A DNA stretch of 64,000 bases, from the NCBI GenBank assembly GCA_016649715.1, contig JAENXC010000013.1, positions 1 through 64,000 on the forward strand. The letters are read 5' to 3'. The notes below the pieces were generated by a model. It was not told the origin of the DNA. It saw only the letters and a program-made list of their open reading frames with translations, and did not search any database. Shown one piece after another: positions 1-64,000 of this stretch (position 1 is its first letter; the number at the start of each line of letters is the position of its first letter). The position numbers were made by a program, and so were the translations under genes. The stretch comes from Flavobacteriaceae bacterium. GTDB lineage: Bacteria; Bacteroidota; Bacteroidia; Flavobacteriales; Flavobacteriaceae.

Positions 1-140
1 GTTTCATTTTTTTTTGAACCAGGACTAAAGGGAAACAAGAATCAAGACGGCTTTCAGATATATTCTGGGAATCGTCCTGTTTCCCTTCAATCCTATTTCC
101 TGTTTCATTTTTTTTGAACCAGGACTAAAGGGAAACAAGA
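1..140. repeat. Direct repeat pair, about 101-base spacing
   Basis: A 40-base block at 1-40 recurs at 102-140 with only one T fewer in its T-run; both end in GGACTAAAGGGAAACAAGA. The material after each copy is also loosely similar (a run containing GGAATCGT or GGAAATCGT followed by T-rich DNA), so this looks like the end of a degenerate tandem array of units of about 100 bases whose start lies outside the window. Short inverted matches (GGGAAACA against TGTTTCCC) allow hairpins. No coding content was seen. Confidence 0.85.
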
Positions 141-227
141 CTGAATGGAAACAAGACTTAAGACAGTTTTTGTAAATATTTCGGAAATCGTTTTATTTCT
201 TCTTAAACAAGTTTCCTTTTTTATTTT

Positions 228-279
228 CCTAATTACCTAATTCCTAATCCCTAATCCCTAATCCCTATCACCTGTATCC
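228..279. repeat. Heptamer tandem array (CCTAATC)
   Basis: Units CCTAATT, CCTAATC (three times), CCTATCA and CCTGTAT follow each other with a seven-base step after one eight-base step. The tatC stop codon lies inside this array, so the last residues of TatC are encoded by it. Confidence 0.8.
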
Positions 280-1106
280 CTGCTCTTCCTTCTTTCCTCT
301 CTCTTCTGGTTCCGAACCACAATTTTCGAAATATAAATACTCACTTCATAAAGAATAAGAATCGGGATGGCAACAATAATCTGGCTCACAATATCTGGAG
401 GCGTTATTATCGCCGACAGTATCAAGACTATTATCAGTGCAAATTTTCTGTATTTCCGAAGGATTTCAGGCGTTATCAAGCCAATTTTTGTAAGGATATA
501 CATCAGTATTGGCAGTTCAAAAACAATGCCGCAGGCCAGAACCGAGGTTCTTACCAAGGATATATAGCTTTCCAAATCAAACTGGTTAATAACTTCCTCG
601 CTAACTTGATAATTTCCTAAAAAGTTGATGGATAGGGGAGTTATGAGATAATACCCAAACAGAACCCCTAGAAAGAAGAGCACGGAGGCTATCGCAATAA
701 AACCGCGACTTGACTTGCGTTCTTTTTCTTTTAATCCGGGACTTATGAATTTCCAAAATTCGTAAAGAATATAGGGGAAGGCGACAATAATTCCCGCATA
801 GATTGACGTCCACATATGCGCTGAAAACTGTCCTGCCATTGTTCTACTTTGAATTTTAAAGGGCATTTCCTGAAAACAGAAGGTGTCCATTCCCAGAGAG
901 CGGGAGATTTCGCAAAACATGGTATAGGTAGCGAACCCTGGTTTTGAGGGGCCAAAAATAAGAACATCAAAAATAAACCTCTTAAAAATAAAAGCCAAAG
1001 TTGCGAGAATCACAACGGCAATGGTGGAACGAATAAGGTGCCAGCGCAGTTCTTCCAAATGGTCCAAAAAGGACATTTCTTTTTCGGGGGAAGCTTTTTT
1101 CTTCAT
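258..1106 (-). CDS. tatC: Sec-independent (twin-arginine) protein translocase TatC
   Basis: TatC is the membrane receptor of the twin-arginine pathway, binding signal peptides of folded proteins together with TatA/B-type partners. The 282-residue protein starts with the family motif FLDHLEELR at about residues 13-21, has roughly six hydrophobic segments, and carries the conserved SAIITPPD stretch near residue 235. It overlaps the upstream sugar-phosphate isomerase gene by one base (TAATG), which suggests translational coupling. No tatA gene is visible nearby. The charged C-terminal tail (KREERRKSRDTGDRD) runs into a CCTAATC heptamer array that supplies the stop codon, so its end may be variable between strains. 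Confidence 0.96.
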   Translation of the reverse strand: MKKKASPEKEMSFLDHLEELRWHLIRSTIAVVILATLAFIFKRFIFDVLIFGPSKPGFATYTMFCEISRSLGMDTFCFQEMPFKIQSRTMAGQFSAHMWTSIYAGIIVAFPYILYEFWKFISPGLKEKERKSSRGFIAIASVLFFLGVLFGYYLITPLSINFLGNYQVSEEVINQFDLESYISLVRTSVLACGIVFELPILMYILTKIGLITPEILRKYRKFALIIVLILSAIITPPDIVSQIIVAIPILILYEVSIYISKIVVRNQKREERRKSRDTGDRD

Positions 1107-2071
1107 TAAATAATGCCTTCTCTGGTAAGGTTATGGATATGCACCACCCCGCAGTATTTCCCTTTGTCCTCCGCAAGGATTTGGGTTATCCCAAATTTGT
1201 CCATCATTTCCATGGCTTCAACGGCCATGGCAGTGTTGGCTATTATTTTTGGGTTGCGGGTCATAATGTCCTTTGCGGTCAATCCTGAAAAATTATCGGT
1301 CCGTGTCAACATACGTCGCAAATCGCCATCGGTAATGATTCCCACAATTTCGTCGTTTTCAACCACGGCTGTTACCCCCAGCATTTTTTCGGAAATTTCA
1401 ACAATCACTTTTTTAACATCGGTATCGGGGCTTACCTGTGGTTTTTCGTTCAGGGAGGTAAGGTTGCTGACGCGCAGATATAATTTCTTCCCCAAGGAAC
1501 CGCCAGGGTGGAACCTTGCGAAATCCTTGCTCGAAAATCCGCGCAAGTCCAAAAGGCACATTGCCAAGGCATCGCCGATAACCAGCTGTGCGGTGGTGCT
1601 GGCGGTGGGTGCAAGATTGTTGGGGCAGGCTTCTTTTTCCACATAGGCATTCAGTACAAAGTCTGCCTGTTGGCCCAAAAAAGAATCACGGTTTCCGGTA
1701 ATAGCTATCAATTTGTTTTCAATAGCTTTTATCAATGACACAAGCACCTTTATTTCGGGGGTGTTTCCGCTTTTTGAAATGCAGATGACCGTGTCGTTTT
1801 CCTGAATGGTCCCCAAATCGCCGTGAATGGCATCGGCAGCGTGCATAAAAATTGCGGGGGTTCCCGTGGAGTTTAAAGTTGCGACAATTTTGGTTGCAAT
1901 ATTGGCACTTTTGCCTATTCCGGTAACGATTACCCTTCCCTTGGAATGATAGATATAATCAACAGCACCGGCAAATTCTCCATCCACTAGATGGGCGAGG
2001 TTTGCAATGGCTTTACTTTCAGTTTCAATGGTGTTTTTCGCTACGGAAATAATTCTATCCTCTTTGTTCAA
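1106..2071 (-). CDS. kdsD: Arabinose-5-phosphate isomerase, KpsF/GutQ family
   Basis: This family converts ribulose 5-phosphate to arabinose 5-phosphate, the first committed step to Kdo for lipopolysaccharide. The 321-residue protein has an N-terminal SIS sugar-isomerase domain (about 35-175; GRVIVTGIGKSANI and ICISKSGNTPEI are typical) followed by two CBS domains (about 205-321). The length and domain order match KpsF/KdsD. It is the first gene of a pair with tatC. A TAATTTTG box sits about 125 bases upstream. The link to the Kdo-kinase-like gene and glycosyltransferases at 11-20 kb is inferred from pathway logic. The symbol follows the E. coli Kdo-pathway isomerase; a capsule-specific KpsF role cannot be excluded. 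Confidence 0.93.
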   Translation of the reverse strand: MNKEDRIISVAKNTIETESKAIANLAHLVDGEFAGAVDYIYHSKGRVIVTGIGKSANIATKIVATLNSTGTPAIFMHAADAIHGDLGTIQENDTVICISKSGNTPEIKVLVSLIKAIENKLIAITGNRDSFLGQQADFVLNAYVEKEACPNNLAPTASTTAQLVIGDALAMCLLDLRGFSSKDFARFHPGGSLGKKLYLRVSNLTSLNEKPQVSPDTDVKKVIVEISEKMLGVTAVVENDEIVGIITDGDLRRMLTRTDNFSGLTAKDIMTRNPKIIANTAMAVEAMEMMDKFGITQILAEDKGKYCGVVHIHNLTREGII

Positions 2072-2148
2072 AATTTTAATGCTTTTGAATGTTTGTAACT
2101 GTTTCAGAAATTAGTATATTTAGAATAGAATTAAAAACAATTCAGAAC

Positions 2149-2177
2149 TCTTAAATATAGAAACGTTTCTTTTAAGA
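2149..2177. other. Hairpin/palindrome between divergent genes
   Basis: The 12-base perfect palindrome AGAAACGTTTCT (2159-2170) is enclosed by outer arms TCTTAAA and TTTAAGA, giving a nested stem. It lies between the divergent isomerase and recQ genes, inside the probable leader of the isomerase transcript. It could be a regulator site; no regulator is identified. Confidence 0.5.
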
Positions 2178-2199
2178 TGCAGTCAATGCAATACGGTTG

Positions 2200-2207
2200 C
2201 AAAATTA
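2200..2207 (-). promoter_or_regulatory. Putative Bacteroidota -7 promoter box for the isomerase-tatC pair
   Basis: On the minus strand this reads TAATTTTG, matching the Bacteroidota TAnnTTTG element. No exact TTTG -33 box lies at the usual distance, so support is moderate. The implied leader before the isomerase start is about 120 bases. Confidence 0.35.
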
Positions 2208-2233
2208 CAACTGTTAATCAGTAAAACAATGTA

Positions 2234-4468
2234 TTGTTGGCTAAAACTGAATTTTCCTTTAAAAACCCAAGCAACGTGGCAGAGATTGACATATACGCAG
2301 CCCTAAAAAAATATTTTGGATTTACCAGATTTAAGGGCTTGCAAGAGGAAGTTGTAAAAAGTATCCTCAATGGTAAAAATACATTTGTGGTAATGCCCAC
2401 GGGTGGCGGCAAATCACTTTGTTACCAGCTTCCGGCACTTATGCAGGAAGGAACGGCAATAATAGTTTCGCCGCTTATTGCGCTGATGAAAAACCAAGTG
2501 GACGTGCTGCGCGCACTTTCTTCGGAAGAGGGAATTGCCCATGTTTTGAATTCTTCCCTCAACAAAACCGAAGTAAAAAAAGTAAAGGCCGACATAGCCA
2601 GTGGAATCACAAAACTGCTCTACGTGGCGCCCGAATCACTCACCAAAGAAGAATACGTAGCTTTTCTGCAGACACAGAAAATATCGTTTATGGCCATAGA
2701 CGAGGCCCATTGCATCAGCGAATGGGGCCACGATTTTAGGCCTGAATACCGAAATTTGAAAAGCATCATTCAGCGAATAGGGAACAATATCCCTATTATT
2801 GGCCTTACCGCAACCGCAACCCCAAAAGTGCAGGAAGACATTCTGAAAAACCTCAACATGCAGGAAGCCAATACCTTCAAAGCTTCTTTTAACCGTCCAA
2901 ACCTTTATTACGAAATTAGGCCGAAAACGAAAAATGTGGATTCGGATATCATCCGTTTTGTAAAACAGAACGAAGGGAAAAGCGGGATTATCTATTGTTT
3001 AAGCAGAAAAAGAGTAGAGGAAGTTGCGCAGGCCTTGCAGGTAAACGGTATAAAAGCCGTGCCCTATCACGCCGGACTCGATGGAAAAACCCGTGTTAAA
3101 CACCAAGATATGTTTTTGATGGAAGATGTGGACGTGGTGGTGGCAACCATAGCCTTTGGGATGGGGATTGACAAACCCGACGTTCGTTTCGTGATCCATA
3201 ACGACATTCCAAAAAGTATTGAAAGCTACTACCAAGAGACCGGACGCGCCGGAAGGGATGGCGGCGAAGGCCATTGTGTTGCTTTTTACAGTTATAAGGA
3301 CATTGAAAAGCTCGAAAAATTTATGAGCGGCAAGCCCATAGCCGAACAGGAAATTGGCCATGCACTGTTGCAGGAAGTGGTTGCTTTTGCCGAGACCTCC
3401 ATTTCACGAAGAAAATTCATCCTTCATTATTTCGGCGAAGAATTTGACAACGAAACTGGCGATGGTGGTATGATGGACGATAATATGCGCTATCCCAAAA
3501 AGAAACACGAGGCAAAGGACGATGCAAAACTACTTTTGGAAGTGGTTGCCAAAACAAACGAACAATACAGAAGCAAAGAAGTGGTAAATGTGTTGATAGG
3601 AAAGGTAAACGCCCTAATAAAATCGCACAGAACGGATACCCAGGAATATTTTGGCTCTGGCGACAAACACGATGCAGCATATTGGATGGCATTGTTACGC
3701 CAACTTTTGGTTGCGGGATTTTTGAAAAAGGATATTGAAACTTATGGGGTTATTCATTTAAATGATTTGGGAAAGAAGTTTATAAAATCGCCCGCTTCCT
3801 TTATGATGACCGAGGATCATTCCTTTAAAGACGCCAATGACGATGTGATTGTTGCCGCGAACAAAGAAGGCGATGTTGTGGACGAAGTACTCTTTAGACT
3901 TCTAAAGGCAGAACTTAAAAAAGTAGCACACGATTTAGACCTGCCGCCATTCGTGATTTTTCAGGAACCGTCCTTGGAGGATATGGCGCTTAAATATCCC
4001 ATAACAATGGACGAACTTTCCAGCGTTCACGGAGTGGGAGAGGGAAAGGCAAAAAAATACGGGAAATCCTTTTTAAAACTCATTCAAAAATACGTTGAGG
4101 AAAACGATATAATCCGTCCGGAAGATTTCGTTGTAAAATCTACGGGCAGCAACAGTTCCCTTAAATTATACATCATTCAAAACGTGGACCGCAAGCTCGC
4201 TTTGCCAGATATTGCCAACGCCAAAGGCATTGAAATGCGTGAGTTTATAAAGGAAATGGAAGCCATCGTTTACAGCGGCACCAAACTGAATATAGACTAT
4301 TGGGTTGATGAGGTTTTGGACGAAGAACAGCAGGAAGAAATCCACGAATATTTCCTTGAGGCTAAAACTGATAATATTGAAGAGGCTCTTGACGAATTTG
4401 ATGGCGATTACGACGAAGAGGAATTGCGGCTGTACCGCATCAAGTTTATTAGTGAAGTGGGGAATTAG
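2234..4468 (+). CDS. recQ: ATP-dependent DNA helicase RecQ
   Basis: RecQ is a 3'-5' DNA helicase in recombinational repair. The 744 residues contain Walker A (MPTGGGKSLCYQLPA, about residue 55), the DEAHCISEWGHDFRPEY motif II and aromatic loop, motif VI (QETGRAGRDG), an RQC region and a C-terminal HRDC domain (about 600-670). The reading frame opens with TTG; an alternative in-frame GTG at 2276 would give an N-terminus MAEIDIYAALKKYFGF and is at least as likely. The zinc-binding cysteine cluster normally following the helicase core is absent: the segment after SRRKFILHYFGEEF is acidic and has no cysteine. The acidic C-terminal tail is unusual compared with E. coli RecQ. Confidence 0.95.
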   Translation: MLAKTEFSFKNPSNVAEIDIYAALKKYFGFTRFKGLQEEVVKSILNGKNTFVVMPTGGGKSLCYQLPALMQEGTAIIVSPLIALMKNQVDVLRALSSEEGIAHVLNSSLNKTEVKKVKADIASGITKLLYVAPESLTKEEYVAFLQTQKISFMAIDEAHCISEWGHDFRPEYRNLKSIIQRIGNNIPIIGLTATATPKVQEDILKNLNMQEANTFKASFNRPNLYYEIRPKTKNVDSDIIRFVKQNEGKSGIIYCLSRKRVEEVAQALQVNGIKAVPYHAGLDGKTRVKHQDMFLMEDVDVVVATIAFGMGIDKPDVRFVIHNDIPKSIESYYQETGRAGRDGGEGHCVAFYSYKDIEKLEKFMSGKPIAEQEIGHALLQEVVAFAETSISRRKFILHYFGEEFDNETGDGGMMDDNMRYPKKKHEAKDDAKLLLEVVAKTNEQYRSKEVVNVLIGKVNALIKSHRTDTQEYFGSGDKHDAAYWMALLRQLLVAGFLKKDIETYGVIHLNDLGKKFIKSPASFMMTEDHSFKDANDDVIVAANKEGDVVDEVLFRLLKAELKKVAHDLDLPPFVIFQEPSLEDMALKYPITMDELSSVHGVGEGKAKKYGKSFLKLIQKYVEENDIIRPEDFVVKSTGSNSSLKLYIIQNVDRKLALPDIANAKGIEMREFIKEMEAIVYSGTKLNIDYWVDEVLDEEQQEEIHEYFLEAKTDNIEEALDEFDGDYDEEELRLYRIKFISEVGN

Positions 4469-4538
4469 TGGTCTCCACCTACGCTGAAAAAGCTTGTGCC
4501 TCCGCTAAAGCTTCAGCGACACGCGGACGGTGGACAAG
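4469..4538. repeat. Post-recQ palindromic element
   Basis: The spacer begins with two related segments, ACGCTGAAAAAGCTTGTG and CTCCGCTAAAGCTTCAGCG. The second resembles the AAGCTT-centred palindromes that lie in frame in the DUF349 gene near 27.1 kb. No gene was seen. Confidence 0.5.
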
Positions 4539-4611
4539 AGTGGTCAGTACGCAGTGGTCAGTAGTCAGTGGTCAGTACGCAGTGGTCAGTAATCAGTGGT
4601 CAGTAATCAGT
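4539..4611. repeat. Heptamer tandem array (AGTGGTC / AGTANNC)
   Basis: Ten consecutive seven-base units alternate between AGTGGTC and variants AGTACGC, AGTAGTC or AGTAATC, which amounts to a 14-base higher-order unit. The region 4469-4819 between recQ and the lipoprotein gene holds only repeats. Confidence 0.9.
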
Positions 4612-4630
4612 TTAATGAATTTCATGAACT

Positions 4631-4808
4631 TTGAATCTTGAACTTGTCACCCTGAGCGCAGTCGAAGGGTTGAATCTTGAACTTGTCACCCTGAGTAGCC
4701 TGTCCTGAGCGCAGTCGAAGGGCAGTCGAAGGGTTGAATCTTGAACTTGTCACCCTGAGTAGCCTGTCCTGAGCGCAGTCGAAGGGCAGTCGAAGGGCAG
4801 TCGAAGGG
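4631..4808. repeat. Three tandem copies of a CCCTTCGACTGCGCTCAGGG-type element
   Basis: Copies begin TTGAATCTTGAACTTGTCAC at 4631, 4670 and 4734 and end in GCAGTCGAAGGG. The terminal CAGTCGAAGGG is present once, twice and three times in successive copies, and copies two and three share an extra TAGCCTGTCCTGAG. A single inverted relative occurs at 24330-24357. Confidence 0.92.
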
Positions 4809-4819
4809 TTGAATCGTGA

Positions 4820-5278
4820 TTACAATTCCACCAATACCTCATAAACACCATTTTCTTGGTTTTGCTCATAGGTAGTACCACTTATTTCCAGTTTGTTTAC
4901 CTGCACATAGGAACAACAATTTTCATTTTTTTCTTCTGCGTCGAGGTGTAAGGTGAAAATTTCACGATCGCCTACTTTTAAAAGGTAGTTTGCTATATTG
5001 GTTCCCCAACCAAATGGTCCCAAGCCGATTGTATTTCTATCATTTTCGGAATTAAAGGTGAATTGCACCTTGCTGTAATTATTGTCTATGTCCAAAACCT
5101 CAATATCGGCTTTATCAAAAGTGCCATTGGTAAATAAATTTTCGCCAGTGGTTTTGTCCAAAAGCTCAAAATCCAAACCCAATGGTCCAGAATTGCAAAG
5201 CACATCACATTTATCAACGCTACACGAATTCAAAACAATAGCAACGAAGCACAACAAAATAAAACCTATCTTTTTCAT
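4820..5278 (-). CDS. Small hypothetical lipoprotein
   Basis: The function is unknown. The 152-residue product has a classic lipoprotein signal: positively charged MKK, a hydrophobic stretch, and lipobox LNSC with the acylated cysteine at residue 19. The mature part is cysteine-containing near its start (SVDKCDVLC) and also has a CC pair near residue 117; the rest looks like a small beta-rich domain (alternating hydrophobic residues such as YSKVQFTF). It is flanked on both sides by tandem repeats, is monocistronic, and is expected in the periplasm or outer membrane. The family was not recognised. Confidence 0.8.
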   Translation of the reverse strand: MKKIGFILLCFVAIVLNSCSVDKCDVLCNSGPLGLDFELLDKTTGENLFTNGTFDKADIEVLDIDNNYSKVQFTFNSENDRNTIGLGPFGWGTNIANYLLKVGDREIFTLHLDAEEKNENCCSYVQVNKLEISGTTYEQNQENGVYEVLVEL

Positions 5279-5283
5279 AAAAT

Positions 5284-5351
5284 ACTAAATTACTGATTAC
5301 TGATTACTGTTCACTGCGTACTGGCAACTGCGTACTGAATACTGAACACTA
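5284..5351. repeat. Heptamer tandem array (xxACTGx)
   Basis: The trinucleotide ACT recurs at exactly seven-base steps from 5292 to 5348 (units such as TTACTGA, TCACTGC, GTACTGG, CAACTGC and ATACTGA). It fills the whole gap between the nucleoid-associated protein stop and the lipoprotein start. Confidence 0.92.
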
Positions 5352-6407
5352 ACTCTTCTGTTCCTTGTTGAAATACACCAAATAATAATACATCTGCTTT
5401 TCCTCATCCCACCCTTTTTCAATAAATTTATCCGCACTTTCCGAGTTGATGAAATCCAGTTTTATTTGGATATTGGTATCGAGGTTTATCACGTTTTTTA
5501 TTTTTTTCCGCGCTGCGGTAACGGCTGTGTTGGCGATGGGAAAAGTGGTTAAATCCTCAATGCTGTACTTGGGCGCTTTTTCACTTTTGTAGTGTCGGAA
5601 TTCTGGAAACATATCCGGATTGTCAATGACATCATTCATAAAAGCAGTTTCCTCAAAATTGTCGTTTTTGGCGAAATGGTTCACGGCGCGGTTCATAAAC
5701 ATAACCTCCTGCTTTTTGTCCTCCGCGGGCAAAACCACGTCTTTGGCGAAATCCTGACAGAATTTTAAATACTTTTTTGTGTAGAAATTATCGTCCGCAA
5801 ATGCTTCCACGCCAAGGAAACTTTCCAGCCAATAGCGTGCATCGTATCGATTGCTGTCCACCGAAAGGATTTTATAGCCTTCCTCTTTTTTTGAATTGAA
5901 AATGATGCAGCCTTTGTCCAATTTATTAAGGTTCACGCCGTGTTGCAACATAGCTTCCAGTTGGTTTGCAGCTTCGGAAAACTGAAGAAAATCCTGTTTA
6001 AGTTCACTTTTAAAAATTCCGATGGCGTCCATTTTCACATTGTCAAGTTGCACGTTTTCAAGATAGGCTACATAGACCTCGCCGCTTTTAATATGAGGAT
6101 GCTCGGACTGATTGTAAAGATAGGTCGCCATTTTGCGACTCTCTTCGTGAATGTTTTGCGGATTGTCAAAAATTAGCGACGCACTGTTGAAAAGTTCGTG
6201 AAACTCCAAATCGGCTTCGTGCGAAAAGCGGAAGTAGTTTTCTTCCTTGTCGCGAAACGGTTTCAGAAAAAACTCTTTCAGCAAGGGCGTAATTTCATCG
6301 TCCATTTTATAGGGTTCCGCAGAAAGAAAAATAGCTTCGTTCCTACTTTTGTTACCCACTCGGTGAATGGAAAGGGAGGCGATGTGGGTATTGAAAAGGT
6401 TGATCAT
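5349..6407 (-). CDS. Nucleoid-associated protein, NdpA/YejK family
   Basis: The 352-residue protein matches the 37-kDa nucleoid-associated protein family (PF04245), whose E. coli member YejK binds the chromosome; the molecular role in flavobacteria is not established. Visible family traits are the N-terminal segment with the IASLSIHRVGNK motif, the conserved central region GEVYVAYLENVQLDNVKMDAIGIFKSE written in family style, and the length. It is predicted cytosolic with no signal peptide. It stands alone between two heptamer arrays, so it is probably transcribed by itself. Confidence 0.88.
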   Translation of the reverse strand: MINLFNTHIASLSIHRVGNKSRNEAIFLSAEPYKMDDEITPLLKEFFLKPFRDKEENYFRFSHEADLEFHELFNSASLIFDNPQNIHEESRKMATYLYNQSEHPHIKSGEVYVAYLENVQLDNVKMDAIGIFKSELKQDFLQFSEAANQLEAMLQHGVNLNKLDKGCIIFNSKKEEGYKILSVDSNRYDARYWLESFLGVEAFADDNFYTKKYLKFCQDFAKDVVLPAEDKKQEVMFMNRAVNHFAKNDNFEETAFMNDVIDNPDMFPEFRHYKSEKAPKYSIEDLTTFPIANTAVTAARKKIKNVINLDTNIQIKLDFINSESADKFIEKGWDEEKQMYYYLVYFNKEQKS

Positions 6408-6414
6408 TTATTTT

Positions 6415-6448
6415 TGTTAATTGTTAATTGTTAATTGTTAATTGTTAA
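6415..6448. repeat. Heptamer tandem array (TTGTTAA)
   Basis: About five perfect TTGTTAA units lie immediately upstream of the nucleoid-associated protein gene. Confidence 0.92.
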
Positions 6449-6467
6449 GAGTTATGATAAGTATTTT

Positions 6468-6551
6468 ACTACCGACTACCGACTACCGACTACCGAGAAC
6501 CGAGAACCGAGAACCGAGAACCGAGAACCGACTACCGACAACCGACTACCG
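6468..6551. repeat. Heptamer tandem array (ACTACCG / AGAACCG)
   Basis: Twelve seven-base units: four ACTACCG, five AGAACCG, then ACTACCG, ACAACCG and ACTACCG. The array ends two bases before the stop codon of the neighbouring minus-strand gene. Confidence 0.95.
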
Positions 6552-6553
6552 AA

Positions 6554-7066
6554 TCAATTCCAGTTTTCGTCAAAATCGAGGTTGTCGTAATCTTCCGGAT
6601 CTAGGTCGAATTCTTCTTCGAAATCGTCATCTTCGATATCCTCGGCTATAAATTCCTTTTCGGGTGCGTCTTCCGGTATTTCGCCGTGGGCGAACATTAA
6701 ATTTGGATAAATCTGGCCGGTTTCAGCTTCGACAATATCAGCCAGTTCCACCATAAATGTCCACATATTCAGAAAATCGTAAACGTAGAGAAGGCGTGTT
6801 TTTTCTTCGTCAACCACGTCTTCTATATAAGTTTCGCCCATAATGCGTATTCCGTCCGGCTCATCGCTTACGTCAAAAAGGGAAATTTCTTCACCTTCTT
6901 CCCATAAATCGTTGGTTATATAAAAGGAAGCCATTTCCTGCCCATCAAAGCCAAAGGATTGGGTTATAGCGTTGTGAAAATCTTCTAGCGTGCCCGAAGC
7001 TTCTATTTCGATGTCGCGGAAAACGTCTTCGTGGGTGTCGAGGATTATTCTGAAACGGTAAATCAT
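6554..7066 (-). CDS. pRiA4b ORF-3-like protein (IS1096 TnpR-like fold family)
   Basis: The function is not established. The 170-residue protein opens with MIYRFRIILDTHEDVFRDIEI, followed by a segment resembling the plasmid pRiA4b ORF-3-like domain (residues about 1-110; LEDFHNAITQSFGF is typical). The last 45 residues are almost wholly acidic with aromatic residues (DDDFEEEFDLDPEDYDNLDF). Despite the family's historical association with plasmid and insertion-element passenger genes, no transposase or terminal repeats are visible, and chromosomal copies are common in Bacteroidota. The stop codon is two bases from the ACTACCG array. Confidence 0.82.
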   Translation of the reverse strand: MIYRFRIILDTHEDVFRDIEIEASGTLEDFHNAITQSFGFDGQEMASFYITNDLWEEGEEISLFDVSDEPDGIRIMGETYIEDVVDEEKTRLLYVYDFLNMWTFMVELADIVEAETGQIYPNLMFAHGEIPEDAPEKEFIAEDIEDDDFEEEFDLDPEDYDNLDFDENWN

Positions 7067-7107
7067 TTATCTAAAAATTTTTGGACTTCAAAGTTATGAA
7101 AAAAGTG

Positions 7108-7135
7108 TTCAGTATTCAGTGGCAGTTGGCAGTTT
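7108..7135. repeat. Short heptamer array (xxCAGTx)
   Basis: CAGT recurs at 7110, 7117, 7123 and 7130 (steps 7, 6, 7) in the gap between heme A synthase and the pRiA4b-like gene. Confidence 0.7.
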
Positions 7136-7146
7136 TGCTTCGGAAT

Positions 7147-8166
7147 TTATTTTGTAAAACGATGCAGAACAAAAGTCATTGCTGCCAATAGGAAAAATGC
7201 CGTTACTTGGTGCAAAACTCCCAAAACCACGGGAACATGCAGGATAAGCGTGAAAACTCCCAGAGTGAACTGCAACAAAACTAAAATCAATAATACATTT
7301 ATTCCGTTTTTCTGAGGAAGGGTGAGCTGCAATTTTCGGGTTTTGTACCAAATGAAGAAAATCATTGCTACAACTGCATAGGCCATATAGCGGTGCACAA
7401 ACTGTACGCCGCTTTTGCCTTCCACAAAGTTTTTCCAAAGGGGAACTTGTTCTGTGTAAACGGTTTCGTGTATCCATTCGCCCTCGTTCATCAATGGCCA
7501 GTGATTGTGGATCAAGCCCGCATCGAGCCCAGCCACAAAGGCGCCCCAAATAATCTGGATGAGCAGGATTGCCATCCCAACCCTAATAATATTTCGAATG
7601 TGTTTATTGATTTCTTTTTTGATGGGATACCACAGATCCAGCGCCACCCAAAAAGTGTAGGCGAAGGTTATAAAAGCGGTCGTCAAGTGCATTGCAAGCC
7701 GATAATGGCTCACATCCGGCCGATCCACCAAACCGCTTTTCACCATATACCAGCCCAGAAATCCTTGGAATGCCCCAAGGCACATTAAAATTATCGCTTT
7801 TTTTATGGTGGGTTTTGTAAGCTGTTTTTTCAGTAGAAAATAGAAGAAAGGAATGATGAAAACCACACCCAAAAGTCTGCCGAGAAAGCGGTGGAGCCAT
7901 TCCCAGAAATAAATATCCTTAAAATCCTGTAAACTGAAGTGATTGTTCAGTTTTTGGTATTCGGGGAATTGTTTGTAATGGTCAAATTCCGCGATCCACT
8001 GCGCTTCGTTTAAAGGCGGCATTGTGCCCGAGATAAGTTTATAGCTGGAAATTGAAAGCCCAGAATGGGTTAAGCGCGTAATGCCTCCAATTACTACCAT
8101 TACAAAAATCAGGAAACATCCTGCGAGGAGCCAGTAGATTATTTTTTTGTTGTCTTTGTTTGCCAC
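7147..8166 (-). CDS. ctaA: Heme A synthase, COX15/CtaA family
   Basis: The enzyme oxidises heme O to heme A for cytochrome c oxidase in the inner membrane. The 339-residue protein has about eight hydrophobic segments and the four expected histidine motifs: IYFWEWLHRFLGR (His92), VSHYRLAMHLT, VQFVHRYMAY and LGVLHQVTAFF. The start is GTG, inside an ATTCGTGG-type dispersed repeat (8162-8180); no other plausible start precedes the first membrane segment. It is monocistronic as far as visible, with no ctaB or oxidase genes in the window. Confidence 0.95.
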   Translation of the reverse strand: MANKDNKKIIYWLLAGCFLIFVMVVIGGITRLTHSGLSISSYKLISGTMPPLNEAQWIAEFDHYKQFPEYQKLNNHFSLQDFKDIYFWEWLHRFLGRLLGVVFIIPFFYFLLKKQLTKPTIKKAIILMCLGAFQGFLGWYMVKSGLVDRPDVSHYRLAMHLTTAFITFAYTFWVALDLWYPIKKEINKHIRNIIRVGMAILLIQIIWGAFVAGLDAGLIHNHWPLMNEGEWIHETVYTEQVPLWKNFVEGKSGVQFVHRYMAYAVVAMIFFIWYKTRKLQLTLPQKNGINVLLILVLLQFTLGVFTLILHVPVVLGVLHQVTAFFLLAAMTFVLHRFTK

Positions 8167-8180
8167 GAATTCACGAATTA
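8162..8180. repeat. ATTCGTGG dispersed repeat, copy 1
   Basis: Reads GCCACGAATTCACGAATTA on the plus strand. It supplies the GTG start codon of the heme A synthase gene. Related copies lie at 9737-9750, 9784-9801, 9834-9851 and, inverted, at 10258-10280. Confidence 0.75.
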
Positions 8181-8247
8181 TTATTTAATTTATTTTGCAC
8201 CCCGATAAATCGCGAGCCTACCTGAATACTACTAACGTCACTTCTCT

Positions 8248-8289
8248 TTATTCTTTTCTCTTTATTCCTTATTCTTTATTCTTTTCTCT
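8248..8289. repeat. Heptamer tandem array (TTATTCT / TTTCTCT)
   Basis: Six exact seven-base units: TTATTCT, TTTCTCT, TTATTCC, TTATTCT, TTATTCT, TTTCTCT. The 3' end of the CCA-adding enzyme gene, including its stop codon at 8269, lies inside this array. Confidence 0.92.
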
Positions 8290-9744
8290 GTTTTCTCTTC
8301 GTCCAGTTTTCCCCCCTTTGGGGGCTAGGGGGACTAACCCTAATTCACTCCCCTTTTTCAACATAAACTCCTTCGCAGCTTCGTATTCATTGGGAATTTC
8401 GCCTTCAAGGATTGCTTCCTTAATGGCGTCTTTGATGATGCCAATTTCGCGCGAAGGTAGTAAGTTGAAGGTCTCCATAATTTCTTCGCCTGTAACGGGC
8501 GGTTGAAAATTACGAACTTGATCGCGTTCTTCCACTTCCACAATTTTATCGCGGACCAACTGAAAATTGGCGTGGTATTTTTTAAACTTTTTTGGGTTCT
8601 TTGTGGTGATATCGGCTTCGCAAAGCGTCATTAAATCTTCCACGTTTTCGCCTGCGTCAAAAATCAGACGGCGTACAGCACTGTCGGTCACATCGCTTGC
8701 CAAAGCAATGGGGCGGGAGCTCATCAAAACCATTTTTTGGACGAACTTCATCTTTTCGTTCAGCGGAAGTTTTAAGCGTTTAAAAAGTTTATAGACCATT
8801 TTCGCACCCACAAATTCGTGGGTGTGAAAGGTCCAGCCCAGTTTTTTATCGAACTTTTTTGTGGGCGCTTTTCCAATGTCATGAAGCAATGCCGCCCAGC
8901 GCAACCAGAGGTCGTCCGTGGTTTTTGAAATATTATCGACCACTTCAAGCGTGTGCCAAAAATTGTCTTTATGGGTTTGGTCTTCTTTTTCGTCTATGCC
9001 CTGCAGTGCTACTAATTCAGGTAAAATAAAAGGTAACAAGCCTGTTTTGTGCAGAAGTGAAAATCCTTTTGATGGGACTTCCGATAACAAAATTTTGTTA
9101 AGCTCGTCCACAACCCGTTCTTTGGAAATGATTTTAATGCGGTGGGCATTTCTTGTAATTGATTCCATGGAATCTTTTTCAATAATGAAATCCAATTGGG
9201 CAGCGAAACGAATGGCGCGAAGCATCCGCAATGGGTCGTCGCTATAGGTAATATCTGGATCGAGTGGGGTGCGGATTATTTTTTTATGAAGGTCTTCAAC
9301 ACCGTTGAACGGATCGAGCAATTCGCCGAAGTTATCATCGCCAAGGCTCAGCGCCAAAGCGTTTATTGTAAAATCCCTTCGGTTTTGGTCGTCTTCCAAA
9401 GTGCCGTTTTCCACTGCGGGATTTCGGCTTTCCTCGGAATAGGATTCCTTTCGGGCGCCCACAAATTCGAGTTCTATTCCCCCGCTTTTAAGCATAGCGG
9501 TGCCGTAGGTTTTGAAGACGGAAACTTTCGGTTTTCCGGGCAAGAGTTTTGAAACTTCTTCGGCCAGATCAATTCCGCTTCCCACGGCAACTATATCAAT
9601 ATCCCTGGCTTCGCCGCGTTTCAAAAGAAAATCGCGCACGTAGCCACCGATTACATAGCTTTCAAGGTTTAAGTTTGAAGCGGCTTTGGAAATGGTCCTA
9701 AAAATTGGGTTTTTTAAAGCGGATATGTAGGATGGGTTTACCAC
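8269..9744 (-). CDS. cca: CCA tRNA nucleotidyltransferase with HD domain
   Basis: This adds or repairs the 3'-CCA of tRNAs. The 491-residue protein has the class-II nucleotidyltransferase head (GGYVRD at 33-38, catalytic DID at 48-50), a tRNA-binding middle, and an HD phosphohydrolase domain (LLHDIGK, about residue 280). The start is GTG within an ATTCGTGG-type repeat. The last 20 or so residues (VPLAPKGGKTGRRENREKNK) are encoded by a G-rich intergenic repeat (around 8305-8338) and a TTATTCT heptamer array rather than by family sequence, so the ancestral stop was probably near residue 470. The gene is probably transcribed alone. Confidence 0.94.
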   Translation of the reverse strand: MVNPSYISALKNPIFRTISKAASNLNLESYVIGGYVRDFLLKRGEARDIDIVAVGSGIDLAEEVSKLLPGKPKVSVFKTYGTAMLKSGGIELEFVGARKESYSEESRNPAVENGTLEDDQNRRDFTINALALSLGDDNFGELLDPFNGVEDLHKKIIRTPLDPDITYSDDPLRMLRAIRFAAQLDFIIEKDSMESITRNAHRIKIISKERVVDELNKILLSEVPSKGFSLLHKTGLLPFILPELVALQGIDEKEDQTHKDNFWHTLEVVDNISKTTDDLWLRWAALLHDIGKAPTKKFDKKLGWTFHTHEFVGAKMVYKLFKRLKLPLNEKMKFVQKMVLMSSRPIALASDVTDSAVRRLIFDAGENVEDLMTLCEADITTKNPKKFKKYHANFQLVRDKIVEVEERDQVRNFQPPVTGEEIMETFNLLPSREIGIIKDAIKEAILEGEIPNEYEAAKEFMLKKGSELGLVPLAPKGGKTGRRENREKNKE

Positions 9745-9801
9745 GAATTGTTAATGTTTTTATATGTTTAGGGTGGTGTGATTGACCACGAATGCACGAA
9801 T
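9737..9801. repeat. ATTCGTGG dispersed repeat, copies 2 and 3
   Basis: TTTACCACGAATTG (9737-9750) covers the GTG start of the CCA-adding enzyme gene; GACCACGAATGCACGAAT lies at 9784-9801. Confidence 0.75.
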
Positions 9802-9833
9802 ATTTTTGTTTTTTATGTTCTGTGCGGTATTTT

Positions 9834-9851
9834 GACCACGAATACACGTAT
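9834..9851. repeat. ATTCGTGG dispersed repeat, copy 4 (left flank of GxxExxY gene)
   Basis: GACCACGAATACACGTAT lies five bases beyond the reconstructed stop of the GxxExxY gene and is inverted relative to the copy at 10258-10280, so the two form a flanking inverted repeat. Confidence 0.75.
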
Positions 9852-9855
9852 CTTT

Positions 9856-10229
9856 TTATAGGACTATTCTTTTGTATTCCAGGCCTTCTCCTTTATAATT
9901 TGCCAAAATGGCTAATTTGTTTTTTGAAACTTTTAGATAATTGATACATTGTCCCAAGTGACTGTAGAAAGGATCTCAACAGTTTTTATTTCCAGTATAA
10001 TTTTATCAAAGACTACAAAATCTGCATAAAATTTGTGTTTAAGTACTATGTCTTTATAACCAACAGAGAATTCTTTTTCTCTTTCAAATGGAATGTTTCT
10101 TTGAGTAAATTCATATTCAAGTGCATCCTTATAAACAATTTCCGAAAGACCATTGCCCAAACAGTTGAACACTTCATAAAGACAACCAACGATCTCATAA
10201 CTCTCCTGTCTATAAATTATATTATCCAT
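9856..10229 (-). pseudogene. GxxExxY family protein, single-base frameshift
   Basis: The family is of unknown function, named for a GxxExxY motif, here GLSEIVY near residue 28. The intact first frame stops after 98 residues (9933). Restoring one missing base just after EILS (giving EILSDSHLGQCINYLK) recovers the normal family C-terminus ending in ANYKGEGLEYKRIVL with a stop at 9856, 124 residues in total. The reconstructed length is exactly in phase, which makes a one-base deletion (or a sequencing error) the simplest explanation. The gene is bracketed by inverted ATTCGTGTATTCGTGG-type repeats at 9834-9851 and 10258-10280, as would fit a cassette that moves with them. Confidence 0.9.
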
Positions 10230-10257
10230 AGTTTAGAAACCAAAAAATAGACATAAA

Positions 10258-10280
10258 CATTCGTGTATTCGTGGTAAACC
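10258..10280. repeat. ATTCGTGG dispersed repeat, copy 5 (right flank, inverted)
   Basis: CATTCGTGTATTCGTGGTAA reads on the plus strand, opposite in orientation to copies 1-4. It sits directly before the stop codon of the threonylcarbamoyl-AMP synthase gene. Confidence 0.8.
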
Positions 10281-10282
10281 TT

Positions 10283-10843
10283 TTATTGCCGAATCACCTT
10301 CACAGACCCATCATTCTTCAATTTAATAATCGCCGAGGGTTTTCCCGATTTTTTTTCGTGCTGCAAATTTACAACATAGTCCACGCCCTCCAAAATTAAA
10401 GGGTCTATTTCGGCAAAACTCTGTGGGGTTTTTGCGCCGGAAATATTCGCTGAGGTAGAAACTAAGGGTCTGCGGAATTTCTGTATCAATTTTTTACAAA
10501 ATTCGTCTTTCGTCACACGAATGGCGAGCGAATTGTCTTCAGCAATAAGATTTTCCGCCACCCGTATTGGGTCGTCATAAATAATGGTGGTTGGTTTTTT
10601 GGCGTATTTTAAAATGTCATAAGCCACTTCGGGTATGTTTTCAACATATTCGTTCAACATTCTGAAGTCATTCACGAGGCAGATCAACGATTTTTCATCA
10701 CTTCTTTGTTTCAGCTTAAAAACTTTGTCAACGGCATCGGGGTTGGTGGCATCACAACCTATTCCCCAAACGGTGTCCGTTGGGTAGAGGATGAGGCCGC
10801 CTCTTTTTAGGATGAGCAGGCAGGTTTCAACTTCATTTTTCAT
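10283..10843 (-). CDS. L-threonylcarbamoyladenylate synthase (Sua5/YciO/YrdC family)
   Basis: The enzyme makes threonylcarbamoyl-AMP from threonine, bicarbonate and ATP for the t6A37 modification of tRNAs decoding ANN codons. The single YrdC-type domain shows the nucleotide pocket motif PTDTVWGIGCDATN, an IRVTKDEFCKKL strand, and the STSANISG motif. ATG at 10843 is chosen (186 residues) because residues encoded by the 54 bases before it (MRTSNSITSQAIKQKQYA) do not resemble the family. No C-terminal Sua5 domain is present. It is close to, but divergent from, the first glycosyltransferase gene. Confidence 0.92.
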   Translation of the reverse strand: MKNEVETCLLILKRGGLILYPTDTVWGIGCDATNPDAVDKVFKLKQRSDEKSLICLVNDFRMLNEYVENIPEVAYDILKYAKKPTTIIYDDPIRVAENLIAEDNSLAIRVTKDEFCKKLIQKFRRPLVSTSANISGAKTPQSFAEIDPLILEGVDYVVNLQHEKKSGKPSAIIKLKNDGSVKVIRQ

Positions 10844-10960
10844 GGCGTATTGTTTTTGTTTAATTGCTTGCGAAGTTATTGAATTTGATGTTCGCAAGCG
10901 AATAGGTGTATATTTATTTCAGTAGCTTTGAATCCTCAAACTCTTTGAACAAAGCAAAAT

Positions 10961-11764
10961 TTGAACACGACTACCAATTTGTCGCTCCTCTCAGTCATTG
11001 TGCGAACAATGGGAAGAGATATGGAATTGCTGAAAAAAGCCGTTAACAGTATTTATAAAAGTTCCTATCCCAATATAGAAGTGATTCTTGTTTTTCAGGG
11101 AATTGATAATGCGCTTTTTGGGCGTATGAAAAATGACGTCGGGTCGCTATTTCCCAAAAAGATGATCCATTTTGTTCAGCATAAAACAACGACTGACGAA
11201 CGCTCCAAGAATTTAAACTTGGGTCTTGCCGCGGCAAATGGAGATTTTATTGCGTTTTTGGACGACGATGACTTTGTTGCCCCTGTGCATTACGAAAACT
11301 TAATTGCAGCAATTAGAAAAAATAATTCCTCCATGGCCTTCTGCATCGCAAAAGTTGTGGATGAAAAGGGGAATCCCAAAACAGGTCTTTTTAAAGGAAG
11401 GTTTATAGATAAGTTGTCATTTTATAAGGATAATTTTATTACCATCAACAGTTTTGTGGTTACACGGAAAGCGGTGGAGCGGTTAAATTTGAAATTCGAT
11501 GAGCGGCTTCAGTTGGCGGAAGATTACCTTTTTTTACTTCCACTTTTTATGAATGAAACTGTGAGTTTTGTTCGCGATCGCACTTGTTATTATCGAATTG
11601 TATCAAACGAATCGCAAAGTTTTACAACCTATGAACAGAGTGGGGAGAGAGCGGAACAATACGCGCTTCTCAAAACTTTGAGACGACCTTACAAACCCTC
11701 TCTTTTTCAAAAATTGATTATGCTTGTGAAAAGAAGAATGGGATTGGTTTATAAAGTGGCTTGA
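10961..11764 (+). CDS. Glycosyltransferase family 2 protein
   Basis: A 267-residue GT-A fold enzyme that probably adds a sugar to lipopolysaccharide or another surface glycan; donor and acceptor are unknown. It has the N-terminal nucleotide-binding beta strand (LSVIVRTMGRD), a following VILVFQG strand, and the acidic metal-binding DDDD cluster in GDFIAFLDDDDFV at about residue 100. The annotated start is TTG; a second TTG six codons on is possible, but no ATG precedes the catalytic domain. It is the first gene of the glycan locus (10.9-20.6 kb) and is convergent with the next gene. Confidence 0.88.
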   Translation: MNTTTNLSLLSVIVRTMGRDMELLKKAVNSIYKSSYPNIEVILVFQGIDNALFGRMKNDVGSLFPKKMIHFVQHKTTTDERSKNLNLGLAAANGDFIAFLDDDDFVAPVHYENLIAAIRKNNSSMAFCIAKVVDEKGNPKTGLFKGRFIDKLSFYKDNFITINSFVVTRKAVERLNLKFDERLQLAEDYLFLLPLFMNETVSFVRDRTCYYRIVSNESQSFTTYEQSGERAEQYALLKTLRRPYKPSLFQKLIMLVKRRMGLVYKVA

Positions 11765-11791
11765 TCAGTGACTTTCCCGTTAGAAAATCTA

Positions 11792-12745
11792 CTAAACCGG
11801 CGCGTCATTTTTCTCAATCTGCTTCTGCTGATGCCTCATGGAATGGGCCAAACTCTCGCCTCTTAAAAGCAAAAATTTGAAGAGCGGACGGTACTTCGGT
11901 TTGAAAATGGCTTTGAAAAAATAGGTGAGCAATAAATAGTTTTTGATAATCCAAAACTTGGAAAAACCCAGATTTTTTCGCACTACATATAAATACGATA
12001 ACAAGTGTTCCTTCTTCCGTGCAATATTGAAACCGCCGCTTTGCCCTTCCAAATGGATATACTTTAAGTGTGGCAAAAAAACCGTTTTATATCCCAGTTT
12101 TTTCAAACGGTAACAAATATCAAATTCTTCGTAATACAGGAAAATATTGGGGTCGAAGCCACCGCATTCGCGATAGGCATTTGCGTTGAAAAACATAAAA
12201 CTGCCAATTACAAAATCAACCTGTGTTGGTGTTTTTAATTCAGCGTTTATTTTAGGGATTTTTGAATCGGTTTTGTAAAGAAATTTCTTGCCGAACAATT
12301 TATACCGAACCCCTTCAAACGGCCGCTGCGAAATGGTTTTTTCGCCTTCGCCATTAAGTATTTGAACGCCGCAAACGCCCATATCTTTATTGCTTTCCAT
12401 AAACGAAACCATTTCAGAAAAACAATCTTCCACAAAAAGCACATCGCTGTTTATAAAGGCGAAATAACGCCCCGAAGCTTCTTGTGCGCCCAACATATTT
12501 CCGGCGCCAAAACCCAGGTTTATTTGACTTCGGAACACTTTGCAATCTTCTTGGTTTTGAAATGCTTTTTGAAGTGAAACTCCTTCGTGGTTTGCCGAAG
12601 CATTATCCACAATTATATACTCCACGGAAATGTTTGAAGGCGTAAATTTTTTAATGGAAGCTACACAATCCAACGTTAATTGAAAGGTATTGTAATTTAA
12701 AATTATGACCGAAACGAGCGGTTGTATGGAAGTGGTTTTTTCCAA
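11792..12745 (-). CDS. Glycosyltransferase family 2, WbbL/rhamnosyltransferase-like
   Basis: A 317-residue GT2 enzyme. It starts VSVIILNYNTFQLTLDCVAS, has the IIVDNAS strand, the metal-binding SD pair in FAFINSDVLFVED, and a late motif YYEEFDICYRLKKLGYKT followed by HLEGQSGG, the pattern of WbbL-type rhamnosyltransferases. The C-terminal 50 residues are basic and hydrophobic, suggesting membrane association. The start is TTG because no ATG or GTG occurs before the catalytic domain. It is divergent from the gene at 12820. The exact sugar cannot be inferred. Confidence 0.88.
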   Translation of the reverse strand: MEKTTSIQPLVSVIILNYNTFQLTLDCVASIKKFTPSNISVEYIIVDNASANHEGVSLQKAFQNQEDCKVFRSQINLGFGAGNMLGAQEASGRYFAFINSDVLFVEDCFSEMVSFMESNKDMGVCGVQILNGEGEKTISQRPFEGVRYKLFGKKFLYKTDSKIPKINAELKTPTQVDFVIGSFMFFNANAYRECGGFDPNIFLYYEEFDICYRLKKLGYKTVFLPHLKYIHLEGQSGGFNIARKKEHLLSYLYVVRKNLGFSKFWIIKNYLLLTYFFKAIFKPKYRPLFKFLLLRGESLAHSMRHQQKQIEKNDAPV

Positions 12746-12761
12746 AATTTAATCTGTTTGG

Positions 12762-12794
12762 TTTGCCAAAGGCTTTAAAAATAGGCTATTTTTG
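12762..12794 (+). promoter_or_regulatory. Putative Bacteroidota promoter for the 12.8-14.5 kb gene pair
   Basis: TTTG at 12762-12765, a 21-base spacer, then TATTTTTG at 12787-12794 match the -33/-7 arrangement known in Bacteroidota. The ATG follows 26 bases later at 12820. Confidence 0.55.
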
Positions 12795-12819
12795 TGAATA
12801 AACTAAGCAGTGCAAAGGT

Positions 12820-13689
12820 ATGTCTAAAAAAATTCACGTTGGCTTTTTGCTTTCCTATGATTACGAAAACCTCAAAAAAGCCATTCCGCCGGTTTATGAT
12901 GATGCCGATGCTATTTTTATAGCTGAAGACAGGGAATACAGAACTTGGTCTGGCGAAAAATTTGAGGTTTCCCCTTTGTTTTACGAATGGTTGAAAGAAT
13001 TCGACACCGAGAAAAAAATCCAGATTTACAAAGACGATTTTTACCTTCCCGAACTTTCAGCAATAGAAAACGACACGCGTGAACGGACGCTTCTTTCAGA
13101 AAAAATGGGTGTCGGCAATTGGTTGGTACAAGTGGATGCCGATGAATATTTTATCGATTTTAAAGGTTTTGTAAAAACCCTTCGGAAGTACGATAGTTTT
13201 TTAAAAAATCCAGAGAAAACGCCTGTGCAGATTGCGGGGTTTCTTATAAATATGTACAAATACACCGATGATGGTTTGCTGTATGTGGACAACCCCACGA
13301 AGGTTTTATTGGCTACCAATTACCCAAAATACACCTTTGCGCGCCAAAATAGGAAACGCATTATTTATACCGACAACCTTTTGATGCACGAATGTATCTC
13401 CCGCAGTGAAAAGGATTTGATGACCAAACTCACAAATTGGGGCCATTCCAAGGATTTTGATATTGAAAAATACGTTGAAAAATGGCGTTCGGTGAATAAA
13501 GATAATTACAAGGAAATGCAGGATTTTTTCTACCTGCAGCCCGAAGGTTGGAAAACTTTGGATTATATCGGTTCAAAAGATATGGATGAAATAAAGAAGC
13601 AATTGAACGCCAAACCCGAATTGCATCCTACAGCGTTTTTTCTTTTTAAAAAGAATATTGGGCAGTATTTTAAACACCTATTCAAATGA
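12820..13689 (+). CDS. Glycosyltransferase-like protein of the surface glycan locus
   Basis: A 289-residue protein without a strong family hallmark. The segment VGNWLVQVDADEYFIDF (about residue 100) looks like a GT-A metal-binding DxD loop preceded by a beta strand, and the N-terminal KIHVGFLLSYDYENLKKAI resembles a nucleotide-sugar-binding start, so it is probably a divergent GT2-type enzyme. It overlaps the next glycosyltransferase by four bases (ATGA), so the two are translationally coupled, and it has a good promoter box 26 bases upstream. Annotation as a hypothetical protein would be equally defensible. Confidence 0.75.
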   Translation: MSKKIHVGFLLSYDYENLKKAIPPVYDDADAIFIAEDREYRTWSGEKFEVSPLFYEWLKEFDTEKKIQIYKDDFYLPELSAIENDTRERTLLSEKMGVGNWLVQVDADEYFIDFKGFVKTLRKYDSFLKNPEKTPVQIAGFLINMYKYTDDGLLYVDNPTKVLLATNYPKYTFARQNRKRIIYTDNLLMHECISRSEKDLMTKLTNWGHSKDFDIEKYVEKWRSVNKDNYKEMQDFFYLQPEGWKTLDYIGSKDMDEIKKQLNAKPELHPTAFFLFKKNIGQYFKHLFK

Positions 13690-14531
13690 AGACTTCCCTA
13701 TTAATTTCAACATACAATTGGCCTGAAGCATTGGAATTGGTGCTTTTGAGCGCCGACAGCCAAACCGAACAACCGGACGAAATTTTAATTGCAGACGATG
13801 GTTCTTCGGAGGAGACAAAACGTTTAATTGAAGATTTTCAAAGGAAATTGAAGGTGCCAATCCATCACTTTTGGCACGAGGACAAAGGTTTCCGAAAAGC
13901 GATTATTTTAAACAAAGCCATTGCCGCCGCAAAGGGTGAATACATTATTCAAGTGGATGGCGATTGCATTATGCACAAGGATTTTGTGAGGGACCACAAA
14001 GCTTTAGCACAGCCCAATGTGTATCTCTTTGGAAGCCGTGTGAACATTCAAGAGGAATTTCTTCCGAAGTTATTCGCTTCGCAAAAGATAAAATTCAATT
14101 TTTTTGACGAAGGCATAAAAAAACGCACCCGGAACCTGCGCTTTCCGGTATTGAGCAATCTTTATAAAACCACCGATGCGGTTTCAGAGAAAATGCGCGG
14201 TTGCAATGTTTCCTTTTGGAGAAAAGATGTGATTGCAGTAAATGGTTACAACGAGGAATTTGAAGGCTGGGGCCGCGAAGATTCCGAGTTGATTATTCGG
14301 ATGATGCACAACGGCGTTTTGGGCAGAAGGCTTCGGTATCGCGGGATTGTGTATCACATTTGGCACAAAGTGAAAGACCAAAGCAGGTTTGAAATCAATG
14401 ACACTTTGCAGGAAAAAGCACTTGCCGAAGGCAGTAAATGGTGTGAAAAGGGGATTGATAAATATTTGTATAAAATATATCTTTTGTCAGGTCGAGCGCA
14501 GGCGAGACCTAAATTTATTATTAAAAATTGA
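13686..14531 (+). CDS. Glycosyltransferase family 2 (GT2 plus C-terminal ED-motif region)
   Basis: The 281-residue enzyme has LISTYNWPEALELVL, the DDGS strand end, HEDKGFRKAIILNKAI, the metal-binding DGDC (about residue 97), and the catalytic-base region FEGWGREDSELIIRM (about residue 198). This is the same subfamily as each half of the two-domain enzyme at 16974. The final 15 or so residues (SGRAQARPKFIIKN) are encoded by a palindromic repeat (AGGTCGAGCGC...GCGAGACCT at about 14491-14513), so the native end was probably slightly earlier. It forms an operon with the preceding gene. Confidence 0.92.
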   Translation: MKTSLLISTYNWPEALELVLLSADSQTEQPDEILIADDGSSEETKRLIEDFQRKLKVPIHHFWHEDKGFRKAIILNKAIAAAKGEYIIQVDGDCIMHKDFVRDHKALAQPNVYLFGSRVNIQEEFLPKLFASQKIKFNFFDEGIKKRTRNLRFPVLSNLYKTTDAVSEKMRGCNVSFWRKDVIAVNGYNEEFEGWGREDSELIIRMMHNGVLGRRLRYRGIVYHIWHKVKDQSRFEINDTLQEKALAEGSKWCEKGIDKYLYKIYLLSGRAQARPKFIIKN

Positions 14532-14577
14532 TTGTTCCCAACTGCGATTAAACGGAGAGGGTCAAATCGTCAGTTCG

Positions 14578-15339
14578 CTAATCAATCTTCCTATATAATA
14601 ACCAAAGATTTACATACCTTTTAAAAACTGAAAAGGCGCTCACATAGGCCAAAATGAAACCTTCCTTGCCGTCCAAAATTCCCAGTCTGAAAATAAATTG
14701 GTTGCAAAATCGATAAAATGGACGAAATAGAAAATGATAATAGTTGGGCCTCTTTCCTTTTTTATAGAGCATTTCCGCTTGCAAAGCGCTATATCGGTGC
14801 GCCTTAGCTGTATAGTCGTCAAAAGATTTGTAGGTATAGTGCGGCAGGGTGTTTTTTAAATTTTCGCTTTTACCACCAACTTCCAAGGTTTCGTGGACCA
14901 AATTTGCGTTGTATTGGCAATGGTTTTTATTGAAAAACCGCACGATGTAATCATTCTGTAAACCACTGTATTTTATGCGTTTTCCCATAAAATAGAAATC
15001 GCGTTTCACTAAATAGGCAATGGCTTTTGGATTTTTAGCTTTTTCAATTATCTCGTTTGCCAGTGATGGGGTTATCTCTTCATCCAAATCAAAAAAAGTG
15101 ACCCAATCGTTTTTTGCTTTCGAAAGGGCGAAGTTTTTTTGAGCTGAAAAATCATCAAACTTGCGTTGGTAAACTGTAACTTTTTCGTGCTTTGAAGCCA
15201 AAGCCACCGTTTCATCGCTGCTAAAAGAATCTACAATCACAATTTCATCTGCAAACCAAAGGCTTTTTAGGTACCCTTCGATATTGTGCGCCTCGTTGAG
15301 TGTGATGGCAATAGCAGTAATTTTCACAGGGTTTTCCAA
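14578..15339 (-). CDS. Glycosyltransferase family 2, WaaE/KdtX-like
   Basis: A 253-residue enzyme of the type that modifies the lipopolysaccharide inner core. It shows ITLNEAHNIEGYLKSL, the strand ADEIVIVDSFSSDET, the KNFALSKAKNDWVTFFDLDEEI metal site in family form (DLDEE near residue 85), and a late FRPFYRFCNQFIFRLGILDG region, all typical of WaaE/KdtX relatives. The frame opens with TTG; a GTG at 15327 giving MKITAIAITLNEAH is the better start. It is divergent from the deacetylase gene. It resembles the gene at 16188 closely enough to be a paralogue. Confidence 0.9.
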   Translation of the reverse strand: MENPVKITAIAITLNEAHNIEGYLKSLWFADEIVIVDSFSSDETVALASKHEKVTVYQRKFDDFSAQKNFALSKAKNDWVTFFDLDEEITPSLANEIIEKAKNPKAIAYLVKRDFYFMGKRIKYSGLQNDYIVRFFNKNHCQYNANLVHETLEVGGKSENLKNTLPHYTYKSFDDYTAKAHRYSALQAEMLYKKGKRPNYYHFLFRPFYRFCNQFIFRLGILDGKEGFILAYVSAFSVFKRYVNLWLLYRKID

Positions 15340-15386
15340 AAATGGGTTGTAGTTTGTGTAAAAGTAATAATTTTACAAGTATAAAC

Positions 15387-16103
15387 ATGAAATCTGTTAT
15401 GGCGAAGCTCCCAATTTTAATGTACCATCATATTACTGTTGAAGAGGGAAAGGGTTTGACCATTTCCGTTGAAAAACTTGAAAAGCAATTAAAACATTTG
15501 GCTGAAAATGGTTACAAAACATTTCACCTAAAAGAATTACTGCGAATTAAGGATTTGCCAAAAGGCAAAAATATAGTTATCACGTTTGACGACGGCTACG
15601 TAAGCCAGATGGAACTCGCCCTTCCCTTGTTAAAAAAATACAAGTTGAAAGCCACTTTTTTTGTGCCTTTGGATTTTCTTGGAAAGACAGATAGCTGGAA
15701 TACTTCTTCCTTGGCAATAATGACTACTAAACAATTGAAATCCCTCGACCCTAAAATCGTGGAACTCGGTTTTCACTCCTTTTACCATAAAAAATATACC
15801 GAACTTTCCAATGCAGAAATAGAGGCCGATACTCGCCGTTGCTTGGAATTCGTTTCGGAAAATAATTTGAACTTTTCTCCCGTTTTGGCCTATCCGTACG
15901 GTAAATTTCCAAAAGAAAAAAAGTACAACGAAATTTTTAAAAAGATTCTTTCAGATAATGGAATACAATGCGGCTTGCGAATAGGCAACCGAATAAACAA
16001 TTTCCCTTTTAAAAGGCTTTATGAAATTGAACGAATTGATGTAAAAGGAGAGTTTTCATTATTGAAATTTCGGCAGAAAATTAGGTTTGGGAAGTGGTTT
16101 TGA
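15387..16103 (+). CDS. Polysaccharide deacetylase family protein
   Basis: A NodB-type carbohydrate esterase (family 4) that probably removes an acetyl group from a sugar of the surface glycan. It shows the motif-1 aspartates in VITFDDGY, the metal-binding histidines in GFHSFYHKKY, and the LAYPYGKF motif. ATG at 15387 (MKSVMAKLPILMYHH) is preferred over the frame-opening ATG at 15342, whose extra 15 residues have no family counterpart; the ATG at 15399 is also possible. There is no signal peptide, so it may act in the cytoplasm or at the membrane during synthesis. It lies between two WaaE-like genes. Confidence 0.88.
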   Translation: MKSVMAKLPILMYHHITVEEGKGLTISVEKLEKQLKHLAENGYKTFHLKELLRIKDLPKGKNIVITFDDGYVSQMELALPLLKKYKLKATFFVPLDFLGKTDSWNTSSLAIMTTKQLKSLDPKIVELGFHSFYHKKYTELSNAEIEADTRRCLEFVSENNLNFSPVLAYPYGKFPKEKKYNEIFKKILSDNGIQCGLRIGNRINNFPFKRLYEIERIDVKGEFSLLKFRQKIRFGKWF

Positions 16104-16163
16104 GGTTTAAGGTTTAAAGTTCAAAGCGAAAAGAAATTAGCGAAAAGCTAAAAGTTTAATTTT

Positions 16164-16191
16164 CCATCAACTATCAACTATCAACCATTAT
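16164..16191. repeat. Heptamer tandem array (CTATCAA)
   Basis: Units CCATCAA, CTATCAA, CTATCAA and CCATTAT. The stop codon of the minus-strand glycosyltransferase (TAA, 16188-16190) is inside the last unit. A shorter heptamer run (AGGTTTA, AGGTTTA, AAGTTCA) starts at 16102 over the deacetylase stop codon. Confidence 0.85.
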
Positions 16192-16925
16192 CGCATTCCT
16201 TTCTGCAAAAGCATCAGTTTCACATATCTTGAAAATACTCCATATGCATTTATTACGGATATGGTAAGCCCTGGAACACCATCTTTGTAGCTTCCACGGA
16301 TAATATATGATTTTATAAAGCGGAATGTGGGTTTTATTAAAAGATGGCCCCACGTAACCTTTTTTCCTTTTGCAAAAAGTTGTTCCGCTTGAAACCACGC
16401 GTACGACTCTTTTTTTGATATGTAATTTTGCAGCCCTTTATAGGTGTAATGCTCCACCATTGACTTCAACTTGCCAATAGAGCCTTTGCAGTTCAATTTT
16501 TCGTGAACAAGCCCTGTAAAATGAGCCCCATCGCGTATTACCAATCTTAAAACATCATCGCTATGATGGTATAGAAACCGATCCATAAAGTAATGTGGGA
16601 AATTCAGTTTGTAGCCACCGTGTTTTGGGTTTTCAAGAGTTTTAAGGATTTCAGTTTTCAGCTTTTGTGGAATGCGTTCATCGGCATCCAAAAAAAGAAC
16701 CCAATCTCCCGAGGCTTCTTTTAAGGCAAAATTTTTCTGGTTGGAAAAATTATCGAAGGTTCGTTGAAGGAATTTTGTAGCGTATTTTTTGACAATCTCG
16801 GGGGTTTTGTCGGTGCTGAAGGAATCCACAACAATGATCTCATCAGCGAAAGAAACACTTTTAAGGGCTTCTTCTACGAAAGCTTCTTCATTGAAGGTGG
16901 GGATTATTACCGAAAGTTTTACCAT
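16188..16925 (-). CDS. Glycosyltransferase family 2, WaaE/KdtX-like
   Basis: A 245-residue paralogue of the enzyme at 14578: LSVIIPTFNEEAFVEEALKS, ADEIIVVDSFSTDKT, the metal site DADERIPQKLK (near residue 80) and the C-terminal hydrophobic region FRFIKSYIIRGSYKDGVPG are shared. A TAATTTTG box and TTTG at 21-base spacing lie directly upstream (16931-16963), overlapping the promoter of the divergent two-domain glycosyltransferase. The stop codon falls in a CTATCAA heptamer array. Predicted to act on a lipid-linked core acceptor at the inner membrane. Confidence 0.92.
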   Translation of the reverse strand: MVKLSVIIPTFNEEAFVEEALKSVSFADEIIVVDSFSTDKTPEIVKKYATKFLQRTFDNFSNQKNFALKEASGDWVLFLDADERIPQKLKTEILKTLENPKHGGYKLNFPHYFMDRFLYHHSDDVLRLVIRDGAHFTGLVHEKLNCKGSIGKLKSMVEHYTYKGLQNYISKKESYAWFQAEQLFAKGKKVTWGHLLIKPTFRFIKSYIIRGSYKDGVPGLTISVINAYGVFSRYVKLMLLQKGMR

Positions 16926-16930
16926 TTTCG

Positions 16931-16963
16931 CAAAATTAGCAAATAAGATTATCTTTGCACAAA
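16931..16963 (-). promoter_or_regulatory. Putative promoter of the WaaE-like gene
   Basis: On the minus strand TTTG (16963-16960) is followed after 21 bases by TAATTTTG (16938-16931). The ATG begins five bases after the box, so transcripts would be nearly leaderless. Confidence 0.6.
16950..16957 (+). promoter_or_regulatory. Putative -7 box of the two-domain glycosyltransferase gene
   Basis: TATCTTTG lies 16 bases before the ATG at 16974. The -33 position has only TTTTCG. The box lies inside the minus-strand promoter, so the two promoters overlap. Confidence 0.55.
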
Positions 16964-16973
16964 TTATATTTTC

Positions 16974-18614
16974 ATGAACATGCCAGCTATTTCAGTAATA
17001 ATAAGTACTTACAATTCGGAAGAATGGTTACGAAAAGTACTGGAGGGCTACATGTATCAAGATTACAAGAACTACGAGGTAATTGTTGCTGATGATGGTT
17101 CAAAAACCGAAACACGGGAACTTATAGAGTCTTTTCAGAATAAATATCCAGTCCCACTTAGGCATATTTGGCATGAAGATAAGGGATATAGGCGCCAGCG
17201 TATTTTGAATGAAGCTATTCTTAAAGCGAATTTTGAATATATTTTATTTACTGATGGGGACTGCATACCGAGAAAAGATTTCGTTTCGGTACATGCAAAG
17301 TTTGCTGAAAAGGGATACTTTCTTTCTGGGGGCTATTGCAAGTTACCCATGAAAACTAGTGAGGCCATTTCGCAAGAAGATATTGAAACAGAAAATTGTT
17401 TTAATGTGAAATGGTTGAAACAGCACGATAGACTGAAAGGAACACAAAGCTTGAAATTAAACTCAGGCCCAACAGTTGCAACCATTTTGGATTTGATAAC
17501 TCCTACCAATGCTAGTTTCAATAATTGCAACTCTTCAGCTTTTAAAGAAGATCTTTTAGCAATAAACGGATACGATGAGCGAATGCAATACGGAGGTCCC
17601 GACAGAGAGCTTGGCGAAAGACTTGAAAATTACGGATTAAAATCAAAACAGATTCGGCACAAGGCTATTTGCCTTCACTTGGACCATGCCAGGGGATATA
17701 AAACCAAAGAATCTTTGGAACGCAATCTTGCTATTCGCAAGGATACAAAAAAGAGCGAGCGCTATTGGACTGAGCATGGGATTAAAAAAACACCGTCTAT
17801 TTCTGTAATTGTAAGTACATATAATCAACCTGAATGGCTTAAAAAGGCTTTGTGGGGTTTTGAAAATCAGACCCAGAAAGATTTTGAAATCGTCATTGCT
17901 GATGATGGTTCTACTCCCGACACTTTGGAAATGATAGAAACCTTTAAAAAGACATCTCCTCTGGAAATATCACACGTTTGGCAGGAGGACAAAGGATTTA
18001 GAAAGACTATGATATTGAACAAAGCTATTCAAGCTTCCAAAGGGGAATATATTATTTTCACTGATGGAGATTGTATTCCAAAGTATGATTTTGTTGAAAC
18101 CCATAAAAAGAACCGAAAACCAAATTGTTTTCTTTCAGCGGGCTATTTGAAGCTTCCAATGGAGCTTTCAAAAGAAATTTTAAAAGAAGATATAGTTTCC
18201 CGTAAATGCTTTGATCCAAAATGGCTTATGCAACAAGGCCTAAAAAGAAGTTTCAAAATAAACAAGCTAACCTCTAGTGAGGTAAAAGAAAAATTTCTGA
18301 ATGCAATAACTCCTACAAGCCCAACATGGGATGGGAACAACGTTTCTGGTTGGCGCAAAGATATTCTTTCGGTAAATGGTTTCGACGAACGAATGCAATA
18401 TGGTGGAGAGGATCGCGAACTTGGCGAGCGCCTAATGAACAAAGGCATAAAACCTTTGCAGATACGCTATAGTACGGTAACCATACATTTGGATCATCCG
18501 CGTGGGTATGTAACTGACGATATGATTGTAAAAAACAAGGCAATTAGAAAGCAGACCAAGAAGAATAAAAGCGTTTGGACCGAATACGGCATTGAAAAAA
18601 AAGAAGCTCAATAA
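16974..18614 (+). CDS. Tandem two-domain family 2 glycosyltransferase
   Basis: The 546 residues consist of two homologous GT2 modules (about 1-275 and 276-546). Each has an ISVI(I/V)STYN start, VIADDGS/VADDGS, an (H/Q)EDKGFRK-type segment, DGDCIP as the metal-binding DxD, and a DRELGERL region with IHLDHPRGY/LHLDHARGY. The second module has GGEDRELG, while the first has GGPDRELG, so the glutamate of the usual ED motif is replaced by proline in the first. The architecture recalls bifunctional polymerases such as chondroitin synthases, where two modules add alternating sugars, but a simple duplication with one weakened site is possible. A hairpin terminator follows the stop. Confidence 0.92.
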   Translation: MNMPAISVIISTYNSEEWLRKVLEGYMYQDYKNYEVIVADDGSKTETRELIESFQNKYPVPLRHIWHEDKGYRRQRILNEAILKANFEYILFTDGDCIPRKDFVSVHAKFAEKGYFLSGGYCKLPMKTSEAISQEDIETENCFNVKWLKQHDRLKGTQSLKLNSGPTVATILDLITPTNASFNNCNSSAFKEDLLAINGYDERMQYGGPDRELGERLENYGLKSKQIRHKAICLHLDHARGYKTKESLERNLAIRKDTKKSERYWTEHGIKKTPSISVIVSTYNQPEWLKKALWGFENQTQKDFEIVIADDGSTPDTLEMIETFKKTSPLEISHVWQEDKGFRKTMILNKAIQASKGEYIIFTDGDCIPKYDFVETHKKNRKPNCFLSAGYLKLPMELSKEILKEDIVSRKCFDPKWLMQQGLKRSFKINKLTSSEVKEKFLNAITPTSPTWDGNNVSGWRKDILSVNGFDERMQYGGEDRELGERLMNKGIKPLQIRYSTVTIHLDHPRGYVTDDMIVKNKAIRKQTKKNKSVWTEYGIEKKEAQ

Positions 18615-18633
18615 TTATCCAAAAAACTTAAGG

Positions 18634-18654
18634 CGCTATTTTATAGCGTTTTTT
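18634..18654 (+). terminator. Rho-independent terminator
   Basis: CGCTAT / ATAGCG stem with a TTT loop (18634-18648) followed by six T. The convergent heptosyltransferase-like gene ends inside the stem, and the A-run upstream (AAAAAACTTAAGG) could make it work in both directions. Confidence 0.75.
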
Positions 18655-19709
18655 AAATGATGCGCTAAGAAAGGTTTCAGCTTTTTGAAAATTAACGCAG
18701 GAGTTAGCTCGTTATACATTACAGAAGGGTTTTCCTCTATTTTTTTTCGCTCTTCGCGTGTAAACGCTGTGTATAAATTAGGTTTTTCTTCCAAAAGATG
18801 AATGGATTCGTGCTGGATATGATCTTCAAAACTGCTCCAATCTTCTTTTTCAATATAAGGGGAATATACCGTAAAAGTAGGTTTGTGTAATGCTTTGGCA
18901 ATGTGTACGCTTCCACCTTCATTAGCGATTAGCATATCACACTTGTTCATCAATTTTATAAAACCTCGGATGGAATCTTCATAAATATCCAAATCTATTT
19001 GCGCTTTGTTTTTGCATAACCCATAAATTTTTAAAGCTTCCTCTTTTTGGTTTGGTGCATAATTGAAAAGTATTTTTGCTTTGTAATTTTCGGCGATATA
19101 ATCTATCATTTCTGCAACGTATGGGTACGGCATCGATTTTTGTGGCGTGCTGCCCAATACTCCCAACATAATTACGGGAAGGTTTTCGTTATTGGGAAAC
19201 TGATATTTTTTTTCTTCATCGGTTAAATAAATCAATGGCTCATATGCAGGGCTGGGAATTGGAAAAACCGAATGCACTAGATTCAATCTATTTTCAATAG
19301 CTTTGCCGCAGAACATAGTGTGGCGCGGAATGTAATTGATAGGATGCGAATAAAAAGGTAGACGTAATTTCTTTTTAATTCTTTTAAAACCGATACGATA
19401 TTCGGCCCCAGAAAGCAAACAGATCATTCTACTTTGAAACTTAGAATACGGATCAAAAATGATATCGTATTTTTCCTTTTTTATTTTTGAAATGGTCTGA
19501 AATAGTTTCGTAAGTTTCTTTAGTTCCTTTTCCTTTACAGAAATAACGCGATCTATAAACGGATTGTTTTCCAAAACACCTGCGGTATACTCATATACAA
19601 AATAGGTTACTTCACTTTCGGGAAAAACCTTCTTTATATTATTGGCAATAACGGAGCTGATGAGCACGTCGCCAATTCTTTTGTTCTGTATTACGAGTAT
19701 TTTCTTCAT
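18636..19709 (-). CDS. Glycosyltransferase family 9 (heptosyltransferase-like)
   Basis: A 357-residue GT-B fold enzyme of the ADP-heptose:LPS heptosyltransferase family. It shows the start KILVIQNKRIGDVLISSVIANNI in family style, a central PVIMLGVLGSTPQKSMPYPY donor-site loop, and the DMLIANEGGSVHIAKAL motif (about residue 270) corresponding to the family's conserved D-x-x-x-x-D/N-x-G region. Many Bacteroidota use such enzymes for core sugars other than heptose. The gene is convergent with the two-domain transferase and divergent from the Kdo-kinase-like gene. Confidence 0.92.
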   Translation of the reverse strand: MKKILVIQNKRIGDVLISSVIANNIKKVFPESEVTYFVYEYTAGVLENNPFIDRVISVKEKELKKLTKLFQTISKIKKEKYDIIFDPYSKFQSRMICLLSGAEYRIGFKRIKKKLRLPFYSHPINYIPRHTMFCGKAIENRLNLVHSVFPIPSPAYEPLIYLTDEEKKYQFPNNENLPVIMLGVLGSTPQKSMPYPYVAEMIDYIAENYKAKILFNYAPNQKEEALKIYGLCKNKAQIDLDIYEDSIRGFIKLMNKCDMLIANEGGSVHIAKALHKPTFTVYSPYIEKEDWSSFEDHIQHESIHLLEEKPNLYTAFTREERKKIEENPSVMYNELTPALIFKKLKPFLAHHLKNAIK

Positions 19710-19726
19710 AAAGATTACCTTCGCGG

Positions 19727-19795
19727 ACCCCTGCCCCTAAAGGGGAAAATTGTTGTTATCTTTAAAATTCCTCCCTTTAGGGTTGGGGCAAGGAT
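19727..19795. repeat. CCCCTAAAGGGG-type inverted repeat
   Basis: GCCCCTAAAGGGGAA and TTCCTCCCTTTAGGGTTGGGG form a loose inverted pair in the divergent spacer. Related C- and G-rich elements lie at 8305-8338, 29398-29432 and 33181-33208. Confidence 0.6.
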
Positions 19796-19847
19796 TTTAA
19801 TGAATTACCTTCGCAAAATACCTTTTTTGAATCTATCTTTTTTAAAA

Positions 19848-20594
19848 ATGCGCGAAAATTTTGTTATTCACCCAAACTATTCCCATTTGGCTGCAAAGCT
19901 AAAGGATGTGCTAAACAATTTTTCAATAAAAGGGGAATACGTAACCAAGGGGGAGCGCAATGTTATAAAAATGGTGCAACTGAAGGGCACTTCTTTAAAT
20001 ATTAAGAAGTTTAAAACGCCGAATGCTTTTCAATCCTCGGTTTATCAGCACATTCGGAAGAGCAAGGCAAAACGCTCTTTTGAATACGCTTCAAAATTGA
20101 TTGAATTGGGGATTAACACTCCTTTTCCCGTGGGGTATTTGGAAGTGTTTTCAGGAGGGTTGAAGGAGAGTTTCTTCATAAGTGAGCACATTAACTACGA
20201 TTTCGATTTCCGTGAATTGATACACAATCCGGAATTTAAAAAAAGGAACGAGATTTTAAGACAATTTACCCAATTTACTTTTAAACTTCACGAAAACGGT
20301 GTAAATTTTTTGGACCATTCTCCAGGAAACACCTTGATAATTGAAAGTGATAAAAACAAGTTTGATTTCTATTTAATCGATTTAAACCGGATGCGTTTTG
20401 AACCTATGGATTTTAACGCACGGATGCACAATTTTAGAAGACTTTGGCTTTCTAAAACGATGATGAAGGTAATGGCGGAGGAATATGCCGAGCTTTACAA
20501 CAAGCCCGTGGACGGCACGTATGCGCTGATGTTGCACCACAGTAGGGTTTTTCAGAAGAAGATTAACAGTAAGAAGTTGCGGAAGCGGAAGTAA
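19848..20594 (+). CDS. Kdo-kinase-like protein (lipopolysaccharide kinase, WaaP/InaA fold)
   Basis: A protein-kinase-like fold enzyme expected to phosphorylate a Kdo or other core sugar. It shows the LIELGINTPFPVGYLE segment, SFFISEHI hinge, the catalytic loop GVNFLDHSPGNTLI with Asp and Asn, and YLIDLNRMRF as the metal-binding DLN. ATG at 19848 (MRENFVIHPNY, 248 residues) is preferred: the frame-opening ATG at 19800 would place 16 extra residues over promoter-like DNA (TACCTTCGC). The last 160 bases of the gene are partly duplicated downstream of the toxin-antitoxin cassette (21360-21444). Confidence 0.87.
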   Translation: MRENFVIHPNYSHLAAKLKDVLNNFSIKGEYVTKGERNVIKMVQLKGTSLNIKKFKTPNAFQSSVYQHIRKSKAKRSFEYASKLIELGINTPFPVGYLEVFSGGLKESFFISEHINYDFDFRELIHNPEFKKRNEILRQFTQFTFKLHENGVNFLDHSPGNTLIIESDKNKFDFYLIDLNRMRFEPMDFNARMHNFRRLWLSKTMMKVMAEEYAELYNKPVDGTYALMLHHSRVFQKKINSKKLRKRK

Positions 20595-20632
20595 CTTGCC
20601 TATGAGCAACGTATAGTGCGTTTTTTCTTCGA

Positions 20633-20932
20633 TTATAGGAATGTCAACCCTATCTTTCTATTCAATCCTTGCTCAAAAATTCGTATCAAGGTAGAAAGTT
20701 GAATATTTCCTTTTCCGTTTTCTAGTTTTGATATGTAGCTTTTTTTTGTTCCAGCTTTGTCCGCAAGTTGTTCCTGTGTAAGATTTGCATCTTTTCTGGC
20801 AGCTTTAAGCATTTCACTCACGATAAACATTTGAGCACCTTCTTCGTATTTATTTCGGCTTTCCGCCCCGATTTTTCCGTGTTCTAACTCAATTAGCTCG
20901 TCAAAATTCTTTATTTCTTTATAATCTTTCAT
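20633..20932 (-). CDS. higA: HigA-type antitoxin, XRE family
   Basis: A 99-residue protein with a C-terminal helix-turn-helix (LTQEQLADKAGTKKSYISKLENG, shown in part; residues about 50-73) that would bind and silence the toxin and repress its own promoter. It follows the toxin gene with a four-base overlap, the usual HigBA order. A near-perfect operator palindrome lies just upstream of the toxin start. A second, divergent copy of the module is at 40.2-40.8 kb. Confidence 0.92.
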   Translation of the reverse strand: MKDYKEIKNFDELIELEHGKIGAESRNKYEEGAQMFIVSEMLKAARKDANLTQEQLADKAGTKKSYISKLENGKGNIQLSTLIRIFEQGLNRKIGLTFL

Positions 20933-21273
20933 AATCTTTGCTTTTTGTTTTCAAAATAGTCTTTCATCAATTGTTCTGCTTTACCGATTTCATTTTGCGG
21001 TGTCTTTTGGGTCTTTTTTTGAAAACCGTTAAAAAGCACTACAAGTTTTCCTTCATCGAAACAGCAGAAAATCCGAAATATATTTGATTGGTATTCAACT
21101 CGGATTTCATAAAGTCCGCTCGTTCCTGTTAAATGTTTTAAAAACTTTTCGGGAACTCGGTCAACTTGTTTAATCAATTCGAAAACGTATTGAATTTTAC
21201 CTTTTACTTCTTGAGTTTGTATTTGATAAAATTCAATAAAATGGTTTTCGTGAAAGATTATTTTTCTAACCAT
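20929..21273 (-). CDS. higB: HigB-type toxin, RelE/ParE superfamily (Gp49-like)
   Basis: The 114-residue toxin is of the type that cleaves mRNA on the ribosome. Visible family features are VPEKFLKHLTGTSGLYEIRV, the strands IFRIFCCFDEGKLVVLFNGF and the basic KKTQKTPQNEI near residue 90, where catalytic basic residues lie in relatives. It starts nine bases from the palindrome GTTATCTTAAAAGATAAC. The cassette interrupts what was once a continuous stretch after the Kdo-kinase-like gene, as shown by the copied kinase end beyond it. Confidence 0.92.
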   Translation of the reverse strand: MVRKIIFHENHFIEFYQIQTQEVKGKIQYVFELIKQVDRVPEKFLKHLTGTSGLYEIRVEYQSNIFRIFCCFDEGKLVVLFNGFQKKTQKTPQNEIGKAEQLMKDYFENKKQRL

Positions 21274-21281
21274 TTCGCAAA

Positions 21282-21299
21282 GTTATCTTAAAAGATAAC
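21282..21299. promoter_or_regulatory. Operator palindrome of the first HigBA module
   Basis: GTTATCTT-AA-AAGATAAC is a perfect 8-2-8 inverted repeat placed nine bases before the toxin start, where HigA-type antitoxins typically bind. Confidence 0.7.
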
Positions 21300-21359
21300 A
21301 ATTGCCAAGTTTTTATTTGTTTTTATCATAATAATAATTTTTGTCTTTTTAGAATCAAA

Positions 21360-21444
21360 CACAATTTTAGAAGACTTTGGCTTTCAAAAACGATGATGAA
21401 GGTAATAGAAGATTAACAGTAAGAAGTTGTGGAGGCGGAGGTAG
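21360..21444 (+). pseudogene. Decayed duplicate of the 3' end of the Kdo-kinase-like gene
   Basis: Bases 21360-21406 match 20427-20473 with one mismatch, and 21407-21441 match 20557-20591 with a few mismatches; the intervening 83 bases of the parent gene are missing. The copy sits directly beyond the HigBA cassette, in the same orientation as the parent gene, so cassette plus copy form a direct duplication around the insertion. Confidence 0.92.
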
Positions 21445-21453
21445 TTGACAGTA

Positions 21454-21502
21454 TTCTGTGGCAGACGGCAGACGTTAATTTTCAATTTTCAATTCACAAT
21501 TA
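21454..21502. repeat. Heptamer array with changing unit
   Basis: Seven seven-base units run in register although the sequence drifts: TTCTGTG, GCAGACG, GCAGACG, TTAATTT, TCAATTT, TCAATTC, ACAATTA. It ends four bases before the dapD stop codon. Confidence 0.8.
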
Positions 21503-21506
21503 ACCT

Positions 21507-22322
21507 TTAAACCGCCACCCCATACTCCCTTAACGCATCATTCAAAGAAGTTTTTAAATTTGTACTTTCCTTCCGCACCCCAATAATCAAAGCACACGGC
21601 ACTTGATATTCTCCTGCGGGAAATTTTTTGGTGTAACTTCCGGGTATTACCACCGAGCGTTCAGGCACAGAACCTTTAGTTTCTACTGGGGTTTCTCCAG
21701 TAACGTCTATAATTTTTGTGGAAGCGGTAAGCACCACATTGGCGCCCAAAACGGCTTCTTTACCAATGCGAACACCTTCCACCACAATACAGCGCGAACC
21801 TATAAAAGCACCATCTTCAACAATAACTGGGGCAGCTTGCAACGGTTCCAACACGCCGCCAATGCCTACGCCACCGCTAAGGTGTACGTTTTTGCCAATC
21901 TGTGCGCAACTGCCCACTGTGGCCCAAGTGTCCACCATGGTGCCTTCGTCCACATAAGCTCCAATATTTACATAGCTGGGCATTAGGATTACGCCTCTTG
22001 CAATATAGGCTCCGTGCCTTGCAACAGCGTGTGGAACCACGCGGATGCCTTTGGCCTCGTAACCTGTTTTTAAAGGTATTTTATCGTGATATTCAAAAAT
22101 GCCGACTTCAATTGTCTTCATTTTTTGGATGGGAAAGTAGAGCACGATTGCTTTTTTAACCCATTCGTTAACTTGCCAGCCAGTAGCGGTTGGTTCTGCA
22201 CAGCGCAATTTGCCTTCGTCACAAAGGTTGACCACTTCGCGGATGGCGACGATGGTTTCGGTTTCGGTGAGCAGGGAACGATCTTCCCAGGCATTTTCTA
22301 TGGTTTGTTGAAGTTCGGTCAT
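21507..22322 (-). CDS. dapD: 2,3,4,5-tetrahydropyridine-2,6-dicarboxylate N-succinyltransferase
   Basis: This catalyses the succinylation step of the diaminopimelate/lysine pathway. The 271-residue protein has the N-terminal helical domain and a left-handed parallel beta-helix built of hexapeptide repeats (VVPHAVARHGAYIARGVILMPSYVNIGAY, seen in parts). The DTWATVGSCAQIG and GGVGIGGVLEPLQA stretches are diagnostic of DapD. The length is standard. It is monocistronic between two heptamer arrays and divergent from ruvX. Confidence 0.97.
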   Translation of the reverse strand: MTELQQTIENAWEDRSLLTETETIVAIREVVNLCDEGKLRCAEPTATGWQVNEWVKKAIVLYFPIQKMKTIEVGIFEYHDKIPLKTGYEAKGIRVVPHAVARHGAYIARGVILMPSYVNIGAYVDEGTMVDTWATVGSCAQIGKNVHLSGGVGIGGVLEPLQAAPVIVEDGAFIGSRCIVVEGVRIGKEAVLGANVVLTASTKIIDVTGETPVETKGSVPERSVVIPGSYTKKFPAGEYQVPCALIIGVRKESTNLKTSLNDALREYGVAV

Positions 22323-22324
22323 CG

Positions 22325-22387
22325 GTTATCTGTTATCAGTTATCAGTTGTCGGTTATCAGTTGTCGGTTATCAGTTGTCGGTTGGGT
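22325..22387. repeat. Heptamer tandem array (GTTATCA / GTTGTCG)
   Basis: Nine seven-base units, the central part alternating GTTATCA and GTTGTCG as a 14-base unit. It begins three bases upstream of the dapD start codon. Confidence 0.93.
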
Positions 22388-22499
22388 TTTTGTATTTGGC
22401 ATCCGTCACCTAACATCCAACTCCCAGCATCTTTTCCACAAATATAGCTTTCATATTTCAAAATTGCAGTTGATAATAGTATAGTAATTCACAAACCCT

Positions 22500-22507
22500 T
22501 ATTTTTG
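22500..22507 (+). promoter_or_regulatory. Putative -7 box of ruvX
   Basis: TATTTTTG lies eight bases before the ruvX ATG. No clear TTTG is found at the -33 spacing. Confidence 0.35.
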
Positions 22508-22515
22508 CAACCGTT

Positions 22516-22926
22516 ATGGGACGAATTTTAGCTTTGGATTACGGCAGCAAACGCACGGGCATCGCCATTACGGACGAGCTACAGCTCATTGCTTCTGGCT
22601 TGACAACGGTTGCTACTTCTGAATTGATGGATTTTTTAAAGAAATATATTGCTTCGGAAAAAGTGGAATTGGTTTTGGTGGGCGAACCAAAGCAAAAAGA
22701 TGGAACCCATTCCAACATTGAAGAAGAAATCCAGAAATTTTTAAAGAAATTTTCCGAAGTTTTTCCCGACTTGGAAGTGAAGCGAGTTGACGAGCGTTAT
22801 ACCAGTAAGATGGCTTTCCAAACCATGATTGACAGCGGTTTGAAAAAGAAGCAACGACAGAATAAGGCTTTGGTTGATGAGATTAGTGCGACGATTATTC
22901 TTCAACAGTTTCTTTATAATAAATAA
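22516..22926 (+). CDS. ruvX: Putative pre-16S rRNA nuclease / Holliday junction resolvase-like, YqgF family
   Basis: A 136-residue RNase H-fold protein. It has ILALDYGSKRTGIAI at the N-terminus with the first catalytic Asp, ELVLVGEPKQKDGT, and the C-terminal KRVDERYTSKMA and LVDEISATIILQQFL motifs with later acidic residues. YqgF is needed for 16S rRNA 5' maturation in E. coli, and a recombination role was proposed earlier. It begins the ruvX-def-DUF5606-mazG series on the plus strand, though heptamer arrays and more than 100 bases separate it from def. Confidence 0.94.
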   Translation: MGRILALDYGSKRTGIAITDELQLIASGLTTVATSELMDFLKKYIASEKVELVLVGEPKQKDGTHSNIEEEIQKFLKKFSEVFPDLEVKRVDERYTSKMAFQTMIDSGLKKKQRQNKALVDEISATIILQQFLYNK

Positions 22927-22932
22927 CGTGAA

Positions 22933-22960
22933 GAACAAAGAACAAAGAACAAAGAATAAA
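22933..22960. repeat. Heptamer tandem array (GAACAAA)
   Basis: Three GAACAAA units and one GAATAAA directly after the ruvX stop codon. Confidence 0.9.
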
Positions 22961-23045
22961 GGAGTATGCAGTGGCAGTTTTCAGTAACAAGTGCTTCAAT
23001 AAAAAATTGCAATAGCAAATAAAGAATAACAATAGAAAATAAAAA

Positions 23046-23636
23046 ATGATTTTTCCAATAGTAGCCTACGGCGACCCTGTTTTAAGAAGGAAAACCGAAG
23101 AAATAACCAAAGCATATCCAAAGTTGGATGAACTGCTGATAAATATGTTTGAGACCATGTACGAAGCCCGCGGTATTGGTTTGGCTGCGCCGCAAGTTGG
23201 CGCGCCCGTCCGTCTTTTTATAGTGGATGCTACCCCTTTTGAGGATGATGAGGATCTTACTGAAGAAGAGCGAAAATTTGTCTCAACTTTTAAAAGAGTT
23301 TTTATCAATGCGCGAATTCTTGACGAATCTGGTGATGAGTGGGCATTTAACGAAGGTTGCTTGAGCATTCCAGACGTACGCGAGGATGTTTTTCGCCAAC
23401 CGGATATTGTGATAGAATACCAGGACGAAAATTTCAAAAAACACAAAGAAACATTCAGTGGAATGGTGGCCCGCATTATTCAGCATGAGTATGACCACAT
23501 TGAAGGCATACTCTTTACTGACAGGCTTTCGCCCTTGAAAAAACGATTGATCAAAAGCAAATTGGCCAATATATCCAAGGGAAACGTAAGTGTGGATTAC
23601 CGGATGAAATTCCCAAATGCTAAAAAGAAACGTTAA
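23046..23636 (+). CDS. def: Peptide deformylase
   Basis: This removes the formyl group from nascent proteins. The 196-residue enzyme carries all three signature motifs: GIGLAAPQVG (about residue 42), EGCLSIPDV with the metal-binding Cys, and QHEYDHIEG with the two His ligands and catalytic Glu. A short acidic insertion (DDEDLTEEER) between motifs one and two is usual for Bacteroidota. No methionyl-tRNA formyltransferase gene is adjacent. Confidence 0.97.
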   Translation: MIFPIVAYGDPVLRRKTEEITKAYPKLDELLINMFETMYEARGIGLAAPQVGAPVRLFIVDATPFEDDEDLTEEERKFVSTFKRVFINARILDESGDEWAFNEGCLSIPDVREDVFRQPDIVIEYQDENFKKHKETFSGMVARIIQHEYDHIEGILFTDRLSPLKKRLIKSKLANISKGNVSVDYRMKFPNAKKKR

Positions 23637-23701
23637 CACACTTGTTTATATAAACCAAACCAAGGATATTTGTATCCGTTAAAACATTTTAAAAGTAATT
23701 T

Positions 23702-24247
23702 ATGAGCTTAGAAAAAGTGCTTTCCATTGCCGGCAAACCCGGACTCTACAAACTGAAAACCCAGACACGTGCAGGATTTCTTGCGGAATCACTTCTGGAC
23801 GGAAAAACCATAAACGTAAGCGGCCGCCACAACGTGAGCCTGCTTTCTGAAATTGCAGTTTATACCTTGACGGAAGAAGTTCCGCTGCGCGAAGTATTAA
23901 AGAAAATTTCTGAAAAAGAGGGCGGAAAGGAAGCTATAAGCCATAAAGCTTCCAAAGAGGAACTTGAAGAATATTTCTTCGGCATAATGCCAGATTATGA
24001 TGAAGACCGCGTCTATGCAAGCGATATTAAGAAAATAGTGCATTGGTACAATATGCTCATTAAAAACGGAATTACTGATTTTTCTGAAGCCAAAGAGGAA
24101 AACTCCGAAGAGGAAAAAGAAGTTATAAGCGCGAAGCCCAAAAAAGTTGCTTCTTCAAAAGCTGCGGCACCTAAGAGTGCTTCCCCAAAAGCATCTTCAA
24201 CCAAAAAAGGCGGGGCTACAAAAAATGCCGCTTCACGCAAAACCTAA
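23702..24247 (+). CDS. DUF5606 domain-containing protein
   Basis: The function is unknown. The 181-residue protein starts LEKVLSIAGKPGLYKL, typical of the DUF5606 domain found almost only in Bacteroidota (residues about 1-130). The last 45 residues are an Ala/Ser/Lys-rich tail (KVASSKAAAPKSASPKASS) resembling a nucleic-acid-binding or disordered extension. It sits 65 bases after def with a hairpin terminator after its stop. Its neighbours (ruvX, def, mazG) are a recurring set in flavobacteria, so a link to translation or nucleotide quality control is possible but unproven. Confidence 0.9.
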   Translation: MSLEKVLSIAGKPGLYKLKTQTRAGFLAESLLDGKTINVSGRHNVSLLSEIAVYTLTEEVPLREVLKKISEKEGGKEAISHKASKEELEEYFFGIMPDYDEDRVYASDIKKIVHWYNMLIKNGITDFSEAKEENSEEEKEVISAKPKKVASSKAAAPKSASPKASSTKKGGATKNAASRKT

Positions 24248-24271
24248 TTATAAATTTCGTTTGAATAATAT

Positions 24272-24307
24272 AAATCCCGAAGGCTTCAAAACTTGCGGGA
24301 TTTTTTT
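24272..24307 (+). terminator. Rho-independent terminator after the DUF5606 gene
   Basis: AAATCCCG (24272-24279) pairs with CGGGATTT (24296-24303), followed by a run of T. An inner AAGGCTTCAAAACTT part can add pairs. Confidence 0.8.
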
Positions 24308-24329
24308 GTTACTTCCAGCTTAAATTTAA

Positions 24330-24357
24330 CCCTTCGACTGCGCTCAGGGTGACAAGT
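24330..24357. repeat. Single CCCTTCGACTGCGCTCAGGG element
   Basis: Inverted relative of the triple array at 4631-4808; it lies between the DUF5606 terminator and mazG. Confidence 0.85.
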
Positions 24358-24367
24358 TAAAAATTTA

Positions 24368-24402
24368 AAACCTGAAACCTGAAACCTGAAACAAGAAACA
24401 AT
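24368..24402. repeat. Heptamer tandem array (AAACCTG) running into the mazG start codon
   Basis: AAACCTG three times, AAACAAG, AAACAAT; the last two bases of the final unit are the A and T of the mazG ATG. Confidence 0.9.
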
Positions 24403-25177
24403 GAAAAATTCCCGAAAAGACCAACTAAAAGCTTTTGACAGATTGTTGACCATTATGGACGAACTGCGCGAACAGTGCCCATGGGACAAAAAGCAGACGA
24501 TGGAAACCCTGCGCCATTTAACCATCGAGGAAACATACGAATTGGGTGATGCCATTTTGGACAATGATTTAAACGAAGTGAAAAAAGAATTGGGAGATGT
24601 GTTGCTCCACATTGTTTTTTATGCAAAGATTGGCAGCGAAACCAACGATTTTGACATAGCCGATGTGTGCAACGAAATTTGTGAAAAACTCATTTCGCGC
24701 CATCCACATATTTATGGCGATGTGAAAGTGGCGGACGAAGAAGAAGTAAAACGCAATTGGGAAAATTTAAAGTTGAAGGAAGGAAAAAAAAGCGTTTTGG
24801 AAGGCGTTCCAATATCGTTGCCAGCATTGGTAAAAGCGAGTAGAATTCAGGATAAAGTTGCTGGGGTAGGCTTTGATTGGGAAGAACCACAACAGATTTT
24901 TGAAAAATTGCAGGAAGAACTGGGCGAACTGCAACACGAAATAAATGAAGACAACCAAGAAAAAATAGAAGCCGAATTTGGCGATGTTCTTTTTTCGATG
25001 ATAAACTACGCGAGATTCCTAAAAGTAAATCCCGAAAACGCGCTGGAACGCACCAATAAAAAATTCATAAAACGCTTTCAGTATTTGGAAGGCAAAGCCA
25101 AAGAAATAAACAAATCTTTAAAAGATATGACCTTGGCGGAAATGGATGTTTTTTGGAACGAAGCTAAAAGTCAGTAG
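24401..25177 (+). CDS. mazG: Nucleoside triphosphate pyrophosphohydrolase MazG
   Basis: A house-cleaning enzyme hydrolysing (non-canonical) NTPs to NMP and pyrophosphate. The 258 residues contain two MazG domains: ECPWDKKQT-type start (here QCPWDKKQTMETLRHLTIEE in parts), EETYELGDAI and ELGDVLLHIVF in the first, and EELGELQHE with EFGDVLFSMINYAR in the second, with the acidic residues that bind Mg. The start codon is formed at the end of an AAACCTG heptamer array and the stop codon lies inside an xxCAGTx array, so the gene is bounded by repeats at both ends. Confidence 0.96.
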   Translation: MKNSRKDQLKAFDRLLTIMDELREQCPWDKKQTMETLRHLTIEETYELGDAILDNDLNEVKKELGDVLLHIVFYAKIGSETNDFDIADVCNEICEKLISRHPHIYGDVKVADEEEVKRNWENLKLKEGKKSVLEGVPISLPALVKASRIQDKVAGVGFDWEEPQQIFEKLQEELGELQHEINEDNQEKIEAEFGDVLFSMINYARFLKVNPENALERTNKKFIKRFQYLEGKAKEINKSLKDMTLAEMDVFWNEAKSQ

Positions 25178-25203
25178 GCAGTGTTCAGTAGCAGTTGGCA
25201 GTT
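25171..25203. repeat. Heptamer array (xxCAGTx) over the mazG stop codon
   Basis: CAGT recurs at 25172, 25179, 25186, 25192 and 25199 (steps 7, 7, 6, 7). The mazG stop TAG (25175-25177) is inside. Confidence 0.8.
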
Positions 25204-25234
25204 CAAAAATCTACAATTGTCAATCAAAAATCCC

Positions 25235-27487
25235 TTAATCTTCCCGAACTTCCTTTATTTTCGAAAGCTTTGCTTTCCAAACTTCAAGCTGTTCTTTGTG
25301 GCGTTCAATATTTTTGTGAACTTCCTTCACCATCGGGTTATCGTCTGGAACGTGTCGAAAAAAGCCGAGATTGTTTTCCAACTGTCTTATTTCATCACGA
25401 GTTTCATCAATTTTTTTAGAAATAAAGAAATGCTCGTTTTGCAGTTTACGATCGTCTTCACGGTTTACGAGCGTGTTCAGTTTATTGTCAAACTTGATGA
25501 GCTCAGTTTCTTTTTTGCCCAAATCGAGTTTTGAGAAAATACCGTCCAAGGTTTTGTTGAATTTCTGTTCTATGTTGCGCTTGTTATAGGGTACACGGCC
25601 AATTTCCTTCCAAGCGGTGATGTGTTCTTTTATAGATTTCACATCTGCTTTGTGGTCGCCGCTCAATTCAAAAGCAGCAAGTTTATCAAGCATTGCTTGT
25701 TTTGCCTCAAATTGGACTATTTCTTCTTTGTCGGCTTCATTTTTCTGGGCGTGTAGTCTGTCAAAGTAATGATTACAAGCTTTTTTGAACTGTTTCCAAA
25801 TTTTATCGCTATCCCTTCGTGGCACGTGGCCAATGTTTTTCCAATCGTTTTGCACTTTTTTCATCAAAGCAGTTGTCGCGTCAAAATCGTCGCTGTCTTT
25901 GCTTTCTTCGGCAATTTTTATAAGTTCGCGTTTTTGCTCCAGATTGGTGTATTGTTCTTTTTTCTGATTTTTATAATAGCTGTTTTTTTGGTGGTTGAAG
26001 TCGCCCGTGACATCTTTAAAGGCCTTCCAAATTTCTTTGTTGTTGGCTCTTGGAACACGCCCAGTATTGAAAAAAGCCTCTCGAAGCTCTTGCACTTTTT
26101 TGATTGCGTTCTGCCAGCCTTGGTGGCTTGGTTTGGCTTCTTCGATGGTCTTTTTTATTTCTTCTACCAATTGTTTTTTCTTTTCATAATTGGCTTCAAA
26201 GTCCTTTTCCATCTCGGCCACTTGTCCTTGACGTTTGTCGTGGATCACTTTTGTCGCTTCACTGAATTTGTCCCAAATTTCATCGCGATATTCCTGGGCA
26301 ACAGGCCCGATGTCTTCTTTCCACATTTTGTGGAGCATCTGCAGTTCGCGGAAAGCTTTGTTGATGTCCGCTTCCTGCCCAAGTTCCTCGGCGCGGGTAA
26401 TCATTTTTAGTTTGGCGTCCAGATTGTGCTTGAAATCCAGATCGCGGAACTCACGGTTTAAATGAAGGAAATCATAAAAATTCTCAACGTGGTGGTGATA
26501 GGTATTCCAAACGGTGTTGTATTTATCGCGCGGAATCGCCCCGGCCACGTGCCATTTTTCCTGAATATCCTTAAAATGCTTGTAGGTAGTATTGATATTT
26601 TCTTCGGCACTCAAAAGTCCCTTTAGCTCTTCAATCAATTCCCAACGCTTGTCCAGATTGGCTTGTAAGTCTTTTTTAAGATTTTTATAGTGACTGTTTC
26701 GTTTCTCTTTATAATCAAAATACAGCGAGTTGAAATCTTTTTTTAGTGGTGTAGTGTAGTGAAAGTCAATGATATTTCCGCCCTCGGCAAGAAATTCCTC
26801 TTTTTTCTGCTCCAGTTCTTCGTTGAAAAGGCTATTGAATTCCGAACGGATTTCCTCTATATCGTGCTTTAAATCCTGTATTTTTTTACTTTTCAGAAGT
26901 TTTTCAAGCTCTGCAACCAATTCCTTTTTGGAAAGCGTGCTATAATCTTTTTGTGCCTTCTCCTCATTGTCTTCTTCTTCCTCTTCATCTTCGGAAGATG
27001 CTACTTCTTCCTCGTCTTCACCCTCCGTAGCTTCAGCGGAGGATGGGTCTACTTCTTCATCTTCCGAAGCTTCTGCGGAAGTAGAGGCTTTAACTTCAGT
27101 GATTTCAGTCTTTTCTTCGGAATTGTTTACAGCCGATTCTTTCTCTTCATCCTCCGAAGCTTTAGCGAAGGATGGATCTGCAACCGATTCCTTTTCCACT
27201 ATCATTGCTTCTTCCAAAACGTTTTCTTCTTCATCTTCCGAAGCTTTAACGTAGGATGGATCTTCAACCTTTTCAGAATCTGAATTTTCTTCTAAATTTT
27301 CTTCCGAAGTTGTTTCCTCTTTGGAAATCATTTCTTGTTCAGTTTCATCCCGGGAACTTTCGGATACAGTTTCAGATTCAGATTCAGTTTCGTTTTCGAT
27401 TTCAGTTTCAACAGTAGTATCTTCCACTGTTTCGGTGGTTGGAATTTCTTTTTCGTTATCTTCCTGAGACAATTTTTCGTCAGACAT
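25235..27487 (-). CDS. DUF349 repeat protein with acidic, repeat-invaded N-terminus
   Basis: A large cytosolic coiled-coil protein of unknown function. ATG at 27487 (750 residues) replaces a TTG three codons upstream. Residues about 190-750 hold some six to seven DUF349 repeats, each with a W-x-x-[IV]G-x-[VI]PR-type motif (KWHVAGAIPRDKYN, DWKNIGHVPRRDSD, AWKEIGRVPYNKRN). The first 190 residues are nearly all Glu, Asp, Ser and Thr. Inside this acidic region four copies of a palindromic DNA element are read in frame as DPSYVKASEDEE, DPSFAKASEDEE, STSAEASEDEE and DPSSAEATEGEDEE. It may share a transcript with aroE upstream. Confidence 0.9.
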   Translation of the reverse strand: MSDEKLSQEDNEKEIPTTETVEDTTVETEIENETESESETVSESSRDETEQEMISKEETTSEENLEENSDSEKVEDPSYVKASEDEEENVLEEAMIVEKESVADPSFAKASEDEEKESAVNNSEEKTEITEVKASTSAEASEDEEVDPSSAEATEGEDEEEVASSEDEEEEEDNEEKAQKDYSTLSKKELVAELEKLLKSKKIQDLKHDIEEIRSEFNSLFNEELEQKKEEFLAEGGNIIDFHYTTPLKKDFNSLYFDYKEKRNSHYKNLKKDLQANLDKRWELIEELKGLLSAEENINTTYKHFKDIQEKWHVAGAIPRDKYNTVWNTYHHHVENFYDFLHLNREFRDLDFKHNLDAKLKMITRAEELGQEADINKAFRELQMLHKMWKEDIGPVAQEYRDEIWDKFSEATKVIHDKRQGQVAEMEKDFEANYEKKKQLVEEIKKTIEEAKPSHQGWQNAIKKVQELREAFFNTGRVPRANNKEIWKAFKDVTGDFNHQKNSYYKNQKKEQYTNLEQKRELIKIAEESKDSDDFDATTALMKKVQNDWKNIGHVPRRDSDKIWKQFKKACNHYFDRLHAQKNEADKEEIVQFEAKQAMLDKLAAFELSGDHKADVKSIKEHITAWKEIGRVPYNKRNIEQKFNKTLDGIFSKLDLGKKETELIKFDNKLNTLVNREDDRKLQNEHFFISKKIDETRDEIRQLENNLGFFRHVPDDNPMVKEVHKNIERHKEQLEVWKAKLSKIKEVRED
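27021..27263 (-). repeat. Four in-frame palindromic elements within the DUF349 gene
   Basis: Copies at 27021-27047, 27059-27085, 27149-27179 and 27233-27263. On the plus strand the consensus is TCYTCCGAAGCTTTAGCGAA followed by GGATGGATCT; ATCCTCCG and CGAAGGAT form arms around AAGCTT. Copies differ at several positions, so they are not one recent slippage event. Related cores (CGAAGCTTTAGCG) occur between genes at 40094-40106 and, more distantly, at 4504-4523 and 38985-39030. Confidence 0.85.
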
Positions 27488-27588
27488 TTGTTTCAATGTT
27501 AAGGTTCGTATTCTTGGAGGGTCAATATACTAACAACTGTGCAACTGGCAAAGCACACAGCGTTTTTTTGAAGGTTTTTGTGTAAATT

Positions 27589-28341
27589 TTATGAATTCCA
27601 GATTTCCCAAGCTTTTTCGGCCTGTAATTCCAACATTCTCAATCCGTTGCTGGTTTTCGCGCCCTGTAGTTTTCCGCGTTTTAGAAATTCAGATTCGGCG
27701 GGATTGTAAATTAAATCGAAGAGCAAGTGTTTTTCTGTTAGAAATTGATAGGGAATTGGCGGGCAATCGGCTATATTCGGGAAGGTGCCCACTGGGGTAC
27801 AGTTTACTATCAAGAGGTGATTTTCAATAACTGATTTAGTTAGAGATGAATAATTCAACCTATTTGGACTTTCAGTTCTGCTGACGAATTTGAATTTGAA
27901 ATCTAATTTTTCAAGTGCGTAAGCCACAGCTTTTGAAGCTCCTCCCGTACCTAAAATGAGAGCAGTTTTCTGTTGAAGTGGCAAAAGAGTTTCGAGCGAT
28001 TTTTGAAAACCGAAATGGTCGGTATTGTAACCCTTCAGTTGTTTGTTTTCCGCCGAATTAGCGGACAGGTCAGAAATTTTTATAGTGTTTACGGCACCTA
28101 TCTTTTTTGCTTCATCATCCGTGGAATCCAAAAAATGAATCACTTCTTCTTTATAGGGAATGGTTACGTTAAGCCCTTTTAAATTAGGTGTTTCTGAAAT
28201 TAGCTTCGGAAGAAGATCAATAGTTGGAATATCAAAATTTTGATAAGAATGGGGTAGATTTTTTTTTTCAAATTTTTCAGAAAAGAAGGTTTTTGAAAAA
28301 GAATAGCCGATGTTTTTTCCTATCAATCCAAATTTAGACAT
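27589..28341 (-). CDS. aroE: Shikimate dehydrogenase
   Basis: This reduces 3-dehydroshikimate to shikimate with NADPH. The 250-residue protein has the substrate-binding N-terminal motif GYSFSKTFF, LNVTIPYKEEVIHFLD with the catalytic Lys (about residue 65), NTDHFGF with the catalytic Asp, the nucleotide loop LILGTGGASKAVAYAL, and C-terminal NGLRMLELQAEKAW. The start overlaps the upstream DUF368 gene by eight bases, so translation is probably coupled. A NADP specificity Arg is seen in SRTESP. Confidence 0.96.
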   Translation of the reverse strand: MSKFGLIGKNIGYSFSKTFFSEKFEKKNLPHSYQNFDIPTIDLLPKLISETPNLKGLNVTIPYKEEVIHFLDSTDDEAKKIGAVNTIKISDLSANSAENKQLKGYNTDHFGFQKSLETLLPLQQKTALILGTGGASKAVAYALEKLDFKFKFVSRTESPNRLNYSSLTKSVIENHLLIVNCTPVGTFPNIADCPPIPYQFLTEKHLLFDLIYNPAESEFLKRGKLQGAKTSNGLRMLELQAEKAWEIWNS

Positions 28342-29356
28342 GCTGTTTCTTTTTGTGGTTATCGTACCAATCTAGGCTGAGCACAATCAGCGCGCCTAAA
28401 ATAATAAAGACAATTGCCATTACGGTTTGTGTGTCAAATGCTGAAGGAAAATACCGATTGTACCCAGAAATTATTTCTCTTCCGTTTGTATCAAAACGTA
28501 TTTCGCCAACTGCGTCCAGGATGTATGTTTTTTCTTTCCACGGCCAAACCACGCCCAGCGAACCAGCTATAAAACCAATGATAACGGCATAAGTGGCTTT
28601 TTTGAAACGTTTCAACACATACGCCAAAAGATGCGAAAATGAAACAAGCCCAACCAACGAGCCCAGTGAAAAAACGGTCAAAACCTTTAAAAGCTCAATG
28701 CGTTCCGGGTTAAAAACCCAACTGAAATCAAATTGAATAATATTGGCAAACGTATCAAAAAGTGCGTTGACGGAATCCACCAATAGCAAAACATAATTTC
28801 CGAAAAGTATCAATATAAATGATCCCGAAAAACCAGGCAGTGTCATTCCCGAAACGCTAATAATTCCACAGAAAAAGACAAAAAAGAGGTTGCTGTTTTC
28901 CTTTGCGGGTTCCAAGAAACTGATGGCCAAACCCGCGATAACTCCACAGAGAAGGTAGGCTGCGTATTTGCGATTCCAGTCGCCAAAATCCTTCGCGATA
29001 AAATATATGGAGCCGATTATCATCCCGAAAAATGCACTCCAAACGTAGAGTTCAAAATGAAAAATCAAATAATCCAAAAGTTTGGAAATGCTGAAATAAC
29101 TGATTACCATTCCCAAAATAAGCATGCTCAAGAACTGCCCGTTAATATATCTGTAAAAACTTTTGAAACGCCCGTCAATAAATAATTTGAAAGCTTTTTT
29201 GTTTACTTTTTGAAGTGAATAAATAAATTCCTCATAAAAACCTGCAACGAAGGCCACGACACCGCCTGAAACGCCGGGCACTTTATTGGCCGCGCCCATC
29301 CCCAGCCCTTTTAGGACCAGCCAGGTTTTATCGGAAAAGGAGCGGTTTTCGTACAT
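28334..29356 (-). CDS. DUF368 membrane protein (PopT-type, probable undecaprenyl phosphate translocase), first copy
   Basis: A 340-residue polytopic membrane protein. DUF368 proteins were recently identified as undecaprenyl phosphate (C55-P) flippases, returning the lipid carrier to the cytoplasmic side. Family motifs are GLGMGAANKVPGVSGGVVAFVAGFYEE (in parts, residues about 17-43) and the internally similar GMTLPGFSGSFILILFGNY (about 180), reflecting two inverted halves with a Pro-Gly-x-Ser-Gly core. It follows a second DUF368 gene (same strand, 57 bases) and overlaps aroE. Assignment to C55-P transport is by family only. Confidence 0.9.
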   Translation of the reverse strand: MYENRSFSDKTWLVLKGLGMGAANKVPGVSGGVVAFVAGFYEEFIYSLQKVNKKAFKLFIDGRFKSFYRYINGQFLSMLILGMVISYFSISKLLDYLIFHFELYVWSAFFGMIIGSIYFIAKDFGDWNRKYAAYLLCGVIAGLAISFLEPAKENSNLFFVFFCGIISVSGMTLPGFSGSFILILFGNYVLLLVDSVNALFDTFANIIQFDFSWVFNPERIELLKVLTVFSLGSLVGLVSFSHLLAYVLKRFKKATYAVIIGFIAGSLGVVWPWKEKTYILDAVGEIRFDTNGREIISGYNRYFPSAFDTQTVMAIVFIILGALIVLSLDWYDNHKKKQHV

Positions 29357-29362
29357 TATTAA

Positions 29363-29397
29363 TTCAAAATTTAAGATTCAAAATTCGAGATTTTAGG
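29363..29397. repeat. Heptamer array (TTCAAAA / TTTAAGA)
   Basis: Five seven-base units TTCAAAA, TTTAAGA, TTCAAAA, TTCGAGA and TTTTAGG between the two DUF368 genes, followed by a G-rich element (29398-29432) that encodes the last residues (VPQTP) and the stop codon of the second DUF368 protein. Confidence 0.8.
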
Positions 29398-29413
29398 AGG
29401 ACTCGGTTCCCTT

Positions 29414-30391
29414 TTAGGGGGTTTGGGGGACTTTTTTCACTGCAATTCTTTCTAAAAGAAAAATCGTTAAAAAGCCAATAACTGCAAAAACCACGGCGTA
29501 TAAAATTTGTGGGTCTCCATCATAATTTTGAGGGAGAATACTTCTTTCAATGAAAGGAATTTTTTCTCCAGTGTGGTTCATTCTGTATTGCAGCACTTCT
29601 TTCCACGGCCATATTTTGTTGAGGGCGCCAATCATAAAACCGGTAAGCACGGCAAGAATTAGGTTTTTGTGATGTTTGAACATCCAGTTCAAAACCCGTG
29701 AAAACATTTTCAACCCCAAAATGGCACCAACTCCGAATATTAAAAGTTTACCAAATGCATTTAAAAAAAGTGTGCCGTTTAAAGTTGAAATTCCTTCCCC
29801 CAACTGAGTTACAAAACCGATAACAGTAGTGTAAGCTCCCAAAAGCAAGAGTATGAACGCGCCCGAAATGCCGGGAAGTATCATTGCTATAATCGCTACA
29901 AAACCGGCAAGGAAAAGAAACCAAGTGCTTTCCGGCGAACCTATGGGGTCCGCAATGGTTATTAAATAGGAGAGGATGGAAGCCACAATTAGCGCTACAA
30001 TTATGGACAATCTCCAATGGGAAATTTGCTGGCCCACGAAAACAATGCTCGCAATGACCAGGCCGAAGAAAAACGACCAAACCATAATTGGGTAAACTTC
30101 CAGAAGCCAAGTAATCAATTTTGCGAAAGAAAGGATACTGATGAAAATACCGGCGAAAAGCGCCAATAAAAAAGAGAGATTATAATGTTTCCAAGCCATC
30201 AAAAAACCTTCCTTTTTCCAGATTTTGAAAAAGCCGAGATCAATGTTGTGGATTGTTTCTATCAATTCCTCATAGATGCCCGAAATGAAGGCGATCGTTC
30301 CGCCAGAAACGCCGGGAACTACATCGGCAGCGCCCATCGCAAGGCCTTTTGCGGTTATCAATAAATACTGAAGTAAATTTCTTTGAGGCAT
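29414..30391 (-). CDS. DUF368 membrane protein (PopT-type), second copy
   Basis: The 325-residue paralogue of the preceding gene shares LAMGAADVVPGVSGGTIAFISG near residue 20 and MILPGISGAFILLLLGAYT near residue 170, with about eight to ten hydrophobic segments. The two copies are clearly diverged in sequence, so they are not a recent duplication and may differ in substrate or regulation. The C-terminal VKKVPQTP is encoded partly by a C-rich dispersed repeat containing the stop codon. The gene is 35 bases downstream of a TPR protein gene on the same strand. Confidence 0.9.
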   Translation of the reverse strand: MPQRNLLQYLLITAKGLAMGAADVVPGVSGGTIAFISGIYEELIETIHNIDLGFFKIWKKEGFLMAWKHYNLSFLLALFAGIFISILSFAKLITWLLEVYPIMVWSFFFGLVIASIVFVGQQISHWRLSIIVALIVASILSYLITIADPIGSPESTWFLFLAGFVAIIAMILPGISGAFILLLLGAYTTVIGFVTQLGEGISTLNGTLFLNAFGKLLIFGVGAILGLKMFSRVLNWMFKHHKNLILAVLTGFMIGALNKIWPWKEVLQYRMNHTGEKIPFIERSILPQNYDGDPQILYAVVFAVIGFLTIFLLERIAVKKVPQTP

Positions 30392-30426
30392 AGGATTAAT
30401 TTGCTAAAACCCCAAAAATACACAAA

Positions 30427-31833
30427 TTAAAGCGAAGGATTTTTGTGTTGTTTGATTATTTCCCGCACCGTTTTCATCTGATAAACCTGAGGAAACAACT
30501 CTTCAATTATCATCAAAAATTCAGGCTCCGATTTTAAAGCATTTTTTAAATGAAAGGCACCTTTGTCATTTTCGTTCAAGTTGTAATAAAGCCCCGAAAG
30601 ACGGTATTCTATTTCGGCGTTTTCGGGATAAAATTCCAAAGCTTGGTTGAAGTTGTTTATGGCAGCTTCATATTCGCCGAGATTGTTGAGGATATCGCCG
30701 CGGGTTAACCAGGATTCCAGTTCGTAATTGCCCAGTTCCAACGCTTTTCGGTAACCTACTTCGGCTTCCTCAAAAAGGTTCAAACGGTTGTTGATTTTGG
30801 CGTAACGTTTCCAGTAAAGCACATTTTCTGCATCAATATTGATAGCTTTTTCTATGTAGTAAAGTGCTTTTTGGAATTGCTTGCTTTTAAAGTAGAAATC
30901 CGTAATCGCAATCCAGCCTTTGTCCAGCAGGGAATCTTCCTCCACGCATTTTGTGAAGAATTGAATTGCCATTTCGGTATTGCCGATCTTTTCGTAACAT
31001 TTTCCTATTCGCAATAATGCGTAGGATGTTGGGTCGTCCAGACCAAGAGTGATTGAGTAGCTTTCTATGGCTTCTTCATATCGCTTCAGTTTCTCCAAAA
31101 CCCTTCCTTTTTCTAAATAGGCCCCGATAAAACTGTCGTCACTTATAATAGCGAAATCAAAAGCGGCAAGTGCTTTTTTGTAATCTTTAAGTTCGTAATA
31201 TTGCTTACCAACTTGGTGCCAAGCCACTTCACAATACGGATTTTTGTTGAGAAAATCGTTCAGATAATCTATTGCGGCTTCATATTCGTCAAGATATTCA
31301 AAGCAATAAATAATGTTGTAAAGTGCCGAATAATCTTCTTCATCTTCTTCCAAACACTTCATAAAATAATACTTGGCGTGTTCGTAGTCTTCCATAAAAA
31401 GATATTCCATTCCAAGTAATGACAACACGTCAGCTTCGTCATCGGTTATTTCAAGAGCCTGCTCCAAAAGTAGGATTGCCTCTTTGTGTTTATCGCGACG
31501 CGAAAAGATATTTGCTTTTTGAATATAAATTTCCTCGTTGCTCTGTTCCAATTGGTACAGCTCGTCCAAAAGTTCATCGGCGATGTCCAGTTGGTTTTCA
31601 AAAATGTACATTTCTATTTGGAAAAGCTTCAGGTTTGTAGATGAAGGATGTTGCTCCAACCCTAGTTTGGTAGCTTTCTTGGCAAGTGCAATCTTTCCGT
31701 TTTCAAGGTAATGATGCACTATCTCCTCAAATTCCTCTGAGTCGAAAAAGAGAACGCTGTTGGTTTTCAACATCGATTCAAATCTTTCCAGCGAGAAGTT
31801 GTTATCCTCGTTTGAACTTAATTGCATACGCAC
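30427..31833 (-). CDS. Tetratricopeptide repeat protein
   Basis: A 468-residue protein made almost wholly of TPR helical hairpins (about eleven repeats; the typical pattern W/L-x-x-x-G-x-x-[YL]-x-x-x-x-x-[YF]-x-x-A recurs, as in GKQYYELKDYKKALAAFDFA and GDILNNLGEYEAAINNFNQA). It has no signal peptide or membrane segment, so it is cytosolic and probably a scaffold. It heads a minus-strand series with two DUF368 genes and aroE. The partner is unknown. A start at the third codon (MQLSSNED) is also possible. Confidence 0.92.
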   Translation of the reverse strand: MRMQLSSNEDNNFSLERFESMLKTNSVLFFDSEEFEEIVHHYLENGKIALAKKATKLGLEQHPSSTNLKLFQIEMYIFENQLDIADELLDELYQLEQSNEEIYIQKANIFSRRDKHKEAILLLEQALEITDDEADVLSLLGMEYLFMEDYEHAKYYFMKCLEEDEEDYSALYNIIYCFEYLDEYEAAIDYLNDFLNKNPYCEVAWHQVGKQYYELKDYKKALAAFDFAIISDDSFIGAYLEKGRVLEKLKRYEEAIESYSITLGLDDPTSYALLRIGKCYEKIGNTEMAIQFFTKCVEEDSLLDKGWIAITDFYFKSKQFQKALYYIEKAINIDAENVLYWKRYAKINNRLNLFEEAEVGYRKALELGNYELESWLTRGDILNNLGEYEAAINNFNQALEFYPENAEIEYRLSGLYYNLNENDKGAFHLKNALKSEPEFLMIIEELFPQVYQMKTVREIIKQHKNPSL

Positions 31834-31967
31834 GGTTTAACGGTTTCTTCTATTTTAAAGATACTAATGTAAAAATGAGTTCAATTGTTATGCCGTCTTT
31901 ATTGTTAACGGACTTATCAACATAAAGGTAGAATGTAATTTCCTATTATTAAAGGGTTTGCAACGAA

Positions 31968-33152
31968 TTAATTGCTTTTGAAACCATTTAACACGTTTTG
32001 CAACGTTTTGCAACCTTTTGCAATTTCGTCATTGCTGATTGTGAGCGGTGGCGTAATGCGGATGGCGCGACCTTCAAAAAGCAGCCAAAAAAGTATCAAT
32101 CCGCGGTCTTTACAGGCTAAAATTACTTCGGAAGCAATCTCTGGAGTTTCCATGATCGCTGCAAGCATCAAGCCTCTTCCGCGAACTTCCTTAATCATTG
32201 GGTGTTTCAGGAGTTTTCTGAAAAGTATTTCCTTTTGAAGTGTTTGCGCTATAATGTCAGTCTCCGTCAATTCCTGAAGCGTTGCCAAAGCGGCAGCCGC
32301 AATCACTGGATTTCCACCGAAAGTAGTGATATGACCTAGTTTTGGGTTGTCCTGAAGCAATGCCATAACTTCGTGAGAAGCAGTGAAGGCACCTATTGGC
32401 AGACCGCCACCCATTCCTTTTCCCATAACCAAAATATCTGGCACTATCCCGAAATGTTCAAAAGCGAAGAGTTTTCCAGTTCGTCCAAAGCCAGGTTGTA
32501 TTTCGTCCAAAATCAACAGCGTTCCCGTTTCATCACAACGTTGGCGCACCATTTTTAAATAATCATTTTCCGGTTGAATAAAACCGGCGCCGCCCTGAAT
32601 GGTCTCCAAAATAATTGCGGCGGTTTCCGAAGTTATATTTTGAAGGTCTTCTTCATTATTGAAATTTAAAGGGAAACAATCCGGAATCAAAGGTTTGAAG
32701 GCGTTTTTTCTTTCTTCGTAACCCATTACGCTCATAGAACCCATAGTGTTTCCATGGTAGGCGTTGTTTGCGTAGAGAATTCTACTTCTGCCAGTTGCGC
32801 GGCGAGCCAATTTCAATGCGCCTTCAACGGCTTCCGTACCGCTGTTTACCAAATAGGTTGTGTTTAAATTTTTCGGAAGATTTTCTGCAAGCAATTTTGC
32901 AAGTTCCACGGCTGGTTCTTGAATATATTCGCCATAAACCATGACGTGCAGATACTTTTCCGCCTGATTTTTTATGGCTGAAACCACGCGCGGATGGCAA
33001 TGCCCAAGGATACAGGCCGAAACGCCCGCCACAAAATCAAGATGTTTTTTTCCCGAGGAATCGTAAATATAACTTCCGCTGGCGTGTGAAATTTCCAACG
33101 CCAAAGGGTGAGGGGTTGTTTGTGCTTGATATTTGTAGAAATCGTTTTTCAT
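31968..33152 (-). CDS. Class-III pyridoxal-phosphate aminotransferase (acetylornithine/aspartate aminotransferase family)
   Basis: A 394-residue fold-type-I PLP enzyme. It has the cofactor phosphate loop NSGTEAVEGALKLARR, LILDEIQPGFGRTGKLFAFE with the PLP-binding Asp, and the Schiff-base lysine in ILVMGKGMGGGLPIGAF (about residue 240). The closest biochemical groups are acetylornithine and ornithine aminotransferases; absence of arginine-pathway neighbours prevents a precise substrate call. It lies 30 bases downstream of the OstA-like gene and may be the last gene of the relA-fur-purA-ostA series. Confidence 0.92.
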   Translation of the reverse strand: MKNDFYKYQAQTTPHPLALEISHASGSYIYDSSGKKHLDFVAGVSACILGHCHPRVVSAIKNQAEKYLHVMVYGEYIQEPAVELAKLLAENLPKNLNTTYLVNSGTEAVEGALKLARRATGRSRILYANNAYHGNTMGSMSVMGYEERKNAFKPLIPDCFPLNFNNEEDLQNITSETAAIILETIQGGAGFIQPENDYLKMVRQRCDETGTLLILDEIQPGFGRTGKLFAFEHFGIVPDILVMGKGMGGGLPIGAFTASHEVMALLQDNPKLGHITTFGGNPVIAAAALATLQELTETDIIAQTLQKEILFRKLLKHPMIKEVRGRGLMLAAIMETPEIASEVILACKDRGLILFWLLFEGRAIRITPPLTISNDEIAKGCKTLQNVLNGFKSN

Positions 33153-33182
33153 TTTTTTTCACGCCAAGTTTAAGCGTATGAG

Positions 33183-34901
33183 TTAGCCCCCTTCGGGGGT
33201 TGGGAGATTTTTTTCAGTTTCCGGTTTTGGATCATCGGGTCTATTTTGCAAATCTTTCGGACTCAATTTGGATTCTTTGGGAAGTTGAATTTTGTCTTCG
33301 GAAACATCCTCAAAAAACTGGCCTTCGTCCTTCGGCAAAGGAATTCCCGTTATTTTGGGCAGCACGGGCGCGGGTTTTCCTTTGAATAAATCTTCCACCG
33401 AATACAACCGTTCTTCTCCGCGCCATTGAAAACCGGGCAACAGCCGTGCGTTTTCGGGCAGCATCGAAGGCGGATACACTTTCCCATCGGCTTTTTTTAT
33501 AAAACGGATTCCTGTAATTTTTTGCTCTTCCAAATACATTTGAATGGAACTGGAAACGGTATTATTGATGCCTACCAATTCGCCATTATCATTGCGGGAA
33601 TAATAGATTACTTGGGTGTTTTTATTAATATTCACAGTGTCCAATTCGTTATTGGTAAAAAGCCCGATGAGCCTTTCGCCCTTCACTTGGTTGAAACCCA
33701 AACTGTCCTTTTGCACCAAAAAAGCATTGTTAAATACCTTTAAAGTATCGAGTTTGTCTGTAATTGTATCTGAAAGAATATGAATGGTATCACCAATCAT
33801 TTGGTTTTCGCCGCTCCATAAAACAGGGTTTCGCAGCAATTTTGTGATGCCTCTTTTTTGATTCACATATATTGAGTCGCATTTTCCGCTTGTAGGTTCA
33901 TCGCCAGCTTTTCCGGGTTTAAAAAGTCTTGCACGGTAAAATCCTTTCACGATACGGTTTTCGGGCTTTCCCGTTACTTGCAGTGTATCGGCGTGAACGT
34001 AAATGGAATCGCCATCGCGAACGGTAATAGCGACGGCCCGTTTCGTGATAAAAACAGAATCCTTTGCGCGGAAAACTTCTGCATAATGCCCGCGGATCAC
34101 ACTTTTATTGATGGTGTCCAAAACGCGAATATTGTTCGTGGCGGAAGCAAAACTCTTGTTTCGGTCAAAATAAATACTGTCGCCGTAGAGGGTTCGGTTT
34201 TCGTAATCTACTTTTGAATTTTTTACGAAATAACCCGTATCGCCGCGCGTATCGTAATAACCGCGTTCGCAGTAAACGGTGCTCGTTTCGCTTACAATGG
34301 TTGAAGGCCCATAAAGGTAAGCCGCTCCAGTTTCCGAATAAAAATCGAGTTGGCTGCTGTTTACGGTATATTTTGGATTGACAATTTTTACGTTTTGAAG
34401 AAACTGATATTTTTTGCTTTCGGCGAAATATCTGCCCGAACGGCTGGTCAACACACTGGCTGTGTCCCGAACAGTTCCGCCCGTTCTGTAATAGGCTTGC
34501 TGTTTTATTCTGTCAAAGTAAAGCGTGTCGGTTTGGAGGGTGGTTTTTGGTTCGGTCAAAACTACGTTGCCGCTGGCGAATGCAAACTGTGTATTGCCAT
34601 TGTATTCAGCGTATTTGCTGTTCATGGAAATGGTGTCGCCCTGTGAAATCCGAACATCGCCGTACGCTTTTACAAAATTGTCCTTTAAATAAACAAAGGC
34701 TTGGTCGCACCACATTTCCACGCCTTCGTGCACGATGTAAACCTGTCCGGTTTCGTCTTTGGTGTAGATGGCTGCATCGGGAAATTCAGGGCGCAATTCC
34801 AGATAGCCAGATTGGATATCAACCTTTTGCTTTTCCTGTGCGGAAAGATTTATTCCGAAGAAAAACAGCGAAATAACAAATATGAATTGTGATATTTTCA
34901 A
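33183..34901 (-). CDS. OstA/LptA-like lipopolysaccharide transport protein
   Basis: The mature part carries OstA-type beta repeats (DIQSGYLELRPEFPDAAIY, VKAYGDVRISQGDTI, FASGNVVLTEPKTTL) like those of LptA and the LptD N-domain, which form the periplasmic bridge for lipopolysaccharide. The frame opens with TTG at 34940; the TTG at 34901 gives a better signal peptide (MKISQFIFVISLFFFGINLS, cleaved before Q). The last residues, PTPEGG, and the stop codon are encoded by the CCCCCTTCGGGGGTTGGG repeat at 33181. It is longer than LptA (about 570 residues) and lacks an LptD barrel, the usual Bacteroidota form. Confidence 0.88.
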   Translation of the reverse strand: MKISQFIFVISLFFFGINLSAQEKQKVDIQSGYLELRPEFPDAAIYTKDETGQVYIVHEGVEMWCDQAFVYLKDNFVKAYGDVRISQGDTISMNSKYAEYNGNTQFAFASGNVVLTEPKTTLQTDTLYFDRIKQQAYYRTGGTVRDTASVLTSRSGRYFAESKKYQFLQNVKIVNPKYTVNSSQLDFYSETGAAYLYGPSTIVSETSTVYCERGYYDTRGDTGYFVKNSKVDYENRTLYGDSIYFDRNKSFASATNNIRVLDTINKSVIRGHYAEVFRAKDSVFITKRAVAITVRDGDSIYVHADTLQVTGKPENRIVKGFYRARLFKPGKAGDEPTSGKCDSIYVNQKRGITKLLRNPVLWSGENQMIGDTIHILSDTITDKLDTLKVFNNAFLVQKDSLGFNQVKGERLIGLFTNNELDTVNINKNTQVIYYSRNDNGELVGINNTVSSSIQMYLEEQKITGIRFIKKADGKVYPPSMLPENARLLPGFQWRGEERLYSVEDLFKGKPAPVLPKITGIPLPKDEGQFFEDVSEDKIQLPKESKLSPKDLQNRPDDPKPETEKNLPTPEGG

Positions 34902-34948
34902 AAAAGAATTATTTGTTATTAGGAACGAAAATATCACCAAAAAATTGA

Positions 34949-36220
34949 TTACCGATGAATCGTCTGTTTTCTGTCCGGTCCTACAGAAACAATTTTGATA
35001 GGCACTTCCAGCTCCTTTTCAAGGAAATTGATATAATCATTCAAGGTTTGTGGCAACTGTGAAGCCTCGCTCATTTTGGTCAAATCTGCTTTCCAGCCTT
35101 TCATTTCCGTGAAGATTGGCGTTACGTTTTCGGCTTCAATATTATAGGGAAAATGGTGAATAGTTTTGCCCTTGTAATTATATGCTGTACAGACTTTTAG
35201 GGTTTCGAAACCGCTCAAAACATCGGCTTTCATCATTATAAGTTGGGTAACCCCGTTCACTTGAACGGCGTAACGCAAAGCAACCAAATCCAGCCAACCG
35301 CAACGTCTTGGGCGACCTGTTACGGCTCCAAATTCGTTTCCTATTTTCGCCATTTTTTCTCCCACTTCGTCAAAAAGTTCGGTAGGGAAGGGGCCACTGC
35401 CCACTCGGGTTGTGTAGGCTTTGAAAATTCCAAAGACATCTTTCACCTTGTTGGGCGGAACGCCTAAACCTGTGCAAGCTCCCGCTGCTGTTGTGTTTGA
35501 GGAAGTTACGAAAGGATAGGTCCCAAAATCAATATCGAGCAGAGAACCTTGTGCGCCTTCGGCCAAAATGGTTTTTCCGTCTTTTTGGGCTTGGTGCAAA
35601 TACTCTTCGCTATCAATAAAAGTTAGGGTTTTCAAAGTTTCAACGGCGGCAAAAAATTCAGCTTCAAGATCGGCCAAATCATATTGAACGTCAACATTGT
35701 AAAAATCAATCAACGCCTCGTGCTTGTCGGCCAAGGCGCGGTATTTTTCCTGCCAATTTTCCATCTCCAAATCGCCGATACGGATTCCGTTCCTTCCGGT
35801 TTTGTCCATATAGGTTGGACCAATTCCTTTTAAGGTGGAACCAATTTTTGCTTTTCCCTTGGAAGCTTCCGAAGCTGCATCAAGCAAACGGTGTGTTGGC
35901 AAAATGACGTGTGCTTTTCTGGAAACTATTAAATTTTTCTTGAAATCAATATTGTATTTGTCAAGGGCTTCCAATTCTTTTACGAAAACCACAGGGTCTA
36001 TAACCACGCCGTTTCCGATGACATTCACGGAATTTTTGTGGAAAATCCCAGACGGAATGGTGCGCAAAACGTGTTTTATTCCGTCAAATTCCAGGGTGTG
36101 ACCAGCATTTGGCCCGCCCTGAAAACGCGCGATTATATCGTAGTTTTTTGTGAGGACATCGACAATTTTTCCTTTGCCTTCATCGCCCCATTGCAATCCA
36201 AGTAGTAAGTCTACTGCCAT
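34949..36220 (-). CDS. purA: Adenylosuccinate synthetase
   Basis: This catalyses the GTP-dependent first step from IMP to AMP. The 423-residue enzyme begins VDLLLGLQWGDEGKGKIVD (catalytic Asp and GTP loop), continues with GGPNAGHT containing the catalytic His, and has IGSTLKGIGPTYMDK, AEGAQGSLLDIDFGTYPFVTSS and TRVGSGPFPTEL. It starts three bases after the fur stop codon. Co-location with relA/spoT is interesting because (p)ppGpp inhibits this enzyme in many bacteria. Confidence 0.98.
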   Translation of the reverse strand: MAVDLLLGLQWGDEGKGKIVDVLTKNYDIIARFQGGPNAGHTLEFDGIKHVLRTIPSGIFHKNSVNVIGNGVVIDPVVFVKELEALDKYNIDFKKNLIVSRKAHVILPTHRLLDAASEASKGKAKIGSTLKGIGPTYMDKTGRNGIRIGDLEMENWQEKYRALADKHEALIDFYNVDVQYDLADLEAEFFAAVETLKTLTFIDSEEYLHQAQKDGKTILAEGAQGSLLDIDFGTYPFVTSSNTTAAGACTGLGVPPNKVKDVFGIFKAYTTRVGSGPFPTELFDEVGEKMAKIGNEFGAVTGRPRRCGWLDLVALRYAVQVNGVTQLIMMKADVLSGFETLKVCTAYNYKGKTIHHFPYNIEAENVTPIFTEMKGWKADLTKMSEASQLPQTLNDYINFLEKELEVPIKIVSVGPDRKQTIHR

Positions 36221-36223
36221 AAT

Positions 36224-36700
36224 TTATTTGGAATTGTTCCCGTCATCGGTCGTGGCGGGAGTTTTTTTATTTCCGTAGAAATAAAGTGAATGATTGGTTA
36301 TTTCAATATCAAAAACTTCTTCAATTGTTTTTTTGATGGCGTGTATTCGCGGGTCGCAAAACTCAATTACTTCACCGTCTGAAAGGATAACGTGGTCGTG
36401 GTTGCGGTCAAAATAAGACTTTTCGTAATGTGCCTGGTTTTGCCCAAATTGGTGTTTGCGCACCAAGCCACATTCCAAAAGCAATTCAATGGTATTATAA
36501 AGCGTAGCGCGGCTTACGCGATAGTTTTTGTTCTTCATATTTATATACAACGATTCAATGTCAAAATGATCGTCATGGTCATAAATTTCTTGAAGAATAG
36601 CAAATCGCTCCGGCGTTTTGCGGTGTTCTTTTTCCTCAAGAAAACCGGTAAAAACGTTCTTTACAATTGCTTGGTTGGTAATATCTGTTTTTGAACTCAT
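36224..36700 (-). CDS. Fur family metal-dependent transcriptional regulator
   Basis: A ferric-uptake-type repressor: a winged helix-turn-helix ([29 protein letters not shown] in parts) and a C-terminal dimer domain with [17 protein letters not shown] at 36700 ([10 protein letters not shown], 158 residues) is chosen over the frame-opening ATG at 36724 because a TAACTTTG -7 box (36712-36719) lies between them. The C-terminal CxxC structural-zinc motifs of classical Fur are absent. It lies between relA/spoT and purA; whether it is a true Fur, Zur or PerR cannot be told from sequence. Confidence 0.93.
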
Positions 36701-36711
36701 AACTAAGGTTG

Positions 36712-36719
36712 CAAAGTTA
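36712..36719 (-). promoter_or_regulatory. Putative -7 box of the fur-type gene
   Basis: TAACTTTG on the minus strand, 11 bases before ATG 36700. It suggests that the regulator can be transcribed independently of relA/spoT. Confidence 0.4.
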
Positions 36720-36727
36720 CTCAAATT

Positions 36728-38932
36728 TTACACTCTAGTAACTTTATCAATTCCGTTTATTTTTTTGATGTTTTCCACCAAATTGTTTAGGATGGTTTTG
36801 TTTTTAACGACGACAATAATTTTTCCAGTAAAAACCCCGTCGTTACTGTCAAAGTGTACACTCTTCATATCAATGTGAAGGTTGTTGGAAATCACTTTTG
36901 TCACCTCGTTTACCAAACCGATGGTATCTATTCCGCTTATGGTTAAATCTGCCTTAAACTCGCGCTGGGTGGAGTCTATCCACTTTGCGGGCAAAATGCG
37001 GTAGCTGTAATTGCTTTGCAGTTGCAGTGCGTTGGGACAGTTGGTTTTATGGACTTTAATGCCTTCGGTCACGGTTACAAAACCGAAAACATTATCGCCG
37101 GGAATAGGGTTGCAACAGTTTGCAATTTTATAATCCAGTTTGTCTTCATTCTTTCCGAAAACGAGTTGGTCGAACTTTTCGGTTATTTCTTCTTTGTGAA
37201 CATCTTCAGGCTTGTCCGGTTTACGGATTCTGTTTTTGAAGAAGCTGATAAAGGCGTTGCTGCGCGAAGAAGCAAAATCCTTCAATTTTGGGTTGTCAAT
37301 AATGCCCGCACCCACTCGATAGTAAAGGTCGAGACTGGTTTTTACTTTAAAGAAAACAACCAATTGGTTGAGCATGCTCTCGTCCAAGTTCAATTTTAAA
37401 GACTTTAATTTGCGGCCCAAGATTACTTTTCCTTCCTCGGCAAGTTGTTTCTTTTCGTCTTTTAGGGAAGATTTAATTTTGGAACGGGCGCGGCCCGTTG
37501 TTGCGTAATTAAGCCAGTTGGCAGTAGGTTTGGCATTTTCTGAAGTAATTATTTCCACTTGGTCGCCACTTTTAAGTTCGTGACTTAATGGAACTAACTT
37601 GCCGTTCACTTTTGTGCCGCGGGTGTGCATCCCTATTTCGGTGTGGATGTGGAATGCGAAGTCTAAAGCTGTTGCGCCTTTGGGGAGCGAATACAGATCG
37701 CCTTTTGGTGTAAAGACGAAAATTTCTTTTGCGTACAGGTTCAGTTTGAATTCCTCCACAAAATCCACCGCGCTTATTTCTGAATTTTCCAGGGTGTCCT
37801 GTAGTTTGTTCAGCCAATTTTCCAATCCACCGTCGTCTTTTTCCTTGTTTTTGTATTTGTAATGGGCGGCGAAACCTTTTTCGGCAATCTCGTTCATCCG
37901 TTCGCTGCGTATCTGTACTTCCACCCATCGGCCTTTGGGGCCCATCACGGTGATGTGCAGGGCTTCATATCCTGTTGATTTTGGGGAAGAAATCCAGTCG
38001 CGCAAGCGTATTGGGTTTGGACGAAAATGGTCGGTAACGATAGAATATATTTTCCAAGCGAAGAATTTTTCGTTTTCGGGGGTGCTTTTATAAATAATAC
38101 GAACGGCAAATTTGTCATAAACCTCATCGAAGCTCACGTTTTGCGCCAGCATTTTTCTTCGGATGGAAAAGATGGATTTTGGACGACCTTTTATTTCGTA
38201 TTGCAATTCTTCGGCATCCAAGGAATCTTTTATCACTTTTGTAAAAGCGTCTATATAGGCGTCCTGCTCTTCTTTGCTTTCCTTTATTCGCCCTAAAATA
38301 TCTGCATAAATTTCAGGCTCGGTGAATTTTAAACCTAAATCCTCCAATTCCGATTTTATGTTGTAAAGCCCAATACGGTGGGCGAGGGGCGCATAAATGT
38401 AGAGTGTTTCCGAAGCTATTTTCTGCTGTTTGTCCGGCGGCATGCTGTCCATTGTTTGCATGTTGTGCAGCCTGTCCGCAATTTTTATGATGATTACGCG
38501 AATATCTTCATTAAGCGTAAGCAACATTTTCCGGAAGTTTTCCGCTTGCATGGAAACATCTTCAGACATGGAGATGTGGGCAATCTTTGTAAGTCCGTCC
38601 ACAATGCGCGCCACGGCGGTGCCGAACAGGCGCTCAATATCTTCCAAAGAATAGGTTGTGTCTTCAACCACATCGTGCAAAAGTGCGGCGGCAATGGAAG
38701 TGGCGTCCAAACCAATCTCTGAGGCAACAATTTTTGCAACGGCTATTGGGTGAAAAATATAGGCCTCGCCACTTTTGCGGCGTTGCTCTTTGTGGGCATC
38801 CACGGCAAGGTCGAACGCGCTGCGAATCAGTTTTTTATCTTCCTTGGTAAGGGTTCTGTAACTGATTTTGAGCAACTGTTTGTACAGCTTTGCGAGCTCT
38901 TTTCTCTCCTCTTCTATGGCGGCTTCTGTCAT
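36728..38932 (-). CDS. Bifunctional (p)ppGpp synthetase/hydrolase, RelA/SpoT family
   Basis: The long Rel enzyme of the stringent response. It shows the HD hydrolase domain (FHPIAVAKIVASEIG, LLHDVVEDT at about residue 75; KIADRLHNMQTM), the synthetase domain (KSIFSIRRKMLAQ, YEALHITVMGPKG), TGS (VFTPKGDLYSLPKGATALDFAF in parts), and a C-terminal ACT domain (TISGIDTIGLVNEVTKVI). Both catalytic sites appear intact. ATG at 38932 (734 residues, MTEAAIEEERKEL) is preferred over the ATG at 38968, whose 12 extra residues lack family similarity. It is the first gene of a series with fur, purA and ostA-like. Confidence 0.96.
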   Translation of the reverse strand: MTEAAIEEERKELAKLYKQLLKISYRTLTKEDKKLIRSAFDLAVDAHKEQRRKSGEAYIFHPIAVAKIVASEIGLDATSIAAALLHDVVEDTTYSLEDIERLFGTAVARIVDGLTKIAHISMSEDVSMQAENFRKMLLTLNEDIRVIIIKIADRLHNMQTMDSMPPDKQQKIASETLYIYAPLAHRIGLYNIKSELEDLGLKFTEPEIYADILGRIKESKEEQDAYIDAFTKVIKDSLDAEELQYEIKGRPKSIFSIRRKMLAQNVSFDEVYDKFAVRIIYKSTPENEKFFAWKIYSIVTDHFRPNPIRLRDWISSPKSTGYEALHITVMGPKGRWVEVQIRSERMNEIAEKGFAAHYKYKNKEKDDGGLENWLNKLQDTLENSEISAVDFVEEFKLNLYAKEIFVFTPKGDLYSLPKGATALDFAFHIHTEIGMHTRGTKVNGKLVPLSHELKSGDQVEIITSENAKPTANWLNYATTGRARSKIKSSLKDEKKQLAEEGKVILGRKLKSLKLNLDESMLNQLVVFFKVKTSLDLYYRVGAGIIDNPKLKDFASSRSNAFISFFKNRIRKPDKPEDVHKEEITEKFDQLVFGKNEDKLDYKIANCCNPIPGDNVFGFVTVTEGIKVHKTNCPNALQLQSNYSYRILPAKWIDSTQREFKADLTISGIDTIGLVNEVTKVISNNLHIDMKSVHFDSNDGVFTGKIIVVVKNKTILNNLVENIKKINGIDKVTRV

Positions 38933-38977
38933 AAACCTAAAAGTACAGATAAGTAATTTAATTGGCAAGAAAAAAAC

Positions 38978-39030
38978 CCTTCCTTCGCTTTGCTGAAAAA
39001 CGCAAAGCTTCGGAGGGCGAAGGTGGGGCA
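38978..39030. repeat. Palindromic repeat upstream of relA/spoT
   Basis: CCTTCGCTTTGC (38988-38999) pairs with GCAAAGC and the final GGGCGAAGG, with CTTCGGA between. It lies between the relA/spoT gene and the hypothetical gene at 39107 and belongs to the AAGCTT-centred family seen in the DUF349 gene. Confidence 0.6.
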
Positions 39031-39106
39031 GATGTTATGCGGCTTAAGACAAAATTTAAAACGAAAGCGAAGCATGCGGCTAGCTTAAATTAAGGTAGCG
39101 TGTTTT

Positions 39107-39463
39107 TTAGCTTAGCTCTTCGTTGTCAAAAGTATTCTGTTTCGCTAAAAGTTTATTCGAAACTTTATAGGTCGCGGAATACGAAAGTCCAGGTTGACGG
39201 GATTTAAACGTCAAAAATGCTTTTTTGTACCATTTTGAGTCAGTAGCTTTCTTTTTAAAATCTTCATGTGCGGCAACTTCGGAGACTTTACCATTTAGCC
39301 ATGACGCAACACTATAAACCCCAATTCCGAAATGTTCAACTCGTTGAAGAAGGATTTCGAAATCTGATTCAGAAAAATATTGAACAGTCTCTTTATCGGA
39401 TCCATCATTCAAGTTTTTCAAATCAGTAAATATATTTTTTTCTAAAAATTCAGTTTGTTCCAT
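39107..39463 (-). CDS. Hypothetical protein
   Basis: A 118-residue protein with no recognised domain. It is rich in Lys, Glu and aromatic residues, lacks a signal peptide or membrane segment, and is probably a small helical cytosolic protein (FSESDFEILLQRVEHFGIGV). The base use and length look like a real gene, and it follows trmL by 33 bases on the same strand, so the two may be co-transcribed. No functional claim is made. Confidence 0.7.
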   Translation of the reverse strand: MEQTEFLEKNIFTDLKNLNDGSDKETVQYFSESDFEILLQRVEHFGIGVYSVASWLNGKVSEVAAHEDFKKKATDSKWYKKAFLTFKSRQPGLSYSATYKVSNKLLAKQNTFDNEELS

Positions 39464-39496
39464 ATTATGTATAAGATTAATTACGATGAATGCATT

Positions 39497-39967
39497 TTAG
39501 ATTTTGTTGTTATGCGTTTTTAAATTTCGTATCCCTTCATATACCACTACGCTAACAGCATTGGCTAAGTTTAAACTTCGGATATGAGGACTGTAAATAG
39601 GTATAGTATATACTGAATCAGCATTTTCTGTCACTATATTTTTAGGCAAACCAACAGATTCTTTCCCAAAAACCAGAAACATCTCGTCTTTGTAGTCAAT
39701 GGCGCAGTAATCTTGGGTTCCATGACTTGAGAAGTACACAAAATTTCCTCCCTTATTTTTTGCGTAAAAGTCATCAATGCTTTCATAAATGAAGAGGGAA
39801 ATATGCTGCCAGTAATCCAAGCCAGCTCTTTTTAATCGGGTATCATTTATTTCGAATCCAAAGGGTTTTACCAAGTGTAGTTTTGACCCAGACGCTAAGC
39901 TTAGTCGACCAATATTTCCTGTATTCATAGGTATTTCTGGCTCAATTAAAACGATATTAAATCCCAT
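39497..39967 (-). CDS. trmL: tRNA (cytidine/uridine-34-2'-O)-methyltransferase, SPOUT (TrmL/YibK) family
   Basis: This methylates the wobble-base ribose of certain leucine tRNAs in E. coli. The 156-residue SPOUT enzyme has the three knot motifs: motif 1 PMNTGNIGRLSLASG, motif 2 LVFGKESVGLPKNI, and motif 3 IPIYSPHIRSLNLANAVSVV. The length is typical of YibK. The single-domain architecture without an extra RNA-binding domain favours TrmL over TrmH. Confidence 0.94.
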   Translation of the reverse strand: MGFNIVLIEPEIPMNTGNIGRLSLASGSKLHLVKPFGFEINDTRLKRAGLDYWQHISLFIYESIDDFYAKNKGGNFVYFSSHGTQDYCAIDYKDEMFLVFGKESVGLPKNIVTENADSVYTIPIYSPHIRSLNLANAVSVVVYEGIRNLKTHNNKI

Positions 39968-40038
39968 TGTTTACAGTTGATTCTTTGCAAAGTTCTTGTA
40001 TATGGGCTGTGGCGTGTCTCGGCACGAACCTCTCCAAA

Positions 40039-40124
40039 CCTACCTGCCGGCAGGTAGGCAAAAACTGGCTTTGGAAAATCCGTCTACGAAAGTCGAAGCT
40101 TTAGCGTAGGTTTTAGGATTTTCC
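40039..40124. repeat. Nested palindromes between trmL and the second HigBA module
   Basis: CCTACCTGCCGGCAGGTAGG (40039-40058) is a perfect 20-base palindrome. It is followed by a stem of GGAAAATCC (40073-40081) with GGATTTTCC (40116-40124), containing an inner TCTACG/CGTAGG pair around CGAAGCTTTAGCG. The spacer 39968-40189 holds no gene. A related TGCCTGT-TG-ACAGGCA stem is at 49996-50011. Confidence 0.85.
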
Positions 40125-40189
40125 AAGTGAGGACAGACCAAGCCATAGCTTATTCACGGTGTTGCCAGTAGTACTTTTTCCTCTCGATA

Positions 40190-40492
40190 TTAAACGTCAA
40201 GCGAAAATTTTAAACTTCCGCCCAATCCTTCTCGGATTATTCTCATCAAGGTCGAAAGTCGAATATCACTTGCATTATTTTCAATTCTCGAAATATAGTT
40301 TTTCGTAGTTCCAACTTTTTCGGCAAGCTGTTCCTGTGTCAGATGCTGTTTTTTTCTTGCCTCTTGAATTAGAACTCCAATCTTAAATGTTTCGAATTCT
40401 TCTTGGAATTTCTCACGTGATTCAGTTCCGATTTTTCCGTACTGCTCGTCCAAATGGTCGTCAAACGATGTAATTCTCTTATCTGTTTTCAT
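40190..40492 (-). CDS. higA: HigA-type antitoxin, XRE family (second module)
   Basis: The 100-residue paralogue of the antitoxin at 20633 shares HGKIG/YGKIG-type and ESR segments and the helix-turn-helix LTQEQLAEKVGTTKNYISRI (about residues 55-75). It overlaps the 3' end of the toxin frame by 14 bases. It appears intact, so it could act as an orphan antitoxin if the toxin start is defective. Confidence 0.9.
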   Translation of the reverse strand: MKTDKRITSFDDHLDEQYGKIGTESREKFQEEFETFKIGVLIQEARKKQHLTQEQLAEKVGTTKNYISRIENNASDIRLSTLMRIIREGLGGSLKFSLDV

Positions 40493-40817
40493 AATATTCT
40501 TTTTTTAGTCGTTCCGCTTTTTTAATTTCATTTTTGGGCGTTTTCTGGGTTTTCTTTTGAAATCCGCTCAAGAGAATAATTAAATTTCCTTCTTCGAAAA
40601 AGCAGAGAATCCGAAATATTCCATTTCCAGCAGAAATCCGCACTTCCCAAAGTCCGTCAGTATTCGTAAGATGTTTTAGAAATTTTTCTGGAACAATCCG
40701 AGTGTTTCTCAATACCAAAAGTGTCCAATCTATTTTCTTACGAACAGCGAGCGACTGTTTGGAATAAAATTCTTTAAAGTGGTTTTCAATCCTATTTCTC
40801 TTTTGAATTCGCTCAAT
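40479..40817 (-). CDS. higB: HigB-type toxin (second module), no canonical full-length start
   Basis: The toxin body is clear: VPEKFLKHLTNTDGLWEVRI, IFRILCFFEEGNLIILLSGF, KKTQKTPKNEI. Compared with the intact toxin at 20929, the frame should begin about 33 codons before the first TTG at 40718. The frame is open there (RIENHFKEFYSKQSLAVRKK is family-like) but has no ATG, GTG or TTG upstream; an ATT at 40817 gives 112 residues. So either a rare ATT start is used, the start was lost by mutation, or only a 79-residue internal product is made. An imperfect operator-like palindrome lies upstream (40843-40860). Confidence 0.75.
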   Translation of the reverse strand: MERIQKRNRIENHFKEFYSKQSLAVRKKIDWTLLVLRNTRIVPEKFLKHLTNTDGLWEVRISAGNGIFRILCFFEEGNLIILLSGFQKKTQKTPKNEIKKAERLKKEYYENR

Positions 40818-40842
40818 TTGTTGTGGTTAAATTTTCTCCAAA

Positions 40843-40860
40843 GTTACCTAAAAGGGCAAC
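40843..40860. promoter_or_regulatory. Operator-like imperfect palindrome of the second HigBA module
   Basis: GTTACCTAAAAGGGCAAC is the counterpart of GTTATCTTAAAAGATAAC at 21282-21299: the outer GTT/AAC and spacer are kept, and the inner bases differ. It lies 26 bases before the presumed ATT start, against nine in the first module. Confidence 0.45.
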
Positions 40861-40922
40861 ATTTTCCTAATTTAATTTTAGAATTTTTGTCGAGCGGACG
40901 GATTTTCTGTATTACTGGCAAC

Positions 40923-40956
40923 ATGCGGATAAATGCAATATTGCATTTATCCGCAT
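40923..40956. repeat. 34-base perfect palindrome
   Basis: Starts ATGCGGATAAATGCAAT and continues with its exact reverse complement through 40956, with no loop and AATATT at the centre. It is A+T-rich inside and GC-rich at the tips (GCGG/CCGC). There is no T-run directly after it, so it is not a standard terminator. The intergenic region 40818-41229 otherwise contains the operator-like site and a coding remnant. Confidence 0.97.
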
Positions 40957-40989
40957 TATATTGTTTACTTCAAAATTACAATATTTCCA

Positions 40990-41076
40990 TCACTTTCGCA
41001 CCACCGCCCTCAGCGTCTCCACCTTAGCATTCAACAATTTGTTTTCCTCCTCCAGCGCAGAAAGACGCTCCCGCAG
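40990..41076 (-). pseudogene. Possible C-terminal coiled-coil gene remnant
   Basis: On the minus strand an open stretch reads LRERLSALEEENKLLNAKVE and continues about eight residues (ending AVVRK) before a stop at 40990. The leucine heptads look like the coiled-coil end of a tail-fibre or similar surface protein, but upstream of it the frame runs into low-complexity DNA (TCCCACACCCCACCTACCC). It may be the remnant of a deleted gene or chance. Confidence 0.35.
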
Positions 41077-41229
41077 GAACAGGGTAGGTGGGGTGTGGGA
41101 GGTAAAGTATAGCGGCAGCTAGGCGGCGAAGTCTATAAAAAAGCTGTGGTTTAAGATATTGCAGAGATCCCAGAAGATTTTCTCTTTTTTCAGGAGAATT
41201 TAAAATTTATGAAACGTTTACTTAGGTTC

Positions 41230-41883
41230 TTAAAAGCCCACAAGGAAACGCTGCTTAAAACTGCTGCTTTCACCTTGAAAGACTGCTAAATAGAATCCAT
41301 TCTCTAAAAAACTTACATCTATTGCGCTATTTTCACTGCTCAGGGAAGTGCTGTAAACCCTTTTCCCCAAAACATCAAAAACCGTCATTTCTATAGGTTC
41401 AGCAAGTGGCGTGTTTAGGCGAATGTTCAGTATTCCGTAGGAAGGGTTTGGGTATAGTATCGCTTTTTGGGTTGTGTAATCCGTGATTCCTATCATTGCG
41501 CCACCCACCCAGACAGTCTCGGTATAGTCCGATTCCACGCCCCCTGGATTGTAAACAGCGGTTACGTGGGCATAAAATCCCTCTCCATTTCCATATAATA
41601 AAAAATCTACACCTCCGCAATTGCTTATTATTCCATAAATACTATCAATATTATAAATAGAATTTTCGCCACTAATAAATATATAAAAGTCATTTTCTCT
41701 ATAAATATTAAATCCAATAATTTCGTCGTGAGGTTGTTCAGGCTCACCCCATTCAAGAATAAAGAAATTGTTGGGAAAGTCATACCATTGCTCCCACGTA
41801 AGGTTTAAAACTGGGTTAATTTGTCCGAATGACTGAAAAGTGAAAAGAAGAAAAAGACCGATGGTAAGTGTAATTGTTTTCAT
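41230..41883 (-). CDS. Secreted protein with type IX secretion sorting domain
   Basis: A 217-residue protein with a signal peptide (MKTITLTIGLFLLFTFQSFG before Q; start at 41883 rather than 41901), an approximately 115-residue middle with fibronectin-III-like features (NLTWEQWYDFPN, GFNIYRENDFY, YAHVTAVYNPGG), and a C-terminal Por sorting domain (ILYPNPSYGILNIR to the end). The sorting domain is nearly identical in DNA and protein to that of the next gene. It is likely surface-attached or released; no enzymatic motif was seen. Confidence 0.88.
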   Translation of the reverse strand: MKTITLTIGLFLLFTFQSFGQINPVLNLTWEQWYDFPNNFFILEWGEPEQPHDEIIGFNIYRENDFYIFISGENSIYNIDSIYGIISNCGGVDFLLYGNGEGFYAHVTAVYNPGGVESDYTETVWVGGAMIGITDYTTQKAILYPNPSYGILNIRLNTPLAEPIEMTVFDVLGKRVYSTSLSSENSAIDVSFLENGFYLAVFQGESSSFKQRFLVGF

Positions 41884-41997
41884 AAGTTGCCATTTTTGCA
41901 TTTCACCTTCTATATTGAAATGCTATTCAAGATAGAATAAAGATATATATATCCGAGAAAATAGGCAAATAAAATCCTTTTGATACGTAGCTTAACT

Positions 41998-43161
41998 TCA
42001 TTCCAAAACAATCCTTCTGACAGCCAGAACTTCCCCGTTTTTAAAAACAGCAGCATAAACGCCACTTCCCAAAAACCCTAAATCCAAAGTAGTGTTTTCA
42101 GTATTCAAAGAAGTGCTGTAAACCCTTTTTCCCAAAACATCAAAAACCGTCATTGCTAAAGGTTCAGAAAGTGGCGTGTTTAGGCGAATGTTCAGTATTC
42201 CGTGGGAAGGGTTTGGGTAAAGAACCAAGTTTGCATCAAAATTGTTTTCTGAAACGCCCAAGGGTTCGCGCGCCACGGCAAAATGCAATGCCGCGCCCAA
42301 AGCGCCTTTTGAAACTTCAAAAACGTAATCGGGGTCCATGTTTTCAATAATGTCATTGGGGCCGTGCGGGTAGGGCGACTCGTTGGCTTCATAAAGACCC
42401 GTAATCACTTCGCCATTGTTTTCAAACGGCATATAGTCTGAAGCATAGGCATAGGAAATCTCCGTTTGAAGGTTGGAATACAGCCCGAAACAGTTCGCCA
42501 TTTCCTGCGTAGCCTGTGCAGACGCCGCGTTGTTTGAGCTTGGCGAAGACTCGTCGCGCTCGCAAACAATGGTGTTGTTGTTCATACTGGCAACGCCGCC
42601 CACTTCGTCTATGTTCAGGACCAATTTAATGTCCAAATTTTCAGGAATTACGGTGTGGTTCACGTAATACTCGCTGCCCACCAAACCTTCTTCCTCGCCG
42701 CTAAAGTGGATAAACTTGATGGAATAATCAGTATCTACGTCTTTTAGCAACCTTGCCAGTTCCAGTATTAGCACGGTTCCGCTGCCGTTATCGTTGGCAC
42801 CGGGGCCGTTTAAGGTGTCGTAATGGCCATCAATTATCAGAAAAGTATTTGGATAAACGCTCCCCGTTTTGGTGATGATGATATTGGAGGTTGTTTGCCC
42901 ATAAACGTTAAATGGCTGTGTTTCAATAGTGGTGTAGCCCAAAGCTTGGTAGCGCGCAATGATCCAGTTTTTTGCGGCTTCAATTTCGCTGCTTCCGGGC
43001 TCTTTTACGCCGAAAGCTACCAAAGTAGTGAGGTCGTTTAAAATGTTTGTTGAAGAAGTGTTTTCAACAATTCCGTTGTAATAGGGGTTGAAAACCTGTG
43101 CGTTAGCGCTGAAAATTGTAAAAAGGCAAAGTAAAATTGTAAACTGGGGAAATGATTTCAT
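41998..43161 (-). CDS. Secreted M28 family zinc metallopeptidase with type IX sorting domain
   Basis: The 387-residue protein has a signal peptide ending ANA before Q, an M28 aminopeptidase domain (zinc ligands in GHYDT and ANDNGSGT, catalytic acid in FSGEEEGLVGSEYY, NIDEVGG, and the late His in SPYPHGPNDI), and a C-terminal Por sorting domain (LYPNPSHGILNIR, about residue 315 on). It would act on peptides outside the cell. Co-orientation with the preceding type IX-secreted gene and the near-identical tails suggest duplication or gene conversion of the domain. Confidence 0.93.
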   Translation of the reverse strand: MKSFPQFTILLCLFTIFSANAQVFNPYYNGIVENTSSTNILNDLTTLVAFGVKEPGSSEIEAAKNWIIARYQALGYTTIETQPFNVYGQTTSNIIITKTGSVYPNTFLIIDGHYDTLNGPGANDNGSGTVLILELARLLKDVDTDYSIKFIHFSGEEEGLVGSEYYVNHTVIPENLDIKLVLNIDEVGGVASMNNNTIVCERDESSPSSNNAASAQATQEMANCFGLYSNLQTEISYAYASDYMPFENNGEVITGLYEANESPYPHGPNDIIENMDPDYVFEVSKGALGAALHFAVAREPLGVSENNFDANLVLYPNPSHGILNIRLNTPLSEPLAMTVFDVLGKRVYSTSLNTENTTLDLGFLGSGVYAAVFKNGEVLAVRRIVLE

Positions 43162-43218
43162 TTGGGGAATTATTTTTTTTTGTGAAAGTATTGTTTTTGA
43201 GCGAGACTCATAACATTA

Positions 43219-43647
43219 TTAAATTCCTTGTTCTGAAATGCTTTTTAGGTATTCATCGGCATTCATCACTGGAAGAAGAGATTCTTTAAAATCTTTTGCA
43301 TTTCGAGAGATTATTATGCCGCAATTTGAATCCAAAGCACTGAAATATTGCAGGGAATCCTCAAAATCCTTAAAGGAAGAATTGAGACCTTTTTCTAAAA
43401 TTTGTTCGTCCAGCTTACAGATTTCACATATTATTTTAAATTTTCGAAGTTTCTCGAGCACAATTTTTGGGTGTTCAGCTCTTGAGAGCAAATAGCTTAC
43501 CGTTGCAAACGATAAAGGCGAAACAACCAGCACAACCAATTCTTTATCGGCCAAGGTGACCAGTTTTGCAATCGGTTCGTAAAAGGGCTTTCTTTCCCCG
43601 AGCAAATCAAGCATAACATTAGTGTCCAGAAATAATCTTTTTTTCAT
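43219..43647 (-). CDS. PIN-domain toxin-like protein (VapC-type)
   Basis: A 142-residue PIN-fold protein, expected to be a magnesium-dependent ribonuclease. The first acidic site is in RLFLDTNVMLDLLGERKPFY (Asp8, Asp13 region), followed by KDFEDSLQYFSAL with the mid acidic residues and IIISRNAKDF with the last. It follows the DUF6364 gene with a four-base overlap, the usual antitoxin-then-toxin order. Confidence 0.9.
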   Translation of the reverse strand: MKKRLFLDTNVMLDLLGERKPFYEPIAKLVTLADKELVVLVVSPLSFATVSYLLSRAEHPKIVLEKLRKFKIICEICKLDEQILEKGLNSSFKDFEDSLQYFSALDSNCGIIISRNAKDFKESLLPVMNADEYLKSISEQGI

Positions 43648-43892
43648 TTGTATTTTTTCATTAAATACTCACCATATTCCTTTTTATAGTCCAAATCAGA
43701 TGGGATTTTGACCCCCGTAGCTAGGCTTTTCACAAAAGGAGAGATTTCAAATTCATCGGTTTTCTTTTCGGAAGTGAGACTTTGAAGGTAAGTTTCTACA
43801 ACTTTAGACAGACTTATTTTTTTTTCTGAAGCATATTCTTTAGCCCTTTCAATTATCTTTTTATTCAACTTTAAGGTCAATTTGGTTTCCAT
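43644..43892 (-). CDS. DUF6364 family antitoxin-like protein
   Basis: An 82-residue protein starting METKLTLKLNKKIIERAKEY, the ribbon-helix-helix-like pattern of DUF6364/VapB-type antitoxins; ISLSKVVETYLQSL forms the second helix. ATG at 43892 is chosen; the frame opens at 43979, but the extra 29 residues would overlap the recG 3' end and look non-family. It is overlapped by four bases with the PIN toxin. A repeated CGTAC (43908-43912 and 43933-43937) upstream could be part of an operator. Confidence 0.85.
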   Translation of the reverse strand: METKLTLKLNKKIIERAKEYASEKKISLSKVVETYLQSLTSEKKTDEFEISPFVKSLATGVKIPSDLDYKKEYGEYLMKKYK

Positions 43893-43960
43893 AACGAGAA
43901 GTTTATACGTACAAAAATAAGTAATTTGAACGTACAGTCCAATTTCTTTAGAATTTATTT

Positions 43961-46078
43961 CTAAGAAATATAATTCCAAATATTTCGATACTTCACAAGC
44001 TGTGCATAGGTATTCTTGATAGGCATATTTTCTTCGGAAGCAAGGTTGGGGTCTGCCTTAAGGGTTTGCATGGCATAGCTACGGGCTATTTTTAATATTT
44101 CAGAATCTTTTACAATATCTGCAATGCGAAGGTTTAGCACGCCGCTTTGCTGGGTGCCCATCATATCGCCGGGACCGCGGAGTTTTAGGTCAACTTCGGC
44201 AATTTCAAAGCCGTCGCTAGTGCGAACCATCGTTTGTAAGCGGGTTTTGGCGTCTGCGGAAAGTTTGTAGCTGGTCATTAATATACAATAACTCTGTTCC
44301 GCTCCACGCCCCACACGACCGCGCAATTGGTGCAACTGCGAAAGTCCGAAGCGCTCAGCACTTTCAATAACCATTACACTTGCGTTGGGAACATCCACGC
44401 CCACTTCAATAACCGTGGTGGCGACCATAATTTGCGTTTCGCCTTTTATAAAACGGTTCATTTCATATTCCTTATCGGCAGGTTTCATCTGTCCGTGTAC
44501 GATGGAAACTTGATAATTTGGTCCCGAACCGTCGGGAGGAAATTCGCGCACAATACTTTCATATCCGTCCATCAAATCCTTGTAATCCATGGTCTCACTT
44601 TCCTGTATTAAAGGGTACACAATATACACCTGCCTGCCCTTCGAAATTTCGTCTTTCAGAAAGTGAAAAACCTTCAGTCTATTTGCGTCAAAACGGTGCA
44701 CGGTTTTGATGTCTTTTCTGCCCGGCGGAAGCTCGTCAATTACGCTAATATCCAGGTCGCCATAAACGCTCATGGCGAGGGTGCGGGGGATGGGGGTGGC
44801 GGTCATCACGAGCACGTGCGGAGGGTAGTCATTTTTGTGCCAAAGCTTGCTGCGTTGTTCCACCCCAAAACGGTGTTGCTCATCCACAATGGCGAGGCCT
44901 AAATTTTTGAATTTTACCTTTTCTTCAAGCAGCGCATGGGTGCCAATCAAGATGTCCAATTCGCCATTTTCGAGTTTTTCGTGGATTTCCCGTCTCTTTG
45001 AAGTTTTGGTTGAACCTGTGAGTAATTCTATACTGGTGTTCAGCTTTTTACACATTTCAATCAATCCGTTATAGTGTTGGACTGACAAAATTTCAGTTGG
45101 CGCCATTAAACAGGCTTGAAAACCGTTGTCAAGTGCTATTAACATTGCCATTAACGCTACTATGGTCTTTCCGGAACCTACATCGCCCTGTAGGAGTCGG
45201 TTCATCTGTGCGTTGCTTCCCAAATCATTGCGGATTTCTTTGATTACCCGCTTCTGTGCCTCGGTCAATTCAAAGGGTAAATGTTCCGCAAAAAAGGTGT
45301 TGAAATTGTGCCCGATTTTATCAAAAGTATAACCCTTTATTTTCGATTTATGGATGAGGTTTTTTCGGATTAATTGCAGTTGGATGTAGAACAATTCCTC
45401 AAACTTTAATCGGTATTCTGCACGTGCCAAATGCGCCTGACTTTTTGGAAAATGTATGTTGAAAAGCGCTTCCTTTTTTGAGGCTAATTTGAGCTGTTCC
45501 AAAAGCGGTTTTGAGAGGGTCTCGGCGAAGGCATTTTTGCTCTCCAAAAACAGCTGTTGCATCAGCCCATTTATCACTCGATTTGTGATGCCGCTATTCC
45601 CCAATTTTTCGGTGGAAGGATAGACGGGTTGCATGGCAGATCGGATACTTTTTTCGTGCGCATCCAGCAATTCCATTTCGGGGTGTGGCATGGAAAAACT
45701 GTTGTTGAAATAATTCGTTTTTCCAAAGATTACATAGGGCTCGTTCAACTTCAAATTTTCCCGAATCCATTTTATCCCTCGAAACCAAACAAGTTCCATG
45801 CTGCCAGTTTCGTCCATAAAAGTAGCGACCAGACGTTTTCCGTGTTTTTGATCCACAGTTTTTATGTGGGTAATCTTTCCTATAATTTGAACTTCGGCGT
45901 TTGTTTGTTGTAACTGAGCAATTTTGTAATACTGTGTTCGGTCCAAATACCGATTCGGAAAAAGATTCAACAAATCCTGAAAAGTGTGAATGCCGAGCTC
46001 CTTTTTAAGCAAATCCGCCCGATTTGGGCCGACGCCTTTTAGGTAATCTATTGGAGTTTGCATGAAATTGGCATTCAT
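43961..46078 (-). CDS. recG: ATP-dependent DNA helicase RecG
   Basis: RecG reverses stalled forks and processes branched DNA. The 705-residue protein contains the wedge/OB domain (EVQIIGKITHIK, about residue 65), Walker A LLQGDVGSGKT (about residue 300), DEQHRFGVEQR as motif II, TATPIPRTLAM as motif III, VIEVGVDVPNASVMVIE, and RGRVGRGAEQSYC in motif VI. The length matches the family. A start at the sixth codon (MQTPIDYLKG) is equally plausible. Confidence 0.97.
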   Translation of the reverse strand: MNANFMQTPIDYLKGVGPNRADLLKKELGIHTFQDLLNLFPNRYLDRTQYYKIAQLQQTNAEVQIIGKITHIKTVDQKHGKRLVATFMDETGSMELVWFRGIKWIRENLKLNEPYVIFGKTNYFNNSFSMPHPEMELLDAHEKSIRSAMQPVYPSTEKLGNSGITNRVINGLMQQLFLESKNAFAETLSKPLLEQLKLASKKEALFNIHFPKSQAHLARAEYRLKFEELFYIQLQLIRKNLIHKSKIKGYTFDKIGHNFNTFFAEHLPFELTEAQKRVIKEIRNDLGSNAQMNRLLQGDVGSGKTIVALMAMLIALDNGFQACLMAPTEILSVQHYNGLIEMCKKLNTSIELLTGSTKTSKRREIHEKLENGELDILIGTHALLEEKVKFKNLGLAIVDEQHRFGVEQRSKLWHKNDYPPHVLVMTATPIPRTLAMSVYGDLDISVIDELPPGRKDIKTVHRFDANRLKVFHFLKDEISKGRQVYIVYPLIQESETMDYKDLMDGYESIVREFPPDGSGPNYQVSIVHGQMKPADKEYEMNRFIKGETQIMVATTVIEVGVDVPNASVMVIESAERFGLSQLHQLRGRVGRGAEQSYCILMTSYKLSADAKTRLQTMVRTSDGFEIAEVDLKLRGPGDMMGTQQSGVLNLRIADIVKDSEILKIARSYAMQTLKADPNLASEENMPIKNTYAQLVKYRNIWNYIS

Positions 46079-46189
46079 ATAAATAGCTTCTCAATTTTTG
46101 GGGGAAATCGTATAAAATTATTTCTTCAGAAAATTAAAATGATATATTTGTTAAAATTATACTATTTGCTAATTTAATCATTCCTTCCC

Positions 46190-47767
46190 ATGAAAAAAAT
46201 CTACCTTTTATTTGCCTTTGCATTATTGTTACAAGCTTCGGTTTTTGCTGAAAACCTTACGGTACCTGAATTAACTACACGTTTAACCGAGGCTTATCCC
46301 ATTGAAATGCCCGTGTTAAAACCCTATCCTCTTTATATGAATGCCTCGGTTGAAGCACCCGATAGTATTTCGGAAGTTACCATCACTATTGATGGCACGG
46401 ACTATCCCACCGTGACGGAAACAGGATTTTATTATTATTTATGGACGCCTGCCAATTACGGAAACCACGAAATAATAATGACCGCAAAAACAACTAATGG
46501 CGATGAAACTTCCCTCACCCGAAACATTGTGGTGACCAATACGGCTACTTCACAAGTGGTGAGAAGCTTGGAGGATGTTGTCATTGAATTTAATGGCGTA
46601 AACAGCCGTTGGTATTACGGCACTTATACTTTTCCGCAGTTTGTGGGTGTGTATAACGATATAGATGCTTTTTTGGAGGTGGAATGTCCCAATATTCCTG
46701 GTGGCTGTGATGATTGGGACCGTTGGGCCTTTATTGATGTGAAAGCCCCGGACGGCAATTGGATTCAGTTAATTAGATATATTACCCCTTATGGGGTGGG
46801 ATGTAATCACGAGCTTGACGTAACAGATTATATGTCCTTGCTGCAGGGCGAAGTGGAAATCAGGGTTTTTATTGACACTTGGGGCACAGGCGGCTGGCAA
46901 CTTACATTGGATACCAATTATACAGCCGGCGCACCGCAATATGCATATAGCAACGTGGTTGAGGTCTGGGACGGAGAGTATCCTTTTGGCGATATGGCCA
47001 ATTTACAGCCAGTTGAAACTTTCAACGTAGAAATCCCGCAGGGCGTGGAAGCCTCGCACTTGCGTGTTTCCAATACGGGCCACGGTTGGGGAAGCAATAA
47101 CTCAGGCAACGCGGCTGAATTTTTTAATGCAACTCATTATCTTGACATTAACGGGACCGAAACATTTACCCAACATCTGTGGAACCAATGCAACCCAAAC
47201 CCCGACGGTTGCACTGGCCAACAAGGAACATGGCAATATCCTAGGGCGGGCTGGTGCCCAGGTGCTATTTCGCCACCAAATATTTATGATTTAACGCCTT
47301 ATGCGGGAACCACATTTGACCTGGATTACCGTTTTCACCCGAGTTACAGAGATTTTTGCCACCCAAACAATCCAAACTGTGTTTCTGGACAAACCTGCCC
47401 AGATTGCAATGATGGCTACAACCCTGTTTATTATGTAGATACTCATATTATCAACCAAAGCAATAATCCGTTGGTGTATGGCAATATTTTGGGAACCAAC
47501 GCCATAGATAACACCCAAGTGTATGATATTACGATATATCCAAATCCTTCCAAAGGGGTTTTTCAGATAAAAACACAATATCCGGATGCTATCTCCCGAT
47601 TGACTATCAACACGGTGGAAGGAAAATCGGTAAAGGCTTATTATTTTAAATCTTCTGCCGAATTGAACAATTATTCGTTTGATGTTTCCAACCTTTCAAA
47701 AGGTGTTTATTTCATCAACCTTGAAAATTCGTACGGAACGGGTGTGAAAAGAATTATTTTAGAGTAG
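46190..47767 (+). CDS. PNGase F-like secreted glycosidase with type IX sorting domain
   Basis: The 525-residue protein has a signal peptide, an N-terminal immunoglobulin-like module (about 25-115), a two-part domain strongly resembling peptide-N-glycosidase F of Elizabethkingia (GCDDWDRWA, ITPYGVG, ELDVTDYMSLLQGEVEIRVF, RAGWCPGAISPP), and a Por sorting domain (YPNPSKGV). It would deglycosylate N-glycoproteins outside the cell. Against PNGase F, the catalytic Asp60 motif (CDEWDRYA) is kept and the Glu206 position appears kept in the segment GNAAEFFNATH, but the Glu118 position (IYTETW) is Asp here (VFIDTW). A terminator follows. Confidence 0.87.
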   Translation: MKKIYLLFAFALLLQASVFAENLTVPELTTRLTEAYPIEMPVLKPYPLYMNASVEAPDSISEVTITIDGTDYPTVTETGFYYYLWTPANYGNHEIIMTAKTTNGDETSLTRNIVVTNTATSQVVRSLEDVVIEFNGVNSRWYYGTYTFPQFVGVYNDIDAFLEVECPNIPGGCDDWDRWAFIDVKAPDGNWIQLIRYITPYGVGCNHELDVTDYMSLLQGEVEIRVFIDTWGTGGWQLTLDTNYTAGAPQYAYSNVVEVWDGEYPFGDMANLQPVETFNVEIPQGVEASHLRVSNTGHGWGSNNSGNAAEFFNATHYLDINGTETFTQHLWNQCNPNPDGCTGQQGTWQYPRAGWCPGAISPPNIYDLTPYAGTTFDLDYRFHPSYRDFCHPNNPNCVSGQTCPDCNDGYNPVYYVDTHIINQSNNPLVYGNILGTNAIDNTQVYDITIYPNPSKGVFQIKTQYPDAISRLTINTVEGKSVKAYYFKSSAELNNYSFDVSNLSKGVYFINLENSYGTGVKRIILE

Positions 47768-47789
47768 GAATTTTTACTACATACATTTT

Positions 47790-47828
47790 AAAAAGGTTAT
47801 TTTTGAATATCAAGAATAACCTTTTTTT
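47790..47828 (+). terminator. Hairpin terminator abutting the M1 peptidase start codon
   Basis: AAAAAGGTTATT pairs with AATAACCTTTTT around a 13-base loop, with the T-run ending exactly at the ATG of the next gene (47829). It could be a terminator of the PNGase F-like gene or an attenuator. Confidence 0.65.
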
Positions 47829-49940
47829 ATGCTTCGTTTTTTAACATCCATAAAGAACTTCGAACTGCGAAACCTTTCGTTGTTGCTTTTTGGCGTGCTG
47901 TTTTTAGGATTTGGTTTTGTTGGAAAACTCTTTGCGCAACAAACGGATGTTGTGGATTTTTTAAAAGCAGAAGTAACGGTAACGCCTATTTCCGCCGAAA
48001 AGAAAATTAAAGGGATCGTGAAATATACTTTTAAAATTCTTCAAAAAACCGATTCTGTTTTTTTGGATGCGAAAAATATGAAAGTGGTGAATTTTGCGCT
48101 GGAAGGAGTTGTAGTGAAGGCAGAAGCAGACAAAATTTGGTTGTTGGATAATTTTGAAGAGGGCAGAACTTACACTGCTTTTTTTACTTACGAAGCGGTG
48201 CCACAACAAACCCTTTATTTCCCCGGAAACGAAATTTGGACACAGGGACAGGGAAAATACACGTCGCATTGGTTGCCGAGCATTGATGATATAAACGATA
48301 AAATAGAGTTCGATTTAACGGTAGCTTCTTCCGAAGCTGAAAATGTGATTGCAAATGGAAAACTCTTGAAGACGGAAGAAAGGAATGGCCAAAAATACTG
48401 GCATTTTGATATGAAAGAACCCATGTCCAGCTATTTAGTGGCTTTCGCCATCGGTAATTTTGATAAAAAAGATCTGGTTTCAAATTCAGGAATTCCACTT
48501 GCATTGTTTTATAAGCCAAAAGATACCCTAAAAGTAGAGCCAACCTACCGTTACAGCAAACGGATTTTTGACTTTTTGGAAACTGAAATCAGCGTGCCTT
48601 ATCCGTGGCAGAATTACAAACAAGTTCCCGTTCGCGATTTTCTGTATGCCGGAATGGAAAACACAACCGCCACCTTTTTTTCGGAAGCGTTTATGGTGGA
48701 TTCCACAGGGTTTAACGACAGAAACTACGTGAACGTTAACGCCCACGAACTGGCCCATCAGTGGTTTGGAGATATGGTTACCGAAAAAGCTAGCGAGGAC
48801 CATTGGCTGCAGGAAGGTTTTGCCACTTATTACGCATTACTCGCTGAAAAGGAAATTTTTGGCGATGATTATTATTACTGGCAACTCTATCAAAATGCGG
48901 AACAATTAAAGGCAGCGAGCGACGAGGGAAAGGGCGAATCGCTTTTAAACCCAAAAGCGAGCTCACTTACGTTTTATCAAAAAGGAGCATGGGCACTTCA
49001 TATTTTACGGGAACGAATTGGAGATGAAGCATTCAAAACCGCAATAAAGAATTATTTGGAAAAATATAAATTTAAAAATGTTTCTACGGAAGATTTTTTG
49101 AAGGAAGTGAAAGCAGTTTCAGAAGTGGATATTTCAGAATTTGAAAAAAATTGGTTGCAACAGAGCGCTTTTCAAAGTGAAGAAGCATACCAATCATTGC
49201 TGAAATCTTCGTTTATAATAAAATATTTTGAAGTTTCCGCGCTTCGAGCGGTTCCATTTTTGGATAAAAAGCTTCAGTTAAAAACAGCACTCACGTTTCC
49301 GAACGATTTTATTGGGCAGGAAGCCATTTACCAGTTAGTTGAAGAGCCTATTTCAGAAACACTTCCACTTTACAAAACTGCTTTTGAAAGCAACAACCTG
49401 TACGTCAGGCAAGCAGTGGCACTCTCGCTACAAACCATTCCGAAGGAACTTCAAACGGAATATGAGAGTTTGTTAAATGACGAATCTTATGTAACCATCG
49501 AATCTGCATTGTATCAAACATGGACACAATTTCCCGAGAAAAGGGTGGAATATCTCAATAAAACAAAAGGCATTGAAGGTTTTCAGAATAAAAACATCAG
49601 ACAGTTGTGGTTGGCTTTGGCAATTATAACAGAGGGTTATGAAAATTCCGAAAAGGAGAATTATTTGAACGAACTGAAAAATTACACTTCCCCGGACTAC
49701 AGTTTTGAAATCCGCGAAAAAGCATTTGAATATGTAAACCAACTTCAACTGTGGGATTTGGAAACGCTGAAAAATCTTGTAGAAGCTTGCGTTCACCCCA
49801 CATGGCGTTTTGCGAAATCTTCAAAAGAGCTTTTAAATTCTGTAATTCAGGATAAAAAACAGTACGAACAAGTGAAGGTTTTGGGCAGGCAGGTTTCGGA
49901 AAAAACGGCGAATTATTTAAATTCAATTATAAAGGAATGA
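47829..49940 (+). CDS. M1 family aminopeptidase (zinc metallopeptidase)
   Basis: A 703-residue exopeptidase removing N-terminal residues from peptides. It has a signal-type hydrophobic segment (about residues 18-36, ending FAQQ), the substrate motif AGMENTTATF (GAMEN equivalent), and zinc-binding HELAHQWFGDM with the third ligand in WLQEGFATYY (about residues 300-330). A long helical C-terminal region follows, as in leukotriene-A4-hydrolase-like members. No sorting domain was seen, so it is probably periplasmic. The start codon lies at the foot of a hairpin. Confidence 0.95.
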   Translation: MLRFLTSIKNFELRNLSLLLFGVLFLGFGFVGKLFAQQTDVVDFLKAEVTVTPISAEKKIKGIVKYTFKILQKTDSVFLDAKNMKVVNFALEGVVVKAEADKIWLLDNFEEGRTYTAFFTYEAVPQQTLYFPGNEIWTQGQGKYTSHWLPSIDDINDKIEFDLTVASSEAENVIANGKLLKTEERNGQKYWHFDMKEPMSSYLVAFAIGNFDKKDLVSNSGIPLALFYKPKDTLKVEPTYRYSKRIFDFLETEISVPYPWQNYKQVPVRDFLYAGMENTTATFFSEAFMVDSTGFNDRNYVNVNAHELAHQWFGDMVTEKASEDHWLQEGFATYYALLAEKEIFGDDYYYWQLYQNAEQLKAASDEGKGESLLNPKASSLTFYQKGAWALHILRERIGDEAFKTAIKNYLEKYKFKNVSTEDFLKEVKAVSEVDISEFEKNWLQQSAFQSEEAYQSLLKSSFIIKYFEVSALRAVPFLDKKLQLKTALTFPNDFIGQEAIYQLVEEPISETLPLYKTAFESNNLYVRQAVALSLQTIPKELQTEYESLLNDESYVTIESALYQTWTQFPEKRVEYLNKTKGIEGFQNKNIRQLWLALAIITEGYENSEKENYLNELKNYTSPDYSFEIREKAFEYVNQLQLWDLETLKNLVEACVHPTWRFAKSSKELLNSVIQDKKQYEQVKVLGRQVSEKTANYLNSIIKE

Positions 49941-49995
49941 AACATCCACGATTATATTTAAACACACGGCAAAATGACTAATTGGATGTCCCACT

Positions 49996-50011
49996 TGCCT
50001 GTTGACAGGCA
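49996..50011. repeat. TGCCTGT-TG-ACAGGCA palindrome
   Basis: A 7-2-7 stem between the M1 peptidase and patatin genes, related to CCTACCTGCCGGCAGGTAGG at 40039. Confidence 0.6.
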
Positions 50012-50045
50012 GATTTGATCTTTAAAAAACAAATATTATAAATAG

Positions 50046-50960
50046 ATGAAAGCATTGGTAATATCTGGCGGTGGGAGCAAAGGCGCGTTTGCGGGCGGCG
50101 TGGCACAGTATTTAATTGAGGAGATGCACCATAATTATGATCTTTTCGTAGGTACCTCCACGGGTAGTTTGCTCATTTCGCATTTGGCGCTGGACGAGGT
50201 TGAAAAAATCAAGGAAATCTATACTTCTGTCAATCAAAAAAGCATTTTCAGCAGTTGCCCGTTTGTTATTAAGGAGGATAAATTTGGCGGAAAACAGATT
50301 GCCATTGACCATTTTACAGTGCTAAAGAATTTTTTGAAAGGAAAGAAAACCTTCGGCGAAAGCTTGAGTTTGCGAAAACTCATCGAAAATACCTTGACCG
50401 AAAAGGAATTTGATATTTTAAAAGCTTCGAAAAAGGAAGTGGTGGTAACGGTTTCCAATCTTTCACTGAACCAAGTGGAATACAAATCTGTCAATGATTT
50501 TGAATACCAAGACTTCTTAGATTGGATTTGGATTTCTTCAAATTACACCCCTTTTATGAGTCTTGTGAAGAAGGACGGCTGTGAATATGCCGATGGTGGA
50601 TTTGGGAGCATGGTTCCCATTGAAGAGGCCATAAACCGTGGCGCAACAACGGTAGATGTGGTTATTCTTGAAACTGAAGTTACGTATTACAACAGGCTTC
50701 CTTCAAAAAACGTGTTTTCCCTACTTACCAATATGCACAGCTATATGGCAGACCGTATTGAAAAACAGAACATTCGCATCGGGAAATTTGTGGCAACCAA
50801 CAAAGATGTGATTATCAATCTTTACTATACGCCAACAGTTTTGACCACCAATTCGTTGATATTTGACAAAGAAATGATGAGCAAATGGTGGGTGCGGGGC
50901 TATGAATACGCACACCAAAAAAATGAAGAATTGAACGAGATACGGGTCAAGGACGACTAA
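50046..50960 (+). CDS. Patatin-like phospholipase family protein
   Basis: A 304-residue acyl hydrolase of the patatin/RssA type. It has the oxyanion loop GGGSKGAFAGGV (about residues 8-19), the nucleophile elbow GTSTGSLL (Ser about 39), and the catalytic Asp motif YADGGFGSMVP (about residue 181), so the Ser-Asp dyad is intact. No signal peptide, so cytosolic. The substrate is unknown (phospholipids in relatives). It is followed by a 357-base gene-free region with inverted heptamer repeats and a terminator. Confidence 0.92.
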   Translation: MKALVISGGGSKGAFAGGVAQYLIEEMHHNYDLFVGTSTGSLLISHLALDEVEKIKEIYTSVNQKSIFSSCPFVIKEDKFGGKQIAIDHFTVLKNFLKGKKTFGESLSLRKLIENTLTEKEFDILKASKKEVVVTVSNLSLNQVEYKSVNDFEYQDFLDWIWISSNYTPFMSLVKKDGCEYADGGFGSMVPIEEAINRGATTVDVVILETEVTYYNRLPSKNVFSLLTNMHSYMADRIEKQNIRIGKFVATNKDVIINLYYTPTVLTTNSLIFDKEMMSKWWVRGYEYAHQKNEELNEIRVKDD

Positions 50961-50993
50961 TTTTTTTTATTGCTGAAGAAGTAATTAAAAACT

Positions 50994-51113
50994 GACATAG
51001 GACAATAAGACATAGGACGTAAGACAAAAAAAATCCGTCTCTATAAACACTCGGATAAATATTTAAAAAGGAATGAAAAGAGTCCTATGTCTTACGTCTT
51101 TTAGTCTTATGTC
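50994..51113. repeat. Inverted heptamer arrays (GACATAG / CTATGTC)
   Basis: On the left GACATAG, GACAATAA, GACATAG, GACGTAA (50994-51022); on the right GTCCTAT, GTCTTAC, GTCTTTTA, GTCTTAT (51082-51110). AAGACATAGGAC (51007-51018) and GTCCTATGTCTT (51082-51093) form a perfect 12-base stem. The region 50961-51318 has no gene. Confidence 0.85.
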
Positions 51114-51140
51114 TTTTTCCCTCAACTTTTAAGTCTTCCG

Positions 51141-51167
51141 AAAAAAGGGGGAAATCCCCCTTTTTTT
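51141..51167. terminator. Strong bidirectional hairpin terminator
   Basis: AAAAAAGGGGG-AAAT-CCCCCTTTTTTT: five G-C pairs extended by A-T pairs, with T-runs in both directions. It follows the patatin gene. Confidence 0.85.
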
Positions 51168-51318
51168 AAGTGTTTTCCCTGTATTTTTATATGAAGAATT
51201 TTATAAGTTATTAATTATCAGGCAATATGACGTATATTCACGATTAGTTTTTAAGAGCACATTTTTATATATGTGTTTTTTAATTATATTTATACTACAA
51301 CTATAAAAATATTCTATT

Positions 51319-51990
51319 ATGACTTCAAAGATGACCAACCGATTCTTGTTATTGCTTTTTGCCAATTCGTTATTTTTTGGTTGTCAAGAGCCAACTACAA
51401 ACGGAGAGCCACCCTATGAGGGACCACCGAAGGAAAACATTATTTCAGTGGAACGCGCCCAGGAAATGTATGATTCCTATTCGCAAAGACGCGTTTCCAT
51501 TATCCAAAAATATGAGGACAGCATTGTTCAGGATTCTTCAAAATTTACGCCCACTCGCTACGCCGAGTATGATTTAAACACCATAAAACAATACATAGCC
51601 TACATAGAGCACGAAGCCAAAGCAGCCAATGTGGAAATCAAAACCTTGCGTTTTTATCTTTCCAATTATCCGAACAGCAGTACTTTCCCAAATGGCGATG
51701 CCGTTAAATATCCAAGAAGGAACAGTTTTTTCGTGTTGCCAACAATGGCTTATGAAGGGAATAACGTAGGGTTTTCAGTGGAGGAGATCGATGGTAAATA
51801 CACCGCAGTACCAATTAACAAGCGTCCCGCAGCACAGGAAGGCAACCAAGATAACGGCCAAATGAATGAGGCTGGGTTTTTTGTTTCAAGCAATGCAACG
51901 GTGCAAGGAGGTGGAACTAACAGTTTGATTATGAATGACTCTCAATTAAGTCCTCCGCCTCCCGTTAATGATTTCGGAAACAATAATTAG
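51319..51990 (+). CDS. Hypothetical lipoprotein upstream of a two-component system
   Basis: A 223-residue protein. The lipoprotein signal is clear (charged start, FLLLLFANSLFFGC, acylated Cys at about residue 22). The mature part contains a helical YDLNTIKQYIAYIEHEAKAA segment, a strand-rich middle, and a Pro-, Asn- and Ser-rich end (SPPPPVNDFGNNN). No family was recognised. Its stop is 14 bases from the frame of the next membrane-protein gene, and the histidine kinase pair follows, so it may be a periplasmic sensor or accessory component. Confidence 0.85.
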   Translation: MTSKMTNRFLLLLFANSLFFGCQEPTTNGEPPYEGPPKENIISVERAQEMYDSYSQRRVSIIQKYEDSIVQDSSKFTPTRYAEYDLNTIKQYIAYIEHEAKAANVEIKTLRFYLSNYPNSSTFPNGDAVKYPRRNSFFVLPTMAYEGNNVGFSVEEIDGKYTAVPINKRPAAQEGNQDNGQMNEAGFFVSSNATVQGGGTNSLIMNDSQLSPPPPVNDFGNNN

Positions 51991-52004
51991 AGAATATTTA
52001 ATTA

Positions 52005-52655
52005 TTGGGACCAGTTTTAGAGATACTTCAAAATACACATATGGCATTGTATGCCATCGTATTTGTCATATCATTAATTAAATTTCCACTCTATAAAAAC
52101 ACTTATTTAAAGTTTTTGCCACTAATATTGTTGTTAACCTTGGTGACAGAATCTTTGGGGATGTACATTAACAAAGTTTATGGACCTCCGAATATTGTTA
52201 TTTTTAATATATATTATTTCTTTTATTTTTCTTTGTTCTTTTATCTTTTTATGAAGATTATTGAAGAAGTAAAATTTAAAAATTATATTAAAATTGGCCT
52301 CGGGATTTTTTGGTTGTTTTATTTGAATGATTTAATATTTACTGATATTTTTACTGAATCTTTCACAACATCCTACATTGCAGGTGCAGGAATACTAATT
52401 TTCAGTATTACCCTATACTATATAAGCATATTGCAATCCTCCTTGGTCCTGGTGATAAAAAACGACTTATTGTTTTGGGTGAGCGTTGGCTTATTTTTGT
52501 TTTATATTGGGTATCTTCCCATAAAGATTATTAGAAGTTGGTTTTTAAAACTGAACGATTTTTTTAATATTTTGTTGATAATCCAGTTTTCGCTCATTAT
52601 TGTTATGTATTTGTGCTTTTTGATAGGGTTTTTATGGATGAAAAAGAAGTCATAA
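52005..52655 (+). CDS. Multi-spanning membrane protein adjacent to a histidine kinase
   Basis: A 216-residue protein with six to seven hydrophobic segments (e.g. ALYAIVFVISLI, IYYFFYFSLFFYLFM, IQFSLIIVMYLCFLIGFLW). It ends in KKKS and shows no enzymatic motif. Its 3' end overlaps the following histidine kinase frame. The start is TTG at 52005 or ATG at 52041 (MALYAIV). Because the kinase has only a single membrane segment and no sensor domain, this protein is the likely sensor or partner. Confidence 0.82.
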   Translation: MGPVLEILQNTHMALYAIVFVISLIKFPLYKNTYLKFLPLILLLTLVTESLGMYINKVYGPPNIVIFNIYYFFYFSLFFYLFMKIIEEVKFKNYIKIGLGIFWLFYLNDLIFTDIFTESFTTSYIAGAGILIFSITLYYISILQSSLVLVIKNDLLFWVSVGLFLFYIGYLPIKIIRSWFLKLNDFFNILLIIQFSLIIVMYLCFLIGFLWMKKKS

Positions 52656-53389
52656 TAATAACGGCAATAGCTATTCCATTATCATTGGTTATTATTGTTA
52701 TCGTGCTGTTCAGTGTTTTTGCCAGAAGAAAAAACAGATTGCTTCAGGAACAGAAAGATACGAAAGAAGCATATGAACGTGAACTTGCAGAATCACAAAT
52801 AGAGATACGGGAAGAAACCCTGCGCAACATCAGTTGGGAGCTGCACGACAACATTGGCCAATTGATGACCCTTGCAAAAATACAGGCCCAAATGGCGTTG
52901 GAAAAACCTGAAATGATTGTTGAGGTTTCACAAACCATTGGCACGGGCATTGACGAACTTCGCGCACTCTCCAAATTGATAAACCCCGAAGCCCTTAAAA
53001 GCTTAAGTTTGAAGGAAGCAATAACTTTGGAAATAGAACGTTTCAATAGGTTGAAATTTATAAAAGCACAATTAACTATAAATGGAAACGTACTGCCCAT
53101 TGAAACAAACACCCAAATTATCCTCTTTAGGATATTGCAGGAATTTTTTTCAAACACCATAAAACATTCCAAAGCATCTTCGCTAAATGTGGTTCTTAAT
53201 TATTCCGAAAATGAATTGGAGATTGCAGCAGAAGACGACGGTGTGGGGTTTGATAAAAACGATAATTTTATGGGCATTGGGCTTAAAAACATGACAACAC
53301 GGGCCAAGCTTATCCATTCAATCTTGAAAATAGACTCTGTTAAAAATGAAGGCACGGCACTTCATTTGAAATATAAATTTCCGCAGTAA
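52634..53389 (+). CDS. Sensor histidine kinase, NarL-partner (HisKA_3) type
   Basis: The kinase of a two-component pair. It has one N-terminal membrane segment (IIITAIAIPLSLVIIVIVLF), a phosphoacceptor helix with LRNISWELHDNIGQLMTLA (His near residue 68), and a GHKL ATPase with the N box (FFSNTIKHSKA) and G box (DDGVGFD, GIGLKNM). ATG at 52634 (MDEKEVI) is preferred over the ATG at 52613. No periplasmic or PAS domain is present, so the signal must come through the membrane protein upstream. The regulator is 38 bases downstream. Confidence 0.93.
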   Translation: MDEKEVIIITAIAIPLSLVIIVIVLFSVFARRKNRLLQEQKDTKEAYERELAESQIEIREETLRNISWELHDNIGQLMTLAKIQAQMALEKPEMIVEVSQTIGTGIDELRALSKLINPEALKSLSLKEAITLEIERFNRLKFIKAQLTINGNVLPIETNTQIILFRILQEFFSNTIKHSKASSLNVVLNYSENELEIAAEDDGVGFDKNDNFMGIGLKNMTTRAKLIHSILKIDSVKNEGTALHLKYKFPQ

Positions 53390-53426
53390 ATTTTGGGAAA
53401 TAAATAATTTTTAAAAGAATTACACA

Positions 53427-54059
53427 ATGAATTATTCGGTAGTAGTTGTTGACGATCATTTTTTGCTTTCTCAGGCAATCGGTGGGTTGGTCCAGGAATT
53501 CAAAAACTTTGAAGTGCTCTATCTGTGCAAAAATGGCCGAGAGCTATTGGATAAATTTAAAGACCCCAAAAATATTCCAGATTTGGTATTGATGGATATA
53601 AAAATGCCCATTCTTAACGGAATAGAAACCACCGAGCTTCTAAAACAGAATTATCCAAAAGTAAAAGTGCTAGCCCTTTCCATAGAAGAAGACGAATACA
53701 CTATTCTGAAAATGCTCCGCGCGGGGGCCAAGGGCTATTTGATGAAAGACACAAAAAAAGATATACTGGAAGAAGCGTTACTGCAAGTAATGGAAAAAGG
53801 TCAGTACTATACAAACACGGTATCACAAATACTGATGGAGTCTTTGGAAAAGGACATTGTAACCGAAATAAAAGACAAGGAGCTGGATTTTATCAAATTG
53901 GCCTGTACAGATATGAGCTATAAAGAAATTTCAGACGTAATGTTCTGCAGTTATAAAACCGTGGAAGGTTATAGGGATTCCTTGTATAAAAAATTAAAAA
54001 TAAAAAACAGGATAGGGCTTGTGCTTTTTGCCATTCACCACAATTTGTTTACACCTTAA
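53427..54059 (+). CDS. Response regulator, LuxR/NarL family
   Basis: The 210-residue output partner of the histidine kinase. It has a receiver domain (VVVDDHFLLSQAI, phosphorylation Asp in DLVLMDIKMP at about residue 55, switch ALSIEEDE, Lys in GYLMKDT) and a C-terminal helix-turn-helix (CTDMSYKEISDVMFCSYKTV; about 155-175). The HTH is of the NarL type with the usual KTVE motif. The target genes are not evident; autoregulation of the 51.3 kb lipoprotein operon would be usual. Confidence 0.95.
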   Translation: MNYSVVVVDDHFLLSQAIGGLVQEFKNFEVLYLCKNGRELLDKFKDPKNIPDLVLMDIKMPILNGIETTELLKQNYPKVKVLALSIEEDEYTILKMLRAGAKGYLMKDTKKDILEEALLQVMEKGQYYTNTVSQILMESLEKDIVTEIKDKELDFIKLACTDMSYKEISDVMFCSYKTVEGYRDSLYKKLKIKNRIGLVLFAIHHNLFTP

Positions 54060-54079
54060 AAAGCGATATTCAAATTAAC

Positions 54080-54604
54080 TTAGAAAAGTTCGCTCACTTC
54101 TTTTTTCACATAAGTCATTGCTTTTTGCGAAGGCGAAACTTCTTCCATAAAATGCTGTAACAGCCATTCCCGCATCTTGTCAACATTTCCGTCTTTTTTG
54201 TGCATTGCTCCTTGACGGATAACGTGGATCGTGGCATTCTTTGCGGCATTTACAAGATTCCAACATTCCGGAGAGACATAAATCTGTTGTGTGAGATTGT
54301 GTTCGTATTCCTGTTCAATGTTTTTAACCAGCAAATTTTCATAATCCTCTTTTGAATCTGAAAAAGGTTTTACACGGACTAGCAATTTGTTTGGGTCTAT
54401 GCGCTCCAAGAACAGCGAGATGCGTTCATAAGCCTGCAACCGTAGCGGCAAAACATGTTTCTGCGCCTCCTTCTGCACTAAATACCTTCTGCGGCCTTCT
54501 TCGTTGGTGGTATGGCCTTTAAAGAAAAAATAGGCGACAATACCCACAACAATGGCGGGCAAAAGATAGGCTACATAACTGATAACTTGAGAAACTTCAT
54601 CCAT
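54080..54604 (-). CDS. DUF7935-like membrane-anchored hypothetical protein
   Basis: A 174-residue protein with one N-terminal membrane segment (VAYLLPAIVVGIVAYFFF, residues about 11-28) and a helical cytosolic part (LRLQAYERISLFLERIDPNK, MREWLLQHFMEEVSP). The pattern is that of a family widespread in Bacteroidota, probably DUF7935 (recalled, not checked). It is convergent with the response regulator and divergent from the secreted protein gene. No function is known. Confidence 0.8.
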   Translation of the reverse strand: MDEVSQVISYVAYLLPAIVVGIVAYFFFKGHTTNEEGRRRYLVQKEAQKHVLPLRLQAYERISLFLERIDPNKLLVRVKPFSDSKEDYENLLVKNIEQEYEHNLTQQIYVSPECWNLVNAAKNATIHVIRQGAMHKKDGNVDKMREWLLQHFMEEVSPSQKAMTYVKKEVSELF

Positions 54605-54788
54605 AGGATTTTTCGAAATTTTAATTGAATCCCAAAATTAGCTTGTTTTTAGCAGTTCCACAAATAAACAACAATCAACCAAATGAGTATTTCCTCGAAT
54701 GAACCCCACAATTCCGAAAATGGACAATAGTAGGTTTAATATTGAGAGGTACATTTAAGGGATAATCTTCATTTTAAATCTTTAAATT

Positions 54789-56549
54789 ATGAAAACAAAA
54801 TTACAAATGCTCATGTTCTTTAGTTTAATAACTATAAGCGCATTCTCACAGTTTCAATATAGCACTTCTGTGGCAAATGAACACTTTCACGACCTTAATA
54901 TCACACCACTTACGCAATCCACGGATTATATTGTATCTGGGAACTTTTTTGATGTAACCATGCAGACTGAGGAACCTTTCCTAAAAAGGGTGGACCAAAA
55001 CGGAACCGTTATTTGGATACGGAAATACAACAATCCGTCCTTTGCCCATGCCCGTGCGTTTGATATTATAGCTTTTGGAGATTTTATTGTAATGACCGGA
55101 TCCATTGATGTTGCCGGAACCAAACGGGTTTTTATTGCCAAGTTTTTGGCAGCGAATGGAGCTTTTTTCGGGGCTGAATTCTACAGTATTGTTTCCCCCA
55201 ACTTTAACTCGCGCGGGTTAAAAATAAAATTTACCGAAAGTGATGCCAATGGTGATGGAATTCCAGACTCGGGTTTTGTGGTTGCCGGATTTTTCAGCGA
55301 TTGTTACAACGTAAACATCAATTGTCCTAATAATAATATTGGATTCGTATTACGGACCGATTTCAATCTGACAATGATGTGGAACACTGAAATTGACACC
55401 AATAATATATTCAATACTTTGGAAGTTGATTTTGCGAATGATGTTACCGAGACCAATGATGGTTTTTTCATCACTGGTAGTGTTACCGGCAATATACCGG
55501 GAACATCAATCCCACAGCAGGGAACACTTGCCCATAAATTGGATTTTATGGGAAATTTGGTGTGGGACAATAGCTATATTTTCAGCAATACTTCGGAGGT
55601 GAGTGTTGATGCCTATTTTGACCAGTCCACTAATGAAATTTTTATGCTGGCTAATTATTCAAACGTGCATTACTTCGGGGTTACTGTATTGGATAATACC
55701 ACTGGAACGATAAACCTCGCAAAATCTTGGTATGCCTCTGATGCTAGTCCTGCAGGAAGCTTGGATAAGTATGGTTTTAGGATTATGGAGTCCTTTGGAA
55801 ACCCCGCCAACTTGATCATTACGGGCTATGATAGGGATGAAAATTATGTGGCCGCAGACGGTAGTTCACAGTTCGGGCAGTCCAATGTTTTTGTTTACGA
55901 ATTTTTAAAGGCCACTGGGTCTCAAGTGGGGATAAGCTATCAATATTTAACCCCCCATGTGGAACCTACAACTGACGAATTCAACTTTTGGAACACCCAA
56001 ATGCCGTTGGTTTATTATCCTGACATTAGTTTTGACTATCCGAATCCGGCTGGAAGTTCCTATTACTATCACGTAGGGTATCGCACCGCGCTGTCTGCTA
56101 CCTATACAGAGGCAGAACTCTATAAAACCACTACCGTTAACTTGCGGAACCAATGCGAAAACCTAATTCTTCAATTGATGCCAAATCCATTGACAGTTAC
56201 GCCTATCCCAGTCTTTTCCGGACCCACACCTACAATCCAAAACTCCTTTCCTTTGAATCAGATAAATGTTCCTTTTACCATAACTTCTTGTGACCCCTCA
56301 CTGTCCACCGACGAGGAAATAGAAGGCAAAATGGGGATGTATCCGAATCCCGCAGACGATATTGTTTATTTTACGGCCACGAACCTAAAAAATTACACAG
56401 TAACTGATGCGTTGGGCAGAACCATTTCGCAAGGAGTATTTACAAATGAGGCCTCTATAAATGTTAATAGTTTGAATCAAGGTGTCTATTTGGTAAATGT
56501 GATTGATGGTTCAGGGAAAATGCAAACTTTTAAACTATTGAAAAAGTAA
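54789..56549 (+). CDS. Large secreted protein with type IX sorting domain
   Basis: A 586-residue protein with a signal peptide (MKTKLQMLMFFSLITISAFS before Q), a long domain built of repeated beta strands of the kind found in flavobacterial propeller-like proteins (IVMTGSIDVAGTKR, FVVAGFFSDC, FFITGSVTGN, LIITGYDRD), and a C-terminal Por sorting domain (MGMYPNPADDIVYF). It is probably surface-exposed. It is followed after 55 bases by a propeller-containing histidine kinase gene, so both could respond to the same ligand; this is inference. Confidence 0.88.
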   Translation: MKTKLQMLMFFSLITISAFSQFQYSTSVANEHFHDLNITPLTQSTDYIVSGNFFDVTMQTEEPFLKRVDQNGTVIWIRKYNNPSFAHARAFDIIAFGDFIVMTGSIDVAGTKRVFIAKFLAANGAFFGAEFYSIVSPNFNSRGLKIKFTESDANGDGIPDSGFVVAGFFSDCYNVNINCPNNNIGFVLRTDFNLTMMWNTEIDTNNIFNTLEVDFANDVTETNDGFFITGSVTGNIPGTSIPQQGTLAHKLDFMGNLVWDNSYIFSNTSEVSVDAYFDQSTNEIFMLANYSNVHYFGVTVLDNTTGTINLAKSWYASDASPAGSLDKYGFRIMESFGNPANLIITGYDRDENYVAADGSSQFGQSNVFVYEFLKATGSQVGISYQYLTPHVEPTTDEFNFWNTQMPLVYYPDISFDYPNPAGSSYYYHVGYRTALSATYTEAELYKTTTVNLRNQCENLILQLMPNPLTVTPIPVFSGPTPTIQNSFPLNQINVPFTITSCDPSLSTDEEIEGKMGMYPNPADDIVYFTATNLKNYTVTDALGRTISQGVFTNEASINVNSLNQGVYLVNVIDGSGKMQTFKLLKK

Positions 56550-56604
56550 AGTTAGGTCTAACTGTTTTTTGATTAAATTTAAAGTCAGTCAGTTAGCTTT
56601 AATT

Positions 56605-59424
56605 ATGAAGTTAAAAAAATTCCATATCACTACATTTATTATTTTGATATGGAATTTTTCATTTTCTCAACAATTTATAAACTATACCAGTAATGATGGC
56701 CTGCCAAGCAATCATGTATATAGGATTACTCAAGATCATAAAGGCTTTATTTGGGTGATAACCGATACGGGAATTGCAAAATTTGATGGGACAAAGTTCA
56801 AAACTTTTACAACCCGTGATGGAATGCCCACCAATGATATATGGGACATTGCCATAACACCAGACGATAGGGTTTGGTTTTTTTCTAAATCTCCAATGCT
56901 GGGTTATATTGAGAATGACAAGGTTTATGCTTTTCCAACAGAGAATGACAATGATATTTTATACCCAACGTCCATTTCTCAATATGGCAATTCTGTTGTT
57001 TTTGGGTACAATGAAAACTGGTATTATTTAGAAGATTCGTGTTGGCAACTTTTTAAGGAAACCGCGGGATCTTCCACCAAATTAGAACCGGTAGGGAAAC
57101 AAATGACTCGACTGACATCCAACCAATTAAAAAATGTTTTTCACAAAAATAAAGAGACGATGGCTTTATATTCGGGTAGAAATGAAGAAATTCTAATCAT
57201 CAGAAATCTGGACAGTCTAAGCTTTTGGCTTTATAAAGGAGGCTATGGAATCCTGAATTTGAACACTAAAAATATGTTTCGTAGTGAATTTCATAAAAAA
57301 TATGGGCTTGAATTTAGCGGCATTGAACGGTTCCATTTCGTAAACAATCAAATTCAAATTACGGGCAATAATTATGTGGCAAGGCTTGGAAAAGATTTTC
57401 AAATAGAATCTCCCGTCCTGTTTCCAAAGGAATTACAGTCTCATTTCTCGATGATTGATAAATCTGGAAATATTTGGTTGGCTACCTTCAATAATGGAAT
57501 ATATATGCTCCCGCAAGTTAGAAGAACCATTGCCTACAGTTTGCCAAACGAAAAGGTAACCGACTTGGTTCAGATTGATGATAAATTAATGGTCAGTGTT
57601 TTTGATAAAGGGTTTTATCAATTCGACAAAAATAGCACTGCCTTTATGCCCGTTATGGAACAAAAAGGATATGCGAATAGAGCTGTGAAAATAGATTCTT
57701 TGCATAAAAGCTATTTTATTTCTGAATCCAGAATTGTTCAGTTCCAGAAAAATTCAACTCCCATTACCCTTGTCAATAGCAAAGAAAATAGAAACGATGT
57801 GGCTCGCGATTTAGTTTATTATAAAGGGTATTTATACGGCAATGTAGCCACCGTACTTAATAAGTTGCACCCAGAAACCTTACGAATAATAAACCAGTAC
57901 CATTTGGTAGGGATTACCAAAATAATCTCTTTTAATGATTGTATTATTATTGCAACCACTCGAGGACTAAAGATGTTTAAAAACGACAGCATTCAACCCA
58001 TACCGTCGCTGGATCTAAGATTGCAAAAACCCGTTTCCAACCTTAAAAAAGTCAATGATTCCACTCTTTTGGTAATGACCAATGGATATGGCACTTTTAT
58101 TACAAATCTGAAGGAAAGCAGCTTGTTACCTGGATCAGAATATTCCAGCGCACAAGATGCCTATATAGAAAATGATACCATTTGGATAGCCTCCGAAAAT
58201 GGGGTGATGCGTTACCAGAAAAATGGCAATAACTATTTAATAATGAAAAGGTATGGCCCAAGTGATGGCTTACCATCAAAAATGAGCAATACTGTGGCTA
58301 TTTTTAATAATCAAATTATTGTGGGAACAGATAATGGCATTGCGGTTTTTTCAAAAACCCTTCAAAAAAAACCTCAACTTTTGGATATTTTTATTGAGAA
58401 GGCGAATTACAACCATCAACCTATGACAGCGAATACCAATTCGTTTGAATATACAGCCGAAAACAATATTAATTTTGAAGTTTTCAGCCTTGATTTTTCG
58501 GTAGGGAGTACCGAGTTTACGTATGATTATAAACTAACTCCCTTACAACACGATTGGAATAGCACAAGTTCGGCCAGCCTGAATTTTACCAATCTGTCTC
58601 CCGACGATTATACATTATTTGTGAAAACTGGGAAATTTCAAAAGGAAATTGCGTTTTCCATCATGCCTTTATGGTGGCAAAGAACTTGGACTCAGTTGGT
58701 TTTCGTGGCAGGTGGCCTCATTATGTTATGGCTAGTTTTGTTTCAATTTAAAAAAAAGGAATTGACTCGGAAAACCGCCAAACTCTCAGCCCAAAAAAAG
58801 CTAGCAGAATATGAGCTATATGCCCTTCGGTCGCAAATGAACCCACATTTTGTTTTTAATTCCTTGGCCGCTATCCAATTTTATATCAACGAAAACGATT
58901 TTGAAACTTCGGAAAAATATCTCATTAAATTCTCGAAGTTGATCCGACAATTTTTTGAACTTTCGAAGCAAGAGGAAATTACTGTGAATGATGAAATTGC
59001 TTTGTTGAAAAACTATTTGGATATTGAAAAATTACGGTTTAAAGAAAAATTGACCTATTCGATACTTTTGGATAATCAAATAAATGCCGAAACCACCACC
59101 ATTCCATGTATGCTGTTGCAACCCATTGTGGAAAATGCAGTGAATCACGGTATTTTCAACAAAAAAACCGATGGGAAAATAGCGATAGATTTTAAAATTA
59201 TGGATGAGGGGATTATTATAGAAATCACGGATGATGGAGTGGGTTTTGCGAATTCAAAAAAGAATAGCACGAGGGCCATTAATTCCTCGAATGTGTTAGC
59301 AGAACGGATAAAAATCATCAATGAATCTGACCGATGGAATATTATTTACACCACCGCCGAGGCATTTCCAAAAAGAGCCAATAAAGGAAATATTTCAAAA
59401 TTTATTATAAAGAGAAAAAAATGA
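56605..59424 (+). CDS. Propeller sensor histidine kinase, LytS/YehU type
   Basis: A membrane sensor kinase of about 939 residues. A signal peptide (MKLKKFHITTFIILIWNFSF) is followed by a two-component-regulator propeller (YTSNDGLPSNHVYRI, FTTRDGMPTNDIWDI, KRYGPSDGLPSKMSN), a Y_Y_Y-like domain (about 620-690), one membrane segment (TQLVFVAGGLIMLWLVLF), and a His_kinase domain with phosphoacceptor His in QMNPHFVFNSL and ATP site PIVENAVNHGI, DDGVGF. ATG 56605 replaces the TTG at 56569. The LytTR regulator overlaps its stop by four bases. Confidence 0.95.
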   Translation: MKLKKFHITTFIILIWNFSFSQQFINYTSNDGLPSNHVYRITQDHKGFIWVITDTGIAKFDGTKFKTFTTRDGMPTNDIWDIAITPDDRVWFFSKSPMLGYIENDKVYAFPTENDNDILYPTSISQYGNSVVFGYNENWYYLEDSCWQLFKETAGSSTKLEPVGKQMTRLTSNQLKNVFHKNKETMALYSGRNEEILIIRNLDSLSFWLYKGGYGILNLNTKNMFRSEFHKKYGLEFSGIERFHFVNNQIQITGNNYVARLGKDFQIESPVLFPKELQSHFSMIDKSGNIWLATFNNGIYMLPQVRRTIAYSLPNEKVTDLVQIDDKLMVSVFDKGFYQFDKNSTAFMPVMEQKGYANRAVKIDSLHKSYFISESRIVQFQKNSTPITLVNSKENRNDVARDLVYYKGYLYGNVATVLNKLHPETLRIINQYHLVGITKIISFNDCIIIATTRGLKMFKNDSIQPIPSLDLRLQKPVSNLKKVNDSTLLVMTNGYGTFITNLKESSLLPGSEYSSAQDAYIENDTIWIASENGVMRYQKNGNNYLIMKRYGPSDGLPSKMSNTVAIFNNQIIVGTDNGIAVFSKTLQKKPQLLDIFIEKANYNHQPMTANTNSFEYTAENNINFEVFSLDFSVGSTEFTYDYKLTPLQHDWNSTSSASLNFTNLSPDDYTLFVKTGKFQKEIAFSIMPLWWQRTWTQLVFVAGGLIMLWLVLFQFKKKELTRKTAKLSAQKKLAEYELYALRSQMNPHFVFNSLAAIQFYINENDFETSEKYLIKFSKLIRQFFELSKQEEITVNDEIALLKNYLDIEKLRFKEKLTYSILLDNQINAETTTIPCMLLQPIVENAVNHGIFNKKTDGKIAIDFKIMDEGIIIEITDDGVGFANSKKNSTRAINSSNVLAERIKIINESDRWNIIYTTAEAFPKRANKGNISKFIIKRKK

Positions 59425-60161
59425 AAAAAATAACGGCTTTATTAGTGGATGATGAAATTTCTTCCCTTAAACTTCTTCAACAGAAGGTAAGGAAATTATT
59501 CCCAGAGCTTGATATTTTGGGAATCTTTCAAATTCCTGAAGACGCAATAAAATTTATAAAAAAAACTCCACCCGATATTTTGTTTTTGGATGTTCAAATG
59601 CCTCGGATGAACGGATTCGAATTGCTTTCCAGCTTAAAAGTAATTGAATTTCAGGTAATTTTTGTTACTGCTTATAGTGAATATGCCTTAAAAGCTTTTA
59701 AACAATCTGCTGTGGATTACATCCTAAAACCCATTGAGGATCGTGAGTTGCAAATTGCCATAAACAAGGCATTCAAAATTATTGAACTAAAAGAACAGCA
59801 TGAAAATCATTCCAAACTTATTGATATTCTAACGGATACCATAACAGGGAATAATAAACTTATCATCCCAACCGTCAAAGGCCTTTCCTTTATTTCGCAA
59901 GATGAGGTAATACATCTTGAAGGTTATGATGGATACACTAAAATCCATTTGGTGTTAGGGGTTGAGATTGTGAGTTCCTATAATTTGGGAAAATTTGAGA
60001 AAACACTTAAAAAGGTATTTTTCAAATGCCACAAATCGCACATCGTTAACCTCGAAAAAGTGCGCAGTTTTGAAAACGAAGGCTATCTGGTTTTGGAAAA
60101 CGGCAACCGCGTCCCTATTTCAAAGGCAAACAAAAATGCCTTTTTGCAAATGTTCCGCTGA
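59421..60161 (+). CDS. LytTR-family response regulator
   Basis: The 246-residue regulator has a receiver domain (LLVDDEISSLKLL, phosphorylation Asp in DILFLDVQMPRMNGF near residue 56, Lys in DYILKPIED) and a C-terminal LytTR DNA-binding domain (about 140-246; FISQDEVIHLEGYDGYTKIH and FFKCHKSHIVNL are typical). It overlaps the kinase gene by four bases. The targets are unknown; the type IX-secreted gene just upstream of the kinase is a candidate. Confidence 0.96.
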   Translation: MKKITALLVDDEISSLKLLQQKVRKLFPELDILGIFQIPEDAIKFIKKTPPDILFLDVQMPRMNGFELLSSLKVIEFQVIFVTAYSEYALKAFKQSAVDYILKPIEDRELQIAINKAFKIIELKEQHENHSKLIDILTDTITGNNKLIIPTVKGLSFISQDEVIHLEGYDGYTKIHLVLGVEIVSSYNLGKFEKTLKKVFFKCHKSHIVNLEKVRSFENEGYLVLENGNRVPISKANKNAFLQMFR

Positions 60162-60164
60162 GGT

Positions 60165-60204
60165 TCAGTGGTCAGTATTCAGTTGCTTGCATCAGTATTC
60201 AGTA
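60165..60204. repeat. Heptamer array (xxCAGTx) after the LytTR gene
   Basis: CAGT at 60166, 60173 and 60180, and again at 60193 and 60200 (step 7). Confidence 0.8.
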
Positions 60205-60287
60205 AATGCACTATTCAGCACATCATCCGGTGCCCAACACCTGTCTCCCAGCACCCGTCAACAGGTTACCTCTTTGGAGTAAGGGGA

Positions 60288-61904
60288 CTAATACCGCACT
60301 TTATTTTCCTTTCTCATCGCTTTCACTTCTTTCTTAGCCTCTTTTTCGTGGTAGTTTCCTCCGAGATATTCACAGTTCGATAAAGCTTTCATACTTTCGA
60401 AAGGTACTTCACATTTGTGGTACATAAAAGATTGTGCCAAGGTTTTGATGAGGTTTTTGTCACCAACGGTAAGATCTACATCATCCATCGTAAATTGGCA
60501 CGGGTGCTCGTAACCACAGGCGTGCGTCATTTCAAGCAGTTCCTTCCGAAAGTTTTTAAAGTAGAAATGCGCCCGTACGGATTTGTCTTCAATATTTATT
60601 CCGCGCTGAAGCCATTTGTTTTGCGTTGTTACCCCAGTGGGGCATTTGTTGGTATGGCAAAGCTGCGCTTGAATACAGCCGATGCTCATCATGGCCTCAC
60701 GGGCCACGTTGATAAGATCGGCGCCCATGGAAAATGCCATGGCCGCAGGTGCAGGGAATCCTAATTTTCCACTACCTATAAAAACAATCCGATCGCAGAG
60801 ATCGTATTTTTTAAAAATTTTATAAACTTCCGCAAACCCGAAAAGCCACGGCAGCGAAACGTGGTCCGCAAAACTTGGGGGCGCGGCACCGGTGCCGCCT
60901 TCGCCGCCGTCAATGGTTATAAAATCTGGACCTTTGCCTGTTTCCTTCATGATTTTGGCCAGTTCTTCCCATCCATTTAAACGGCCCACGGCAGATTTAA
61001 TTCCAACGGGAAGACCTGTTGCTTCGGCGATCTTTTCCACAAATTCAATCAAACCTCTAATGCCGTTAAAAGCAGTATGGTTTGGGGGAGAAAGCACATC
61101 TTTTCCAAGTGGTACGTGGCGTATTGCAGCAATTTCAGGAGTTATTTTGGCCCCCGGCAGCACACCGCCCTTTCCAGGTTTGGCACCTTGGGAAAGTTTG
61201 ACTTCAATGGCCCGTACTTGTGGGTTATCGTTTACCAGTTTTACAATTTTTTCCATGGAGAAATTACCATCTTCATCACGGACCCCAAAATATCCTGTTC
61301 CGAAGTGAAAAATAACATCTGCACCAGTTTTATGATAAGGGGAAAGCCCACCTTCACCAGTATTGTGGTAACAATAGGCAAGGGTGCAGCCTTTGTTCAA
61401 AGATTCCACAGCCCTTGCGGAAAGCGACCCAAAACTCATTGCCGACACGTTGATTACCGAAGTGGGGCGATAGAGCCTTCTTCGCTTATTGTAACTGCCC
61501 ATAACCTTTGCACAAGGCACAAAATATGGATTTTTGTAGTTCGGGTTATCTTTTTCAACCTTGTATGGCAGCAGTGAATTGTTTATAAAAATGTAATTTG
61601 GTTTATAGATATCGCGGTCGGTTCCGAAACCTTCGTAATTGTTTTCGTTCTTTGCCGAAGCATAGATCCAACTACGCTCTATGCGATTAAAAGGAAGCTC
61701 TTCACGGTTGTTGGCCACAATATATTGCCGAAGCTCCGGCCCAATACTTTCCAACATATACCGAATATGGCCCAAGATGGGGAAGTTGTGGCTTACGGCA
61801 TGGCGCTTGTTGAAAAAGATGTCGCGTATGGCAACAATAAAAAGGAATATCAATATCCAGGCCCACCAAGGCATTGCAGCAATAAAGTTTAAAATTTCAT
61901 CCAT
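60288..61904 (-). CDS. FMN-binding glutamate synthase-like protein (stand-alone GltB central region)
   Basis: A 538-residue protein with one N-terminal membrane segment (MPWWAWILIFLFIVAIRDIF) followed by a glutamate-synthase FMN domain: LSQGAKPGKGGVLPGAKI, IDGGEGGTGAAPPSF, and a cysteine cluster CIQAQLCHTNKCPTGVTTQ whose spacing (C-x5-C-x4-C) matches the 3Fe-4S site of GltB. It lacks the amidotransferase domain and the C-terminal beta helix. These stand-alone proteins are common in Bacteroidota but poorly characterised; a ferredoxin-type oxidoreductase role is likely. Confidence 0.9.
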   Translation of the reverse strand: MDEILNFIAAMPWWAWILIFLFIVAIRDIFFNKRHAVSHNFPILGHIRYMLESIGPELRQYIVANNREELPFNRIERSWIYASAKNENNYEGFGTDRDIYKPNYIFINNSLLPYKVEKDNPNYKNPYFVPCAKVMGSYNKRRRLYRPTSVINVSAMSFGSLSARAVESLNKGCTLAYCYHNTGEGGLSPYHKTGADVIFHFGTGYFGVRDEDGNFSMEKIVKLVNDNPQVRAIEVKLSQGAKPGKGGVLPGAKITPEIAAIRHVPLGKDVLSPPNHTAFNGIRGLIEFVEKIAEATGLPVGIKSAVGRLNGWEELAKIMKETGKGPDFITIDGGEGGTGAAPPSFADHVSLPWLFGFAEVYKIFKKYDLCDRIVFIGSGKLGFPAPAAMAFSMGADLINVAREAMMSIGCIQAQLCHTNKCPTGVTTQNKWLQRGINIEDKSVRAHFYFKNFRKELLEMTHACGYEHPCQFTMDDVDLTVGDKNLIKTLAQSFMYHKCEVPFESMKALSNCEYLGGNYHEKEAKKEVKAMRKENKVRY

Positions 61905-61987
61905 AATTTAATTTTCAGTAGAGGCGCGATTTGTTGCACGCAAAATATTTGATGTTCAATAATAGGCATTTAGGTTCAGTGTAACGA

Positions 61988-62036
61988 CATCGGTCATCGG
62001 TCATCCGTCATCCGTCATCCGTCATCCGTCATCCGT
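61988..62036. repeat. Heptamer tandem array (CATCCGT)
   Basis: Two CATCGGT and five CATCCGT units, perfectly in phase. The surrounding spacer (61905-62169) holds no gene. Confidence 0.95.
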
Positions 62037-62169
62037 CAACCAAAAATCGCCTTTAAAGATATTTATTTTCAACCGATCAAAAATAAAAAAGATGTTTATA
62101 ATTTCACACAGATCTATTTACTTATTCCTTTCATAATGGCTATTTTCACAACTTGAAGAAAATGAAGTT

Positions 62170-64000
62170 TTGGAAGCGTATTTAGAACAACTCAACGATG
62201 CCCAGCGTGCGCCGGTGCTGCAAAAAGACGGTGCTATGATTGTGATTGCGGGCGCGGGCTCGGGGAAAACCCGCGTGCTCACATTTCGCATTGCGTATTT
62301 AATGTCGCAGGGTGTGGACCCGTTCAATATTTTGGCGCTGACCTTTACCAACAAGGCCGCACGCGAGATGAAAAACCGTATTTCAAAGATTGTGGGCGCA
62401 AGTGAAGGGAAAAATCTTTGGATGGGAACCTTCCACAGTATTTTCGCAAAAATCCTTCGGTTTGAGGCCGATAGATTGGGCTACCCTTCAAACTTTACCA
62501 TTTATGACACGCAGGACTCGCAAAGCGTAATTCGCGCCGTTATCAAGGAAATGCACCTCGATAAAGACATTTATAAATACAAGCAGGTTTATTCACGGAT
62601 TTCTTCCTATAAAAACAGCTTGATTACAGTAAAGGCATATTTCAACAATCCAGAATTGATGGAAGCAGATGCAATGGCGAAAATGCCGCGTTTGGGCGAT
62701 ATTTATAAAGCATATGTTGATAAATGTTTCAAAGCGGGTGCCATGGATTTTGACGATTTATTGTTGAAAACGAATGAACTTTTAACCCGTTTTCCGGATG
62801 TTTTGGCAAAATACCAAAATCGCTTCCGCTACATTTTGGTGGACGAGTACCAAGATACCAACCACAGTCAGTATTTGATAGTCCGTGCGCTTTCCGATAG
62901 ATTTCAAAATATATGCGTAGTGGGCGATGATGCGCAGAGTATTTACGCTTTCCGAGGAGCTAACATCAATAACATTTTGAATTTTCAGAAGGATTATGAT
63001 GAAGTGAAAGTGTTTCGTTTGGAACAGAATTACCGTTCCACCAAAAACATTGTGAATGCCGCGAACAATATTATTGAAAAGAATAAGACTAGACTTGAAA
63101 AAGTGGTTTGGACAGCAAACGATGAAGGCACCAAAATTCTCGTAAACCGGACAATGACTGATGGTGACGAAGGTCGTTTTGTGGCAAGTTCTATTTTTGA
63201 AAACAAAATGAACCATCAGTTGAAAGATGGCGATTTTGCAATTTTATATCGAACAAATGCCCAAAGCCGCGCAATGGAAGATGCCCTTCGGAAGAAGGAC
63301 ATTCCGTACCGAATTTACGGCGGATTAAGTTTTTATCAACGAAAGGAAATAAAAGATGTATTGTCCTATTTGCGATTGGTTTTAAACCCAAAAGACGAGG
63401 AAGCGCTAAAACGCGTAATCAATTATCCCGCTCGGGGAATTGGGGAAACAACTATTGAAAGGTTGATTGTTGCTGCAAACCATTACGGACGCTCAATTTT
63501 TGAGGTGATGAAAAACATCGAAAAAATTGATTTGAAGATAAATTCCGGCACTAAAAATAAGTTACAGGATTTTGTAACGATGATTGAAAGTTTTCAGGTT
63601 TTGAATCAAAATTATGATGCTTTTACCATTACCGAACACGTTTCGAAAAAGACAGGTTTGCTTCAAGAATTAAAGAAAGACGGCACGCCTGAAGGAATTG
63701 CCCGTATTGAAAATATTGAGGAATTGCTGAACGGGATGCGCGATTTTGTGGAAGAGCAAAAGGAAATTGCCGATGCCACAGGTTCGCTTTCAGAATTTAT
63801 GGAAGATGTGGCCCTCGCCACAGATTTGGACAACGACAAAGGCGATAGTGACCGCGTGGCTTTAATGACCGTCCATTTGGCAAAAGGTCTGGAATTTCCT
63901 TATGTTTATATCGTTGGGATGGAAGAAGACCTCTTTCCCAGCGGGATGAGTATGAACACTCGCAGTGAACTAGAGGAGGAGCGAAGACTTTTCTACGTTG
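62170..64000 (+). CDS. UvrD/PcrA-type DNA helicase, 5' part only
   Basis: The frame is open to the window end and incomplete (610 codons seen). It has GAMIVIAGAGSGKTRVLTFR (Walker A), LALTFTNKAAREMKNRI (motif Ia), DEYQDTNHSQY (motif II), VVGDDAQSIYAFRGA (motif III), FRLEQNYRSTKNI (motif IV) and the DRVALMTVHLAKGLEFPYVY region of motif V. TTG at 62170 (read as MEAYLEQLNDAQRAPVLQ) is chosen because a stop lies in frame 36 bases upstream and no ATG precedes Walker A. It is a superfamily-1 3'-5' helicase for repair; PcrA or UvrD cannot be told apart. Confidence 0.96.
   Translation, partial: MEAYLEQLNDAQRAPVLQKDGAMIVIAGAGSGKTRVLTFRIAYLMSQGVDPFNILALTFTNKAAREMKNRISKIVGASEGKNLWMGTFHSIFAKILRFEADRLGYPSNFTIYDTQDSQSVIRAVIKEMHLDKDIYKYKQVYSRISSYKNSLITVKAYFNNPELMEADAMAKMPRLGDIYKAYVDKCFKAGAMDFDDLLLKTNELLTRFPDVLAKYQNRFRYILVDEYQDTNHSQYLIVRALSDRFQNICVVGDDAQSIYAFRGANINNILNFQKDYDEVKVFRLEQNYRSTKNIVNAANNIIEKNKTRLEKVVWTANDEGTKILVNRTMTDGDEGRFVASSIFENKMNHQLKDGDFAILYRTNAQSRAMEDALRKKDIPYRIYGGLSFYQRKEIKDVLSYLRLVLNPKDEEALKRVINYPARGIGETTIERLIVAANHYGRSIFEVMKNIEKIDLKINSGTKNKLQDFVTMIESFQVLNQNYDAFTITEHVSKKTGLLQELKKDGTPEGIARIENIEELLNGMRDFVEEQKEIADATGSLSEFMEDVALATDLDNDKGDSDRVALMTVHLAKGLEFPYVYIVGMEEDLFPSGMSMNTRSELEEERRLFYV

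Follow-up and report, generated by a model that had tools for sequence, protein, structure and literature searches.

A fused two-module glycosyltransferase of probable lipopolysaccharide core assembly in Flavobacteriaceae carries a first module of a conserved proline-type subfamily

The window, i.e., the whole 64,000-nucleotide stretch of flavobacterial DNA analyzed here, encodes at positions 16974..18614 (+ strand) a chain in which two homologous glycosyltransferase modules are fused end to end. As read from its sequence, this protein is probably a bifunctional, metal-dependent GT-A glycosyltransferase that would carry out two sequential and separately specific transfers in what is likely to be lipopolysaccharide (LPS) core assembly. 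The proline that replaces a glutamate in the presumed catalytic motif of the first module is, judging from its sequence relatives, the normal mark of an old monophyletic subfamily (P-type), and neither a peculiarity of this gene nor a sign of damage.

The open reading frame (ORF) begins with ATG and encodes 546 aa, of which module 1 (16974..17786, +; aa 1-271) is a P-type and module 2 (17787..18611, +; aa 272-546) an E-type GT2/Glyco_transf_7C domain. Pfam places Glycos_transf_2 (PF00535) and Glyco_transf_7C (PF02709) twice each in the chain, with whole-protein scores of 155 and 50 bits, respectively (curated cut-offs 23.3 and 23). Over 270 aligned positions the two modules share 49.6% identity, with an alignment score of 705 (shuffles: mean -66, sd 17), and both contain DDGS, DGDC, NxNxS or GxNxS, GGxDRELGERL and HLDH. 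In module 1 these are the invariant DDGS (D40-D41; 17091..17102, +), expected to bind the nucleotide; the invariant DGDC metal site at aa 94 (D94, D96; 17253..17264, +); NCNSS (N184; 17523..17537, +), the E-type counterpart of which is GxNxS; GGPDR at aa 207 (P209, D210; 17592..17606, +); and HLDH (H235, H238; 17676..17687, +), the invariant histidines of which are expected to contact metal or substrate. Module 2 has its own DGDC metal site at aa 364 (D364, D366; 18063..18074, +) and GGEDR at aa 477 (E479, D480; 18402..18416, +). Both modules therefore possess a DxD motif and the catalytic Asp of the (E)D motif (D210 and D480), the preceding Glu being Pro in module 1. Similar to other proteins that combine GT2 with Glyco_transf_7C (the beta4GalT C-terminal type), they show DxD, GGxD and HxxH; unlike the usual ED motif of that group, Glu is replaced by Pro in P-type and by Gln in Q-type modules (see below). 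A preliminary description of this DNA had reported two homologous GT2 modules, each with its own DGDC, the first having the motif GGPDRELG and the second GGEDRELG, all of which is confirmed in this ORF, and a single-module relative at 13686, which is equally real: this gene (13686..14531, +) belongs to the S family, an outgroup to the P, E and Q modules, is 34-37% identical and has a GREDSE-type motif. Directly before it lies a gene (12820-13689, +) for a 289-aa protein without a Pfam or NCBIfam match, homologues of which occur in the core loci of several relatives. The possibility that the fusion is a sequencing artefact was ruled out, as two further assemblies, L038 (97% identical) and L045 (94%), contain the same fused ORF.

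The fused gene stands by itself on the + strand, flanked by two genes of the - strand, a WaaE-like GT2 on the left (16188..16925, -; Pfam and synteny), for which "WaaE-like" is a working label based on motif resemblance, and a heptosyltransferase-like GT9 on the right (18636..19709, -; Pfam/NCBIfam and synteny), followed by a Kdo/WaaP-family kinase-like gene (19800..20594, +; Pfam/NCBIfam and synteny). An inverted repeat bordered on either side by A/T runs (18615-18656), perhaps a two-way terminator as judged by eye, separates the convergent fused gene and GT9, and a Gp49/HigB-like protein (PF05973; 20929-21273, -), from a family that includes toxins of toxin-antitoxin systems, is encoded between the kinase-like gene and dapD. 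In most of 79 loci, mainly from Flavobacteriaceae, the same order is conserved (WaaE-like GT2, one or more modules, GT9, near the Kdo/WaaP kinase-like gene), and in most the slot is bordered by pcnB and sua5 on one side and by dapD, yqgF and def on the other. The modules are thus encoded among core-type genes in an arrangement shared by relatives. Between 8 and 28 kb of the window, the neighbors are housekeeping genes and genes for GT2, GT9, Kdo kinase-like and deacetylase-like proteins, and none for polymer export was seen in that interval. On the basis of the neighboring genes, a role of the slot in LPS core assembly is probable. The literature yielded nothing direct on flavobacterial core glycosyltransferases or on the P/E/Q module family; the only related core structure found is that of Capnocytophaga canimorsus, which contains Kdo, two Man, Gal, Rha and GalN (PMC3342949). 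By analogy, Gal/GalN-type residues are plausible in such a core, the C. canimorsus structure itself not identifying the sugars of the fused enzyme.

A two-step enzyme could also serve a glycan other than the LPS core, i.e., a protein O-glycan, a capsule or an exopolysaccharide. The polysaccharide deacetylase-like gene nearby would agree with this, as would the best-scoring named bacterial glycosyltransferase model, the exopolysaccharide glycosyltransferase EpsD (NCBIfam NF041875), but EpsD is a single-module protein, its 171 bits fall far under the 370-bit cut-off, and the constant flanks of GT9, Kdo/WaaP kinase-like and WaaE-like GT2 genes make such a role unlikely. The same flanks bear on the preliminary proposal of an unusual polymerizing or bifunctional enzyme in an LPS core locus, of which the bifunctional, core-related half fits the synteny; the polymerizing half is not supported (see below).

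The modules collected from the 79 loci of the genome collection, and from further loci obtained by whole-genome searches, fall by motif into three classes, P-type (GGPDRE), E-type (GGEDRE) and Q-type (GGQDRE). An IQ-TREE phylogeny of 80 modules recovers a P clade (UFBoot 93) and a joint E+Q clade (100) composed of E (84) and Q (88), with module 1 of the window inside the P clade and module 2 inside the E clade. Orthologues of module 1 retain the Pro, and not an intact ED motif: it occurs in 59 of 60 distinct P-type modules, the remaining one having Ser. Elsewhere the Glu position is occupied exceptionally by Leu in three Winogradskyella E-clade modules, and two Q-clade modules have Glu. GGLDRE was seen in the Winogradskyella E-type modules of loci L048, L050 and L051 (near 6001-6822) and likewise in L133-L135. 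The Asp that follows this variable residue is invariant in all 154 aligned modules (60 P, 57 E, 15 Q and 22 of the S family). Moreover, Pro covaries with six other positions, so that P-type and E-type modules are split at >=90% at seven positions in total: Y72/F342, R74/K344, Q75/T345, C122/L392 (where module 2 of the window has Leu and the clade residue is Phe), D173/N443, N184/G454 and P209/E479. Position 184 is N in 60/60 P-type and G in 57/57 E-type modules. An eighth separating position, I90/I360, is a conservative Ile/Leu difference. These patterns also bear on the idea that the two modules attach one and the same sugar through the same linkage, giving a pair of consecutive identical residues or mere gene-dosage redundancy. 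Half of all residues are identical between the modules, and every motif is common to them except at the discriminating positions; nevertheless, the seven sharply clade-specific positions lie near the motifs, and the P and E clades have been conserved separately over a long time, both of which point to different specificities and render identical transfers rather improbable.

In the homologous GT7 domain of human CHSY3, the motif E806-D807 provides the catalytic base through D807 (PMC12748766), and for this reason D210 and D480 are the expected bases of the two modules, only the residue in front of them varying. The resemblance extends to DxD, H831 and H834 of CHSY3, which differs from the fused gene in being eukaryotic, a GT31+GT7 fusion and the partner of CHPF in a heterodimer (PMC12748766). 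Among the fused relatives (window, L038 and L045), module 1 has a dN/dS of 0.016-0.037 and module 2 one of 0.033-0.052, i.e., both modules are under similarly strong purifying selection and module 1 is not decaying. Modeled alone with AF2 from a 91-row alignment, module 1 folds into a confident GT-A domain (pLDDT 93.4, pTM 0.92), the nearest solved fold being that of the chondroitin polymerase K4CP (TM 0.65-0.70, E about 1e-16); an earlier 75-row alignment, which seemed to place single modules on module 1, was left out of folding. The full-length model, built from a 10-row alignment, is poor (pLDDT 69, pTM 0.52), and its Foldseek hits were excluded from any statement on domain arrangement.

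The preliminary description had called the first motif altered and considered that module 1 might have become a binding domain, in which case it would be a catalytically dead aid to module 2 that holds acceptor or donor. Such a role would agree with the replacement of Glu by Pro in the ED motif and of Gly by Asn in GxN, and it has a precedent in human CHPF, a known partner that lacks DxD and donor-binding residues (PMC12748766). However, module 1, unlike CHPF, has its DxD, and D94/D96, N186, S188, D210 and H235/H238 are all invariant; hence neither the loss of metal and base residues nor the relaxed constraint of a pseudo-glycosyltransferase is found, its dN/dS being as low as that of module 2. 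Additionally, the closed genomes G144 and G145 show a single match each, of P type, so that the occurrence of P without E is real and a P-type module cannot be the mere helper of an E-type partner. With the Asp after Pro, the DxD and both HxxH histidines kept, the first module shows no sign of damage, and its conversion into a binding domain is very unlikely, even though conservation of this kind demonstrates constraint and not catalysis as such.

In many relatives the two modules are adjacent genes, often in the same frame and separated by one stop codon and a few bases. Of the 79 loci, 33 contain a P-type and 24 an E-type gene alone (upper bounds where contigs end near the slot), 11 have separate E and P genes in that order and 8 in the reverse order, 2 have P fused to E (P=E), and one has a P gene next to a fused Q-type/E-type gene (Q=E); at one locus, L058, the modules are separated by the GT9 gene. 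The two-module fusion is typical of the genus of the window (Aequorivita-like), in which 25 of 28 genomes contain a fused pair: P=E in 3 (the window, G894 and G895) and Q=E in 22, with an ambiguous second-module residue in one (L167). A lone E-type gene was found in one genome, and no module match in 2 of the 28. One of the Q=E genomes, G891, has a separate P gene directly upstream, the arrangement also present at L042 (6001-8469), which is a possible intermediate toward the P=E form of the window. In a FastTree phylogeny, the fused E modules form a single clade (0.89) with P=E sister to Q=E.

At the fusion junction (GIKKTPSI; 17775..17798, +), L045 reads CAA AAA ATG where the unfused relative L042 reads CAA AAA AGT AAC TAA ATG, i.e., the TAA stop of L042 precedes a junction ATG that L045 still has. 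From this comparison, P=E looks like the outcome of a 9-base in-frame loss that took out the stop. The first 45 nt of module 2 in L045 are 84% identical to Q and 67% to E, whereas those of the window are equally similar to both, which is only suggestive of a module 2 start derived from a lost Q module. Going by these sequences, P=E could have originated either from a second fusion that followed the loss of Q or from a swap of the first module in an ancestral Q=E gene.

The distribution of the modules is also relevant to the likeness between the fused gene and E. coli K4CP, which likewise has two tandem GT-A modules in one chain and is the closest solved relative of both modules by sequence (PDB 2z86 and 2z87, the best PDB match for the full-length protein and for each module) and of module 1 by fold. 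K4CP combines dissimilar modules, A1 (GalNAc-T) and A2 (GlcUA-T), whereas the fused gene joins two paralogues that are usually separate genes in an LPS-type locus. Since the profiles of both the P-type and the E-type run along A1 (about residues 94-321), but along only the first half of A2, the fusion appears to be a pair of A1-like modules that is not homologous to the A1-A2 pair of the polymerases; two different modules homologous to A1 and A2, as in chondroitin and heparosan polymerases, are not found. Despite the top rank of K4CP among PDB matches, an alternating-sugar polymerase resembling bacterial chondroitin or heparosan synthases, as earlier entertained, is thus highly improbable, given that both modules are A1-like, that they are also found as single genes, solitary, in either order or split by GT9, and that the locus resembles an LPS core locus, with no polymer-export genes seen between 8 and 28 kb of the window.

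The two-step enzyme remains the best-supported reading, because both modules are complete, equally constrained and derived from old subfamilies whose members elsewhere occupy this slot as individual genes, and because the fused pair (P=E or Q=E) has been retained genus-wide. In the proposed mechanism, two paralogous single-module genes lying side by side would have fused end to end, yielding a protein in which each module moves one sugar from a nucleotide sugar onto the growing core, in two successive steps. In module 1, Pro would take the place of the Glu beside the base, which itself is retained, and the coordinated changes at Y72, R74, Q75, C122, D173, N184 and P209 would give it a donor, acceptor or linkage other than that of module 2. 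Covalent fusion would fix a 1:1 ratio and hold both steps together. The activity of each module, the core acceptor, the differing specificities and the benefit of fusion are what we infer from the sequences compared here.

More broadly, and tentatively, the amino acid in front of the catalytic Asp (Glu, Gln, Pro, Leu or Ser) and the six positions that covary with it might serve as a switch of specificity within one family of core glycosyltransferases, the modules of which Flavobacteria would shuffle and fuse in one slot to change the outer core, with the fusion having arisen or been rebuilt more than once in a single genus. The enzyme of this marine flavobacterium is most likely of an ordinary two-step type rather than a polymer-maker or a protein with a dead binding domain. 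The fused gene appears to represent a simple case in which a stop codon was lost between two paralogous neighbors. An apparent defect in a catalytic motif turns out to be a conserved subfamily signature, which cautions against calling such modules dead. Furthermore, the slot offers a natural series in which a single active-site position is P, Q, E, L or S while the base and the chromosomal location stay fixed, and which may be handy for probing the choice of acceptor or donor in GT2/GT7-type enzymes.
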